Shown: in pieces, positions 1 to 45,462 of the stretch
Position numbering within the stretch: the first letter of the stretch is position 1
Layout of the letters: the number at the start of each line of letters is the position of its first letter
From: Candidatus Gastranaerophilales bacterium
GTDB lineage: Bacteria > Cyanobacteriota > Vampirovibrionia > Gastranaerophilales > Gastranaerophilaceae
DNA: 45,462 nt
NCBI GenBank assembly: GCA_944325315.1
Contig: CALVAA010000014.1
Coordinates: 1 to 45,462 of the forward strand
Reading direction: 5' to 3'
Notes under the pieces: model-generated
Database searches by the model: none
Told to the model about the DNA's origin: nothing
What the model saw: only the letters and a program-made list of their open reading frames with translations
Made by a program: the position numbers and the translations under genes

Positions 1-196
1 TCTCGAAAAATGCTCAATGGTTCGCATTTTTCTTCGGCAGAGTGCCATATCGACAAAACTATTCAATTTTCAAATTTATTTCCCTGTGATATGGCGGAGC
101 AACCGCTTCGCTTATGCCCTCTCGAAAAATGCTCAATGGTTCGCATTTTTCTTCGGCAGAGTGCCATATCGACAAAACTATTCAATTTTCAAATTT
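1..196. repeat. Tandem duplication with hairpins at the fabF 3-prime end
   Basis: Positions 1-77 and 120-196 are identical over 77 bases, giving a 119-base period; the array may continue left of the window. Each copy holds a perfect 9-bp hairpin (arms 5-13/24-32 and 124-132/143-151). An 8-bp arm at 88-95 is the inverted complement of 44-51 and 163-170, so 88-170 can fold into one long imperfect hairpin. The right copy contains the last codons and stop of fabF (182-196), and the left copy carries a duplicate of that gene tail. It may act as a fabF terminator or be a palindromic intergenic element; the sequence does not decide. Confidence 0.85.
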
Positions 197-1447
197 CTTG
201 AACAAAATTGAAGCATTTTGACCGCCGAAACCAAATGAATTAGTCAAAGCATACTTAACATCTGCCTCAACAGCTTTATTTGGAACATAATTCAAATTTG
301 CAACTTCAGGGTCTTGGTTTTCAAGATTTATTGTAGGAGGAATTATTCCTTTCGTCAATACCTTAGCGCAAACTATAGATTCAGCAGCACCCGTAGCGCC
401 TATCATATGTCCATGCATAGATTTTGTGGATGAAACCTTTAATTCTTTATTTGTTTCCAAATCTCCAAAAACTCTTGCAATAGCTTGGGATTCAGCTATA
501 TCACCAAGATGCGTGGACGTACCGTGTGCATTAATATAACCTACCTCGCTTGGTTTTATACCTGCGTCTTTAAGTGCAAGCTCCATTGCCTTGCCGGCTC
601 CAGCACCAGTTGGGTCAGGCGCTACCATATCATAAGCATCCGAAGTTTGCCCATAACCCACAACTTCAGCATAAATTTTAGCTTTGCGATTTATGGCATG
701 ATTCAATTCTTCTAAAATCAGACAAGCGCCGCCTTCCCCCATAATAAAACCATCTCTTTCAATATCATATGGACGGCTTGCACGTTCAGGTTCATCATTT
801 CTTCTGGATAAAGTTCTTGCCGTAGTAAAAGCACCTATACCAATATGAGTTATAACAGCTTCTGCGCCACCTGCAATAATGACATCTGCATCATTATATT
901 GAATTGCACGAAAAGCATCACCAATACAATGAGCACTTGTTGCACATGCGGTAACTATTGCTTTCGAAACGCCTTTAGCCCCATGGCGCATTGAAACCCT
1001 ACCTGCTGCCATATTACAAATCAACATAGGAACAGTAAAAGGAGAACACTTTGTAGGACCTCTGTCTATAATCGCATGGTGCTGTTTTTCAAATGTATCA
1101 AAACCGCCTGCACCCGAACCCACTATAACGCCAACTCTGTATGGATCTTCTTTTGAAATATCAAGACCTGAATCTTTAACAGCCTCATCTGAAGCAACTA
1201 CTGCAAATTGGGTGAACCTGTCCATACGCTTCATTTCTTTTGGTTCTAAAAGGCCTTTTTCTTTAACCTCATCTTCAAAATTTGATACTTCAGCACCGAT
1301 TGTAACTAAATGCCCTTCGTGCGAAATTCTCGTAAGAGTTTTTACGCCGGATTTACCTTCAATTAAAGAAGACCAAAATTTTTCAACACCACACCCGAAA
1401 GAACTGACAATTCCTAAGCCGGTAACGACTACACGCCTTTTTTCCAT
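182..1447 (-). CDS. fabF: 3-oxoacyl-[acyl-carrier-protein] synthase II
   Basis: Condensing enzyme of fatty acid elongation: it joins malonyl-ACP to acyl-ACP in the cytoplasm. The 421-residue product has the usual FabF length. The catalytic triad is visible: Cys168 in TACATSAH, His308 in NAHGTSTH and His347 in MHGHMIGATG. A TTG 12 bases further upstream is in frame but lies inside the SD; the ATG at 1447 has GAGGAG about 6 bases upstream and gives the usual N-terminus MEKRRVVVTG, so I chose it. acpP lies 137 bases upstream on the same strand with a terminator-like hairpin between, so the two may be partly co-transcribed. The last five codons lie inside a tandem repeat. Confidence 0.96.
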   Translation of the reverse strand: MEKRRVVVTGLGIVSSFGCGVEKFWSSLIEGKSGVKTLTRISHEGHLVTIGAEVSNFEDEVKEKGLLEPKEMKRMDRFTQFAVVASDEAVKDSGLDISKEDPYRVGVIVGSGAGGFDTFEKQHHAIIDRGPTKCSPFTVPMLICNMAAGRVSMRHGAKGVSKAIVTACATSAHCIGDAFRAIQYNDADVIIAGGAEAVITHIGIGAFTTARTLSRRNDEPERASRPYDIERDGFIMGEGGACLILEELNHAINRKAKIYAEVVGYGQTSDAYDMVAPDPTGAGAGKAMELALKDAGIKPSEVGYINAHGTSTHLGDIAESQAIARVFGDLETNKELKVSSTKSMHGHMIGATGAAESIVCAKVLTKGIIPPTINLENQDPEVANLNYVPNKAVEADVKYALTNSFGFGGQNASILFKKFEN

Positions 1448-1483
1448 ATTTCTCCTCAATCAAATTTTTTAATGGTATTTTTT

Positions 1484-1514
1484 AAAAAGGCTGCAATACA
1501 AGTACTTTGCAGCC
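1484..1514 (-). terminator. Terminator-like hairpin between acpP and fabF
   Basis: An 8-bp GC-rich stem (1489-1496 with 1507-1514, GGCTGCAA/TTGCAGCC, 10-base loop) is followed on the minus strand by a run of five T (1488-1484). It would end acpP transcripts and, if leaky, set the acpP to fabF ratio. I see no clear fabF promoter in the short remaining space. Confidence 0.75.
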
Positions 1515-1584
1515 CTAAATTTCTATATCAATAAATAAGCTTTATCATTAAAATAAAAGCAAATCATTTGTGCGCTTTTAAAGA

Positions 1585-1821
1585 TTATTGGTGAGCTTCG
1601 ATATAATTAACTGCATCTTGAACTGTGGCAATTTTTTCAGCGTCTTCGTCAGGAATTTCGCAACCAAAAGCTTCTTCAAAAGCCATAACCAATTCTACAG
1701 TATCAAGAGAATCAGCACCAAGGTCAGCAGTAAAAGATGCTGTTGGTGTAACCAGGCTTTCATCAACGCTTAATTGATCTATTACAACTTTTTTAACTTT
1801 TTCTAGGATTTCTGTACTCAT
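1585..1821 (-). CDS. acpP: Acyl carrier protein
   Basis: Small acidic carrier that holds the growing acyl chain on a phosphopantetheine arm during fatty acid synthesis. The 78-residue length is typical. The modified serine is Ser38 in [10 protein letters not shown], the hallmark of ACP. The ATG at 1821 has GAGGT about 5 bases upstream. A promoter lies at 1861-1889, giving a leader of roughly 35 bases. The adjacent fabF uses this protein as substrate carrier. The family assignment is secure. Confidence 0.97.
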
Positions 1822-1860
1822 TTTTACCTCAAATTAATAATACTAAACTTTACATGCTCA

Positions 1861-1889
1861 ATTATATAAGGCTAAATGTAATTTTGCAA
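1861..1889 (-). promoter_or_regulatory. Predicted sigma-70 promoter of acpP
   Basis: On the minus strand TTGCAA (1889-1884) is 17 bases from a perfect TATAAT (1866-1861), which lies about 40 bases before the acpP start codon. Confidence 0.7.
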
Positions 1890-1985
1890 ATTTATTTCTT
1901 TGCTTTTATTCCGAACAAGCTAAGTTTCAATATTCAAGGCAAAATATTATGTAGTTTTGTAAATTAAAAATTAAAAATCCAAAAG

Positions 1986-2078
1986 AAAAAACCCTTCCAT
2001 TTCTGAAAGGGAGATTTTAATTTGTTTTGCTAAAAATCCTCGGTTTTAAATTTTACTTCTCTTTTATATATAAGAAGT
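1986..2078 (-). ncRNA. Candidate small RNA
   Basis: On the minus strand a TATAAT (2090-2085) would start a transcript near 2078, exactly at a hairpin with 6-bp arms (2078-2073/2060-2055). About 60 bases on comes a hairpin (CCCTT/AAGGG at 2011-2007/1996-1992) followed by six T (1991-1986), like an intrinsic terminator. No ORF fits. The spacing suggests a transcript of about 93 nt, but no convincing -35 is visible, so this is tentative. Confidence 0.25.
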
Positions 2079-2130
2079 ATATATATTATATAAAATTGCT
2101 AAATAACAACCGTATAGTAACATTTCTTAA

Positions 2131-2159
2131 CAATTATAGCTAAAAAACAGCTATAATTG
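2131..2159. other. Perfect 11-bp palindrome in the acpP-sigma gap
   Basis: CAATTATAGCT (2131-2141) and AGCTATAATTG (2149-2159) are perfect inverted repeats around a 7-base A-rich spacer. Each arm holds a TATAAT-like hexamer. It could be an operator or a hairpin; no T tract follows, so a strong terminator is unlikely. The rest of the gene-free stretch 1822-2339 is AT-rich, with TCTTAATA repeated at 2211-2218 and 2221-2228. Confidence 0.5.
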
Positions 2160-2234
2160 AATTTTAATATATTAAGATATATTAAATAAAAGAGCTATCC
2201 ATTAATTATTTCTTAATATCTCTTAATAATAGTC

Positions 2235-2263
2235 TTGAAATACATGATTAACAATGATATATT
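2235..2263 (+). promoter_or_regulatory. Predicted promoter of the sigma factor gene
   Basis: TTGAAA (2235-2240), a 17-base spacer and TATATT (2258-2263) form a good sigma-70 type promoter about 75 bases before the start codon. Confidence 0.55.
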
Positions 2264-2339
2264 AAATATATCAAGTTTATATCACAATAATCTCTCTCCC
2301 CGTTAGTATATATTTTTGTGTTGTAGAAGGGTATTTATT

Positions 2340-3140
2340 ATGAAAAATTTTAAAAAAAACGAGCTTCAAGAAAACGAATTAATTTTAAAAGCAAAAAACG
2401 GTGATATTTATTCGAGAAATAAATTAATTGAAAACAGTATTCCCCTAATTAAAAAAATAGCTCAAAAAACCATTCAAACAACAACACTAAGCGAAAATGA
2501 TCTTATAAACGAAGGGATTTTTGCGCTTGTTGTTGCTTTAGAAAAATTTAACCCTGACTATGGCTACAAATTTTCAACTTATGCTGCCTGGTGGATAAAA
2601 CAAGCAATGTTTAAAGCAATTTCAGAACAATCATATGCATACAACATCCCTGTTTATATTCAAGAAACTGTTTCCAGATACAATAAAACAAAACAAGAAA
2701 TGGAACAGAATGCAGCCGGTGGTGTTTCAAAAAAAGATGTTGCAAAAAAACTCAAATTGTCTGAAGAAAAAATTGATACTTTTTTAGGAGTTTTTACAAA
2801 AACTCTTTCAATCGAATCAGGTATTACAATGAGTGAAAACAAAGAGCTTACTTTAGCTGAAGTTATAGAAGACGAAAAACAAAACATTGAACGTGAAGTT
2901 TTAGACAAACAACTAAAAAAAGATATCGAAAAAGCACTCGACAGACTTGTTGAAAAAGAAAGAAATGTTATTGTTTTAAGGTTCGGGCTTGAAGACAAAC
3001 AAAAGCAGACTCTTGAACAAATAGGTAATTCTTTTGGCGTTACAAAAGAATGCATACGACAAATCGAAAAAAGAGCATTAAATAAAATTGCAAACTTCGA
3101 TTTTACGCACAACAATACTTTAAAATCTTATATAAGTTAA
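2340..3140 (+). CDS. Alternative RNA polymerase sigma factor, sigma-70 family
   Basis: Directs RNA polymerase to promoters. The 266-residue product lacks the long N-terminal region 1.1 of primary sigma factors. Region 2 (about 25-95) contains the -10 recognition segment KFSTYAAWWIKQAM, region 3 spans about 105-185 and region 4 (about 195-252) ends in the -35-binding helix-turn-helix TLEQIGNSFGVTKECIRQIE. The well-preserved regions 2 and 4 fit a group 2/3 factor rather than an ECF sigma. I start at ATG 2340, preceded by AGAAGG about 9 bases upstream, not at an in-frame TTG at 2316. It is convergent with the lyase gene, the two ends overlapping by 4 bases. The regulon cannot be read from sequence. 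Confidence 0.9.
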   Translation: MKNFKKNELQENELILKAKNGDIYSRNKLIENSIPLIKKIAQKTIQTTTLSENDLINEGIFALVVALEKFNPDYGYKFSTYAAWWIKQAMFKAISEQSYAYNIPVYIQETVSRYNKTKQEMEQNAAGGVSKKDVAKKLKLSEEKIDTFLGVFTKTLSIESGITMSENKELTLAEVIEDEKQNIEREVLDKQLKKDIEKALDRLVEKERNVIVLRFGLEDKQKQTLEQIGNSFGVTKECIRQIEKRALNKIANFDFTHNNTLKSYIS

Positions 3141-4399
3141 AGCCCTTTATTGTCTAAAAGTTTTTCAACCACGCCTTTAAGAGCAATTTTAACATGAAAA
3201 TAGCTCAATCCTCCCTGCATATAAATTGCCCAAGGGTCTCTTGTCGGCCCATCTGCCGATAGTTCAATGGTAGATCCTTCAATAAAGCTTCCGCCTGCCA
3301 TAAGTAAATTGCAGTCATAGCCCGGTACAGTATCAGGAATAGGAGTAAGGTAGCTTTCAACAGGAGAATGCTTTTGAATCATAGCGCAAAACGATTGCTG
3401 TTCTTTTTCATTGTTGAGTTTAATTGTTTGAATCAAATCTGTTCTTTTAATGTTTGAACTTGGGAAAGTATCAAAACCCATATCTTCAAAAACTTTTGCC
3501 GCTAAAATTGCACCTTTATGGGCATTAGATGTAATTGAAGGGGCTATAAAAAAGCCTTGTAAAATTACTCTTGTTTGATTATGCATAGCACCGCCTTCAG
3601 CGCCAATTCCTGGAGCAGTAAGCCTTCTTGCGGCTTTATCTACGTATTCTTTTTTACCTAAAATATATCCGCCGGCTTCTACTATTCCGCCTCCGGGGTT
3701 TTTTATCAAGCTTCCTGCTATTAAATCAGCACCAACTTCAATTGGTTCTTTTTTTTCAACAAATTCCCCGTAACAGTTATCTACAAAGCAACAAATATTT
3801 GGATTTTTAGCCTTTACAATTTTCACTATGCGCTCAATATCGTCTGTATTCAAAGGATTTCTCAAAGAATATCCTCTTGAGCGTTGAATTAAAACCATTT
3901 TTGTATCAGGAAGAAGATATTTATCAATATTTTCAAAATCTACATATAATCCGTCTTTTAAAGGAATTTCGCTATACTTTACGCCATTTCCTATTAAACT
4001 TGTCTCAAAATCATCACAGTCTTTTCTTGAGCCTATAATTTGCTGCATTGTATCATACGGTTCACCTGCAATTGAAACTAATCTGTCATTATATTTTAAA
4101 TTTCCAAATAAAGCACACGCTATCGTATGAGAACCTGAAACAAAGTGCGGCCTTACAATTGCGCATTCAGCTTTAAATGTATCAGCATAGACCCTATCCA
4201 ATGCTTCACGCCCGATATCATCATGACCGTATCCGGTTACAGTATAAAAATGTTCTTCTCCAATTTTATTATTATAAAAAGCGTCTAGTACTTTTTTTTG
4301 ATTGTATTCAGTAATTTTATCAATATTATCAAAAATATCTCTTAAAGATTCTTGCGCTTTTTCTACAATTTCTTCTGCTTTAGCTTTATTTAATTCCAT
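3137..4399 (-). CDS. Methionine gamma-lyase family (aluminium resistance) PLP enzyme
   Basis: A 420-residue PLP-dependent fold-type I enzyme of the family annotated as methionine gamma-lyase family or aluminium resistance protein. GYGHDDIGR (56-64) and RPHFVSGSHTI (83-93) are family-like, and Lys233 in GSLIKNPGGG is the likely Schiff-base lysine. The predicted chemistry is cleavage or elimination on a sulfur amino acid; the true substrate is unknown for most members. The ATG has AAGGAA about 7 bases upstream. It stands alone, divergent from the GNAT gene and convergent with the sigma gene. Name confidence is high, substrate confidence low. Confidence 0.88.
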   Translation of the reverse strand: MELNKAKAEEIVEKAQESLRDIFDNIDKITEYNQKKVLDAFYNNKIGEEHFYTVTGYGHDDIGREALDRVYADTFKAECAIVRPHFVSGSHTIACALFGNLKYNDRLVSIAGEPYDTMQQIIGSRKDCDDFETSLIGNGVKYSEIPLKDGLYVDFENIDKYLLPDTKMVLIQRSRGYSLRNPLNTDDIERIVKIVKAKNPNICCFVDNCYGEFVEKKEPIEVGADLIAGSLIKNPGGGIVEAGGYILGKKEYVDKAARRLTAPGIGAEGGAMHNQTRVILQGFFIAPSITSNAHKGAILAAKVFEDMGFDTFPSSNIKRTDLIQTIKLNNEKEQQSFCAMIQKHSPVESYLTPIPDTVPGYDCNLLMAGGSFIEGSTIELSADGPTRDPWAIYMQGGLSYFHVKIALKGVVEKLLDNKGL

Positions 4400-4453
4400 T
4401 ATTTTTTCCTTTTTTTCGCAAAAATAATTTTACCACCAACAAAGTCTTTATTG

Positions 4454-4459
4454 TATAAT
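4454..4459 (+). promoter_or_regulatory. -10 element, leaderless layout (GNAT gene)
   Basis: A perfect TATAAT ends 6 bases before the ATG at 4466 and no SD is present, so transcription is predicted to start at or next to the start codon. Confidence 0.6.
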
Positions 4460-4465
4460 TATTAA

Positions 4466-4990
4466 ATGCAGTTAATTAAAGCAAAAAACTACGATAAAAT
4501 TAAAAAATTATACGAAGAATCTTTTCCAAAAGAAGAAAAAAAGCCTTTTGATTTGATTTTACAAAAACAAAAAGAAAATTTGGTTGAAATTCTATCAATA
4601 GAATCTAATAATGTTTTTTTAGGCCTTATTATTTGCGCTAAATACAAAGATAGTGTACTTTTGGATTATTTTGCTCTTGATAGAAATAACCAATCAAAAG
4701 GTTTTGGCTCACAAGCTCTTTTAAAATTAATTGAAAAATATCAAGATAAAAAACTTTTTATTGAAATTGAAGATACTCTTAAAGACTCTACAAACAAAGA
4801 ACAGAGAATAAGAAGAAAAAACTTTTATCTTAAAAACAATCTTATTTTACTTGATTTTAAAGTAAACTTATTGGGTGTTGAAATGGAAATTCTATCCAAC
4901 AAAAAAGATGCAAATTTTAGTGAATACATTGAAATTTATCACAAAGTATACGGCGAAAACTTTAGCCGGGATATATTTCTTTGTGGCTAA
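4466..4990 (+). CDS. GNAT-family N-acetyltransferase
   Basis: A 174-residue protein of the GNAT fold, which moves acetyl from acetyl-CoA to an amine. The acetyl-CoA pyrophosphate loop (motif A) is seen as RNNQSKGFGSQAL after the beta strand LLDYFALD. The C-terminal third, with the strand VEMEILS, completes the fold. The substrate could be a small molecule, a peptide or a protein N-terminus; nothing in the neighbourhood decides. There is no SD, and TATAAT sits 6 bases before the ATG. Its end overlaps the convergent permease gene by 4 bases. Confidence 0.8.
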   Translation: MQLIKAKNYDKIKKLYEESFPKEEKKPFDLILQKQKENLVEILSIESNNVFLGLIICAKYKDSVLLDYFALDRNNQSKGFGSQALLKLIEKYQDKKLFIEIEDTLKDSTNKEQRIRRKNFYLKNNLILLDFKVNLLGVEMEILSNKKDANFSEYIEIYHKVYGENFSRDIFLCG

Positions 4991-6354
4991 TGCTTTTTAT
5001 TTTTCTTATCCCAATAACTGTAAACAGGCAGTCCAAAAAGGGTTATCAACAATCCCGGAATAGTATAGCAGGGCTTAAATATCGTAAGAGAAATTATTAT
5101 TATTGAAGCTAAAATTACAAATGCTATAGGGATAAAATCAGGAACTTTATAGCCGTCTTTAGGACTCGGAAACATTTTTCTCATTTTAAAAATACCGAAA
5201 ATAGTTATTGCATAAAAAATTAAAGACGAATATATAACATAATCCAAAAGCTGTGCGTAATTTCCCCACATTATTAAAACGCAAATCCAAAAACACTGAA
5301 GCCAAAGAGAATTTGTCGGAACTTTTGTTTTTCTGTTTATATATGCAAGGCTTCTAAAAAAAATTCTGTCTCTTGCCATTTTATAATAAACCCTGGAGCC
5401 TGTAAGAATCATGCCATTTGCGCAACCAAAGGCTGAAATTGAAAGAATTATTGCAATAAGATAAAGCGCTTTAGGGCCAAAAATTGTTCTCATTAATTGT
5501 GCAACAACAATATCTTCGGGAGACGTTTTTATTAAATCCAAAGGAAGGCTTGACAGATATATCATATTTAAAAGAAAATAAAGCAATATTACAAGCATTG
5601 TACCGATAAAAAGAGCTTTTTTAATATTTTTAACCGGATTTTTTATTTCCGCACTTATAAAAGTAACATTATTCCAGGTTATAGAAGCAAATAGAGCGCC
5701 CACAATGCTAGTTGATATAAGCTTTAGAATATGCAAATTAAATGCAATATCGGAATTTTGTATTGAAAAATTTTCAAACAAAATATTAAATTTAGATCCG
5801 AAAAACAACCCTGCAAATATAATCAGCACCATAGATACAATTTTTGCAACAGTAAATATATTCTGTACAATAACCCCGGCTTTTATTCCTCTTGAGTTGA
5901 TAAATGTAATAGTCAGAACTGAAACAACAGCAAAAAACGCTTGTGCGGAAAAACTATAATTTCCTATTTTTAAAAGAATATTCTCAGCCGACAATACAGG
6001 AAAGATTAGTCCTAAAAATTTAACAAGAGCAATATTTACGGCTGCAAGAGTTCCTGTTTGAATGACTAAAAAAAGTGTCCAGCCATAAATAAAAGCGAGT
6101 TTTTTTGAAAAAATCTTTTTTAAATAAACATACTGCCCGCCTTCATCCGGCATAACAGAAGACAATTCACCATAGCTTAAAGCACCGAAAATTGTTATAG
6201 TGCCGGCTAAAAACCATATTAAAATTAACAATAAACCTGAATTAACATCCCTTGCTATATGGGATGAAACAATAAAAATTCCGCTTCCAATCATTGAGCC
6301 TGCAACAATTGAAACAGCATCTTTTAAAGATAGCGTTCTTTTGAGTTCAGACAT
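4987..6354 (-). CDS. APC-family amino acid permease
   Basis: A 455-residue inner-membrane transporter with about 12 hydrophobic segments. The N-terminal segment carries the substrate-binding loop GSMIGSGIFIVSS (about 19-31) typical of the amino acid-polyamine-organocation superfamily, followed by GALSYGELSSVMPDEGGQYV (about 57-76), also diagnostic. It resembles the serine/threonine exchanger and L-type branch, which take up or exchange amino acids, but the substrate is not readable. There is no SD; a TATGAT element ends 6 bases before the ATG, suggesting a leaderless mRNA. It appears to be a single-gene transcript convergent with the GNAT gene. Confidence 0.9.
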   Translation of the reverse strand: MSELKRTLSLKDAVSIVAGSMIGSGIFIVSSHIARDVNSGLLLILIWFLAGTITIFGALSYGELSSVMPDEGGQYVYLKKIFSKKLAFIYGWTLFLVIQTGTLAAVNIALVKFLGLIFPVLSAENILLKIGNYSFSAQAFFAVVSVLTITFINSRGIKAGVIVQNIFTVAKIVSMVLIIFAGLFFGSKFNILFENFSIQNSDIAFNLHILKLISTSIVGALFASITWNNVTFISAEIKNPVKNIKKALFIGTMLVILLYFLLNMIYLSSLPLDLIKTSPEDIVVAQLMRTIFGPKALYLIAIILSISAFGCANGMILTGSRVYYKMARDRIFFRSLAYINRKTKVPTNSLWLQCFWICVLIMWGNYAQLLDYVIYSSLIFYAITIFGIFKMRKMFPSPKDGYKVPDFIPIAFVILASIIIISLTIFKPCYTIPGLLITLFGLPVYSYWDKKNKKH

Positions 6355-6360
6355 ACAAAA

Positions 6361-6366
6361 ATCATA
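6361..6366 (-). promoter_or_regulatory. -10 element, leaderless layout (permease gene)
   Basis: Minus-strand TATGAT ends 6 bases before the permease ATG at 6354, with no SD between. Confidence 0.5.
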
Positions 6367-6384
6367 ACATAAAACTTTTTATGA

Positions 6385-6663
6385 TTAAAAAAGTATATTA
6401 TACACTCTTATAAACAAAAGATAGTAAAAAATAGAAAAAACAATATTTAAAATTTGATATTTATAATACTTTGGGCAAAAAAGGTAAAAAACAGCGCAAA
6501 CCATTAACAAAAAGAACTCAAGCTGGGAATATATATATTCTTTTATTCCTAAATTAATTTTATACAACCTTAACAAACAAGGGATAAACGTTATACATAA
6601 TAATCCCAATACCAAAAACAAAGTACCGAGTATAAAATATTTAGTTTGTCTTTTCAATTTCAT
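6385..6663 (-). CDS. Small membrane protein of unknown function
   Basis: A 92-residue, very hydrophobic protein with about three membrane helices (roughly 10-30, 47-63 and 70-90) and a basic N-terminus, MKLKRQTK. I do not recognise a family. Its ATG overlaps the stop of the upstream WYL-type regulator in an ATGA arrangement, so it is translationally coupled to that gene and is likely the third member of an operon starting at 8448. It could be a target or a membrane partner of the two regulators; that is inference from position only. Confidence 0.7.
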   Translation of the reverse strand: MKLKRQTKYFILGTLFLVLGLLCITFIPCLLRLYKINLGIKEYIYSQLEFFLLMVCAVFYLFCPKYYKYQILNIVFSIFYYLLFIRVYNILF

Positions 6664-7550
6664 AATACTATATTATCGTGAATTTTATCAATATTATCAA
6701 GGGTTTTTGAAATCATTTTTTGAAATTCTTTAGCATCTGTTTTTGGAAAAATAATTTTACATAATACGTCATATCTTAAAAGTCTTTTAAACAACATTGT
6801 TTTATCCTCCGCGCTACTTGCAACGACAATTCTATCGGCAAAACTGTCGACTATACGCTCGTTTTCCTTAAGCAAGTATGACCTTGCCAATCTTCCATAG
6901 AGTTCAAATATTGTTTCTTTTCTTTCAAGCAATGTATCTTCTTGTTCTTTTTCAACAACTTTTACAACTTTCCCCAGAGAAATTTTTTTGTTCTTCCCTG
7001 TTTTAATATCTAAATATTCCAAAGCCATTTGTTTATTGTGCCAGCATAGACGTTTCGGAAGAGAATGTATCTCTCTTTTTGTATTTATAATTATTTTTGC
7101 TTCTTGTTTTTTCAAAATAAATTTATTTATTACAAATATTTTTTCTTTATAAAAATCTAAAACAGCATCATTTTTTAAAGATTCATATTGTTTATTTAAA
7201 CTTAAATATTGATTTTTATCGGACAAGAAAAATATTCTCTCAAGCGCTTTTTCAAACTTGACTGTTTTATAATCAGGCAAAAAAATGTATGCAAGAAGCG
7301 ATAAATATGCAAATAAACATAATTCATAAGAAGAAAAATCCAACTCGGAATAAAACCTTATCAGTTCATAAAGCTTATTTTCTTTTCTTATTGTAAAGCC
7401 GGCTTTTTTCAAAATATTCAAATTTTTATAAAAAGCAGATATTTTTATTCCCAAATTTTCCATCAAACAATCTCTTGAACAAGGGTTATGCTCAAGTATA
7501 TTTATTATTTGAAATGGATTTTTTTTATCATTCATCGGGTGTGTTGTCAT
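6660..7550 (-). CDS. WYL-type transcriptional regulator (second of a pair)
   Basis: A 296-residue protein with an N-terminal winged-helix segment (about 12-60: IINILEHNPCSRDCLMENLG then FYKNLNILKKAGFTI) and a C-terminal part arranged like a WYL domain (about 150-215). The WYL core is degenerate: it reads CWHNKQMALEYLDI with no clear Trp-Tyr-Leu motif. WYL proteins bind DNA and sense nucleic acid or nucleotide ligands, often as pairs. The gene overlaps the upstream regulator by 23 bases and the downstream membrane gene by 4. A second ATG at 7535 is a possible start; neither has a good SD. Confidence 0.65.
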   Translation of the reverse strand: MTTHPMNDKKNPFQIINILEHNPCSRDCLMENLGIKISAFYKNLNILKKAGFTIRKENKLYELIRFYSELDFSSYELCLFAYLSLLAYIFLPDYKTVKFEKALERIFFLSDKNQYLSLNKQYESLKNDAVLDFYKEKIFVINKFILKKQEAKIIINTKREIHSLPKRLCWHNKQMALEYLDIKTGKNKKISLGKVVKVVEKEQEDTLLERKETIFELYGRLARSYLLKENERIVDSFADRIVVASSAEDKTMLFKRLLRYDVLCKIIFPKTDAKEFQKMISKTLDNIDKIHDNIVL

Positions 7551-8448
7551 AATTTGCTTTTAATGTTTCCAACTTTTCTTTTAATAAATCTTTTACTTTC
7601 CCTTCAGACACATAATAAAGATCCGGGCAGAAATATAATAATCGTTGAACAAGATAAAAAATATCATCTGCAGGCCTTTGAAGCGTAACGTATTTAGAAT
7701 CTGTTTTAAGAACCTTTTCTTTAGAATCAAGCTCTATTTCTTTAAACAAATCTTTTGAAATTGTATATTTAACACAATTTACATACATATTAAAACAAAC
7801 ACTTTTTCTTATGACTTTTTTAACCATAAAAATCCTGTCTACGGGCAGTTGAGAAAATTCTTCTCCTCCTTCAAACACACCCCATAAATAGATTCTGTTA
7901 GACCATTCTCCTATTCTCACACTATCAGTGTGTATATTTATATATCTATTCGTGCCGTTTGGCAGAATATAGTCTATCATTATAATATTTTTTTCCCTGC
8001 AATGTTTTTCCAATTGCAAAACAAGACCCCAATTAATTGTTGAATAATAACCGAAATTAATAAAAGTTAATTGTTGTTCTTTGTCTTTAATGTACTTTGC
8101 GATTCTGTAAAAAAGTCTCATCATTTTTCTGATGCGAATATAGTTTTTCTGCGCAATCATTAGCTTTTTTACATCTTCAATTGCTTTCAATTCTTTATCG
8201 CTAAAATTTACGGTCGGATTTTTTTGTTTTATGGAATATACTTTTTCTTTTTTATTAAACTCAACATTAATTTCAATATTGTTTTCTTCGAGTTGTTTAA
8301 TATAATGTGTTATTGAAACTTTATTTAGGTTAATATTTTCTTTTTTAAATTCAGAAATAATCTGTTTTTTGGTGGCTTTTTTATTATGTAAAATATTCAA
8401 CAAAAGCAACAGCTTGTATACATTCGAAATGCGCATTTTAGCTTCCAT
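7528..8448 (-). CDS. WYL-domain transcriptional regulator (first of a pair)
   Basis: A 306-residue putative DNA-binding regulator. The N-terminus (about 8-55) is a winged helix-turn-helix (VYKLLLLLNILHNKKATKKQ then ITHYIKQLEENNIEI). The middle (about 150-205) fits a WYL domain: IDYILPNGTNRYINIHTDSV, then WSNRIYLWGVFEGGEEF and PVDRIFMV, in which the final DRI is typical. It heads a three-gene run with overlapping reading frames. The promoter TTGTAC-16-TATAAT ends 6 bases before the ATG with no SD, so the mRNA is predicted leaderless. Paired WYL regulators are known, for example PafBC; whether these two form a heterodimer is inference. Confidence 0.75.
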   Translation of the reverse strand: MEAKMRISNVYKLLLLLNILHNKKATKKQIISEFKKENINLNKVSITHYIKQLEENNIEINVEFNKKEKVYSIKQKNPTVNFSDKELKAIEDVKKLMIAQKNYIRIRKMMRLFYRIAKYIKDKEQQLTFINFGYYSTINWGLVLQLEKHCREKNIIMIDYILPNGTNRYINIHTDSVRIGEWSNRIYLWGVFEGGEEFSQLPVDRIFMVKKVIRKSVCFNMYVNCVKYTISKDLFKEIELDSKEKVLKTDSKYVTLQRPADDIFYLVQRLLYFCPDLYYVSEGKVKDLLKEKLETLKANYDNTPDE

Positions 8449-8454
8449 AAAAAA

Positions 8455-8482
8455 ATTATATCCAAAAAAAATTTTCGTACAA
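8455..8482 (-). promoter_or_regulatory. Promoter, leaderless layout (WYL regulator operon)
   Basis: On the minus strand TTGTAC (8482-8477), a 16-base spacer and a perfect TATAAT (8460-8455) lie so that the -10 ends 6 bases before the ATG at 8448. Confidence 0.65.
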
Positions 8483-8529
8483 ATGTAGTAAAATTTTTAT
8501 CGATTTATTCTTGATTTTTGAAAAAATAG

Positions 8530-8535
8530 TATAAT
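8530..8535 (+). promoter_or_regulatory. -10 element of the S1 protein gene
   Basis: A perfect TATAAT 36 bases before the start codon. The predicted leader of about 30 bases includes an SD, unlike the leaderless genes nearby. No convincing -35 is visible. Confidence 0.5.
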
Positions 8536-8571
8536 TATAAAAAAATAAACTACGATTTACAAGAGGATTTT

Positions 8572-9603
8572 ATGCTTAGCGATAAAGAATTTATGGAGCT
8601 TATTGAAAAATATGATTACGCTTTCAAGCCGGGAGATATAATAAAAGGAACAGTGACAGGCTATGAAGGCAAATATGTTTTTGTTGATATAAATGCAAAA
8701 GCCTGTGCAATTTGCCCTGTAAATGAAGTTTTATTGTCTGACAGTCAAAGTGTTAATGATGTTTTAAAACAAGGAGAAAGTTATGATTTTATCATAACCT
8801 CAAAAGAAAATGAAGATGATGTATTCTTTTTATCTCATAAAAAAGTTGCTCTTTATAATAACATTAAAATTCTTGAAGAAAAATTTAAAAATGATGAAAT
8901 ATTTACCGCAACTATTACAAATATCGTCAAAGGCGGCATTGTTGTAAATGTTTTGGGAATAAAAGGATTTGTGCCGCAGAGCCAAATAAAAGTAGAAAAC
9001 TACGACATTAACGACAATATTGAAGTTAAAATTTTATCTTTAGATATGTCAAAAAACAATTTTATACTATCAAACAAAAAAGTTTACAGTGAACAATTAG
9101 AAGCCTCCAAAAAAGAGGTTTTTGATAAAATAAAAACCAATATGGTAGTAAAAGGAAAAGTGGTAAGACTTACAGACTTTGGTGCTTTTGTTGATATCGG
9201 AGGAGTAGACGGATTATTACCGCTATCGCAAATTTCCTGGAGCTGGATTGATAGCCCATCTGATGTTTTAAAATTCGATGACATTATTGATGTTGAAATA
9301 ATATCAATTGATTATGAAAAACAAAGAGTGTCTTTAAGTCTTAAAAGTCTTGAAGAAAATCCATGGAAAAAAGCAAGTGAAGTAATTGAAGATAAAAAAA
9401 TTGTCAAAGGAAAAGTAACAAGGATTAAACCTTTTGGAGCATTTGTTGAAGTTTATCCTAAAGTTGAAGGACTTTTAAACAAAGCTCAAATTGAACAATA
9501 CAATGAAAAATATCAAAAGCAACTGGAAGAAAACGATGAAATTGAAGTTTTAATTAAAAGGTTTGATGAAGAAAACCAAAAAATTAATCTTGAAGTTGTT
9601 TAA
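8572..9603 (+). CDS. rpsA: S1 RNA-binding domain protein (ribosomal protein S1 homologue)
   Basis: A 343-residue protein made of four S1 (OB-fold) RNA-binding repeats at about 20-90, 105-170, 188-258 and 273-343. Ribosomal S1 helps the 30S subunit bind and unfold mRNA. The first three repeats resemble cyanobacterial S1, including FKPGDIIKGTV near the N-terminus and KVVRLTDFGAFVDIGGVDGL in repeat 3. Repeat 4 (VTRIKPFGAFVEVYPKVEGL) is extra relative to the usual three-repeat cyanobacterial form. AAGAGGA lies about 5 bases before the ATG. The 3-prime end overlaps the convergent methyltransferase by 20 bases. It could be an S1-like paralogue rather than the main ribosomal S1. Confidence 0.82.
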   Translation: MLSDKEFMELIEKYDYAFKPGDIIKGTVTGYEGKYVFVDINAKACAICPVNEVLLSDSQSVNDVLKQGESYDFIITSKENEDDVFFLSHKKVALYNNIKILEEKFKNDEIFTATITNIVKGGIVVNVLGIKGFVPQSQIKVENYDINDNIEVKILSLDMSKNNFILSNKKVYSEQLEASKKEVFDKIKTNMVVKGKVVRLTDFGAFVDIGGVDGLLPLSQISWSWIDSPSDVLKFDDIIDVEIISIDYEKQRVSLSLKSLEENPWKKASEVIEDKKIVKGKVTRIKPFGAFVEVYPKVEGLLNKAQIEQYNEKYQKQLEENDEIEVLIKRFDEENQKINLEVV

Positions 9604-10399
9604 TTCTTTTTAATTTTGACAAACTCAATAAACTTGAATTTAAAACTTCCAGATTCCGATTTTTAATAATTTCTTCGTTTGAAAGATTCAAATTTCTATC
9701 TTTATAAGTTATAGCGCTTTTTGTATTTAACTGTTCAAGTTCAAATTCATCAAGCTTATTTACAATTAAATCAGGGTTATATGAGGCAATCGTTCCCGCA
9801 ATTCTGTTATCTTTAACTGTTTTTCCTATACAAATTCCCGTGTCTAAAAGTGCTTTTAAAACAGGTTTTGAATGGTTATACGTACAATAAATTGAATCTT
9901 TTTTCATTAAACTTACAATCTTTTTAATAAAATCTTCGCTCCACAATACACTTTGTTTATGGGGCGCGAACCCATCATGGAAAATAATATCGTATTTGTT
10001 TTGAAGTTTTTTTATTGTATTTCTTGCATCACCAATATAAAAATATATAAATTCAGGTTTTTTAATATTTTTTTCTATAATAGAATTTATTTTTTTACTA
10101 AATTCAAATTTATAAGAATTAAAAACCAATTCTTCGTTTGTTTCAAGACAATCAATTCTTGAAATAAAAGGGAAATATTCAAGCGCTGTTTTTGTGTTGT
10201 ATCCTATGCCGTAACAAATATCTAAAATCATAAGCGGCTTATTTAAGTCAAGCACAAAACAGGGTTCAATAAATTTTTCAAATGCTTCTTTTTTTGCACC
10301 GAATTTTGAATGATATATTTCATCTAATTCTTTATTATACAAACCAATTGAGCCGTCTTGGGTTTTGAAGATTTCAATATTTTTAAATTTCATAAGCAT
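9584..10399 (-). CDS. MnmC-like SAM-dependent methyltransferase
   Basis: A 271-residue protein resembling the methyltransferase half of MnmC, which completes 5-methylaminomethyl-2-thiouridine at the tRNA wobble base. MILDICYGIGYNT (about 57-69) is the SAM-binding loop, and DIIFHDGFAPHKQSVLWSED (about 136-155) matches the family motif of Asp-x-Phe-x-Pro followed by Leu-Trp. The oxidase half of bifunctional MnmC is absent, as in cyanobacterial stand-alone forms. MnmG at 32 kb acts earlier in the same pathway. Its ATG overlaps the helicase stop (TAATG), so the two are coupled; a second ATG six bases downstream is an alternative start. Confidence 0.78.
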   Translation of the reverse strand: MLMKFKNIEIFKTQDGSIGLYNKELDEIYHSKFGAKKEAFEKFIEPCFVLDLNKPLMILDICYGIGYNTKTALEYFPFISRIDCLETNEELVFNSYKFEFSKKINSIIEKNIKKPEFIYFYIGDARNTIKKLQNKYDIIFHDGFAPHKQSVLWSEDFIKKIVSLMKKDSIYCTYNHSKPVLKALLDTGICIGKTVKDNRIAGTIASYNPDLIVNKLDEFELEQLNTKSAITYKDRNLNLSNEEIIKNRNLEVLNSSLLSLSKLKRIKQLQD

Positions 10400-13281
10400 T
10401 ATGCAAGAGAGAAGATTTCATAAATTTCATCATCAGATAGTTCTGTAATCGTCTTTTCTCCTTCAAATACGGCAGCATTTGCAAGTTCACGTTTATCTTT
10501 TATAATTTTATCTATTTTCTCTTCAAAAGTAGATAAAGTAATAAATCTATGAATCATAACATTTTTATCTTGTCCGATTCTATATGTCCTATCCGTTGCT
10601 TGGTCCTCAACAGCCGGATTCCACCACAGGTCATAATGGATAACATTTGACGCACTTGTTAAGTTTAATCCTAAGCCGCCTGCTTTTAAGGATAAAATCA
10701 TTATTTTTTCGTTTATATCCTCCTGGAATTTTTTAATTATATCTTCCCTTTGTTTAACATTTAAACTACCATGGAAAAACAAGGGAATATGATTAAATTC
10801 ATCAGCAATTATACTTTCTAAAATTGAGCCCATTTCTTTATATTGAGTAAAAACAAGAACTTTTTCATTGTTGTCTATAATATTATTTAAAATATCAATA
10901 AGCTTTTGCGTTTTGCCTGAAGCATTAGCAGACATATCCCCGTGTTTTAAATAATGATACGGATGATTACATACCTGTTTTAAATTAGTTATAAGTTTAA
11001 ATATTGCACCACGTCTATTCATTTTAGATTCGGATTTTGCAATATTGTCCATTGATTCTTTTAAAATTCTTTCATAAAGAGCAACTTGGGCTTTAGTTAA
11101 ATAACAGTAATCATCTAAAACAACTTTTTCAGGCAAATCAGATATTATTGTTTTATCTGTTTTTAATCGTCTCAGCATAAAAGGACTTATTGCTTTTTTT
11201 AATTTTTGGGCTCTTGTAAGTTCTTTGAATCTTTCAATAGGAATAGAATAATTCTTACTAAAATCAACAAGACTTCCAAGATAGCCCTTATTTATAAAAT
11301 CAAAAATAGACCACAATTCCGAAAGCCTGTTTTCAACAGGCGTACCCGTCATGGCTACTTTCATATCTGCTTTTATTGCTTTAATTGCCTGAGTTTGGTT
11401 TGTTGAAGGATTTTTAATATTTTGCGCTTCATCTATTATAATTAAATCCCAATTTGTTTTTTGGAATTTTTCTAAATCTATTCTTAAAATTGCATAGGTA
11501 GTTAAAATTACATCGCATTCGAGTGAAAATTCTCTATTAAAGCCATGGTAAATTAAAATTTTAAGATTCGGAGAAAAGGTATTTAATTCTCTTTTCCAAT
11601 TGCCCATAAGTGTTGTAGGACAAACAACAAGAACAGGTTTTTTTAGTTTCTTTTCTTCTTTTAATTTTAAAATTAAACTTATAACCTGTATTGTTTTACC
11701 AAGACCCATATCATCTGCAATACAGCATCCAAAACCCTTAGAGATATTTGTATAAAGCCATCTAAAGCCTATTTGCTGATATGTTCTGAGTGTTCCGTTT
11801 AAATCTTTAGGTAAAGTTATATCCTCAATTTTTGTAAAATCTGATATAACTCTTGCAAAAGCCTCATCATAGTCAAAGTCATAATCGTCAATTTTGCCTG
11901 ATAAAGCGTTATGCAATAATTGCATTTTATTTACCGTTAAGTTAGGTGCTTTCTCAAGCTTTTGAAGAAGTTTTTCGGTTTCTTCCTTATCGATTAAAAT
12001 GTACCTGTCTTTATATTTAATTAAACCTTGAGAATTTTTTGCAAGTTCCCTAAATTCTTCTGCTGAAATTTTTTCATTATCGCCAAGTGCAATTTCAACT
12101 TTGAAGTTCATTATTTCTTCAAGAGAAATGGTAGAACCTGTAGGATTTTTAAGTAATTCTTTCAAATCATCCAATCTTTTTGCTTTAATTTTTGCATTGA
12201 TTGAAGCTCTTGGAATTATAACATTATCTAATCCTTCAGGAAGATTAACTTCCATGCCTGCTTGGGACAAATAGAACGTTATTTGGGTAATTAATTTGTA
12301 AACACCTGATAAATCAAGCTCCATTGTAACATCTTCAAGATCTTCAATGTATTTTGTTGCCCAATTTATTTGTTTTTCAATTAATATTTTTTCTTCGTCA
12401 TCTAAATCTTCAAGATTTATTATTTGATTTTTAGTTTTATCTTTTGCAAGGATTCTAAGCAGGAATTTTTCATCCGACAGTTTTTCAATATTAAAAACAG
12501 GAATGATATCATAGCTACCAAGACTCATTTCATCAAACCAGTTTTGAATATCAACTGCAAGGTCATTTCCTTTTAATATTCTTTTTTGATAAGCATTTTT
12601 AACTAAATAGCTTGCTGCTTTAAGGTCTTTAAAGCGATAGTGTTTAACATTCAAGAAAGTAAAAATGAGATAGTTTAAATATCTTTCTACAAGTTTTTTT
12701 GTTGTATTAGGGTCTAGTATATCGTTTTCAATAATTGCGCTATAGGCTTTTAGAAAGTCTTTATTTTGAAAATAAGGTTCATAATAAATTGAAAAAGTGT
12801 CTTTTTTAAAATTTACAACAGGGACGAAGTGAAGTTTTTCAACCGCTTTTTTAGTAAATTGAACAAGATTAAAATAAAATATATATCTTTTAGAGCAATC
12901 CGATAAATCAAGATTTTCATCAACCCCTGTAAAGTATTCAAAAAACATATCAAGATTTATTCTATAGCCGTATTCTTCGCCTCTGTATTGAGGACGAAGA
13001 CGATAGAGCGAGCCTTTTTGTTTTAAATAGTAGTCAAAGTTATATGGAGGGGTAATAAAAAAAGAAGCGTCCGTATTGTTGTCAAAATATATTTCGCTTT
13101 GTCTTAATATAGGATTTTTTGTATCAAAGGTATCGGCAAATTCTTCTTCAATTAATTCATAAATTAAAGAAAGAGTGTATCTGAAATCTTTATTCTTTTG
13201 AGAATAAGGATTCTGGTCTAAATTTAATAAAAGTTTTTCTATATTGTTTTTCTTAAAACTGAGGCTATAATTTTTATCCAT
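10399..13281 (-). CDS. SNF2-family DNA/RNA-dependent ATPase (helicase)
   Basis: A 960-residue SWI2/SNF2 motor that translocates on nucleic acid and remodels protein complexes. The C-terminal half holds both RecA-like lobes: Walker A DDMGLGKTIQ (523-532), Walker B DEAQ (617-620), motif III TGTPVENRLSELWSIFDF (from 645), motif V AGGLGLNL and motif VI QATDRTYRIGQ (894-904). About 490 N-terminal residues lack a motif I can name and may be an accessory or SNF2-associated domain. Many bacterial members are poorly understood; RapA, which recycles RNA polymerase, is a distant relative. It is co-transcribed with the MnmC-like gene. No SD is seen; a TAAAAT element ends 6 bases before the ATG. Confidence 0.92.
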   Translation of the reverse strand: MDKNYSLSFKKNNIEKLLLNLDQNPYSQKNKDFRYTLSLIYELIEEEFADTFDTKNPILRQSEIYFDNNTDASFFITPPYNFDYYLKQKGSLYRLRPQYRGEEYGYRINLDMFFEYFTGVDENLDLSDCSKRYIFYFNLVQFTKKAVEKLHFVPVVNFKKDTFSIYYEPYFQNKDFLKAYSAIIENDILDPNTTKKLVERYLNYLIFTFLNVKHYRFKDLKAASYLVKNAYQKRILKGNDLAVDIQNWFDEMSLGSYDIIPVFNIEKLSDEKFLLRILAKDKTKNQIINLEDLDDEEKILIEKQINWATKYIEDLEDVTMELDLSGVYKLITQITFYLSQAGMEVNLPEGLDNVIIPRASINAKIKAKRLDDLKELLKNPTGSTISLEEIMNFKVEIALGDNEKISAEEFRELAKNSQGLIKYKDRYILIDKEETEKLLQKLEKAPNLTVNKMQLLHNALSGKIDDYDFDYDEAFARVISDFTKIEDITLPKDLNGTLRTYQQIGFRWLYTNISKGFGCCIADDMGLGKTIQVISLILKLKEEKKLKKPVLVVCPTTLMGNWKRELNTFSPNLKILIYHGFNREFSLECDVILTTYAILRIDLEKFQKTNWDLIIIDEAQNIKNPSTNQTQAIKAIKADMKVAMTGTPVENRLSELWSIFDFINKGYLGSLVDFSKNYSIPIERFKELTRAQKLKKAISPFMLRRLKTDKTIISDLPEKVVLDDYCYLTKAQVALYERILKESMDNIAKSESKMNRRGAIFKLITNLKQVCNHPYHYLKHGDMSANASGKTQKLIDILNNIIDNNEKVLVFTQYKEMGSILESIIADEFNHIPLFFHGSLNVKQREDIIKKFQEDINEKIMILSLKAGGLGLNLTSASNVIHYDLWWNPAVEDQATDRTYRIGQDKNVMIHRFITLSTFEEKIDKIIKDKRELANAAVFEGEKTITELSDDEIYEIFSLA

Positions 13282-13287
13282 TTGAAT

Positions 13288-13298
13288 ATTTTATTATA
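13288..13298 (-). promoter_or_regulatory. Composite -10 region of the SNF2 gene
   Basis: On the minus strand TATAAT (13298-13293) and TAAAAT (13293-13288) overlap. The second ends 6 bases before the ATG, a leaderless layout; the first would leave a leader of about 5 bases. The same composite precedes the gene at 37560. Confidence 0.5.
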
Positions 13299-13379
13299 AA
13301 GGATTTTAATTTAAAAGAGGTTTCTTGTTGAATTTAGTTTAAACATAGTAATTTAATTTGTAATTGGGGCACTTTAGGA

Positions 13380-13385
13380 TATAAT
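13380..13385 (+). promoter_or_regulatory. -10 element, leaderless layout (ricT)
   Basis: A perfect TATAAT ends 7 bases before the ATG at 13393, with no SD. Confidence 0.6.
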
Positions 13386-13392
13386 AAAGACT

Positions 13393-14307
13393 ATGAAGTT
13401 TGCAATAAGAATAATTAAAAACCAGTTTCACCCTCTAAAAGTTAATGATAATGCTAACTTAAAAGAAGGACAGCTTGTTTTGGTTAAAACAGACAAAGGC
13501 GAAGAGGTTTTTAGGGTTTTTCTTGTAAATACGGAAATTCAAAAAATTTGGGAAAAACACAAACCAGAACCGTTGTCTGTCGTAAGAATCATGACAGAAG
13601 ACGATTTAAAAACATACGAAGAACAAAAAAAACTTGAAGTCGAAGCTTTTTATAAATGTCGTGATTTAGCACAAAAAAGGAATCTTGTTATGAAATTCAC
13701 CCAAGCAAGATATACTTTTGACAGAAAAAAAATCACATTTTACTATACTGCCCCTGAAAGAGTAGATTTTAGAGAACTTTTAAAAGATTTAACCCGGGAA
13801 TTTAAAAGAGTAAGAATAGATTTACGCCATATCGGAGTAAGGGATGAAACTTCCATTCTTCAAGGACAAGGCATTTGCGGACAAGACTATTGCTGCTGCC
13901 GCTTTTTAAAAAAATTTGAACCTGTTAATACAAAACTCGCTAAAGACCAGGGAATTCCAATTACTCCCGGAAAAATTACAGGTGCTTGCGGAAGGTTATT
14001 GTGCTGTCTAAATTACGAATATAAAAACTATCTTGATGTAGCCAAAACCCTTCCTCCTGTTGGTTCAGGGGTTATGACACCCGATGGAGTCGGAAAAGTC
14101 TTTATGGTAAATTTCCTAAAAAAATCAGTAAATGTTAAACTCGAAGACGGAAAAATAAAAGAATATAAAAAATGCGAAATAGAAATGATAGACGGAGAAG
14201 TTAATATCGATATAGATATTAGTAACAATCTTAACTATCAGGAAGAAGAAATCGTCGATATTAAATCTTTGGAAGATGAAAAAAATTCATCCACGGGGAA
14301 TATATAA
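13393..14307 (+). CDS. ricT: PSP1-domain protein, RicT/YaaT family
   Basis: A 304-residue protein of the PSP1 family. In Bacillus, RicT (YaaT) forms an iron-sulfur complex with RicA and RicF that acts on RNase Y and phosphorelay signalling. The diagnostic cysteine clusters are present: GQGICGQDYCCCRF (about 155-168) and GACGRLLCCLNYE (about 197-209). The N-terminal half has GQLVLVKTDKGEEVFRV, as in family members. The acidic tail after about 270 is not conserved and probably disordered. It is followed closely by rsfS and then clpP. The -10 TATAAT ends 7 bases before the ATG and there is no SD. Its role in this organism is inferred from family only. Confidence 0.88.
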   Translation: MKFAIRIIKNQFHPLKVNDNANLKEGQLVLVKTDKGEEVFRVFLVNTEIQKIWEKHKPEPLSVVRIMTEDDLKTYEEQKKLEVEAFYKCRDLAQKRNLVMKFTQARYTFDRKKITFYYTAPERVDFRELLKDLTREFKRVRIDLRHIGVRDETSILQGQGICGQDYCCCRFLKKFEPVNTKLAKDQGIPITPGKITGACGRLLCCLNYEYKNYLDVAKTLPPVGSGVMTPDGVGKVFMVNFLKKSVNVKLEDGKIKEYKKCEIEMIDGEVNIDIDISNNLNYQEEEIVDIKSLEDEKNSSTGNI

Positions 14308-14322
14308 TTTCAAAGGAATATT

Positions 14323-14718
14323 ATGGAAAACACTTTAGATAGCGAAAAGTTTGCCTCAGTTATAGCAAGAATTTTAGACGATAACAAAGCAAAAGATATT
14401 GTCATTTTAAATGTTGCAAATGTCTGTTCTCTGTCAGACTATTTTATAATTGCTTCAGGAACTTCATCTGCCCAAGTCAAAGGTTTAAGTGAAACATTAA
14501 GAAAAAAAATAAAAGACATTTTTAAAAGAATTCCAATAGGGGATGAAACCGAAAAGCAAAACCGCTGGAATCTTTTAGACTACGGAGAAGTCGTGGTTCA
14601 TATTATGCATAGTATTGAAAGAGAAAACTATAAAATTGAAAAATTCTGGTCACATGCTCTTAGGCTTGACAGAAAAGTTTGGGAAGAACAATCAAAAGAA
14701 TATTCGATTTATGAATAA
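14323..14718 (+). CDS. rsfS: Ribosome silencing factor RsfS
   Basis: A 131-residue protein of the RsfS/YbeB/Iojap family, which binds large-subunit protein L14 and blocks subunit joining in starvation. Visible family motifs are AKDIVILNVANVCSLSDYFI (about 24-43), then IASGTSSAQVKGL and the C-terminal WNLLDYGEVVVHIM. The ATG has AAAGGA about 5 bases upstream. It starts 15 bases after the ricT stop, so they are probably one operon. Confidence 0.95.
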   Translation: MENTLDSEKFASVIARILDDNKAKDIVILNVANVCSLSDYFIIASGTSSAQVKGLSETLRKKIKDIFKRIPIGDETEKQNRWNLLDYGEVVVHIMHSIERENYKIEKFWSHALRLDRKVWEEQSKEYSIYE

Positions 14719-14783
14719 ATATACTTAAATTAAATGAAAAACTTATCAAAATTTATAATATAATTAAAAAAAAGGGATAAAAA

Positions 14784-15392
14784 ATGTACGGTATAAATGA
14801 ATATAAAATTATAGACTATATTCCGACTGTAATTGAAGCTTCAAGCAGAGGAGAAAGGTCTTTTGATATTTTTTCAAGACTGTTAAGAGAAAGAATTGTT
14901 TTTTTGGGTTCTGAAATTGATGATGATGTTGCAAATTCAATTGTAGCTCAACTTTTGCTTTTGGATAGCGAAAACCCCGAAAAAGATATAATGCTCTATA
15001 TAAATTCCCCCGGCGGAGTAATTACTGCAGGCATGGCAATTTATGACACAATGAAACTTATAAAAGCGGATGTTTCAACAATTTGTCTTGGCGATGCCGC
15101 TTCTATGGGTGCTTTTTTATTATCCGGCGGAACTAAAGGAAAACGCCTTGCACTTCCAAACTCAAGAATAATGATACACCAGCCGTTAGGTGGAGCTAAA
15201 GGTCAGGCAACAGATATTGAAATTGAAGCAAAAGAAATTTTAAGAATGAAATCAATGTTAAACGGACTTTTAGCTGAACACACCGGGCAAAAAATTGAAA
15301 CAATAAAAAAAGACACTGAAAGAGATAATTTTATGAGTGCTAAAGAAGCCCTTGAATACGGTTTGATTGATAAAATTATTACAAATGAATAA
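14784..15392 (+). CDS. clpP: ATP-dependent Clp protease proteolytic subunit
   Basis: A 202-residue serine peptidase that forms the tetradecameric ClpP barrel and degrades proteins fed by Clp ATPases. The catalytic triad is Ser107 (GDAASMGAF), His132 (MIHQPLGG) and Asp181 (TERDNFMS). The nucleophile elbow reads GDAASMGA where many ClpP have GQAASMGA, a mild variant. AAGGGA lies about 6 bases before the ATG; TATAAT hexamers at 14754-14764 may give it its own promoter besides read-through from rsfS. A strong hairpin follows the stop. No Clp ATPase is in view. Confidence 0.96.
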
Positions 15393-15394
15393 TA

Positions 15395-15421
15395 AAAAGC
15401 CCTCAAGTTTGAGGGCTTTTT
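15395..15421. terminator. Bidirectional terminator after clpP
   Basis: GCCCTCAA (15399-15406) and TTGAGGGC (15409-15416) form a GC-rich stem flanked by A on the left and T on the right, so it can end clpP (plus) and the exported-protein gene (minus). Confidence 0.9.
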
Positions 15422-16208
15422 ATTCAGATATTTCTTGATTTTTTGTACTATCTTCACCCGGTAAAATTATATTTTTATTTATTTGTTCACCGGAATCCGT
15501 TTCAATTAATGTATTTTGTTCCTGAGTTTCATCTGGCTTTATAGTGTCTTCTGTTGTTTCATCAGATAAAATTTCTTCTGTTCCTTTAGACTCTTCAATT
15601 TGTTGTTTTTCATTTTTTTTATCTTCCTTAACGGATTTTACAACCAGATAAAAAATATCTCCTTTTTTAATTTCAACTTCATGGCCGTATTCAACATATG
15701 ATAATATTGAATCTTTATAAACCTGTTTTGCACCGGATTTTAGTCTGTTATCTTCTTTGTTTTGACTGAACCCGTCAACAAAAGAAACACAATAAGAAAA
15801 ACCCTTGACAAAAAGTCCGCCGACGAATCCTGCGGCTGATTTAACTATTTTTTTAGGAGGAGTTTTTTTAATTTCTTCTTTGTTTAGAACCGTTTTAGCA
15901 TACTTTGCTATCAATGGCTCATTCAGTTTATGTATGCCTTTATTGTCTTCATAGCTTTCAACAATTAAAAATATTTTAGCGTCTCTTTTTGCTCTGGTTG
16001 GGTCTGTTATTTTTTTAAGAACACAATTTATTATATCCCCTTTTATCATAAAAATATCGTTCATTTTAGCATCATCTACAAGTTTCACACTAAAAGTTTC
16101 GCTTGGATTCAATGTTGAAAAATCATCCATTGCTTCAACATGAAGCTTATCTGCCGCAAAAGCACAAGTCGAAAGTAAAAATAAAAGTGTAAGTATAAAT
16201 TTCTTCAT
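15420..16208 (-). CDS. Exported protein of unknown function
   Basis: A 262-residue protein with a clear Sec signal peptide, MKKFILTLLFLLSTCAFA, probably cut before ADKLHVE. The mature part has a beta-rich N-terminal half (DDFSTLNPSETFSVKLVDD, then IKGDIINCVLKKI), a short glycine-bearing hydrophobic stretch (AAGFVGGLFVKGF) and a long acidic Glu/Thr-rich C-terminal tail that is probably disordered. I do not recognise a family. I start at the ATG at 16208, preceded by GGATGG about 6 bases upstream; an in-frame ATG nine bases earlier is possible. It probably works in the periplasm or at the outer membrane. Confidence 0.7.
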   Translation of the reverse strand: MKKFILTLLFLLSTCAFAADKLHVEAMDDFSTLNPSETFSVKLVDDAKMNDIFMIKGDIINCVLKKITDPTRAKRDAKIFLIVESYEDNKGIHKLNEPLIAKYAKTVLNKEEIKKTPPKKIVKSAAGFVGGLFVKGFSYCVSFVDGFSQNKEDNRLKSGAKQVYKDSILSYVEYGHEVEIKKGDIFYLVVKSVKEDKKNEKQQIEESKGTEEILSDETTEDTIKPDETQEQNTLIETDSGEQINKNIILPGEDSTKNQEISE

Positions 16209-16400
16209 AAAAGCCATCCATAATACTTTTAATAGTAAGTTTATAATATTTTTATATTGATAGCAAATTTTAATACAAGAAATTTTTTAAACGGTCTTTG
16301 GAGTTAAATAATGTTTTTAACTCTATTTTGTCGCTCTAAAGTTGCTGGGGTTTAAGGAAATAAATACGGGCTAAATTCGTCTGTATTTAACTAAACTCTG

Positions 16401-16626
16401 TCACCCTGAATTTATTTCAGGGTCTTAGGAGTGTAGGATTGAATAATTCCGTTTCATACACATTGATGAATTTTGAAATTAAATTCTTGGAATTATCATT
16501 GCTCGGATGCTGAAACAAGTTCAGCATGACAGTATATGGCTTCATTCTTCCAACTGCACTTAGTAAGATACTAAATTTATTTCAGTATGACAATTTTTTA
16601 GTTTTATTCTATCAATTATCATTGCT
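16401..16626. repeat. Cluster of degenerate palindromic repeats in a 550-base gap
   Basis: The gene-free stretch 16209-16762 holds three related hairpins: CCCTGAA/TTCAGGG (16404-16422), ATGCTGAA/TTCAGCAT (16507-16527) and a decayed copy at 16569-16587. The 13-mer AATTATCATTGCT recurs at 16491-16503 and 16614-16626, suggesting duplication of a unit of about 123 bases. Similar stem-loops are common as dispersed intergenic repeats in many bacteria. No ORF of note is present. Confidence 0.7.
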
Positions 16627-16750
16627 AAAATTTCAAAATAAATTCAAAAATGACAAAGAATAGTTCTTATTTTCAATAATAAATGTTAATACCGGAAATT
16701 ATTTTAATTATAATTTTTATGTTTTCAATTTAAAAATTTTATGTTTTTGT

Positions 16751-16756
16751 TATGAT
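16751..16756 (+). promoter_or_regulatory. -10 element, leaderless layout (biotin ligase operon)
   Basis: TATGAT ends 6 bases before the ATG at 16763 and there is no SD. Confidence 0.5.
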
Positions 16757-16762
16757 TAATAT

Positions 16763-17329
16763 ATGCGCAACATTATTAATTTTAATGAGCTCAATTCAAC
16801 GAACGGATATGCAAAAAAGCATATGGATGAGTTAAACGACTTTGATATAATATCTTGCAATTTTCAAACGCAAGGACACGGACAATTTGACCGCAGTTGG
16901 TATTCAACGGATGAAAACGGAGGAAATATTTATATATCAATTGTCTTAAAGCCGGAAAATATTACTCATTTAAATGAACTTACACGATACAGTGCATTAA
17001 TTGTTAAAAAAACTCTTGAAAAGTACTCTCTGAAACCGACTTTTAAATATCCCAATGATGTTATGGTTAACAACAAAAAAATTTCAGGCATCTTGGCTGA
17101 ATCTCAATTCCAGGGTTCAAATTTTAAAGGTGTTGTTGTTGGTTTAGGAATTAATTTAAACCTTGAAAAAAAAGACTTGGATAAAATTGACCAAAGTGCA
17201 ACTTCAATATTTTACGAAACAAATAAAAGAGTTGATAAAGAAAAATTTTTAAACGAATTTTTAAACGAATTTGAAAGTGAATACAGTAGTTTTTTAATTA
17301 ACGGAATAAAAGGAGAAATACTATGTTAA
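16763..17329 (+). CDS. birA: Biotin--protein ligase, catalytic domain only
   Basis: Activates biotin with ATP and attaches it to a carrier lysine. The 188-residue protein has only the catalytic domain: no N-terminal DNA-binding domain, so it should not repress biotin genes, and probably no C-terminal SH3-like domain. The biotin/ATP loop reads GHGQFDRSW (38-46) where the family has GRGRxGRxW, a notable substitution. The second motif KYPNDVMVNNKKISGIL (95-111) is standard. It overlaps oadG by 7 bases and heads the decarboxylase genes, whose OadA carries the acceptor lysine, so its main substrate is probably next door. Confidence 0.9.
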   Translation: MRNIINFNELNSTNGYAKKHMDELNDFDIISCNFQTQGHGQFDRSWYSTDENGGNIYISIVLKPENITHLNELTRYSALIVKKTLEKYSLKPTFKYPNDVMVNNKKISGILAESQFQGSNFKGVVVGLGINLNLEKKDLDKIDQSATSIFYETNKRVDKEKFLNEFLNEFESEYSSFLINGIKGEILC

Positions 17330-17562
17330 ATCCTGAATTATGGATTGAAGGAGGAACTACCATGGTTGTTGGCATGGGTGTAGTTTTTTCTTTTCTTGTG
17401 GTTTTGGTTTTTGCAATTATGGTTGCAGCAAAAGTTGTTATGTTTTTAAACAAAATTTGTCCTGTTGTTGTTGAAGAAATTAAAGCAACAAAAAAAATCC
17501 AACAAAATGATGACGGCGCAATTGCTCTTGCAATTGCTATAGCTTGCAATAAAGGATGTTAG
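17323..17562 (+). CDS. oadG: Oxaloacetate decarboxylase gamma subunit
   Basis: A 79-residue single-helix membrane subunit of the sodium-pumping decarboxylase, which holds OadA to OadB. One membrane helix spans about 13-40 (TMVVGMGVVFSFLVVLVFAI), preceded by WIEGG, typical of the OAD gamma family. The C-terminal tail is short and ends AIACNKGC. It overlaps the biotin ligase by 7 bases and precedes oadA by 30. The position between birA and oadA supports the call. Confidence 0.88.
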   Translation: MLNPELWIEGGTTMVVGMGVVFSFLVVLVFAIMVAAKVVMFLNKICPVVVEEIKATKKIQQNDDGAIALAIAIACNKGC

Positions 17563-17592
17563 TAAAACAGTAAAATAAAAGAGGATAAAAAA

Positions 17593-19386
17593 ATGACAAA
17601 AAAACAAATTAAAGTTATGGACACCTCATTCCGTGACGGTTTTCAATCTGTATATGGAGCAAGAGTACTTGTAGATGACTTTTTACCTGCCCTAAAATCA
17701 GCAGTAGAAGCGGGGATTAAACACTTTGAAGTGGCAGGCGGAGCTCGCTTCCAATCTCCGATTTTCTATTGCAGAGAAAATGCTTTTGAAACAATGGACA
17801 AAATCAGAGAAGCCGTAGGTCCTGATATCAATCTTCAATCTTTAGCAAGAGGAGTTAATGTTGTTGGACTTGATTCTCAACCAAGAGATATGATCAACTT
17901 GCACGCTAAAATGTTTAAAAAACATGGTATTACAACAATTAGAAACTTTGATGCTCTAAATGATGTTAACAATCTTATATATTCAGGTCAATGTATTGTA
18001 GATAACGGCTTAAACCACGAAGTTACAATTACAATGATGGAGCTTCCCATAGGATGTACAGGGGCTCATGATGTTGCTTTTTATGAAAGAGTTCTACGTT
18101 CTATTTTAGACGCCGGTATTCCGTTTACTTCACTTGCTTTTAAAGATGCATCCGGAACTTCAGCTCCAAGAAAAGTATACGAAACAATTAAAAGAACAAG
18201 AGAAATTTTAGGTTCTGAAGCTCATATCCGCTTCCATTCACACGAAACAGCAGGAACAGGTCTGGCTGCTTACCTTGCTGCACTGGATGGCGGAGCAGAT
18301 GGTATAGATCTTGCTATGAAACCGGTTTCAGGAGGAACTGCCCAGCCTGATATCGTTTCAATGTGGCATGCGCTTAAAGATAGCGAATATGATTTAGGAA
18401 TTGATATTAACAAAATTTTAGAAACCGAAGAAATCTTTAAAGAATGCATGAAAGACTACTTCTTACCTCCTGAAGCTTTAGCAGTTAATCCTATGATTAT
18501 TCAATCCCCGCTTCCGGGCGGAGCGCTAACAGCAAATACTCAAATGCTTCGTGACAATAACTTAATGGATAAATATCCTCTAATTGTTGCAGCAATGAAA
18601 GAAGTGGTTGAAAGAGGCGGTTTTGCAACTTCAGTTACTCCTGTATCACAATTCTATTTCCAACAAGCATTCAATAATGTTATCCATGGCGATTGGAAAA
18701 AAATTGCAGAAGGATATGGAAAAATGGTTCTTGGATACTTTGGAAAAACTCCTTGTGAACCGGATAAAGAAATCGTTAAAATCGCTCAGGAACAACTTGG
18801 TTTAGAACCTACAGTTGAACATGTTGTTGATTTAAATGATAAAGATGAAACAAAAGGTATTAAAGCAGCTACTAAAATGCTTGAGGATGCAGGCTTAGAA
18901 GTAAATGATGAAAATATCTTTATTGCAGGTGCTTGCAAAGAAAAAGGCATTTTATTCCTTCAAGGAAAAGGAACTTTGGGAATTAGAAAAAATGAAGCCA
19001 AAGCAAACGCTAATACTACGGAAGGAAGCTCTAAAGACGGTTATACCGTAACTGTTAACGGCAAAAAATATTCTGTTAAACTTGATGGTTCTAAAGCAAC
19101 AGTTAACGGAAAAAGCTATGATGTTCAAGTAAAAGAAGGTGTTGAAGAAACTAAATCAACACAAAGCGGCGAAGGGCAAGAAGTTAAAGCGGCTCTTCCG
19201 GGTAATGTTATTAGAATTGAAGTATCTGAAGGTGATGAAATCACTGAAGGAGATGTATTATTAGTTGTTGAAGCAATGAAAATGGAGACTGAAATTAAAT
19301 CTCCTGCTTCAGGTAAAATTCTATCAATTGAAGTTTCAGCAGGCGACCAGGTTAAAACAGGTCAAACTTTGGTTACTATAGGTTAG
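17593..19386 (+). CDS. oadA: Oxaloacetate decarboxylase alpha subunit (biotin carboxyltransferase)
   Basis: A 597-residue carboxyltransferase that moves CO2 from oxaloacetate to biotin, releasing pyruvate. An HMGL-like TIM barrel (about 5-275) begins with VMDTSFRDGFQSVYGARVL; most OadA proteins read DTTLRDAHQS here, and this variant resembles the epsilonproteobacterial branch. The conserved carboxylase domain follows (to about 470), then a linker with two VNGKxY repeats and a biotinyl domain (about 527-597). The biotin lysine is Lys563 in VVEAMKMETE. The flanking OadG, OadB and biotin ligase support a decarboxylase pump rather than a pyruvate carboxylase subunit. Confidence 0.93.
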   Translation: MTKKQIKVMDTSFRDGFQSVYGARVLVDDFLPALKSAVEAGIKHFEVAGGARFQSPIFYCRENAFETMDKIREAVGPDINLQSLARGVNVVGLDSQPRDMINLHAKMFKKHGITTIRNFDALNDVNNLIYSGQCIVDNGLNHEVTITMMELPIGCTGAHDVAFYERVLRSILDAGIPFTSLAFKDASGTSAPRKVYETIKRTREILGSEAHIRFHSHETAGTGLAAYLAALDGGADGIDLAMKPVSGGTAQPDIVSMWHALKDSEYDLGIDINKILETEEIFKECMKDYFLPPEALAVNPMIIQSPLPGGALTANTQMLRDNNLMDKYPLIVAAMKEVVERGGFATSVTPVSQFYFQQAFNNVIHGDWKKIAEGYGKMVLGYFGKTPCEPDKEIVKIAQEQLGLEPTVEHVVDLNDKDETKGIKAATKMLEDAGLEVNDENIFIAGACKEKGILFLQGKGTLGIRKNEAKANANTTEGSSKDGYTVTVNGKKYSVKLDGSKATVNGKSYDVQVKEGVEETKSTQSGEGQEVKAALPGNVIRIEVSEGDEITEGDVLLVVEAMKMETEIKSPASGKILSIEVSAGDQVKTGQTLVTIG

Positions 19387-19403
19387 TTGGAAGGAGATAA
19401 ATT

Positions 19404-20588
19404 ATGAATATAGGTGAAATTTTCCAACAATTATGGCAGACAACCGGAATATACAATTTTGTACAGCCGGCTGACCCTACAATTGAATCAGCCTTTGAGC
19501 AATTTTTGCATCAATATGGTTCTCCTATAATGCTTGTAATTTGTTTATTTTTAATGTGGCTAGGCATTAAAAAGCAATATGAACCTTTGCTTTTAGTTCC
19601 TATTGCTTTTGGCGGATTTTTATCCAACATTCCTCTGGCCGGAATGACTGACCCTGGCGGATTTTTAAATATTGTTTATGAAGCAGGTATTCACCAAGGC
19701 TTGTTCCCGTTAATTATATTTATGGGTGTAGGCGCTATGACAGATTTTGGTCCATTAATTGCAAACCCGAAAACTGCTTTATTGGGTGGTGCTGCTCAAT
19801 TCGGAATTTTTGGAGCATTATTGCTTGCTCTATGCTGTTTTGGGTTCACCCTTCCTCAGTCAGGAGCAATTGGTATTATAGGCGGAGCAGATGGTCCTAC
19901 CTCTATTTATGTAACTTCTAAACTTGCTCCTGAACTGCTTGGAGCTATAGCAGTTGCAGCATATTCTTATATGGCATTAGTTCCTGTTATTCAACCTCCG
20001 ATTATGAAACTTTTAACAACGAAAAAAGAAAGACAAATCGAAATGAGACAATTAAGAGAAGTTTCAAAACGTGAAAAAATCGTTTTCCCTCTTTTAGTTC
20101 TATCTCTTTGCATTCTTTTCCTACCCAGTGCTTGTCCTTTGGTTGGCGCTTTTTCATTCGGTAATTTATGTAAAGAATGCGGCGTTGTTGAAAGACTTTC
20201 AAATACAATGCAAAATGCTTTAATTAATATAGTAACAATATTTTTAGGTTTATCAGTAGGTTCAAAATTGTCAGCTGACCAATTCTTAACTGTTCAAACT
20301 TTGTTTATATTAATTTTAGGTATTATTGCTTTTTCACTTGCAACAGCAGGCGGAGTTATAATGGCAAAGATTATGAATATCTTTTCAAGTAAAGATAATA
20401 AAATCAATCCTTTAATCGGTTCAGCAGGTGTTAGCGCTGTTCCTATGGCAGCACGTGTATCTAATAAAGTAGGTTTAGAATACAATCCTAATAACTACTT
20501 ATTAATGCATGCTATGGGCCCGAACGTTGCAGGTGTAATAGGCTCTGCAGTTGCAGCGGGTATATTACTTACTGTTTGCGTACAATAA
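19404..20588 (+). CDS. oadB: Sodium-translocating decarboxylase beta subunit
   Basis: A 394-residue polytopic inner-membrane subunit that decarboxylates carboxybiotin and exports sodium. Visible hallmarks are the conserved loop [12 protein letters not shown] near residue 73, [20 protein letters not shown] in the middle, the reentrant region [17 protein letters not shown] (about 155-171) and a C-terminal [27 protein letters not shown]-like SD sequence lies about 8 bases before the ATG. It ends the operon and is followed by a strong terminator. With OadA and OadG it makes a complete pump. Confidence 0.95.
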
Positions 20589-20608
20589 TAATTAAAGACA
20601 AATAAAAA

Positions 20609-20637
20609 AAGACCGTTAGTAAACGGTCTTTTTTTAT
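20609..20637. terminator. Bidirectional terminator after oadB
   Basis: AAGACCGTT (20609-20617) pairs with AACGGTCTT (20622-20630) around a 4-base loop. A-rich DNA on the left and seven T on the right let it serve oadB and the convergent cyclase gene. Confidence 0.9.
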
Positions 20638-22280
20638 ATTTCATTATCTAAATCATTGTCACTTAATTCTTGTTGAATATCTATATTTATTTGCTCAACT
20701 TTCCTACAACCGTCTTTTTCATATGTTGAAACCATGTTTTTACCATTATGTTTTGAATAATAAAGAGCAGTATCTGCTGCATTAATTAATTCTTTAGCCT
20801 CACTTCCGTCTGTTGAAAACTGGGCAACTCCCATTGAAACAGTAGGAGAAAGGTCTTGTGTTTCATTAACTTTAACAACAATTTTTGCTATACTCTTTCT
20901 TATTCTTTCTGCTATTACACAAGCGTCTTTTTTGTCTGTTTCAGGCAATATTACAACAAACTCTTCACCTCCGTATCTTGCAGGAATATCAATTTTTCTT
21001 ACCGATTCTTGTAGTACGGAAGCCAATCTTTTTAATATCATATCGCCTGTTAAATGTCCGTATGTATCATTAATTCTTTTAAAATTATCAATATCCATCA
21101 TAATTAATGACATATTTCTTTTATATCTTTGACAGCGTCTTATTTCATTTTCAAGCAAAGTATAAAAATGACGATAAATATAAAGTTTTGTCATACCGTC
21201 TTTTGTTGCAAGCTCATATAATTTTGCATTATCTATTGCAATAGCTGCTTGATTTGCAAGCGAAGTTATAAATTCTAAATCTCTTTGATTAAAAAGTTTA
21301 TCATGCTTTTTATTTGTAATATTTATAACTCCGATTACTTCACCTTTTGCTATCAAAGGAACACAAAGCAAAGATTTTGTGTTGGATAAAACTTCTTTTA
21401 CAATAAACCTGGGGTCAGCTGAACCTAAATTAGTGATTATTGGTTTGCGCTCCAAAAAAACAGTACCTGCAATTCCTTCACCTATTGCAATTTTAGCACA
21501 TTGAACAGCTCCGTTATTAATTGCTTCTTCAAGTTTTTTATCCTGCAAACCGGATACAATTCTTACCTGCAAAGCATTAAGTGAATAATCATAAAGCATT
21601 AAAGAGCCTTTTTCGGCATCAAGCGTTATTAATGCTTTTTGAATAATTACTTGAAGCAATCTTTTCAAATCATCAATAAAATTAACTGCTTGAGATATAT
21701 TATATAGAATTGAAATATTGTGCAGTGATTTTTGAAGTTGCAAAATTTCTTCATCTTTTTTTATTTTTTTATGGTATTTGGCAATTATAGGTTCAATATA
21801 ATCAAAAGCACAGTTTAAATTGTTAAAAATTTCGCTGTTTATTTTATTGTCTTTGTTTTCTTTTATAAAACAAAAGCAAATAGGTACACCATTATTGAAA
21901 AATACCCTTACATGACTTGGATCAAGCACTAAAAGATTATTTCTTTCTAAAAAAGATTTAAATAAATGTGACCCTTCAGAATTTTTCATCACTGTTAATT
22001 TTGCTTTATTAACCGCATCCCAAAAAGGATTGTTGCCTTCTTCACATTCAAAAAATTCATTATTTCGTGTTTTTTCATTTGTGCAAATGCACTTAAAGTG
22101 TTGATTTTCAAGAAGATACATTGTAATATCTTCAGAATTTATCATTTTAGCGCAATAATTTTTTATTTTTTTTAAAAGTTCATATACATCATCTGTTTGA
22201 TTGGCAATTGTACTAACCTCAAACATCATGCTAAGATACTTAATATTATTTTCCAAAGATAAATTATTATTATTTGTCAT
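20634..22280 (-). CDS. GAF-GGDEF diguanylate cyclase
   Basis: A 548-residue soluble enzyme predicted to make cyclic di-GMP. The C-terminal GGDEF domain (about 360-525) has the active-site motif GGEEF (437-441) and, five residues before it, an intact inhibitory I-site RKID (428-431). A GAF sensor domain spans about 190-355 (ending NQAAIAIDNAKLYELATKDG), and residues 1-170 look like a second, diverged GAF-like domain. No membrane helix or signal peptide. It is divergent from the methyltransferase gene and their promoters may share one symmetric -10. No EAL or PilZ protein lies nearby. Confidence 0.93.
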   Translation of the reverse strand: MTNNNNLSLENNIKYLSMMFEVSTIANQTDDVYELLKKIKNYCAKMINSEDITMYLLENQHFKCICTNEKTRNNEFFECEEGNNPFWDAVNKAKLTVMKNSEGSHLFKSFLERNNLLVLDPSHVRVFFNNGVPICFCFIKENKDNKINSEIFNNLNCAFDYIEPIIAKYHKKIKKDEEILQLQKSLHNISILYNISQAVNFIDDLKRLLQVIIQKALITLDAEKGSLMLYDYSLNALQVRIVSGLQDKKLEEAINNGAVQCAKIAIGEGIAGTVFLERKPIITNLGSADPRFIVKEVLSNTKSLLCVPLIAKGEVIGVINITNKKHDKLFNQRDLEFITSLANQAAIAIDNAKLYELATKDGMTKLYIYRHFYTLLENEIRRCQRYKRNMSLIMMDIDNFKRINDTYGHLTGDMILKRLASVLQESVRKIDIPARYGGEEFVVILPETDKKDACVIAERIRKSIAKIVVKVNETQDLSPTVSMGVAQFSTDGSEAKELINAADTALYYSKHNGKNMVSTYEKDGCRKVEQINIDIQQELSDNDLDNEI

Positions 22281-22308
22281 GGTAATAAAATTTCACTATA
22301 CACAATCA

Positions 22309-22316
22309 TTATAATT
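22309..22316. promoter_or_regulatory. Symmetric -10 between cyclase and methyltransferase genes
   Basis: The palindrome ATTATAAT holds TATAAT on both strands (22311-22316 plus, 22314-22309 minus), positioned to serve both divergent genes, with predicted leaders of about 22 and 49 bases. Confidence 0.4.
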
Positions 22317-22371
22317 GTATAAACCTTAAAAATCACTTTATGAATATTTAAATACAACTTTTGGAGGAATA

Positions 22372-23238
22372 ATGACTGGTGTTTGCAAAAATTGGTCAAC
22401 CTGGCTTAAAAAAACAAGATTCTCATATATGACGCAAGAGCAAGTACAACAAACTATTAACTGGTTAAATAGTATAAAGGATGCTGTTATTAATATTGCA
22501 GACATTAAAGACGGACAAAAAATAGCAGATTTTGGATGCGGTTCAGGGCTTTTAGGGTTTGGTGTTTTAGAAAAATTTGAAGATAGAGTAGAAATAATTT
22601 TTTCCGACAAGTTTGAAGACTGTCTTGATGAATGCAAAAAAATTTTAAATGAATTAAAAATTAAAAGCAATGTTAAATTTTTACAAAGCGATATTACAAA
22701 AATTAATTTAAAAAAAGAATATTTAGATACTGCTATGACAAGGTCTGTTTTAGTCCATGTTCCTGATAAACAAAAAGCATTTTCAGAACTTTTCAGGATT
22801 TTAAAAAAAGGCGGGTGTTACTGTGCTTTTGAACCTATAATATCTCAAAATACAAGATATTATGAACTTTTAGCACCGGATAGTGTGAGCGATTATTTTG
22901 AATTTAAAAAAGCAGAAAAAGAATTTATGGAAAATCCTCTTGACCCTTTAGTTAATTTCAGTGCTCAAAGTTTAGATGATAATTTGTATGAAGCAGGATT
23001 TTATGACGTAACCGTTAATATTAATAAAGTTACTTCAAAATATTCACCAAATAAAGATGCAATTAAAAACTGGTTTACGCTTCCTCCTGCACCGGGACAA
23101 AAAACAGTGAAAGAAAGATTTTTAGACTATTTTGAAGAAAAAAAAGTTGATAATTTTATTGCTGAAGTTCAAAATGCACTAAGCGATAAAGAAGTAACGA
23201 TAAGTTCAGATACAGCATTAATTAAAGCGATAAAATAA
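22372..23238 (+). CDS. Class I SAM-dependent methyltransferase
   Basis: A 288-residue Rossmann-fold methyltransferase. The SAM-binding loop is ADFGCGSGLLG (52-62), followed by the acidic strand end FSDK and the motif region LVHVPDKQKAFSELFRILKKGG, as in UbiE-like small-molecule methyltransferases. The substrate is unknown. GGAGGAA lies about 3-4 bases before the ATG, one of the stronger SDs here. Its stop overlaps the start of the LD-carboxypeptidase (TAATG), so the two are translationally coupled. Confidence 0.82.
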   Translation: MTGVCKNWSTWLKKTRFSYMTQEQVQQTINWLNSIKDAVINIADIKDGQKIADFGCGSGLLGFGVLEKFEDRVEIIFSDKFEDCLDECKKILNELKIKSNVKFLQSDITKINLKKEYLDTAMTRSVLVHVPDKQKAFSELFRILKKGGCYCAFEPIISQNTRYYELLAPDSVSDYFEFKKAEKEFMENPLDPLVNFSAQSLDDNLYEAGFYDVTVNINKVTSKYSPNKDAIKNWFTLPPAPGQKTVKERFLDYFEEKKVDNFIAEVQNALSDKEVTISSDTALIKAIK

Positions 23239-24050
23239 TGAAAAAAATTAAAACTATAGCACTGATTGCTCCAAGCGGAAACATTAAAAATTTTAGTGAA
23301 ATTAATGAAAAAATTAATATTTTAGAAAAAAAATTTAAAATAAAAAAGTATTATAGTGAAAATATATCCAACGGCTATCTTTCAGATACAGATGAAAACA
23401 GAATAATGTTTTTCGAAAAAGCTTTTTCAGACAAAGAAGTTGACCTTGTTATATCAATTAGAGGCGGATTTGGAGCAATCAGAATTGTTGATAAAATCAA
23501 TTATAACAAATTTAAAGACTGCAATAAAATGTATTTAGGCAGTTCCGATGCTACAATTTTTCTTGCAGCTTTAAACAAAAACACAAATATAAAATGTTTC
23601 CATGGGTTAATGATTACAAACGGGTTTGTTGAAAATTTAGAAAATAATATTAAAATAATTGAAAACAATCTTTTTAAAATTAATATTAAACCTTTTTATT
23701 TAAAAGATAAAGTTCAAGGTCTTTTATGGGGAGGAAATTTATCAAGCATTGTAAGTTTATTATCAGATGAAATTTATCTTCCCAATAAAGATATTATTCT
23801 TTTTTTGGAAGATATAAACGAACCTTTGTATAAAATTGATAAAATGCTTTTTGAAATATACAGAAATAAACAAATAAAAGAAAAAATTAAAGGAATAATT
23901 TTTGGAGATTTTTATTTTGAAAAAGAGATTAATGACTTATTAAAAAATTATTCAATCATGTTTAATATTCCTACTTTTTTAAGCTCAGATATTACCCACA
24001 AACCAAATAATATTACTATTCCTTTTGGAATAAATATATCCTTAAATTAG
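23238..24050 (+). CDS. ldcA: LD-carboxypeptidase, peptidase family S66
   Basis: A 270-residue cytoplasmic serine peptidase predicted to cut the terminal D-alanine from muropeptides during peptidoglycan recycling. The catalytic triad is in place: Ser103 in GSSDATIFL (family GYSDxT), Glu191 in FLEDINE and His254 in ITHKPNNITIPFG. RGGFGA (75-80) and WGGNLSS (164-170) are also family motifs. It has no signal peptide, in keeping with LdcA. It is coupled to the upstream methyltransferase by a TAATG overlap and is convergent with the next gene, overlapping by 4 bases. Confidence 0.9.
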   Translation: MKKIKTIALIAPSGNIKNFSEINEKINILEKKFKIKKYYSENISNGYLSDTDENRIMFFEKAFSDKEVDLVISIRGGFGAIRIVDKINYNKFKDCNKMYLGSSDATIFLAALNKNTNIKCFHGLMITNGFVENLENNIKIIENNLFKINIKPFYLKDKVQGLLWGGNLSSIVSLLSDEIYLPNKDIILFLEDINEPLYKIDKMLFEIYRNKQIKEKIKGIIFGDFYFEKEINDLLKNYSIMFNIPTFLSSDITHKPNNITIPFGINISLN

Positions 24051-24547
24051 TTATTGCCCGGCGCTTTTCCTGAAATCTTAACACCTGCAACACTATATGA
24101 AGCCTGATTTTTAGATAACAATTTATTATTTTCATCATATGTTTCAACAACAAAATTATCAGTTCCGGTAAAATTATTTCCCAAAAGGGTAAACTTAACG
24201 GTTTCTTTGTAAACTGTTTTTGCGCCGTTTTTACTAACGGTTTTTTGCCTTTCAAATTCAAGAGTTCTATTATCTTTTGTTTTGTCTTTTATTTTAATTT
24301 CACTATGAGCCCCGCTTTGAAGATTTTCTAAAATTAAAGTATCACTATAACCCGAAAGCGTCCAAATATCCCTGCTTTCATAGTTAAACATTGTAGGATT
24401 ATTTGAACTGTTTAATTTTGAAATTACACCCCAAGAACCAAAAAAACCTTTAGGAATATATTCTTCACTGACATTACCTTTAAGCAAACCTTGAGCATTT
24501 GCAGCCAAAAAAACAAAAGAAAAAACAATTAATACAATTTTTTTCAT
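24047..24547 (-). CDS. Small exported protein of unknown function
   Basis: A 166-residue protein with a Sec signal peptide (MKKIVLIVFSFVFLAANAQG, cut near residue 18-20). The mature part is rich in Asn, Lys, Thr and beta-strand-like alternation (IPKGFFGSWGVISKLNSS, then KFTLLGNNFTGTDNF), suggesting a small beta fold in the periplasm. I do not recognise a family. No SD is present; a TAAAAT element ends 6 bases before the ATG. It stands alone, convergent with ldcA. Confidence 0.7.
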   Translation of the reverse strand: MKKIVLIVFSFVFLAANAQGLLKGNVSEEYIPKGFFGSWGVISKLNSSNNPTMFNYESRDIWTLSGYSDTLILENLQSGAHSEIKIKDKTKDNRTLEFERQKTVSKNGAKTVYKETVKFTLLGNNFTGTDNFVVETYDENNKLLSKNQASYSVAGVKISGKAPGNN

Positions 24548-24553
24548 ATCTTG

Positions 24554-24559
24554 ATTTTA
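24554..24559 (-). promoter_or_regulatory. -10-like element, leaderless layout
   Basis: Minus-strand TAAAAT ends 6 bases before the ATG at 24547, with no SD. The hexamer is weaker than TATAAT. Confidence 0.35.
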
Positions 24560-24640
24560 ATTAATTTTAAAAAAAATTCAACCCTAAGATTGAGGTATTT
24601 TGAATAATATATTGTAAGATTACATTAAAGAGGAGTTATT

Positions 24641-25111
24641 TTGAAACAAACATTGTCTGTATTAATACCTTTAATGCTTATAATAGCTTTGGTTTTAAAT
24701 CAAGCGCTTCCGGCTGATGCCGCTAAAAAAAACGTCAAAAAGAAAGGTATTGCTCAGGAAACTTTAAATGAAATCACCGTAAAAGTTGATGATTTGACAA
24801 AAAAAATCTATGAAAGAGAACTATACACACCCGAAGATTCAAAGTCTTTAATTTCCTTAAAACTCCAATTGGATGAACAAATGGATATTTTGCCCGAAAC
24901 TTCTTTTGCTCCGATTTATTTTAAAATAGGGAATATATTCAGATTAAGAGGCAATGAAAAAGACGCAATCGTATGCTATCAAACAATACTGGAAAACTTT
25001 TCAGATACTGCATACGGACCTAAAGCAAGAGATTTATTAACCGAAATGGGAGTTGAAATTAAAATTCCGATTGAAGATGAATCTGAAGAAAATTTTAGTG
25101 ATGAAATATAA
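24641..25111 (+). CDS. Exported TPR-like protein
   Basis: A 156-residue protein starting at TTG, chosen because GAGGAG sits 6-7 bases upstream and no ATG fits. A signal sequence or N-terminal membrane helix covers about 1-28 (LSVLIPLMLIIALVLNQALP then ADAAKK). The rest is helical, with one clear tetratricopeptide-like repeat: PIYFKIGNIFRLRGNEKDAI then VCYQTILENF and PKARDLLTEM (about 91-140). TPR units bind proteins. The specific partner is unknown. The acidic C-terminal end is probably flexible. Confidence 0.7.
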   Translation: MKQTLSVLIPLMLIIALVLNQALPADAAKKNVKKKGIAQETLNEITVKVDDLTKKIYERELYTPEDSKSLISLKLQLDEQMDILPETSFAPIYFKIGNIFRLRGNEKDAIVCYQTILENFSDTAYGPKARDLLTEMGVEIKIPIEDESEENFSDEI

Positions 25112-25119
25112 TTTTATTG

Positions 25120-25125
25120 TATAAT
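25120..25125 (+). promoter_or_regulatory. -10 element before the riboswitch-like leader
   Basis: A perfect TATAAT places the transcript start near 25132, about 10 bases before the structured RNA. No clear -35 is visible. Confidence 0.55.
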
Positions 25126-25140
25126 TGAAATATAAAAACA

Positions 25141-25199
25141 TACAGGAAATAGGGGTGTAAATCCCCAACCGGGCCGCGGCCGTGAAAGTCGGAATACTG
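25141..25199 (+). promoter_or_regulatory. Compact cobalamin-riboswitch-like aptamer
   Basis: A GC-rich, structured stretch in very AT-rich DNA that follows the order of the cobalamin riboswitch core. AGGAAAT (25144-25150) stands for the conserved GGGAA. GGGG-TGTAAAT-CCCC (25152-25166) fits the GGTGnAAnTCC hairpin. AACCGGGCCGCGGCCGTGA (25167-25185) aligns to the AACnGnnCCGCnnCnGTnA core. AAGTCGGAATACTG (25186-25199) is a partial B12 box (consensus RAGYCMGGAGACC). The last two blocks are contiguous, so the variable arms normally between them are missing. A cobalamin or cobalamin-variant RNA is the best fit; ligand binding is unproven. Confidence 0.6.
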
Positions 25200-25201
25200 A
25201 A

Positions 25202-25245
25202 AAGAGTGTTTTTACGTGATTCTAAAACCTCTTAAAAGATTTTTT
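25202..25245 (+). terminator. Terminator-like expression platform after the aptamer
   Basis: AAGAG and GTTTT (25202-25206, 25208-25212) pair with AAAAC and CTCTT (25224-25233), a 10-bp stem with one bulge, followed by AAAAGA and six T (25240-25245). Its place between aptamer and SD is that of a riboswitch expression platform. The stem is AU-rich and the T run is offset, so termination may be weak. Confidence 0.45.
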
Positions 25246-25269
25246 GCGAGCGTGCCCAAGGAGAAAACA

Positions 25270-25974
25270 TTGGTAGCACCTTTCACGCAAGTAACACAAG
25301 GCAATAAATGCCCGCACGGGCTTCCTGTTGGAGCATGCCCGATTTGTTCAGGCATGGGAGGCGGAGGAGCAAGAAAAAACAAAGATGTACCCAGAAACCC
25401 CGGAGAGATGACCTACAGCGAATGTATGGCAGCATGGATAAAAATCCAGGCTGCAAAAGACGCTAAAATTCAAGCAAGAATTGACAAGCTAGAACAAGCA
25501 CAAGCTCAACAACTATTAAACAGGGTGATGTCCGGGGTTGATAAAATTCAAAAGTCATTTAATGAATTTATGCAAAAGCTTGAAAATTTGCCTACATTAA
25601 TAAAAACACCAATTCAAACAATAGCAAAAGTAATTATAGCTCCTGTTTTAAATTTAATCTCAAAATTACCCGTTGCAATAAATAATATTCAGATGTTTTT
25701 TTCTAATATCACCAAAATGATAATTTCAGTCAGTGAAAAAATAGCTATGGTTTTAGGAGAGATTAAAAATTTTATAAACGCAAAAGTTTCAGATAATATC
25801 AAAAAAACACTGAAAACCATTCTTACTCTTTTTAGTCAAAGCGAGGAAGAAGAAAAAGAAGACGAAGAAACACAAAAAATTAAAGCAAGAGAAATTAAAA
25901 AAGTCCTAAAAGGACTGTTTAGAATAAGAAGAAAAGAAGAAGAAAAAGAAGAAGATGAGTATCAATCCGCTTGA
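25270..25974 (+). CDS. Unknown protein with N-terminal Cys/His motif, behind a riboswitch-like leader
   Basis: I start at TTG 25270 because AAGGAG (25258-25263) lies 6 bases upstream; an earlier in-frame GTG at 25216 lies inside the leader hairpin. The 234-residue product opens with NKCPHGLPVGACPICSGMGG, a CxH...CxxC arrangement (Cys14, His16, Cys23, Cys26) that may bind zinc. A helical middle with Gln/Ala repeats (about 50-90), a long amphipathic or hydrophobic stretch (about 105-165) and a highly charged Glu/Lys tail follow. I do not recognise a family. It overlaps the next membrane-protein gene by 20 bases, so the two are probably one functional unit. Confidence 0.7.
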   Translation: MVAPFTQVTQGNKCPHGLPVGACPICSGMGGGGARKNKDVPRNPGEMTYSECMAAWIKIQAAKDAKIQARIDKLEQAQAQQLLNRVMSGVDKIQKSFNEFMQKLENLPTLIKTPIQTIAKVIIAPVLNLISKLPVAINNIQMFFSNITKMIISVSEKIAMVLGEIKNFINAKVSDNIKKTLKTILTLFSQSEEEEKEDEETQKIKAREIKKVLKGLFRIRRKEEEKEEDEYQSA

Positions 25975-27475
25975 GTTAAAAAAATCGTCAATACCATACA
26001 AAAAAAGCCAATCACAACAGTATGATACAATTAAAGCAAATCAGAAAAATATTAATCATAACACAATTCAAGGTGTTTTATTAAATAACTATATTAAAAA
26101 ACAAAACACATCAAATGATATTGCAAACTTTGACAGAATAGCCTCATCACTTATGATTCCTGATGAGATAAAACCAAACACAAATTTATCTGATAAAAAA
26201 CAAGAAAACTTTAATTATAAAAAAGTACTAAAACCGATATTATTAGCAGCTATTGCATCAATTGGTTCAATTGGCGCTATTAGTATGTGTTTAAATAAAT
26301 ATTCAAAAGTAATGGTAAAACAAGCAGATCTGGTAAGACCAGAGGATTTAGCAAGAAACTTTAATATTGTTGAAGAACCTCATTTTGCAATGTATAGAGC
26401 ATTAAGAGAGCCAAATGCAAAAAATATTGCAGGTTTGATAGGTGTAGGCTTAATGAGCGGAATTACCCTGAGCGCTAAAAATCTTGTTGAAGGAATCAGA
26501 GAGGTTTGGGTAAAAAAACAAAATTGCGATATTGAACATGATTTGCAAGAAAATTTAATTCAGGTTGAAACAGATGTTTTCTCAGGCAAGTTAAATGTTG
26601 TAAATACTTTGCTGACCGATACTACAAACTATTTTAAAAATGTTTTTACAAACAATAACACAAACTTTAAAAGTTTTTTAAATTTTAAAGGAAATGAAAA
26701 AAAAGATGATGATGACAAAAACAAAAAACCATCGTCTAAAAAAATATGGCTGATTGCCGCATTAGGAGCTGTTTCAATAAGCGGAATTATGCTTGCTTTA
26801 ATTAAAAATTATCATAAAACACTTAAAAATCTTGATTCTTTTGTTGAAAAGTATCAAGACAGTGAAATTAAAGCAAAAATTATAGAAGCTGTTAATTGCA
26901 AAGATAAACAAAAAGCAATAAAAAATTTAACCGACATTTTAAAAGTAATAAATGCAAAAGATGAAACTATATCTTCAAATCTTAAAAAAATTGAAGGTAT
27001 AACAGAAAAAGAAATTTTAAATGCAACAAAAAGTATCAAAGATGCTCAAATATATGCAAAAGCGCCGGAAGCACTGGGTGGTGTCAGTGAAAAAATTCAA
27101 TATTATTGTTACATAAACGAAGAAAGAGGACATCTTTATAATTGGATTTTAAACCCTGAAAACAAATTTAATAAATATTTGTTTTTATCTTTTTGTGCTA
27201 TAAGTTCTATTGGCTTTATTGCAAAAGAAGCAGCAGGTGCAATCAAAGAAGTTGTTGTCGGAAGAGAAAATTCCAAATGCGAATTAAATTTAAGAAAAAA
27301 TCTTGTAGATGTTGAAATCAGAAATTTTAAAGCAAAAAAAATGAGTGCAATAAATCCTATGATAGATAATTTTATCTATCAACTTGAAAAAGGTAAACCA
27401 AAAGAGGAATTAAAAGAGTTAGCAGAAAATATTTTAGTTGAAATTAAAAACGGTCCTCCTTATGTATATTCATAA
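25955..27475 (+). CDS. Internally duplicated membrane protein of unknown function
   Basis: A 506-residue protein with four predicted membrane segments (about 93-113, 157-173, 264-284, 407-424). Two copies of one unit are visible: residues about 91-222 and 263-472 each run membrane helix, loop, membrane helix, then a conserved soluble block. The blocks align as AKNLVEGIREVWVKKQN...NLIQVETDVF (from 174) and AKEAAGAIKEVVVGREN...NLVDVEIRNF (from 423). The second copy has a longer inter-helix loop. The N-terminal 85 residues are polar and Asn/Gln/Lys-rich. It overlaps the Cys/His-motif gene by 20 bases and is probably co-regulated by the riboswitch-like leader. No known family recognised. Confidence 0.75.
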   Translation: MSINPLELKKSSIPYKKSQSQQYDTIKANQKNINHNTIQGVLLNNYIKKQNTSNDIANFDRIASSLMIPDEIKPNTNLSDKKQENFNYKKVLKPILLAAIASIGSIGAISMCLNKYSKVMVKQADLVRPEDLARNFNIVEEPHFAMYRALREPNAKNIAGLIGVGLMSGITLSAKNLVEGIREVWVKKQNCDIEHDLQENLIQVETDVFSGKLNVVNTLLTDTTNYFKNVFTNNNTNFKSFLNFKGNEKKDDDDKNKKPSSKKIWLIAALGAVSISGIMLALIKNYHKTLKNLDSFVEKYQDSEIKAKIIEAVNCKDKQKAIKNLTDILKVINAKDETISSNLKKIEGITEKEILNATKSIKDAQIYAKAPEALGGVSEKIQYYCYINEERGHLYNWILNPENKFNKYLFLSFCAISSIGFIAKEAAGAIKEVVVGRENSKCELNLRKNLVDVEIRNFKAKKMSAINPMIDNFIYQLEKGKPKEELKELAENILVEIKNGPPYVYS

Positions 27476-27489
27476 AAACATAATTCAAC

Positions 27490-27495
27490 TATAAT
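27490..27495 (+). promoter_or_regulatory. -10 element, leaderless layout (amidase)
   Basis: A perfect TATAAT ends 6 bases before the ATG at 27502 with no SD. It lies 14 bases after the previous stop, so this gene has its own promoter. Confidence 0.6.
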
Positions 27496-27501
27496 GTTTA
27501 T

Positions 27502-28695
27502 ATGAAAAGAATTATATTATCCATTATATTAATACTGTCCCAGTCTGCGATTTATGCTGTTGAAAAATTAGAAAATGTAGGCATAGCAAAATATGCTGTT
27601 TTGGAAACAATTAATGATAATGTTCCTTTGAGACAAAAAGATAATGAAAATGCAAAAAGAATAACTCATCTTTTTAAAGACACTGTTTTATTTGCAGACA
27701 AACAAAATAAAAATTACTACAGGGTTGAATTAAAAGAAAACAACTATGTATGGGTAAACAAAAAATTCGTGGAAGTTCAAGCAATCATACCTGAAAAAAG
27801 ATTTGATAATATTAAAAAAATAGAATTTAAAGACAAAAAAAAGAACTATAATATAGAAATCAAAACAGATTCAAACAGTGCTTTTGTTTTAAAAGAAAAC
27901 GGAAACAATCTGGATTTTACACTTTTTGATAACAGATACGATCCGATTGAAACAAAAATTTTAAATAAACCTGAAAATTTTATAGTAAAAGAAACAATTG
28001 AAAACGAGTTTGATTTAAAATTTTTAAATAATTCACCTCTTTTTGGATATGACATTGAAAAAACCAAAAAAGGATATTTGATAAATATTAAAAAAGCACC
28101 GAAAATTAATTCAAAAAAACCTCTTAAAAATATCACGATTGTTATTGACCCTGGCCATGGGGGAGATGAGTTCGGCGCAAGAGCATTTAATTTGGATGAA
28201 AAAACAATCAATCTCCAAATTTCAAAAAGATTAAAAAAAGAATTTAAAAAAAGAGGGGCAAAAACATACCTGACAAGAAAAAAAGACAAAAAAATTGATT
28301 TATATAAAAGAATTGATTTTGCAAAAGAAAAAAACGCAGATATTTTATTAAGCATACACCAAAATTCTCTCGCTAATCCAAAAGACATAGATAAAAAACA
28401 CGGAGTCGGAACATATTATTACAATAACCAATCTAAATTTCTGGCACAAAAAATTCAGGAAAACCTGCTTAATCAAACAAAATTTAAAGATGATAAGGTA
28501 AATTATGCTTCTTTTGCACTAACACGCCCCACCAATCAAATAAGCGTATTGATTGAATGCGGATATCTAATCAGAAAAGAAGAAGCAGATAAACTTAAAG
28601 ATAAAAAATTCCAAAAAATTATTTCAAAAGCAATTACAAAAGGCTGTGAAGATTATTTAAAAGAGAGTTTTTTAACAAAAAATAATAGTTTGTAG
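27502..28695 (+). CDS. N-acetylmuramoyl-L-alanine amidase (Amidase_3)
   Basis: A 397-residue exported zinc amidase that cuts the bond between MurNAc and the peptide stem, as AmiC does in cell separation. The signal peptide is about 1-19 (ending AIYA). An SH3-like module covers about 30-92 (VPLRQKDNENAKRITHLFKD), then a region of unclear fold (about 100-200). The catalytic domain (about 210-390) has His219 in IDPGHGGDE, Glu233 in DEKTINL and His286 in SIHQNS as zinc ligands, and catalytic Glu352 in LIECGYL. It has a leaderless-type promoter. Confidence 0.92.
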   Translation: MKRIILSIILILSQSAIYAVEKLENVGIAKYAVLETINDNVPLRQKDNENAKRITHLFKDTVLFADKQNKNYYRVELKENNYVWVNKKFVEVQAIIPEKRFDNIKKIEFKDKKKNYNIEIKTDSNSAFVLKENGNNLDFTLFDNRYDPIETKILNKPENFIVKETIENEFDLKFLNNSPLFGYDIEKTKKGYLINIKKAPKINSKKPLKNITIVIDPGHGGDEFGARAFNLDEKTINLQISKRLKKEFKKRGAKTYLTRKKDKKIDLYKRIDFAKEKNADILLSIHQNSLANPKDIDKKHGVGTYYYNNQSKFLAQKIQENLLNQTKFKDDKVNYASFALTRPTNQISVLIECGYLIRKEEADKLKDKKFQKIISKAITKGCEDYLKESFLTKNNSL

Positions 28696-28729
28696 ATAAT
28701 AAAAAAGTTTTATAATAATATTTAACATC

Positions 28730-29401
28730 ATGGTTTTTAGGTTAAAATCAATATTTACAAGTCTTATAGATGCATTTTTAGATTTAATTTACAATCAAAA
28801 GTGTCTTGTTTGTAACTGTTCAAAAGCCAACACTTTATTGTGCAAAACCTGTGCAAAAGATGTTCATTATTTATCAGTTTATGCACACAGAATATACAAA
28901 GGTGTCGGTATATATTCAATGGCAATTTACCGGGGGAGCGTTAAAAAATTAATCCAACTTTTAAAGTTTTCACACAGAAAAAAGGCTGCAAAAGTATTGG
29001 CTGAGCTTCTTTTTGAATATTTTAAGAAATTAGACCTAAAAGAAGATTTTATTATTATATACCCGCCGAGTTTTTATCTAAAAACAATGTCCAGAGGATA
29101 TAACCATATGTTTTTAATAGTAAAAGAATTCTCAAAATTGTCCGGATTAAAATATAATTCAAATATAATTAAAAAAATAAAATACACAAAACCTCAATAC
29201 CGGGCAAGAAATAGAAAGAAAAACATCGAAGGAAGTTTTGAAATATTATCAAAAGAAATTTTAATAAATAATCTTCAAAATAAACCATTCTTAATTATTG
29301 ACGATATTACAACTTCCGGCGCAACTATTGAAGAAATCATTAATTGTTTAATTTTAAATAAGATAACAAATATAAAAGTACTAACAATTGCAAAAGTTTA
29401 G
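28730..29401 (+). CDS. comF: ComF-like phosphoribosyltransferase-fold protein
   Basis: A 223-residue protein of the ComF/GntX family. ComF is needed for DNA uptake in competent bacteria, and family members are also widespread in species not known to take up DNA. Visible features are an N-terminal zinc-ribbon-like cluster (Cys25, Cys28, Cys38, Cys41 in CLVC...CKTC) and the PRPP-binding loop IIDDITTSGATIEE (189-202). YRGSVKKLIQLLKF (67-80) is also family-typical. There is no SD; TATAAT/TAATAT elements lie 8-13 bases before the ATG. It lies just upstream of the dnaN promoter region. Confidence 0.88.
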   Translation: MVFRLKSIFTSLIDAFLDLIYNQKCLVCNCSKANTLLCKTCAKDVHYLSVYAHRIYKGVGIYSMAIYRGSVKKLIQLLKFSHRKKAAKVLAELLFEYFKKLDLKEDFIIIYPPSFYLKTMSRGYNHMFLIVKEFSKLSGLKYNSNIIKKIKYTKPQYRARNRKKNIEGSFEILSKEILINNLQNKPFLIIDDITTSGATIEEIINCLILNKITNIKVLTIAKV

Positions 29402-29579
29402 ATGTTTAAAAACTGTGAAAAAAATTAACAAGTTTTGAACATACAATATTACTGTAATAATGCACTTTTTAGATAGTTTTACACAAATATTTTGTATTTA
29501 TTAACTATGATTATATTTATATATAAATATATGTTTATATAATATATTATTCCAAAATTTTAAAACACTTTTAGAAAAG

Positions 29580-29607
29580 TTGTAAGTTTTATTTTTTATA
29601 CTATAAT
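29580..29607 (+). promoter_or_regulatory. Predicted promoter of dnaN
   Basis: TTGTAA (29580-29585), a 16-base spacer and a perfect TATAAT (29602-29607) lie about 30 bases before the dnaN start. The preceding gap from 29402 is very AT-rich and holds no ORF; it has two DnaA-box-like sequences. Confidence 0.65.
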
Positions 29608-29637
29608 TTTAGAAGGCATAATAAGGAGAATTTGCTT

Positions 29638-30762
29638 GTGGAAATAATTTTAAACAGAGAAGATTTTTCAAACGGAATTAAAATTGTTGAAAAAATTACG
29701 TCACAAAAGGCAATACAGCCTATATTATCAAATATTTTAATTGAAGGAATTTCAAATGACAGAATAAAAATTTCAGCAACAGATTTAAATCTTGCAATTA
29801 ATTATAAAACTAAAGCTCAAGTAATTAAGGAAGGTTCAACAACGATTTCTGCAAGAAAAATATCTGAAATTGTATCAAAATTATCCTCTGTTGATATAAC
29901 AATTAAAGCACAAGAAGACTCTGATAATATAAAAATCAAAAGCGGTAAAACGGAATTTGATTTAATAGGCCTAAATGCAAGAGAATTTCCTAAAATTATT
30001 GACGAAAACACTCAAGAAGATTTTAAAACAATAATTATTAATAAAAATGAATTTTCAAAAGCAATTAAACAGGTAATATTTGCTGTTTCAACTCAAGAAA
30101 CCCAAGCTGTTTTAACAGGCGTTTGTTTTACTGCTCAAGGAAATATGCTTGAGCTTGCAGCGACGGATGGTAACAGATTAACAAGAGTTCAAAAAGAAAT
30201 TCAAACAACAATTGATGAAACAATTAATTTTATTATACCTGCTAAAACATTATCTGAAATTCAAAGAATATCATCTATTGTTGAAGATGAAAATATTATA
30301 TTAAAAATTCAAAAAAACAAAATTATTTTTGAATTTGAAAATTTGACTTTTCAATCAAGGCTAATTGATGGCATTTATCCTAAATATCAACAATTAATAC
30401 CAAATGAAGGCGAAAAAAAGATTATAATAGACAGGTGCGAATTAATAAATGCAATTGAAAGAGTATCTATTATGGTTAACGACAGAACAAATGTTGTAAA
30501 ATTTAATTTCACACAAGGACAATTAGAAATCATGGCAGATACATCAGAAGCAGGTAAATCGAAAGATTATATAGATATAGAGTATAATTTTGATGATATG
30601 TTGACTGCTTTTAATTATAAATATGTGCTTGATGGTTTAAAAACAATGGATTCTAAAAACGTTGAAATAGAAATCTCTGATGTTTTGGCAGCATCTATCT
30701 TTAAGCCTCAAGACAGTAAAGATAATTACATTTGTTTAATTATGCCGGTTAAAGTTCAATAG
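29638..30762 (+). CDS. dnaN: DNA polymerase III beta subunit (sliding clamp)
   Basis: The ring-shaped clamp that tethers DNA polymerase to the template. At 374 residues with three topologically similar domains, it matches the family length. The N-terminus MEIILNREDFSNGIKIVEKI and the C-terminal LIMPVKVQ (family LxMPMRL) are typical, as is LAATDGNRL in the middle. I prefer GTG 29638, which has AAGGAG about 9 bases upstream and gives the standard N-terminus; a TTG two codons earlier is too close to the SD. It heads a tight run with thrB, the ompH-like gene and mnmG. Confidence 0.96.
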   Translation: MEIILNREDFSNGIKIVEKITSQKAIQPILSNILIEGISNDRIKISATDLNLAINYKTKAQVIKEGSTTISARKISEIVSKLSSVDITIKAQEDSDNIKIKSGKTEFDLIGLNAREFPKIIDENTQEDFKTIIINKNEFSKAIKQVIFAVSTQETQAVLTGVCFTAQGNMLELAATDGNRLTRVQKEIQTTIDETINFIIPAKTLSEIQRISSIVEDENIILKIQKNKIIFEFENLTFQSRLIDGIYPKYQQLIPNEGEKKIIIDRCELINAIERVSIMVNDRTNVVKFNFTQGQLEIMADTSEAGKSKDYIDIEYNFDDMLTAFNYKYVLDGLKTMDSKNVEIEISDVLAASIFKPQDSKDNYICLIMPVKVQ

Positions 30763-30770
30763 GAAAAACT

Positions 30771-31703
30771 ATGAAAGTAAGTGTTAAAACTCCAGCAACA
30801 ATAGCAAACCTTGGTCCGGGATTTGATTCTTTTGGTTTAGCTTTACCTTTATATAATATTGTATCTGTTGAAGAAACGGTTTTACCGGGTTCAGGCATTG
30901 AAATAAATATAATTAATGAAAAAAATAATGAAGAAAATAATATCGCTGATGTTCCGACAGATAAAAACAATATTGTATATAAAGCAATTGAGCTTTTGCA
31001 TAATTTTATAGGACAAAGCCCTAATGAACTTAAAATTACAATCAAAACACAAATACCGATATCAAGGGGGTTGGGTTCTTCGGCTTCTGTTATAGTTGGC
31101 GGCTTAATTGCTGCAAATGAACTTTTAGGACGCCCTGCGGATGAAAAAGTTTTAATGTCTATAGCAACTGAAATTGAAGGGCATCCGGATAATATTACTC
31201 CTGCCTTTGTTGGTGGAATGACTATGGCTTCTTGGGAAGAAGACGGCTCTATTTTTTATAGAAAATTACCTTGGCACGACGATTGGAAATTAATGGTATG
31301 TATCCCTGATTATGAGTTAAATACGGAAATTTCAAGATCAGTGTTACCTAAAGAAGTTGCACTAAAAGATGCCGTATTTAATTTAAAAAGAAGCGCAATG
31401 TTTATTGATGCACTTTACAACCAGGATGATGAACTTTTAAAACTGGCTCTAAAGGATAAATTACACCAACCTTATCGTGAAAAATTAGTTCCGGGGCTTT
31501 CAGATATAATTAAGAATTTAAAACATACAAACGGTGTCTTAGGAGCTGTTTTATGCGGAGCAGGTCCTTCTGTTCTTGTTATATATAATGGAGTCGGAGC
31601 AAGCGAGATAAAAGAAACTGTAACAGAAACTTGGAACTATTTTAATGTGAAATCTACGTTTTTAAATTTGCCGATAGAAAAGCAAGGCGCACAAATTCTA
31701 TAA
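30771..31703 (+). CDS. thrB: Homoserine kinase
   Basis: A 310-residue GHMP-family kinase that phosphorylates L-homoserine in threonine synthesis. The N-terminal motif is VKTPATIANLGPGFDSFGLA (5-24), the ATP-binding loop PISRGLGSSAS (96-106) and the C-terminal motif GAVLCGAGPSVLVI. It starts 8 bases after the dnaN stop and ends 12 bases before the ompH-like gene, suggesting one transcript. No threonine synthase or homoserine dehydrogenase lies nearby. Confidence 0.95.
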   Translation: MKVSVKTPATIANLGPGFDSFGLALPLYNIVSVEETVLPGSGIEINIINEKNNEENNIADVPTDKNNIVYKAIELLHNFIGQSPNELKITIKTQIPISRGLGSSASVIVGGLIAANELLGRPADEKVLMSIATEIEGHPDNITPAFVGGMTMASWEEDGSIFYRKLPWHDDWKLMVCIPDYELNTEISRSVLPKEVALKDAVFNLKRSAMFIDALYNQDDELLKLALKDKLHQPYREKLVPGLSDIIKNLKHTNGVLGAVLCGAGPSVLVIYNGVGASEIKETVTETWNYFNVKSTFLNLPIEKQGAQIL

Positions 31704-31715
31704 GGAGTAAATGAA

Positions 31716-32150
31716 ATGAAAAAGACAATTTTGTTATCTACACTTGCACTATTATTTGCAAATAATATAGTATTTGCTGGTGGTGTCGGATATGTTGATT
31801 ATGTTTATTTGTCTAAAAATATTGCAATTGCAAAAGAATACGATGCAAAATTAAAAGCAAAAACTAACCAAATAAATAATTATAATAAAGGCATAAATAC
31901 AGAGCTAAAAGCTAAAAAAACCAAACAAGAAAAACAACAGGTCTTAGCTCAAAAAAAACCGGGATATGATAAATTAAGAAAAGAATTTTATGATATTCTT
32001 AACAAAAAAGACGATGCAGTTAAAGCAAAAATTAAAGCCGCAAGCGATATTGTGTTGACCCAAAAAAAATTAGATGTAATTACGGATAAAAGACTGGTCG
32101 TATCAGGGGGAATTGATTGCACTCAGGATGTTTTAAAGGCAATTAAATGA
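31716..32150 (+). CDS. OmpH/Skp-like periplasmic chaperone
   Basis: A 144-residue exported protein of the OmpH (Skp) family, which holds unfolded outer-membrane proteins in the periplasm. It has a signal peptide (MKKTILLSTLALLFANNIVF, cut near 21), then GYVDYVYLSKNIAIAKEYDA matching the start of Skp-type proteins. A long Lys-rich coiled coil (about 45-115) follows, and VVSGGIDCTQDVLKAIK at the end matches the family C-terminus. Its presence implies an outer membrane. GGAG lies 8 bases before the ATG, and its end overlaps mnmG by 4 bases (ATGA). Confidence 0.85.
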   Translation: MKKTILLSTLALLFANNIVFAGGVGYVDYVYLSKNIAIAKEYDAKLKAKTNQINNYNKGINTELKAKKTKQEKQQVLAQKKPGYDKLRKEFYDILNKKDDAVKAKIKAASDIVLTQKKLDVITDKRLVVSGGIDCTQDVLKAIK

Positions 32151-34066
32151 TAAAATGCACCCAGCTGCAATTTGACTGTATAGTAGTCGGAGCGGGTCAT
32201 GCCGGTATTGAAGCATCAATTGCAGCATCAAGATTAGGTCTTAAAACGCTGTTAACAACACTAAATATAGAAAACATAGGGTTAATGCCATGTAACCCAG
32301 CTATTGGCGGACCTGCAAAGTCTAACCTTGTAAGGGAAATTGATGCTCTTGGCGGTGTTATGGGTGAACTTTCAGATGCTACTTATCTGCAACTCAAAAC
32401 CCTAAATTCTTCAAAAGGACCGGCAGTTAGAGCGCTGAGGGCTCAGTCTGATAAAAAAGAATATAAATATTTAGCAAGAAATTATATTGAATCTGAAAGA
32501 AATTTAACCCTGAAACAAATCCAAATTGTTGATTTGATTGTAGAAGAAAATTCTATCAAAGGTGTTGTTGATGAATTAGGTATAGAATACCATTCTCAGG
32601 TTGTTATTCTTACAACAGGGACAAGTCTTGAAGGTAAAATTTTTATAGGGTTGAAATCTTTTAGTGCCGGAAGATTAGGAGAAAGAAGTGCAAACGGTTT
32701 ATCTGAAAAGCTTAGAAAACTAGGGTTTGATGTTAGAAGACTAAAAACCGGAACGCCTGCAAGAATTGATTCAAGAACAATTGATTATTCAAAACTTGAA
32801 CTTCATCCCGGAGATGAAATAATAGACAATATGCCGAGGTTTTTCAGTTATAAATCAAACAGACCTATAAGAAAACAATACCCTTGCTATTTAACTAAAA
32901 CAAACGAAAGAACCCATCAAATTATAAGAGAAAATTTAAAATACTCTCCGCTTTATCAAGGCTTAATTAAAGGTATAGGACCGAGGTATTGTCCAAGTAT
33001 TGAAGATAAAATTGTAAGGTTTGCCCATAATTCATCTCATCATATTTTTATAGAACCTGAAGGAAAAGATACTTATGAAACTTATATTCAGGGCTTTTCG
33101 ACAAGTCTTCCTATAGAAGTTCAGTTTGAAATGATTCATTCGCTTCCGGGTCTTGAGAATGCTTCAATAATAAAACCGGCTTATGCTGTTGAATATGATA
33201 GTGTATGCGCTTTAGAATTAGATTATGGTCTAATGACAAAAAAAATTAAAGGTTTATTTTTGGCAGGTCAAATAAACGGAACTTCGGGATATGAAGAAGC
33301 AGCAGCACAAGGATTGGTTGCCGGAATTAATGCTAAAAATTACCTTAATAATAAAAATTACATCCCTCTTAATCGTTCAAATTCATATATAGGTACTCTT
33401 ATAGATGATTTAATTACTAAAGATATAGATGAACCTTACAGAATGCTTACTTCAAGAAGTGAATACCGCCTTATTTTAAGGCAGGATAATGCTGATTTAA
33501 GATTGAGTGAAATCGGATACAAGGAAGGATTAGTAAAAGAAGAAGATATACTAAAAAAACGTTTTAAAGAAAAAGAGATTGAAATACAAATTGAAAAACT
33601 CAAAAATTTTAAAATTAAAGCAAATGATGAAAATAAAAGTATTTTATCAAAATATAATGAATCGCTTGAATTGGGCTCGAGTGCTTTTGGTCTTTTAAAG
33701 CGCCCCGGTGTGGATTTTAAAGTTTTAAAAGAACTCGGATATGATTCAAAAATAAATACTGAAGATAAATATCTGATAAGAGATATTGAAGAGCAGAGTG
33801 AAGTCTTAATAAAATATGAAGGATATATTAAAAGACAAATTGAAATAATTTCAAATCAGTCAAAAACCGACAATATTAAAATTCCGGATGATATTGATTA
33901 TAATTCAATTAAACAAATTTCAACCGAATCTAAAGAAAAACTTATTAAAATAAAACCAAAAACAATAGGACAAGCCCTTAGGATAGGCGGAGTTAAACCT
34001 GCCGATATTTCAGTTTTGATGGTTTTAATTGAGCAACATAAAATTAAAAAAGAATATGTTAAATAA
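32147..34066 (+). CDS. mnmG: tRNA uridine-5-carboxymethylaminomethyl modification enzyme MnmG
   Basis: With MnmE, this FAD enzyme adds the carboxymethylaminomethyl group to the wobble uridine of certain tRNAs. The 639-residue protein has normal length. The FAD loop is VVGAGHAGIEA (13-23), the family signature MPCNPAIGGPAKSN is at 47-60, and GTSGYEEAAAQG closes the FAD domain. The C-terminal helical tail, ending ADISVLMVLIEQ, contacts MnmE and tRNA in the family. It overlaps the ompH-like gene (ATGA). The MnmC-like protein at 10 kb would act later on the same base. Confidence 0.97.
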   Translation: MIKCTQLQFDCIVVGAGHAGIEASIAASRLGLKTLLTTLNIENIGLMPCNPAIGGPAKSNLVREIDALGGVMGELSDATYLQLKTLNSSKGPAVRALRAQSDKKEYKYLARNYIESERNLTLKQIQIVDLIVEENSIKGVVDELGIEYHSQVVILTTGTSLEGKIFIGLKSFSAGRLGERSANGLSEKLRKLGFDVRRLKTGTPARIDSRTIDYSKLELHPGDEIIDNMPRFFSYKSNRPIRKQYPCYLTKTNERTHQIIRENLKYSPLYQGLIKGIGPRYCPSIEDKIVRFAHNSSHHIFIEPEGKDTYETYIQGFSTSLPIEVQFEMIHSLPGLENASIIKPAYAVEYDSVCALELDYGLMTKKIKGLFLAGQINGTSGYEEAAAQGLVAGINAKNYLNNKNYIPLNRSNSYIGTLIDDLITKDIDEPYRMLTSRSEYRLILRQDNADLRLSEIGYKEGLVKEEDILKKRFKEKEIEIQIEKLKNFKIKANDENKSILSKYNESLELGSSAFGLLKRPGVDFKVLKELGYDSKINTEDKYLIRDIEEQSEVLIKYEGYIKRQIEIISNQSKTDNIKIPDDIDYNSIKQISTESKEKLIKIKPKTIGQALRIGGVKPADISVLMVLIEQHKIKKEYVK

Positions 34067-34092
34067 TTAAAGCGCTTTTAAGCGCTTTAATT
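34065..34092. terminator. Bidirectional terminator after mnmG
   Basis: A perfect 13-bp inverted repeat, AATTAAAGCGCTT and AAGCGCTTTAATT with two bases between, lies between convergent genes. Its core AAAGCGC is GC-rich, and short T stretches follow on each side. Confidence 0.75.
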
Positions 34093-34097
34093 ACAAA

Positions 34098-34835
34098 TTA
34101 TTTTTTTCTGAATTCCTCAGGGGCATCTTCTCTATCTTGATTCCATCTATCAAGACCCATTTGCTTTCTAACTAAACCAATCCCCACATGAACTCTCCAT
34201 TCATCCATTTTTAACTGTGCTGCAAGGATTTTATGGCATCCTATTGGAGGTAATGGTAATAATGGTTCATATAAATTTTTAATTGCCATCATTTGATCGG
34301 GTGTAATTGCTAATTTTCTTTTAGGGAACTGAACCTTAGGAAGCATCATTTTTTGCCTAACAAGATTAATTCCAAAAAACACTTTTTTAGGTTCAAGATT
34401 AATTGCTTGTGCAATTACTTCATGAGCATCAGGATTAGGCAAAGGTAACATTTTTTTATACATTTCTTCGATAACAGCAAGCTGTTCTTTGTTTATTAAA
34501 AGAGTTTTAGGCTTATTTGGTTTTTGCGTTCGTCTGTTGTTAAAGTTTTTGCCGCCTTGAGCTTTTGAACGTTTAAAGTTGTTATTTTTTTGAAAAGACT
34601 TTTTATTGTATCCTTGGTTATTTGGGCGGTTATTATATCTTCTCGTGTATCCTTCGGGGTTTCCTGAGCCTGCACTGTAACCTCTTGAAAAATCTTGAAC
34701 AACACCGTTTTCATCTGTTGTATCAACAGATGCCGAAGTTATTCTTTCGGGGTATAAACACTCAGGACAGATGACTCTTTTTGGGTTTTTAGTTTCAAAT
34801 TCTTTGCCGCATTTAATGCACTTATTCGTATACAT
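34098..34835 (-). CDS. Zinc-ribbon protein with two copies of an unknown helical repeat
   Basis: A 245-residue soluble protein. The N-terminus is a four-cysteine zinc ribbon (Cys6, Cys9, Cys23, Cys26 in CIKC...CPEC). A low-complexity linker rich in Asn, Arg, Gly and Lys follows (about 50-110), as in RNA-binding proteins. Then come two copies of a 57-residue unit (111-167 and 174-230) sharing I-(N/T)-x-(E/D)-Q, the motif LPLP, His at the same place (138, 201), a G-I-x-LVR core and a final Met-x-L. The units look like helix-turn-helix folds. I do not recognise the family; nucleic acid binding is inference. A second zinc-ribbon gene is divergent at 35031. Confidence 0.7.
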   Translation of the reverse strand: MYTNKCIKCGKEFETKNPKRVICPECLYPERITSASVDTTDENGVVQDFSRGYSAGSGNPEGYTRRYNNRPNNQGYNKKSFQKNNNFKRSKAQGGKNFNNRRTQKPNKPKTLLINKEQLAVIEEMYKKMLPLPNPDAHEVIAQAINLEPKKVFFGINLVRQKMMLPKVQFPKRKLAITPDQMMAIKNLYEPLLPLPPIGCHKILAAQLKMDEWRVHVGIGLVRKQMGLDRWNQDREDAPEEFRKK

Positions 34836-35017
34836 TAGGATAATCTTTCTATTGTTTTATTATTCCCATCACTTAATGAAATTAACAGGCAATATTTAAA
34901 TTTTTTACTCTTTCTCACAAATGAAATATGAATATATGAATATTTTATATAAAAATATTAAATTACACAAGTTTTTTATTTATTTTAAGAAAAATTTGAT
35001 TTTTTATAAAAAATTGA

Positions 35018-35023
35018 TAAAAT
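35018..35023 (+). promoter_or_regulatory. Extended -10 element, leaderless layout
   Basis: TAAAAT preceded by TGA (an extended -10) ends 7 bases before the ATG at 35031. No SD is present. Confidence 0.45.
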
Positions 35024-35030
35024 TTATAAT

Positions 35031-35516
35031 ATGGCAAAAGATGGACTAATAAATTGCAAAAAGTGCGGAACTTTGTTTTTTAAAAATTCAGGCAGAGAAG
35101 TCTGTGAAGAATGTTTTAAAAAGGAGTTGGAATTAATTGATGATATAAGAAATTGTGTTAATTCCATAAAAAAAGATAAAGTAACCCTGGAAGATATTGA
35201 ACAGGCTTTAAATATTCAAAGAGCGGAACTTGAAGATTTAATTACAAGAGGGAGATTATTTGTTGTTTTGCCCAAAATTTCCATTAAATGCCGTTTTTGC
35301 GGTGTGGAATTAGAAGATGACGAAAAAACCGGATTTACTTGTAAAAAGTGTCTGTTGAGATTTTCTCCCAAAGTAAATCAATTAGAAAAAAAAGGCTTAA
35401 ATGTGCTCAAGTATGAAGAAGAAGCACGAAAAATTAATCGTCGACTAAGAGGCGGAATGAATACAACTGCGGACAATAACACAAGGTATGGATTCATTCA
35501 AAACTATGATTTATAA
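35031..35516 (+). CDS. YvyF-like double zinc-ribbon protein
   Basis: A 161-residue protein resembling YvyF, a family often found in Gram-positive flagellar operons. The first zinc ribbon is Cys9, Cys12, Cys25, Cys28 (LINCKKCGTLFFKNSGREVC), a helical section with a MerR-like turn follows (DIEQALNIQRAELEDLITRG, about 55-74), and a second ribbon is Cys87, Cys90, Cys104, Cys107. The C-terminal 40 residues are basic. No flagellar gene is seen in this window, so its role here is open. It lies divergent from another zinc-ribbon gene. The leaderless-type promoter supports the start. Confidence 0.68.
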   Translation: MAKDGLINCKKCGTLFFKNSGREVCEECFKKELELIDDIRNCVNSIKKDKVTLEDIEQALNIQRAELEDLITRGRLFVVLPKISIKCRFCGVELEDDEKTGFTCKKCLLRFSPKVNQLEKKGLNVLKYEEEARKINRRLRGGMNTTADNNTRYGFIQNYDL

Positions 35517-35720
35517 TTACATAACAAAGTTATTTCCGTATTTAAGCGAACCTGTAAGATAACACTCTTTTATTGTTGATTTTAAGTTTTTATAAACTTT
35601 AACATTATTTTTAGAGCTTTCTTCTATATTTGCTTTTGAGATAAAATACTGGCTTGCAATTAACTTTGAATTTGTATTTAAATCTAAATTTAACAATATT
35701 GAACTTGTTCTGCTGTCCAT
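35517..35720 (-). CDS. Small protein of unknown function
   Basis: A 67-residue protein, polar and Ser/Asn/Lys-rich, starting MDSRTSSILLNLDLNTNSKL, with a YFISKANIEE segment and no signal peptide or membrane helix. AAAGGA lies 9 bases before the ATG, the main support for it being real. Its stop abuts the stop of the YvyF-like gene (convergent). I recognise no family. It could be a short regulator or a random ORF. Confidence 0.5.
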   Translation of the reverse strand: MDSRTSSILLNLDLNTNSKLIASQYFISKANIEESSKNNVKVYKNLKSTIKECYLTGSLKYGNNFVM

Positions 35721-35820
35721 TTTTATATATCCTTTAAATATTGTTTATATATAAATAAAAACAAAACAAATAAAAATATATCATAAGTATATAATTTTGT
35801 TACATTTGTTTACAATTATA

Positions 35821-37089
35821 CTAAAACAGTTCAAAATCATTTAAGTTAACGGTTTTTATAGTGTGTCTTAAGTTATTATTGTCATCTTTTATATACAATT
35901 TTATATAGTTTTTTGTAATTGCGCTGTAAAGACCTGTTTTTTCTGATTTTTTTTCTATTAAAATTTGTGCTTTTGTATTTTTATTTTGGTTTAAAAATTC
36001 TTTATGTAATTCTTTTGATAAATTTAAAATCAAATTTACACGCTTTGTTTTTATGGAATTTTGAATCTGATTGTTTTTATAAAAAGCGCTTGTACCTTCT
36101 CTTTTTGAATAAGGAAAACAGTGGATAGAAGATAATTTTAATTTTTTTAAGTTTTTAAATGTAATATTAAAATCTTCATCTGTTTCGCCGGGAAATCCTA
36201 CTATAATATCGCATCCTAAAAAAGGAAGGTGGAAATTCTTTTTTAATTTTTCAACAATTTGAAAAACATCTTCTGTATTATAATTTCTGTTCATCTCCTT
36301 TAAAGTTTTATCACACAGAGATTGGACAGAAAGATGAAAATGAGGACAAAATTTATCGGATTCAGACAAAAAACTTATAAGTTCATCATCAATTTCATTA
36401 ACATATAATGAACCTAAGCGATACCTTTGAATATCTGTTTTTTCAATTTCTTTTAATAAATCAATAAGTTTTTTATTAAATTCCAAACCCCACTGACCAA
36501 TATGTATTCCTGTTAATACAACTTCCTTTATGCCACTGTCAACAATAATTTTAATTTGTTTTAATATATTTTTGATACTGTTTGAACGTGAATTTCCTCT
36601 TGCAAAAGGAATAATGCAATATGAACATCTATTATTACACCCGTCTTGAATTTTTACACTAACTCTTGTAGTATCGGGGTTTTTTAAGAACTTAAAATTA
36701 AATTCTTTTTGTTTGAAAATATCATCAACAAAAAAACCGCCATCATAAAAAAGTTTATCTATATACTTTTCAATATTTATTTTTTCAATATTACCCAGTA
36801 CTAAATCAATGTTTTTGTAATTAAAATCTTTGTGTTTTTCGTAAGTTTGAGCTAAACAGCCAACCAGAACTGTTTTAATATTTGGATTTTTTCGTTTAAC
36901 ACAGCCTAAAAGATATTTTGCCTGAGAATCACTATGGGATGTAACAGAACAGGAATTTAGAATATAAATATCTGCTTTTGATATGGTTTTAACTTCAATA
37001 TACCCTGCTTTTTTTAATTCAGAGCTGATTATTTGGCCTTCCAACTGATTTTGTTTACAGCCTTGTGATTTAATAAAAAAGGTTTTCAT
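35821..37089 (-). CDS. mtaB: tRNA methylthiotransferase MtaB
   Basis: A radical-SAM enzyme that adds a methylthio group to N6-threonylcarbamoyladenosine-37 of tRNA. The 422-residue protein has the N-terminal methylthiotransferase domain with Cys11 (GCKQNQ), Cys47 (NSCSVT) and Cys78 (VGCLAQ). The radical-SAM cluster is Cys151, Cys155, Cys158 (DGCNNRCSYCIIPFARG). GCKQNQ and the IPFARGNSRS stretch favour MtaB over MiaB or RimO. SVQSLCD replaces the usual HLQSGSD stretch, a small departure. A TRAM-like tail closes it. The exported-protein gene lies 15 bases upstream, probably in the same transcript. Confidence 0.9.
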   Translation of the reverse strand: MKTFFIKSQGCKQNQLEGQIISSELKKAGYIEVKTISKADIYILNSCSVTSHSDSQAKYLLGCVKRKNPNIKTVLVGCLAQTYEKHKDFNYKNIDLVLGNIEKINIEKYIDKLFYDGGFFVDDIFKQKEFNFKFLKNPDTTRVSVKIQDGCNNRCSYCIIPFARGNSRSNSIKNILKQIKIIVDSGIKEVVLTGIHIGQWGLEFNKKLIDLLKEIEKTDIQRYRLGSLYVNEIDDELISFLSESDKFCPHFHLSVQSLCDKTLKEMNRNYNTEDVFQIVEKLKKNFHLPFLGCDIIVGFPGETDEDFNITFKNLKKLKLSSIHCFPYSKREGTSAFYKNNQIQNSIKTKRVNLILNLSKELHKEFLNQNKNTKAQILIEKKSEKTGLYSAITKNYIKLYIKDDNNNLRHTIKTVNLNDFELF

Positions 37090-37104
37090 TTTAATTTATA
37101 TTCT

Positions 37105-37485
37105 TTATTTTTTCTTCCTTTTAATTAAAGGATCATGGTTTGTATATTTTTTCTTTTTTGGATTTTTTACGGCAGGTTCTGGCATATCAATATTTCTGTC
37201 TGTTTTTTCAACATCCGGCAAATTTTGATTTTCTATGCCGTTTTTTAGCATTTCATTTGCATAATTTGGGTCAGAGTATATTTTTTCAAGTTTCTTTTTA
37301 GTTTCCTGGAATAAAAATTCTTCTTGGGATTTATCAAAATTATATTTTTGTATTGTTTGAAGAATTTCTTCATCAGTAGGCATTGTGCCCAAGTTTAAAT
37401 TTTGTTCATTGTTATTCATCTGTTGTGCAATTGCGGAATTATTTACAAAAAATATTAAGCCCAATAATATTAAAAATTTTTTCAT
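37105..37485 (-). CDS. Small exported basic-tailed protein
   Basis: A 126-residue protein with a signal peptide (MKKFLILLGLIFFVNNSAIA, cut before QQMNN). The mature part has one helical segment (about 36-80: TDEEILQTIQKYNFDKSQEE, then a Lys/Glu-rich stretch) and a Pro/Lys-rich tail ending LIKRKKK. I do not recognise a family. AAAGGAG lies about 6 bases before the ATG. It is upstream of mtaB on the same strand, with 15 bases between them, but no functional link is evident. Confidence 0.7.
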   Translation of the reverse strand: MKKFLILLGLIFFVNNSAIAQQMNNNEQNLNLGTMPTDEEILQTIQKYNFDKSQEEFLFQETKKKLEKIYSDPNYANEMLKNGIENQNLPDVEKTDRNIDMPEPAVKNPKKKKYTNHDPLIKRKKK

Positions 37486-37542
37486 AATTTCTCCTTTTAA
37501 AGATATTATTACATAAAACCAAATTAAAATTTAATTTGTTTT

Positions 37543-37553
37543 TATAATAAAAT
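37543..37553 (+). promoter_or_regulatory. Composite -10 region of the GlcD-like gene
   Basis: TATAAT (37543-37548) overlaps TAAAAT (37548-37553); the second ends 6 bases before the ATG at 37560. The same composite precedes the SNF2 gene. No SD. Confidence 0.5.
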
Positions 37554-37559
37554 ATTTTT

Positions 37560-38930
37560 ATGGATTTTGTAAATGAATTAAAAAAAATTTTTGGAAATAA
37601 TCTTCTATATAAAAAAGAAGATTTATTTGTCTATGCTTATGACACATCACAAAATCCGGATGATATAATATTACCTTTAGCTGTTGTTTTTCCAAAAAAT
37701 ACTAAAGAAGTCAGTAAAATTGTAAAAATTGCTTTCAAAAACAATATTACAATAATACCGAGAGCACAAGGAACAAATCATTGCGGCGCAACAAGGCCGA
37801 CAAAAGATTCAATTGTGGTTCATTTTTCAAAGATGAATAAAATTATAAAAATAGATAAGGAAAATTTAATTGCAATTGTAGAACCCAATGTTGTAATTGG
37901 AGATTTAAATAAAGAATTAGATAAATTAAACCTCTTTTTTCCTCCTGACCCTTCTAATCTTGCCGTTTCAACAATAGGAGGTGCTATAGGACTTTGTGCG
38001 GGAGGACCGAGGACTTTTAAATACGGAAATACAAAAGATTATATAATAAATCTCGAAGCAGTTTTAGCAGACGGCACAATTATTGTAACATCTAAAAATT
38101 TGAATAAAAATGTCACCGGATATAATATAACAAGTCTTTTAACAGGTTCTGAAGGTACGCTTGCAATCATAACAAAGGCCACTTTAAGACTTATTCCAAA
38201 ACCCGAGACCAGGCTTTTAACTCTAGCATATTTTAATTCTTTAACAGAAGCAGCCAGAGCGTCTAATAAAATTATTAATTCAGGTTTCATTCCTTCGGTT
38301 TTGGATTTAATTGATAAAAATACAATTCAAACAATAGAAAAATTTAATCCGTGCGGGCTTTTAACAGATAAAGAAGCGGCTTTATTAATAGAATTAGATG
38401 GTTTTAGCGAGTGCGTTAAGTATGAACTTGAAATATTGAAGGAAATTTTAATAAAATCTTCATGCTCTAAGATTATTCAGGCAAAAAGCAATGAGGAAAA
38501 CGAAAATATTTGGCGGGCAAGAAGAAGTGCTTTTTCTGCCCTTGCAAGGTTAAAACCGAACATAATAACAGAAGATATAGTTGTTCCGAGAACAAAAATT
38601 GTTGATTTTATAAATAAAATAGAAGAATTATCTAAAAAATATAATATTATAGCTGCAACAATGGGCCATATCGGCGATGGCAATATTCATCCTAATTTTG
38701 CGCTTGATTTAGAAGATAGCATTCAAAAAGAAAACTTTAAAAAATTAAAAGATGAACTTTTCTACTATGCTCTATCAATCGGAGGAACGTTATCAGGGGA
38801 ACATGGCATAGGCACGCAAAAACAAAAGTATATTCAAGATGCAATAGATAAAAATGCATACCTGTTAATGAAAAAAATTAAAAATTTATTTGACGAAAAA
38901 AATATTTTAAATAAAGGTAAGACGTTATAA
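37560..38930 (+). CDS. FAD-linked oxidase, GlcD/D-lactate dehydrogenase type
   Basis: A 456-residue flavoenzyme that oxidises a 2-hydroxy acid such as glycolate or D-lactate. The FAD-binding (PCMH-type) domain is at about 35-215, with PRAQGTNHCGATRP (72-85) and PPDPSNLAVSTIGGAIGLCA. The C-terminal domain has GHIGDGNIHPNF and SGEHGIG near the end, both substrate- and flavin-site motifs of the family. Partner subunits GlcE and GlcF are not next to it, so a stand-alone dehydrogenase is likely; the physiological substrate is uncertain. The following MATE gene starts one base after its stop. Confidence 0.9.
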   Translation: MDFVNELKKIFGNNLLYKKEDLFVYAYDTSQNPDDIILPLAVVFPKNTKEVSKIVKIAFKNNITIIPRAQGTNHCGATRPTKDSIVVHFSKMNKIIKIDKENLIAIVEPNVVIGDLNKELDKLNLFFPPDPSNLAVSTIGGAIGLCAGGPRTFKYGNTKDYIINLEAVLADGTIIVTSKNLNKNVTGYNITSLLTGSEGTLAIITKATLRLIPKPETRLLTLAYFNSLTEAARASNKIINSGFIPSVLDLIDKNTIQTIEKFNPCGLLTDKEAALLIELDGFSECVKYELEILKEILIKSSCSKIIQAKSNEENENIWRARRSAFSALARLKPNIITEDIVVPRTKIVDFINKIEELSKKYNIIAATMGHIGDGNIHPNFALDLEDSIQKENFKKLKDELFYYALSIGGTLSGEHGIGTQKQKYIQDAIDKNAYLLMKKIKNLFDEKNILNKGKTL

Positions 38931-38931
38931 A

Positions 38932-40254
38932 ATGAACAGGATAAAAAAATATAAAGAGATAATTTTAAGTTTAATTAAATTATCCCTGCCAATTTTAGGC
39001 GGTAATATTTCACAAGTTTTGGTAGGACTTGCAGATACTATTGTTGCAGGCAGATATTCAACAGTTGCGCTTGGCGCAATAAGTGTTGCAAGTGCAATTA
39101 TAATGACTATAACAATCGGAGCTATAGGTATAATTATGAGCATAAGCCCGGTTATATCCAATCTCAGGGGGCAAAAAAAGCCTTCGAAAAGATATTTTAA
39201 ATTAACTTTTTTATTTTCATTTTTGATTTCCGTTCCTTTTTTTATAATTCTGGAAATTTTTCTTTTACATATAGATTCAATAAATCTTAGTCCGGATATG
39301 GTTCAAAATGTTAAAGAATATGTTGCAATATGTGCCTGGACAATTTTTCCTGCCGTTATATTTGTTGCACTAAAAGAATTTTTACAAGCCTATGAAAAAG
39401 TTGTATATGCAAATATTCTAATGCTTGTTATGGTTATTTTAAATATTGTTTTAAATATTGTTTTAACTTTCGGGTTTGATTTTTATTTTATACATATTCC
39501 TTCACTTGGTGTAATTGGTTTGAGTATTGCAACTTTGATATCAAGAGTAACGGTTGCAGTTTTAATGATAATATACTGTTTGCCTTTGTTTAAGGGTAAA
39601 TTTAAAAAATCTAAAGCTTATATTAAAGACCTGTTAAAAATCGGAACTCCAATTTCAATTGCGCTTTTTTGTGAATTTTTAGGCTTTAATCTGACTGCAA
39701 TTTTAATAGGAAAATTTAGTTCTTTATTCGCAGCTGTACACAACATTATTCTTTGTATTGCAAATTTTACTTTTATGATAGTTTTATCCGTTGCAAATGC
39801 AGCAAGCATTAAAGTCGGCTATTTTAACGGAAGAAAAGATAAAGAAAATATTATCAATTATTCTTTAGCATCTATTTTTATTACTATTTTAATTTGTATA
39901 ACTACGTTTTTAATTTTAGAATTCTTTTCCGATAAAATTGTATCTATCTTTAGCAGGGATATTGAAGTTATAAACTTGAGTAAAAGTATTATAAAAATTG
40001 CAATGGCATTTTTATTCTTTGATGGCATACAAGGCGCATGCGTCGGAATTTTAAGAGGGTTGAAAGATACAAAAATTATAATGTATACTATGTTTGGAGT
40101 TTATCTTTTAATTGCAATTCCTGTAGGTTGTTATTTTGCATTTTATCAAAATATTGTCCTGCAAGGATTTTGGATGGGTCTTGCTATAGCATTATTCTGT
40201 GCTGCTTTGATTACCGGAAGCAGAGTTATTTATAATATTATAAAAATGAAATAA
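38932..40254 (+). CDS. MATE-family efflux transporter
   Basis: A 440-residue inner-membrane protein with about 12 hydrophobic segments in two halves, as in multidrug and toxic compound extrusion pumps, which export compounds using sodium or proton gradients. The first helix region SLIKLSLPILGGNISQVLVG then LADTIVAGRYSTVALGAISV is MATE-typical; the second half repeats it (LLKIGTPISIALFCEFLGFN). Given the sodium pump at 17-20 kb, sodium coupling is possible but not shown. It begins one base after the GlcD-like stop with only a weak SD, so it is likely coupled to that gene. Confidence 0.9.
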   Translation: MNRIKKYKEIILSLIKLSLPILGGNISQVLVGLADTIVAGRYSTVALGAISVASAIIMTITIGAIGIIMSISPVISNLRGQKKPSKRYFKLTFLFSFLISVPFFIILEIFLLHIDSINLSPDMVQNVKEYVAICAWTIFPAVIFVALKEFLQAYEKVVYANILMLVMVILNIVLNIVLTFGFDFYFIHIPSLGVIGLSIATLISRVTVAVLMIIYCLPLFKGKFKKSKAYIKDLLKIGTPISIALFCEFLGFNLTAILIGKFSSLFAAVHNIILCIANFTFMIVLSVANAASIKVGYFNGRKDKENIINYSLASIFITILICITTFLILEFFSDKIVSIFSRDIEVINLSKSIIKIAMAFLFFDGIQGACVGILRGLKDTKIIMYTMFGVYLLIAIPVGCYFAFYQNIVLQGFWMGLAIALFCAALITGSRVIYNIIKMK

Positions 40255-41076
40255 TTATTGATAATTTACAAGCTTAAAAATATCATTACAAATTTTAAAA
40301 GTTTTATAACAGTCATCAAGACTCAGCATGTTATCACCGTCGCAAAGTGCTTCGTCGGGTTTTGGGTGAACTTCAAAAAATAAACATTTTGCTCCTGCTC
40401 CTATTGCTGCTTTTGCAAGTAAAGGAACAAATTTTCTTTCTCCGGATGAGCTTGTACCGTTTCCGCCCGGTATTTGTACGCTGTGTGTTGCATCAAAAAC
40501 TATAGGATAATTTAGCTCTTCTTGAATAATTTGAATTCCTCTAAAATCAACAACCAGATTATTATAGCCAAAGCTTGAGCCTCTTTCGGTTATTAAGATT
40601 TTATCGTTTCCGCTATCAACTACTTTTTTTGCTATTGATTTCATTTGATAAGGAGATAAGAATTGTCCTTTTTTAATGTTTACTATTTTCCCTGTTTTAC
40701 TTGCAGCCACAAGTAAATCGGTTTGCCTGCATAAAAAAGCGGGAATTTGAATAATATCAGCAATTTGTGCTGTTTTTTGAGCTTGAGTTGGCTCGTGGAT
40801 ATCTGTTACAATCGGAACTTTAAAGTCTTCTTTAATATTTTTTAATATTTCAAGCCCTCTATCCATCCCAAGACCACGGTATGAAGTTAAGGACGAACGG
40901 TTTGCTTTGTCAAAAGAAGTTTTAAAAACAAAATTTATGTCAAGTTGAGTACATATTTCTTTTAATTTTTTTGCACAAATACGAGACACATCTTCGCTTT
41001 CGGTAGCGCAAGGCCCTGCTAAAATTGTAAGTTTATTGCCGCCTATAATAAAATTGTTAAGTTCTATAGTTTTCAT
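40255..41076 (-). CDS. kdsA: 3-deoxy-8-phosphooctulonate (KDO-8-P) synthase
   Basis: Condenses arabinose-5-phosphate with phosphoenolpyruvate to give KDO-8-phosphate for the lipopolysaccharide core. The 273-residue enzyme has LAGPCATES (near 18-26), [44 protein letters not shown] and [12 protein letters not shown], all family hallmarks. This marks an outer membrane. I start at ATG 41076, giving the normal N-terminus [10 protein letters not shown]; an upstream in-frame extension has no support. TATAAT ends 7 bases before the ATG, without SD, in a symmetric -10 shared with recA. It abuts the MATE gene. Confidence 0.96.
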
Positions 41077-41083
41077 AAATTTT

Positions 41084-41093
41084 ATTATATAAT
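41084..41093. promoter_or_regulatory. Symmetric -10 shared by kdsA and recA
   Basis: The perfect palindrome ATTATATAAT carries TATAAT on both strands (41088-41093 plus, 41089-41084 minus). It would start recA near 41100, with a leader and SD, and kdsA at or next to its ATG (leaderless). Confidence 0.55.
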
Positions 41094-41124
41094 AATAAAT
41101 AACATTAGGGAAGTGAGGAAATTT

Positions 41125-42210
41125 ATGTGCGCAGCCACAAAAGAAACAGATGAAAAAGACCAAAAAGCTATTCAAGAAGGTAAAAATAAGGCTTTAAAGC
41201 TGGCATTAGATAAAATTGAAAAGGATTTCGGTAAAGGTTCAATAATGCGCTTGGGAGATAAAGCAAATGTTGACTGTGAATGCATTCCAACAGGCTCTTT
41301 AGCGCTTGATATTGCCCTTGGCATTGGCGGAGTTCCAAGAGGCAGAATAATTGAAATATACGGACCTGAATCATCCGGTAAAACAACTTTAGCTCAGCAT
41401 ATTGTAGCTAATGCACAAAAAAAAGGCGGAATTGCAGCTTATATTGACGCTGAACACGCACTTGATCCTGAATATGCAAAAAATTTAGGAGTAGATATAG
41501 ACCAATTACTCATCTCGCAGCCTGATACAGGAGAACAAGCACTTGAAATAGCTGAAGAATTGGTTCGCTCCGGAGCTATTGATATTGTTGTAATAGATTC
41601 TGTTGCAGCTCTTGTTCCAAAAGCAGAGATTGAAAAAGCAATGGATGAGCAGCAAATGGGTCTTCAAGCCCGTTTAATGTCAAAAGGATTAAGAAAATTA
41701 ACTGCAATTGTAGCTAAGACAAATACAACAATAATTTTCATTAATCAATTGAGACAAAAAATTGGTATAATGTTTGGAAATCCCGAAACAACAACAGGTG
41801 GTAATGCTCTTAAATATTATTCTTCAGTTCGTTTGGATATAAGAAGATGTGACAGTGTTAAAAATAAAGATAATGAAGATATAGGAAACAGAGTAAGAGT
41901 AAAAGTAGCAAAAAACAAAGTAGCACCTCCTTTTAAAATTGCCGAATTTGATATTATCTATGGAAAAGGAATTTGTGCTTTAGGTAACATAATAGATGTT
42001 GCAGTTAACTTTGATATTATAAAAAAAGCAGGCGCTTGGTTTAGCTATAACGATGAAAAACTTGGACAAGGCAGAGAAAAGGCAAAAGAATTTTTGGAAC
42101 AACATCCTGATGTTTTAGCTGAAATTGAAACAAAAGTAAGAGAAAAGATTGCTTCAAAAAATAAACCTCAACAAGATAAACAAGACAATGAAGACAAAAA
42201 AGAGGCTTAA
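41125..42210 (+). CDS. recA: Recombinase RecA
   Basis: ATP-dependent strand-exchange protein and co-protease for DNA repair. The 361-residue product contains the N-terminal helix [20 protein letters not shown], Walker [10 protein letters not shown] (80-88), loop L1 region [18 protein letters not shown] and loop L2 [20 protein letters not shown]. The C-terminal tail is charged and ends [12 protein letters not shown] start at ATG 41125, with GAGGAA 4 bases upstream; a GTG twelve bases earlier lies within the SD. No LexA-type operator was recognised upstream. rmlA follows after 6 bases. Confidence 0.97.
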
Positions 42211-42216
42211 ACTATA

Positions 42217-43086
42217 ATGAAAGGCATTGTACTTGCTGCAGGTGCAGGCTCAAGATTGTATCCTGCGAGTCTTCCTATTTCAAAAATATTGTTACCGGTT
42301 TATGATAAACCAATGATATATTACCCTATTACAACCCTGCTTTTAGCCGGTATTAAAGAAATTCTGATTATTACAAACAAGTACGATATTGACAATTTCA
42401 AAAAAGTTTTAAAAGACGGAAGTCAAATAGGAGTAAAGTTTTCTTATGCTATACAAAAAGAGCCAAAAGGCATAGCCGAAAGCTTTTTAATAGCTGAAGA
42501 TTTTATTAAAGACTCCCCTGTTGCGCTTATTTTGGGAGATAATATTTTCCACGGGTTTGGATTTTCTTCAATGCTAAAAGAAGTTGCGAAAAGAAAAACC
42601 GGAGCAACAGTATTTGGCTATTTGGTTCAAGATCCAGAAAGATTTGGCGTAGTTGAATTTAATAAAAATAATAAGGCTGTTTCTATTGAGGAAAAACCTA
42701 AAAATCCCAAATCAAATTATGCTGTAACAGGCTTGTATTTTTATGACAACAATGTTGTTGAATATGCAAAAATGCTTAAGCCATCTTTAAGAGGTGAATT
42801 GGAAATTACTGATTTAAACAAAATATATCTTGAAAAAAATAAACTTCAAGTAGAAATTTTAGGCCGCGGATTTGCCTGGTTGGATACAGGAACTTTTGAA
42901 AGTTTATTGCAAGCAGCCAACTTTGTTCAATCAATGGAAATTAATACCGGAATGAAAATTGCTTCAATTGAGGAAGTGGCCTATCGCATGGGTTATATTT
43001 CTTCGAATGAACTTTTAAAACTTGCAAAAAACTATAAACAAAACGGCTACGGTAAATACCTTGAAAAAATAGCTTTAACTGTTTAA
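42217..43086 (+). CDS. rmlA: Glucose-1-phosphate thymidylyltransferase
   Basis: Makes dTDP-glucose, the first step to dTDP-rhamnose and other surface sugars. The 289-residue protein has the nucleotide-binding start GIVLAAGAGSRLYPASLPIS (3-22), where most RmlA read GGxGTRLyP, a small departure. KILLPVYDKPMIYYP then follows; GDNIFHG is the metal and sugar site and RGFAWLDTGT is conserved near the C-terminus. It starts 6 bases after recA with no clear SD of its own. Other rml genes are not nearby. Its end overlaps the convergent gene by 4 bases. Confidence 0.94.
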   Translation: MKGIVLAAGAGSRLYPASLPISKILLPVYDKPMIYYPITTLLLAGIKEILIITNKYDIDNFKKVLKDGSQIGVKFSYAIQKEPKGIAESFLIAEDFIKDSPVALILGDNIFHGFGFSSMLKEVAKRKTGATVFGYLVQDPERFGVVEFNKNNKAVSIEEKPKNPKSNYAVTGLYFYDNNVVEYAKMLKPSLRGELEITDLNKIYLEKNKLQVEILGRGFAWLDTGTFESLLQAANFVQSMEINTGMKIASIEEVAYRMGYISSNELLKLAKNYKQNGYGKYLEKIALTV

Positions 43087-44789
43087 TAGTCTAATAGCTT
43101 GCGTAATTCTTCTTCGTTTTTAAGGTAAGCAGCGTCATATGCTTCATCTAATGTTTTTCCTAATAAATCCAGAAAGTACTGTCCGTTATTGAGTTCTGCA
43201 GCAATTGCACCAATCGAATAATATAAACTGTTAATAATTTCTCCGGAAATACCGGATACCGGAACTTTGATATTAAGTTGGGTATAAGGGTTTATGTATA
43301 TTGGAAATTCTTTCAATAATATATTTAGCTTTTCATTTAAAATTTTAACATCATTATTGGTATATTTTTCTAAGTTTTTTTCCAGTTTATTTTTAAATGC
43401 AATTATGGCTATTTGTCTGGATGTTGCTATATCATCCGCTGTATTTTTGTAATCATTGCTGTATTTATCTATAATACTTTGTACTTTTTTAACTGCATTT
43501 TTGGTTTCCAACGTGTCTTTGTTTTCGCCTGCATAAATATATGCAGTGCCTATTCCTATATCCGGCAATTCAAGATTTCTTTCTTGTGCATATTTTTTCA
43601 TGTCTTCCCTTAATGCTTTTGGAAACATTTCAAGCGTATAAGATTTTTTTTGTATTAAAGAAAAATCTTGTTGCATTTTAAGAGTTTTTTCAAGAGCAAT
43701 ATAGCCCTTTTTTACTGCTTTTGAAAGCTGTTCTTTTGCCCAAGCATTTTTTTTGAAAAAAGCGGCGAGTGCTGTTTTTTGTTTTTCGTCTAATTTTTCA
43801 ATACCGCTTAATTGTTCTTCATTTATGTTCGTATTGTTGTATTTTTTTATAAATTTATTTAAGTGTTTTAAAACACTTTTTCCTTCTTTTGTTTTATTCC
43901 AGGCATAGTCCATGGCAAAATGCCTTTTTTCCTTTTCTTCAGGGTTTTCTATGTAAAATTGTCTTTGTCTTTCGGAAATTACAATGGAAGCTTCTGGGTT
44001 TTCTTGGTAATATTTTTTGAGACCTTCTGAAATATGTTTTTTATGCGCTTCAGATAAAGAACCTGAAGGAATAACAACACCTTCTCCTTCATATAGCTGC
44101 TGTTTTGCTTCATGTGCTTCTTTTCTTTTAATTGACATTTGTTCAGTGAATTTTTCATTGTATTCTTTATTGGACAACTTTAAAACAATGGCATATCTCG
44201 GATTCAGCAAAGGAATATTTAATTTTTTGCCCATTGAATAATGTGCATTTTTTGTGTTGTTACTATCGTTTTGTTCGATATATTTTGAAATATCACTTAA
44301 AGAAAAACCTTGCCCCCAGTATAGTTTTATTAGTTGAAGAGTTAAGTCTTCCTGAGGAGAAAATATTTCGGACTGTCCGTTTTGAAAATTGTATATAAGA
44401 CTGTTCTTGTTTGCGTCTACTTCCCAAGCGGATTTAGCATCTTTAAATTCGGGATATTTTTCTTTTAATTCTTCCAGACTATAGCAATCTAAAATTTTTT
44501 TATATTTATCAAGATGGATATCATAAAGAGTTTTGTCCTCAGGATTCCCGCACTCAAGTGTTTGAAGTGCTTGCTGTCTTATTTGGGGTGGGAATTGGTT
44601 TTCGTTTAATTGGTTTACGGTTTGTTTTAAATCTACGCTGTATCCTCCCAAAAAAGCCAGATACTGGTTTGTTAGGGGAACATAATTATTATTTACAGCA
44701 TGTGTTTGAAAATTGTTATTGTTTTGTTTTTGTTTTGCAATTTTGTTGTTATTATTAAATTCTGCTTGGCTGATGTTTGAAATGCGCAT
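43083..44789 (-). CDS. Large protein of unknown function with NUMOD3-like motif
   Basis: A 568-residue soluble protein with no signal peptide. The N-terminus is Asn/Gln-rich, with YLAFLGGYSVDL near 43-54. A helical segment with a helix-turn-helix look (LTLQLIKLYWGQGFSLSDIS, about 148-167) follows. The stretch SGSLSEAHKKHISEGLKKYY (about 241-260) and the next lines resemble NUMOD3 DNA-binding modules found beside homing endonucleases, but I see no GIY-YIG or HNH nuclease motif. The C-terminal third is helical. AAGGAA lies about 6 bases before the ATG. The nucleic-acid-binding call is speculative. Confidence 0.65.
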   Translation of the reverse strand: MRISNISQAEFNNNNKIAKQKQNNNNFQTHAVNNNYVPLTNQYLAFLGGYSVDLKQTVNQLNENQFPPQIRQQALQTLECGNPEDKTLYDIHLDKYKKILDCYSLEELKEKYPEFKDAKSAWEVDANKNSLIYNFQNGQSEIFSPQEDLTLQLIKLYWGQGFSLSDISKYIEQNDSNNTKNAHYSMGKKLNIPLLNPRYAIVLKLSNKEYNEKFTEQMSIKRKEAHEAKQQLYEGEGVVIPSGSLSEAHKKHISEGLKKYYQENPEASIVISERQRQFYIENPEEKEKRHFAMDYAWNKTKEGKSVLKHLNKFIKKYNNTNINEEQLSGIEKLDEKQKTALAAFFKKNAWAKEQLSKAVKKGYIALEKTLKMQQDFSLIQKKSYTLEMFPKALREDMKKYAQERNLELPDIGIGTAYIYAGENKDTLETKNAVKKVQSIIDKYSNDYKNTADDIATSRQIAIIAFKNKLEKNLEKYTNNDVKILNEKLNILLKEFPIYINPYTQLNIKVPVSGISGEIINSLYYSIGAIAAELNNGQYFLDLLGKTLDEAYDAAYLKNEEELRKLLDY

Positions 44790-44888
44790 ATTTTTTCCTT
44801 ATTTTAGTTATTTGTATTGTTTTAACGGTACAAATAAAGTCAATTGTTGTTTATTTTAATATATAATAGGCTATAATAGTTAAAAACA

Positions 44889-44913
44889 TACAAAGTAAAA
44901 AAATTGCTTTGTA
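44889..44913. other. Hairpin in the gap before the 53-residue gene
   Basis: TACAAAG (44889-44895) pairs with CTTTGTA (44907-44913) around an 11-base loop. The surrounding gap 44790-45086 is AT-rich with no ORF of note; a TATAAT at 44872-44877 just before it could start a transcript through it. Confidence 0.35.
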
Positions 44914-45010
44914 CAAATGTAACAAAAGCTTAATATTTACTACTACCGTAAGAAATTATTACAAACAGGATATTTTGCTAGTTCTTATGGGCTATTTTTT
45001 TCATGAAAGA

Positions 45011-45039
45011 CTTACATAAAACTTTTTTTGTGATATAAT
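45011..45039 (+). promoter_or_regulatory. Promoter of the 53-residue gene
   Basis: CTTACA (45011-45016), a 17-base spacer and TATAAT (45034-45039) preceded by TGA, an extended -10. The predicted leader is about 40 bases and includes an SD. Confidence 0.65.
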
Positions 45040-45086
45040 ATATGACAAATCATGTTGTTAGTTGTAAAATTCGCTAGGAGGTTCTT

Positions 45087-45248
45087 ATGGCTCTTTCCAC
45101 ACAAAATCCAAAGGCTCAACCGTCAATCAAATCAAAGTTCAATGATGAGTTCCAACATTATTTGAAAAAACAATGTTTGAAAACAACATTTAACGGATTA
45201 GAATTAGAAACATTCAGTTGGTACAAAAAAGTTTTAGGTTTAGTTTAA
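45087..45248 (+). CDS. 53-residue protein of unknown function
   Basis: A short ORF with unusually complete expression signals: extended -10 promoter, TAGGAGG about 5 bases before the ATG, and a strong terminator 100 bases after the stop. The product begins MALSTQNPKAQPSIKSKFND, then EFQHYLKKQCLKTTFNGLEL and ends FSWYKKVLGLV. It is basic, without signal peptide or membrane helix, and has one cysteine. I recognise no family. The SD is one of the best in this window, which suggests high expression. A 29-codon ORF (45258-45347) lies between its stop and the terminator. Confidence 0.75.
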   Translation: MALSTQNPKAQPSIKSKFNDEFQHYLKKQCLKTTFNGLELETFSWYKKVLGLV

Positions 45249-45345
45249 GCTAAAAACATGCAAAACAGTAAAAGCCTTGCCGGGCTTTCCAATCTTGCAT
45301 TGGTAAGACTACTTAGAGTTGGTGTTGAATCTTTGTTTAAGAATT

Positions 45346-45384
45346 AAAAAAGCGAAATTGTTAAAGTCAATTTCGCTTTTTATC
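45346..45384. terminator. Bidirectional terminator
   Basis: AGCGAAATTG (45351-45360) and CAATTTCGCT (45368-45377) form a perfect 10-bp stem with a 7-base loop, with A before and T after, so it serves the small gene on the plus strand and the cut-off gene on the minus strand. Confidence 0.9.
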
Positions 45385-45387
45385 TAT

Positions 45388-45462
45388 TTATTGAAAATAT
45401 CCAAAGCTTTTTTCTATGTTTCCTTCAAGACATTCTTTGTATGATTCATTGTCTGTTTTTAT
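45388..45462 (-). CDS. C-terminal end of a gene cut by the window edge
   Basis: The last 24 codons of a minus-strand reading frame (ending NIEKSFGYFQ) with its stop at 45390-45388, directly before a bidirectional terminator on that strand. The terminator placement supports a real gene. The fragment is too short to name. Confidence 0.55.
   Translation of the reverse strand: MKTDNESYKECLEGNIEKSFGYFQ

Follow-up and report, generated by a model that had tools for sequence, protein, structure and literature searches.

The window analysed in this study is the whole of a 45,462-nucleotide stretch from a Candidatus Gastranaerophilales bacterium (contig CALVAA010000014.1, forward strand). It carries two co-directional genes, called A and B here, whose open reading frames (ORFs; 25216/25270-25974 and 25955-27475) have 20 bases in common, just as an earlier reading of the sequence alone had described, and which are preceded by a structured leader. 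The features of this unit are as follows.

25129..25207, + strand: aptamer assigned to the AdoCbl-II cobalamin riboswitches, before A-B (RF01689 35.8 bits, R1 69.0 bits, covariation)
25208..25269, + strand: expression platform, from the sequence, with a hairpin at 25208-25228 (GTTTT/AAAAC) and the loop UACGUGAUUCU
25258..25263, + strand: Shine-Dalgarno sequence AAGGAG of gene A, from the sequence
25270..25974, + strand: gene A, 234 aa from TTG, with N-terminal CxH-x6-CxxC, invariant C52, long amphipathic helices and a charged tail
25309..25347, + strand: CPHGLPVGACPIC motif of gene A, a probable metal site
25955..27475, + strand: gene B, 506 aa, with four hydrophobic segments and the near-invariant C-terminus KNGPPYVYS
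26372..26590, + strand: first internal repeat copy of B (residues ~140-212), profile-profile E 6e-9
27116..27337, + strand: second internal repeat copy of B (residues ~388-461), profile-profile E 6e-9

The ORF of gene A offers GTG 25216 as an alternative start; the TTG at 25270, directly behind AAGGAG, is the likelier one, because this signal lies just upstream of it and because the A starts of relatives align there.

Proteins A and B

In protein A, the CPHGLPVGACPIC motif that had been noticed near the N-terminus is present, with the residues C14, H16, C23, C26 and C52 as well as P15, G17, P19 and P24 invariant in 60 homologues, and its DNA pattern occurs only once in the bacterium's own genome. 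The amphipathic stretch and charged tail noted earlier were likewise seen, as long amphipathic helices followed by the tail; the AlphaFold model of A is of middling confidence (pLDDT 73, pTM 0.43).

Gene B encodes hydrophobic segments at residues 88-117, 154-181, 260-287 and 405-427, and the sequence-only reading had described it as two copies (91-222 and 263-472) of a helix-loop-helix unit with a soluble block. Profile-profile alignment of the two halves supports the duplication with a probability of 95.9% and an E-value of 6e-9 over 73 columns (about 140-212 against 388-461), while reversed and column-shuffled controls reach a probability of at most 2%. The duplication is therefore real and shorter than claimed: profile comparison detects no sequence similarity between the front parts of the halves, and the original boundaries hold for topology only. 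The repeat unit runs from a short helix through a membrane segment to a long helix. As for the soluble block, it is predicted instead as a single unbroken helix of 75-78 residues which begins inside the membrane; in the AlphaFold model, helices of 78 and 75 residues span 155-232 and 404-478 with a local pLDDT mostly of 85-93, the whole model of B being of middling confidence (pLDDT 74, pTM 0.60).

That the two proteins belong to no known family, as had been suspected, agrees with all searches. Neither A nor B has a family in Pfam or NCBIfam, a relative among PDB sequences, or an ATPase or binding-protein motif, and no match stands out when both models are searched with Foldseek and B also with VIA-align, the highest Z, 7.1, being no more than long helices would be expected to give. 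In Pfam, A has weak matches to Baculo_PEP_C, Prominin, Apolipoprotein and Phasin; these were rejected, as were matches to tape-measure proteins in PHROGs, since all fall below the cut-offs and are of the kind that amphipathic or coiled helices commonly give. Judged by these sequence and model searches, A and B are two new protein families under a switch of known class.

The cobalamin riboswitch and its regulon

The leader had been called riboswitch-like and taken as a sign of response to a small molecule; the match to Rfam RF01689, the covariation and the orthologous leaders now identify it, at the level of sequence, as a cobalamin (AdoCbl-II) riboswitch. The window leader scores 35.8 bits (E 4.4e-7) against RF01689, which is 0.7 bit short of the gathering score of 36.5. 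Of the 20 loci that were scanned, 12 exceed this score, and nine of the 12 lie before A-B; the leaders L003, L005, L008, L011, L013, L017, L021, L022 and L054 reach 36.9-48.3 bits. A covariance model built from 15 leaders, R1, recovers 28 of the 30 best A-B loci and gives 69.0 bits to the window leader. The 15-pair structure holds across the 28 orthologous leaders, 95% of cells being paired; its covariation score is 0.384, against 0.159 for shuffled alignments (0/500) and at most 0.197 for slid controls, and double-changed cells number 57 against 17 expected on shuffling, eight pairs having double changes. When the window leader is folded alone thermodynamically, its minimum-energy fold is no better than those of shuffles. 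An FMN riboswitch was rejected as the leader's identity (11 bits), and a second match in the same genome (C12:20203, 20.6 bits) was taken as chance, since it lies beside sugar-ABC-permease-like genes and is not recovered by R1.

The hairpin downstream of the aptamer bears on the direction of regulation. In the window its loop UACGUGAUUCU holds a CGUG able to pair with the CGCG of aptamer loop L5, with one G-U; this pairing is weak and unclear by strict count, the platform of the window being among the weakest of the set. A downstream hairpin loop complementary to L5 by at least 4 Watson-Crick pairs is found in 49 of 66 leaders, against 31+/-3 (26-38) in shuffled ones. Cobalamin riboswitches are known to be read out through an L5-L13 kissing loop (PMC9600662), from which we infer by analogy that cobalamin switches A-B off. 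The leader is like other AdoCbl-II riboswitches in aptamer sequence and structure, in L5 with its complementary hairpin loop, and in targets expected of cobalamin regulation (nrdDG and btuBCDF); it is unlike them in that the A-B genes stand outside known families and in that the window copy falls below the cut-off.

In one clade (L113, L116-L129, L077, L091, L098, L103) a strong hairpin stands just before gene A. No Shine-Dalgarno sequence is apparent apart from the AAGG(A) in its 3' arm, and 6-7 T separate this arm from the ATG; the hairpin loop TGCGGTC is the L5 partner in some members. Going by this arrangement, the hairpin could be both a terminator and a lock on the ribosome site.

The same switch precedes further genes. 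Among 20 other riboswitch loci which were read, 16 stand before nrdD-nrdG, which encode a reductase that works without B12 (the NrdD identity was Pfam-checked in four of the 16); two stand before A in genus g25, which has no B, one (L052) before a B12-binding radical-SAM protein and one (L034) before a small ORF. In the genomes G054 and G038 the riboswitch precedes btuB-btuC-btuD-btuF; the receptor and binding protein of G054 find TonB-B12 and BtuF as their best NCBIfam matches, under the cut-offs. In four genomes (L081, L082, L090, L097) btuFDCB is arranged head-to-head with A, B and a third gene, C, each side having its own riboswitch. Two single targets deserve description: the radical-SAM protein at L052:1378-2778 (G032) lies directly under the switch, and the switch at L034:1164-1234 (G012) is followed by a 94-aa ORF of no recognised family (MQITKISAPNSYSAAVTKP...), which by its position is a candidate for a further member of the regulon.

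Conservation of the unit and the demand for B12

B occurs in 123 of 146 genomes of the family, nearly always as a single copy, and A in 123 of 142, two spurious matches (G062 and G077) being left out. The riboswitch is found in 132 of 142 family genomes, including all 123 with A, so that the gene pair and the leader RNA co-occur, as the earlier reading had proposed to check. Adjacency in relatives, another of its proposed checks, is kept as well: in a separate genome collection A stands directly before B in 77 of 80 loci, and the switch is detected upstream in at least 71 of these 80. With this adjacency, and with halves of B that are alike by profile comparison, neither outcome which that reading had named as refuting was seen. 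Two of the three non-adjacent loci begin at a contig edge and the third, L087, is a true exception; this locus (L148:6669-8159, genome G109) holds the only clear B that has neither A nor the riboswitch with it, and the genes around it are different. Upstream of the riboswitch, at 24047-25111 of the window, lie two genes whose presence beside the unit is conserved in about 20 of the 80 loci; one, on the - strand, encodes a 166-aa protein and the other a TPR-like protein of 156 aa.

Gene C (about 160 aa, for example L081:7456-7950) shares the motif AGIYRKTLVPDAFGPL and has no Pfam match. Because it follows B in 49 of the 80 loci, and because the order riboswitch-A-B-C recurs in L260, which belongs to a different family of the order, switch-A-B-C is probably the ancestral arrangement as judged from gene order. 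The window's genus has no gene C, and the genera g25 and g30 have C-type genes behind A and no B. B occurs in three of the order's families, and the other families of the class that were sampled yielded none; two weak matches elsewhere in the phylum (E 8e-6 and 9e-4) were taken as chance matches of helical sequence.

CobS is required to make or complete cobalamin. It was found in none of the 142 family genomes, with 10 of 14 control genomes positive, hence these bacteria must import B12. NrdJ, the AdoCbl-dependent reductase, scores above the cut-off in 97 of the 142 genomes, and the usual importers are rare: a FecCD/BtuC permease occurs in 12 of 142 and a TonB plug in 14, the 12 all among the 14. 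The 97 genomes with NrdJ divide into 87 having A without BtuB, five having BtuB and five having neither; four of the last five are less than 90% complete, and the remaining one, G080, is 99% complete. BtuB is present and A-B absent in all five sampled genomes of genus g19, and all five of genus g26 lack the switch, A, B, BtuB and intact NrdJ, while a B12-binding-domain protein is present there despite the absence of A-B. Conversely, 31 of the 123 genomes with A have no NrdJ, and A and BtuB occur together in nine sampled genomes. Because the genomes are related to each other, Fisher values on this distribution serve for description only, and an absence from an incomplete genome is to be taken with caution. 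A service of the switch to NrdJ alone was rejected, since genera without NrdJ keep the switch.

The window's own genome is a special case. By tblastn over about 97% of it, with a sensitivity limited enough to leave one of three control proteins undetected, no intact NrdJ and no MetH, MetE, QueG or BtuR were found. The families PF01032 (FecCD) and PF07715 (TonB plug) are absent from this genome. Its NrdD (L227:14987-17239) has no riboswitch, and the one candidate for a B12-using protein that could be seen is a radical-SAM protein, BchE/HpnJ-like, which carries a B12-binding domain. In place of NrdJ there is a 433-aa degenerate relative (L147:3256-4557, contig C3, - strand) beside scpA, scpB and smc, which is found in several genomes of the genus and keeps SPTGTIS and PSIEP, the usual cysteine site being apparently missing; going by its sequence, the enzyme may have been retired and taken on another function.

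Possible roles of A-B

The import route of many B12-auxotrophic bacteria is unknown, BtuCDF being predicted in only about half of them (PMC6072759), and the literature searched held no report of B12 uptake, a B12 importer or cobalamin riboswitches in Gastranaerophilales. Here is a gut order largely dependent on B12 through NrdJ, without CobS and mostly without BtuB/BtuC, which carries one conserved cobalamin-switched gene pair outside known families. Because of the B12 switch, and of their position beside or in place of known importers, A-B are the best candidates for B12 acquisition in the order on present sequence grounds. We give slightly better than even chances to the reading that A-B (ancestrally A-B-C) would be a membrane module, repressed by cobalamin, through which bacteria unable to make B12 acquire or handle it, with transport as a possible function. 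The observations behind this reading are the riboswitch, the regulon, the adjacency, the distribution, the repeat in B and the absence of the usual importers. That A-B(-C) would moreover form a new and unrelated class of B12 uptake system, replacing BtuB-BtuCDF in most of the order, is a tentative proposal that we hold to be somewhat doubtful.

In such a module, when cobalamin is scarce the riboswitch would stay empty and A and B would be made together, probably via coupled translation; when it is plentiful, the bound aptamer would let L5 kiss the downstream hairpin loop and expression would stop. B, with its four hydrophobic helices and a pair of very long helical arms, would be the integral membrane part, and A a helical partner at the membrane surface, whose Cys/His site may hold a metal or the cobalt of a corrinoid, comparable to the Cys of BtuM. 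Together they might take up the corrinoid or pass it on, with no ATPase of their own. We infer both the topology of B and the formation of an A-B complex.

The known systems offer partial parallels. BtuB with BtuCDF shares with A-B the switch, the regulon, sometimes a head-to-head arrangement and a partly exchangeable distribution, whereas A-B have no sequence or fold relation to it, and no TonB plug, FecCD, ATPase or binding protein: neither protein matches the permease, ATPase or binding protein of a FecCD-type ABC importer in Pfam or NCBIfam, and B, predicted all helical, lacks the plug and beta-barrel of a BtuB-type receptor. BtuM, which was proposed on the basis of its gene context, is a membrane protein linked to B12 that has no ATPase of its own and in which a conserved Cys is the cobalt ligand (PMC6072759). 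A-B resemble it in having no ATPase and in the conserved Cys/His of A; B differs from BtuM in its four membrane segments and its long helical arms, and the Cys/His site is in a separate protein. Family and fold searches gave no match between BtuM and A or B, and distant relatives could escape these; nor did A or B match a family of ECF transporter S-components. The nrdDG genes share with A-B the switch class, the genomes and the logic of being off when B12 is present, and differ in being enzymes of a known family rather than membrane proteins.

This last parallel leads to the main rival, in which A-B would lie outside uptake as a cobalamin-repressed, B12-independent substitute, as NrdDG is for NrdJ. 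The commonest other target of the switch is just such a substitute, and the persistence of A-B in genera without NrdJ would be explained. We nevertheless regard it as unlikely, as A-B stand head-to-head with btuBCDF, BtuB is present where g19 lacks A-B, neither protein has an enzyme-like family match, and g26 lost A-B along with intact NrdJ, where a substitute should have been kept, as NrdD is in the window's genome. Rather improbable, too, is the view of A-B as a factor of the envelope or of membrane remodelling, regulated by cobalamin and concerned with storage, vesicles, chaperoning or scaffolding, which would use or protect B12 or B12 enzymes, import taking another route: the resemblance of A to amphipathic lipid-binding helices (the weak apolipoprotein, phasin and prominin matches) and the long arms of B, with no transporter fold, would suit it, but it leaves 87 genomes with NrdJ without a candidate importer under a B12 switch. 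As to a leader that is a relic or chance match, with A-B unrelated to B12, the window's score just below the gathering cut-off and its undistinguished minimum-energy fold speak for it; against the covariation, the switch in 123 of 123 genomes with A, and nrdDG and btuBCDF as the other targets, we consider it very improbable indeed.

Among the uptake, signalling and scaffold options raised by the sequence-only reading, B12 uptake or handling is thus the one favoured by the regulon and the gene neighbourhood. The replacement by BtuB in g19 and the co-loss with intact NrdJ in g26 count for the acquisition module. Counting against it are the 31 genomes with A and no NrdJ, G080, the nine genomes with both A and BtuB, the B12-binding protein of g26 without A-B, the A without B of g25 and g30, and the lack of an ATPase or binding-protein motif and of a fold match. 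A-B are conserved across the window's genus, where NrdJ is degenerate, and this counts against the simplest version of B12 acquisition: either the window's genome has a B12 enzyme still unrecognised, or A-B do something that cobalamin makes unnecessary. With these candidates the question of B12 import in the order becomes testable at the level of genes, and the families of A and B gain a physiological context.

B, C and the NrdJ-like protein begin with similar short N-terminal motifs (MSINPLE, MKIQAITNPI, MINRVSSIKTPI), which, from their likeness, could be a shared targeting signal.

Follow-up and report, generated by a model that had tools for sequence, protein, structure and literature searches.

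Ribosome modulation factor is a stand-alone small modulator of a large machine, with a length of about 50 residues and a small stand-alone gene of its own. The order Gastranaerophilales is composed of inhabitants of the animal gut, which are non-photosynthetic relatives of cyanobacteria and which, to our knowledge, have hardly been studied at the bench. Our search of the literature on small proteins of Gastranaerophilales, Melainabacteria, or Vampirovibrionia retrieved no title or abstract on the family described here, with bioRxiv and most subscription journals outside the scope of that search. The GMSC smORF catalogue was generated with a version of Prodigal that takes ORFs from 30 nt, and the main text of the article makes no mention of Gastranaerophilales, Melainabacteria, or Cyanobacteria (PMC11364881). 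Since ORFs from that size onwards were taken, the 53-codon gene that is the subject of this work is probably included in the catalogue.

The window, that is, the whole stretch of DNA analysed, is one whole contig of 45,462 bases (G000:C14). The 53-codon gene resembles ribosome modulation factor in the size of its product, about 50 residues, and in being a small stand-alone gene. Unlike proteins of that type, its product has no sequence or fold match in the PDB and no match in Pfam or NCBIfam, its charge is not conserved, and it occurs in one order only among the genomes searched. It is also comparable to the small proteins of unknown function in the GMSC catalogue as presented in the main text of that article, being likewise a conserved short frame in which Pfam recognises no domain, and neither has an assigned function; what differs is that the present work establishes, for one family, how it is distributed, the selection acting on it, the structure of its gene, and its taxonomic limits (PMC11364881). 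In our judgement, the best explanation of this locus, held with moderate confidence on the basis of sequence comparisons, is an order-specific gene for a small cytosolic protein that would bind a partner, followed by an untranslated spacer. The features of the locus are as follows:

44979..44999, + strand: upstream block TAGTTCTTATGGGCTATTTTT, conserved upstream of the promoter (28 genus loci aligned)
45011..45039, + strand: promoter, with CTTACA, a 17-nt spacer, and TGATATAAT (extended -10), seen in the sequence
45054..45066, + strand: conserved 5' leader block GTTGTTAGTTGTA, kept across the genus
45076..45082, + strand: Shine-Dalgarno sequence AGGAGGT, conserved in the genus
45087..45248, + strand: 53-codon gene, ATG 45087 to TAA 45248, of an order-specific small protein family; residues 1-14 variable, residues 15-53 core
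45249..45346, + strand: 3' spacer of 98 nt holding a 29-codon ORF (45258-45347, ATG to TAA), judged not to be a gene
45347..45381, + strand: terminator hairpin, symmetric, with 14 pairs and a loop of 7, terminator-like on both strands; its distance from the stop codon was compared with that in relatives

An earlier sequence-only reading of this DNA had reported an extended -10 promoter, a strong Shine-Dalgarno sequence, the 53-codon ORF, the frame at 45258-45347, and a terminator, and all of these lie at the coordinates it gave. The promoter, the Shine-Dalgarno sequence, and the 53-residue frame also extend beyond what chance would provide, being conserved in 28 of 28 genomes of the genus. TG.TATAAT precedes the gene in 28/28 genus loci, accompanied at a fitting distance by a -35 element of the TTACA type in 22 of them, and AGGAGGT is likewise kept in 28/28. 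The leader sequence GTTGTTAGTTGT has an exact match in 26/28 genus loci, and a loose TATTTTT-type pattern corresponding to the block at 44979-44999 was found in 25/28. The Shine-Dalgarno match of the gene comprises 7 bases, versus 3 to 6 in all 39 ORFs of the window with at least 150 amino acids, even though for each of these the most favourable of the first eight starts was used.

Beyond the genus the leader of the small gene looks different while the Shine-Dalgarno sequence remains, the starts having been chosen by it. Hence, the matches of 3 to 7 bases seen in 77 of the 77 loci from the order are a count biased towards such sequences. The looser pattern TGnTANNNT was present within 120 nt in 57 of these 77 loci, a count that has no chance control, and in 74 of them a permissive scan located a terminator-like stem no more than 160 nt behind the stop codon. 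Sequence conservation shows that the gene is served by a promoter and a terminator of its own and by a strong ribosome-binding site, and its level of expression is one that we infer. The conserved block at 44979-44999 is a possible UP element or operator, and the one at 45054-45066 a possible leader element. The leader block has a single exact copy in the genome, with two places at one mismatch versus seven for a control pattern, and TAGTNNTNNTGNGCTATTTTT from the upstream block occurs just once in the genome when up to one mismatch is allowed, as does its control pattern. As both blocks are unrepeated or nearly so, neither marks a visible regulon.

The nature of the gene was examined by codon-level comparisons. 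Among 28 gap-free sequences of the genus, codons 15-53 displayed a pS of 0.62, a pN of 0.031, and a pN/pS of 0.050, while the ratio for codons 2-14 was 0.54 (uncorrected Nei-Gojobori proportions, summed over all pairs). Synonymous sites vary widely and the core protein is almost frozen, which points to coding constraint and not to RNA constraint. Conservation and the comparison of synonymous with non-synonymous substitutions had been proposed as a test when the sequence was first read, and now that it has been run, the 53-codon frame clearly passes. That the gene might work mainly as an RNA, either regulatory or with a dual function, and carry the frame incidentally is suggested by its short stand-alone structure, its terminator, and its conserved 5' leader block. 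Nevertheless, amino acids are kept in spite of the high pS, and the leader block, although kept in the genus, is not visible in the upstream regions compared from other genera, whereas the protein is found across the order; we regard this explanation as having almost no probability.

The distribution of the family is that of a protein bound to a single order. Of 97 relative genomes searched by tblastn, 74 contain it, all of them among the 80 from the order and none among the 17 from other orders of the class. A profile built from 67 of the 77 loci (A1; 10 redundant ones omitted) matched 278 of 382 genomes of the class. Among the 104 class genomes without a match, 20 were itemised, of which 8 belong to the same order and 12 to other orders. 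A second profile (A2), restricted to the core and built from 78 distinct cores out of 157 loci, was searched across the phylum and matched 172 of 386 genomes; L061 was omitted from it, as its core missed the text pattern. The single A2 match outside the order had an E-value of 0.009, which lies within chance for 386 genomes. Meanwhile, 383 of 393 pattern matches in GTDB contigs were confirmed as relatives. Most of the best 80 of these 383 are titled Candidatus Gastranaerophilales, and others among those 80 bear the titles uncultured bacterium, Bacterium, Cyanobacteria bacterium, or Candidatus Galligastranaerophilus, with two under other names, Fusobacterium sp. CAG:439 and uncultured Clostridia bacterium. 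These relatives are the basis on which the genome of the window is assigned to the order.

Second copies are rare. They were read from the A1 search in 7 of the 278 genomes, and tblastn gave three double matches, including a pair identical in protein sequence (G030) and a pair that differs (G049). No second member was detected in the genome of the window at E-values up to 10. Six of the 80 order genomes had no tblastn match and at least 8 order genomes had no profile match, reflecting incomplete assembly or true loss. These results indicate that the family is nearly universal and usually single-copy in Gastranaerophilales. The claim that this is a protein gene of small size, standing alone and equipped with strong signals, thus gained support from both its distribution and its pN/pS, and these sequence data indicate that the 53-codon gene is a real protein gene of an uncharacterised, order-specific family.

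The genes flanking it change between genera, suggesting that the small gene is an independent unit. Each of the two commonest neighbour families was present in only 38 of 157 loci, with some species counted twice. One upstream neighbour family was kept in 20 of the 28 genus loci, and within the genus the small gene is possibly linked to this neighbour. In the window, the gene upstream of the small gene (43083-44789, - strand) encodes a protein of 568 amino acids with a weak TerB_C match (E 0.016, below the cut-off), and related ORFs were found in the neighbourhood of the small gene at 38 of 157 loci, and at 20 of the 28 when only the genus is considered.

The sequence of the protein has two distinct parts. 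A variable N-terminal tail of about 14 residues, probably disordered, precedes the core, whose consensus spans about 38 residues (KSKFNDEFxxYLKKQCLKTTFNGLELETFSWYKKVLGL). Six positions are invariant in 67 sequences: M1, F22, Y25, T34, N36, and G37. Members from the 77 loci are 49 to 59 amino acids long, with starts chosen by the Shine-Dalgarno sequence. The protein of the window is hydrophilic (GRAVY -0.52), and by eye displays neither a catalytic-looking motif nor a membrane segment. Basic proteins predominate in the family, although 11 of 77 members have a pI under 7. As charge is not conserved, charge alone is not the working principle, which argues against simple nucleic-acid binding.

Small size and stand-alone position might also be expected of a toxin, of a protein from a phage or another mobile element, or of an exported signal peptide. 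We consider these identities quite improbable, as the family occurs in nearly every genome of the order, as a rule in one copy, has no fixed partner gene across genera, and is hydrophilic. None of five pattern matches in viral contigs was confirmed, the family was not found in phages, and the protein had no match in PADLOC. Pheromones, moreover, are variable in sequence, and the core of this family is nearly invariant, in disagreement with a signal peptide.

Homology searches linked the family to no described protein, with no consistent significant match across members in Pfam, NCBIfam, or PHROGs. Any one Pfam family matched at most 2 of 67 members (best E 0.0021), and any one NCBIfam family at most one (best E 0.03). 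Two PHROGs without name or description displayed weak matches, phrog_16822 to 15 of the 67 members (best E 0.023) and phrog_9505 to 7 (best E 1.2e-4), and neither matched any of 10 divergent members rescanned at E-values up to 0.1. The best hit of a PDB profile search (E 0.01) covered 21 residues of a phosphodiesterase GAF domain and was taken as chance.

AlphaFold2 produced a poor model of the full-length protein (pLDDT 61), and a model of the core based on 78 sequences reached a pLDDT of 72 and a pTM of 0.39. This second model contains the elements H4-15, E17-21, E24-29, and H31-35. With modest confidence, the core is therefore predicted to form a helix, a beta-hairpin, and a second helix, the invariant N-G being positioned at the turn of the hairpin. 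A Foldseek comparison of the core model with the PDB found nothing (best E 7.2), and a second fold comparison, limited to two PDB chains, gave nothing usable.

As this protein is hydrophilic, displays no catalytic-looking motif or membrane segment by eye, and has a core that is small for an enzyme, it most likely docks onto a partner. We propose that the conserved core would mediate the docking of this small protein onto a conserved cellular partner, perhaps a large and abundant machine, such as the ribosome or RNA polymerase, or a central enzyme, on which it would act as a subunit or modulator. Small size, a near-invariant core, near-universality, and strong signals are the grounds from which we infer this role, and the ribosome and RNA polymerase are guesses made by analogy. 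A more far-reaching version of this proposal is that the protein defines the lineage and serves a core machine, be it the ribosome, RNA polymerase, or secretion, as a subunit or modulator that is possibly essential. It would have arisen at the base of Gastranaerophilales and have been retained by almost all members of the order, with a fold unmatched among solved structures; we regard this version as rather doubtful.

One particular form of such a role is that the small protein replaces a missing core subunit, for example the omega subunit of RNA polymerase. The Pfam omega model scored above its cut-off in only 1 of 58 genomes searched, which was the sole genome from outside the order, compared with 14 of 14 control genomes. 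In addition, the genome of the window and 27 others of the genus had no omega match at an E-value of 0.01. However, 15 of 57 order genomes displayed omega matches below the cut-off, with E-values from 2e-4 to 0.01, in open frames of 81 to 107 amino acids that share nearly the same register of the model. Such matches make a diverged omega likely in the order. The omega family PF01192, furthermore, had no match at E-values up to 1 among the 67 members of the small protein family that were scanned, and we judge the replacement of omega to be highly unlikely. L181 is among the Gastranaerophilales with an apparent diverged omega below the Pfam cut-off (PF01192), and none was seen in the genus of the window.

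Our preferred reading of the gene, namely that it encodes an order-specific protein that binds a partner, describes a family that is ordinary in kind and useful as a lead. Near-universality within the order, restriction to it, and a strongly conserved core make the protein a good candidate for a component on which the whole order depends. The small protein is also a possible marker for Gastranaerophilales.

The stretch downstream of the gene has a different character. The distance between the stop codon and the terminator stem is 98 nt in the window, versus 5 to 39 nt (median 17) in 27 other genus genomes, although a second stem may have been picked up at a few loci. The spacer thus exceeds the genus median by about 80 nt. 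It had been suggested from the sequence that the 29-codon ORF might be a second small protein or a structured 3' RNA. The frame is there, as are the hairpin arms (AAAGCC at 45271 with GGCTTT at 45283, and CCAAT at 45289 with ATTGG at 45299), but both interpretations of them turned out to be unsupported.

For the ORF to be a genuine second peptide, newly gained in this lineage, its translation would have to proceed through coupling or reinitiation on the mRNA that it shares with the 53-codon gene. Consistent with this, the frame is open, with its start codon 9 nt beyond the stop of the preceding gene, and its G+C content (0.37, and 0.42 in its inner part) is higher than in the upstream intergenic region (0.23), as expected of coding DNA. 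Yet none of the 27 other genus genomes has a counterpart of the ORF in the sequence downstream of the gene, nor did a protein search of these whole genomes at E-values up to 10 find the peptide in any of them. Among 288 genomes of the family just four other matches were obtained, with E-values of 0.26 to 0.62, at chance level. Its Shine-Dalgarno match has only 3 bases, which is weak evidence by itself given that 11 of the 39 window ORFs have no better one. Moreover, a frame that long arose in 99 nt in 4.8% of first-order Markov simulations, and the antisense frame is open over the same stretch. In the 288 family genomes that antisense frame gave weak matches in 18 other genomes, the best of them (E 0.057) running across a stop. 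A second peptide encoded in the 29-codon frame was rejected because of its absence from relatives and its chance-level matches, and we assign it a very low probability.

We consider it equally improbable that this 3' stretch acts as a structured RNA element or that the 3' UTR releases a small RNA here. Two short inverted repeats agree with that idea, as does a match of BTnc231, a Bacteroides small RNA model, over 45229-45382 (16.8 bits against a threshold of 80.4, E 0.53). The folding energy of 45249-45346 was -17.2 kcal/mol, however, compared with a mean of -18.4 for shuffled sequences, 123 of 200 of which were at least as stable (z +0.36). No Rfam model matched the window at its gathering score, and a permissive search gave six matches with E-values of 0.038 to 0.75, all far below threshold. 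No tRNA or tmRNA was detected in the window. Searching the genus with 102 bases of DNA from this stretch gave matches in 28 of 28 genomes, but those away from the locus covered 15 to 60 bases at E-values of 0.001 or worse and were read as chance, so that no convincing relative of this DNA was found in the genus.

The 29-codon frame is most likely an accidental one, lying in an untranslated spacer of this lineage. The locus illustrates that two adjacent short frames can appear similar on inspection and yet be told apart completely by comparison with relatives. The higher G+C content of the spacer hints at an inserted fragment, for which the searches that we ran found no source. DNA searches with this stretch gave nothing convincing in phages or plasmids, nor did two exact DNA patterns in viral contigs. 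The genome contains no second copy of the spacer, the second match being the terminator's own inverted arm. On the far side of this terminator, inspection by eye revealed the end of a reading frame on the minus strand (45388-45462) that runs off the contig and is convergent with the small gene. This frame may possibly share the terminator at 45347-45381 with it.
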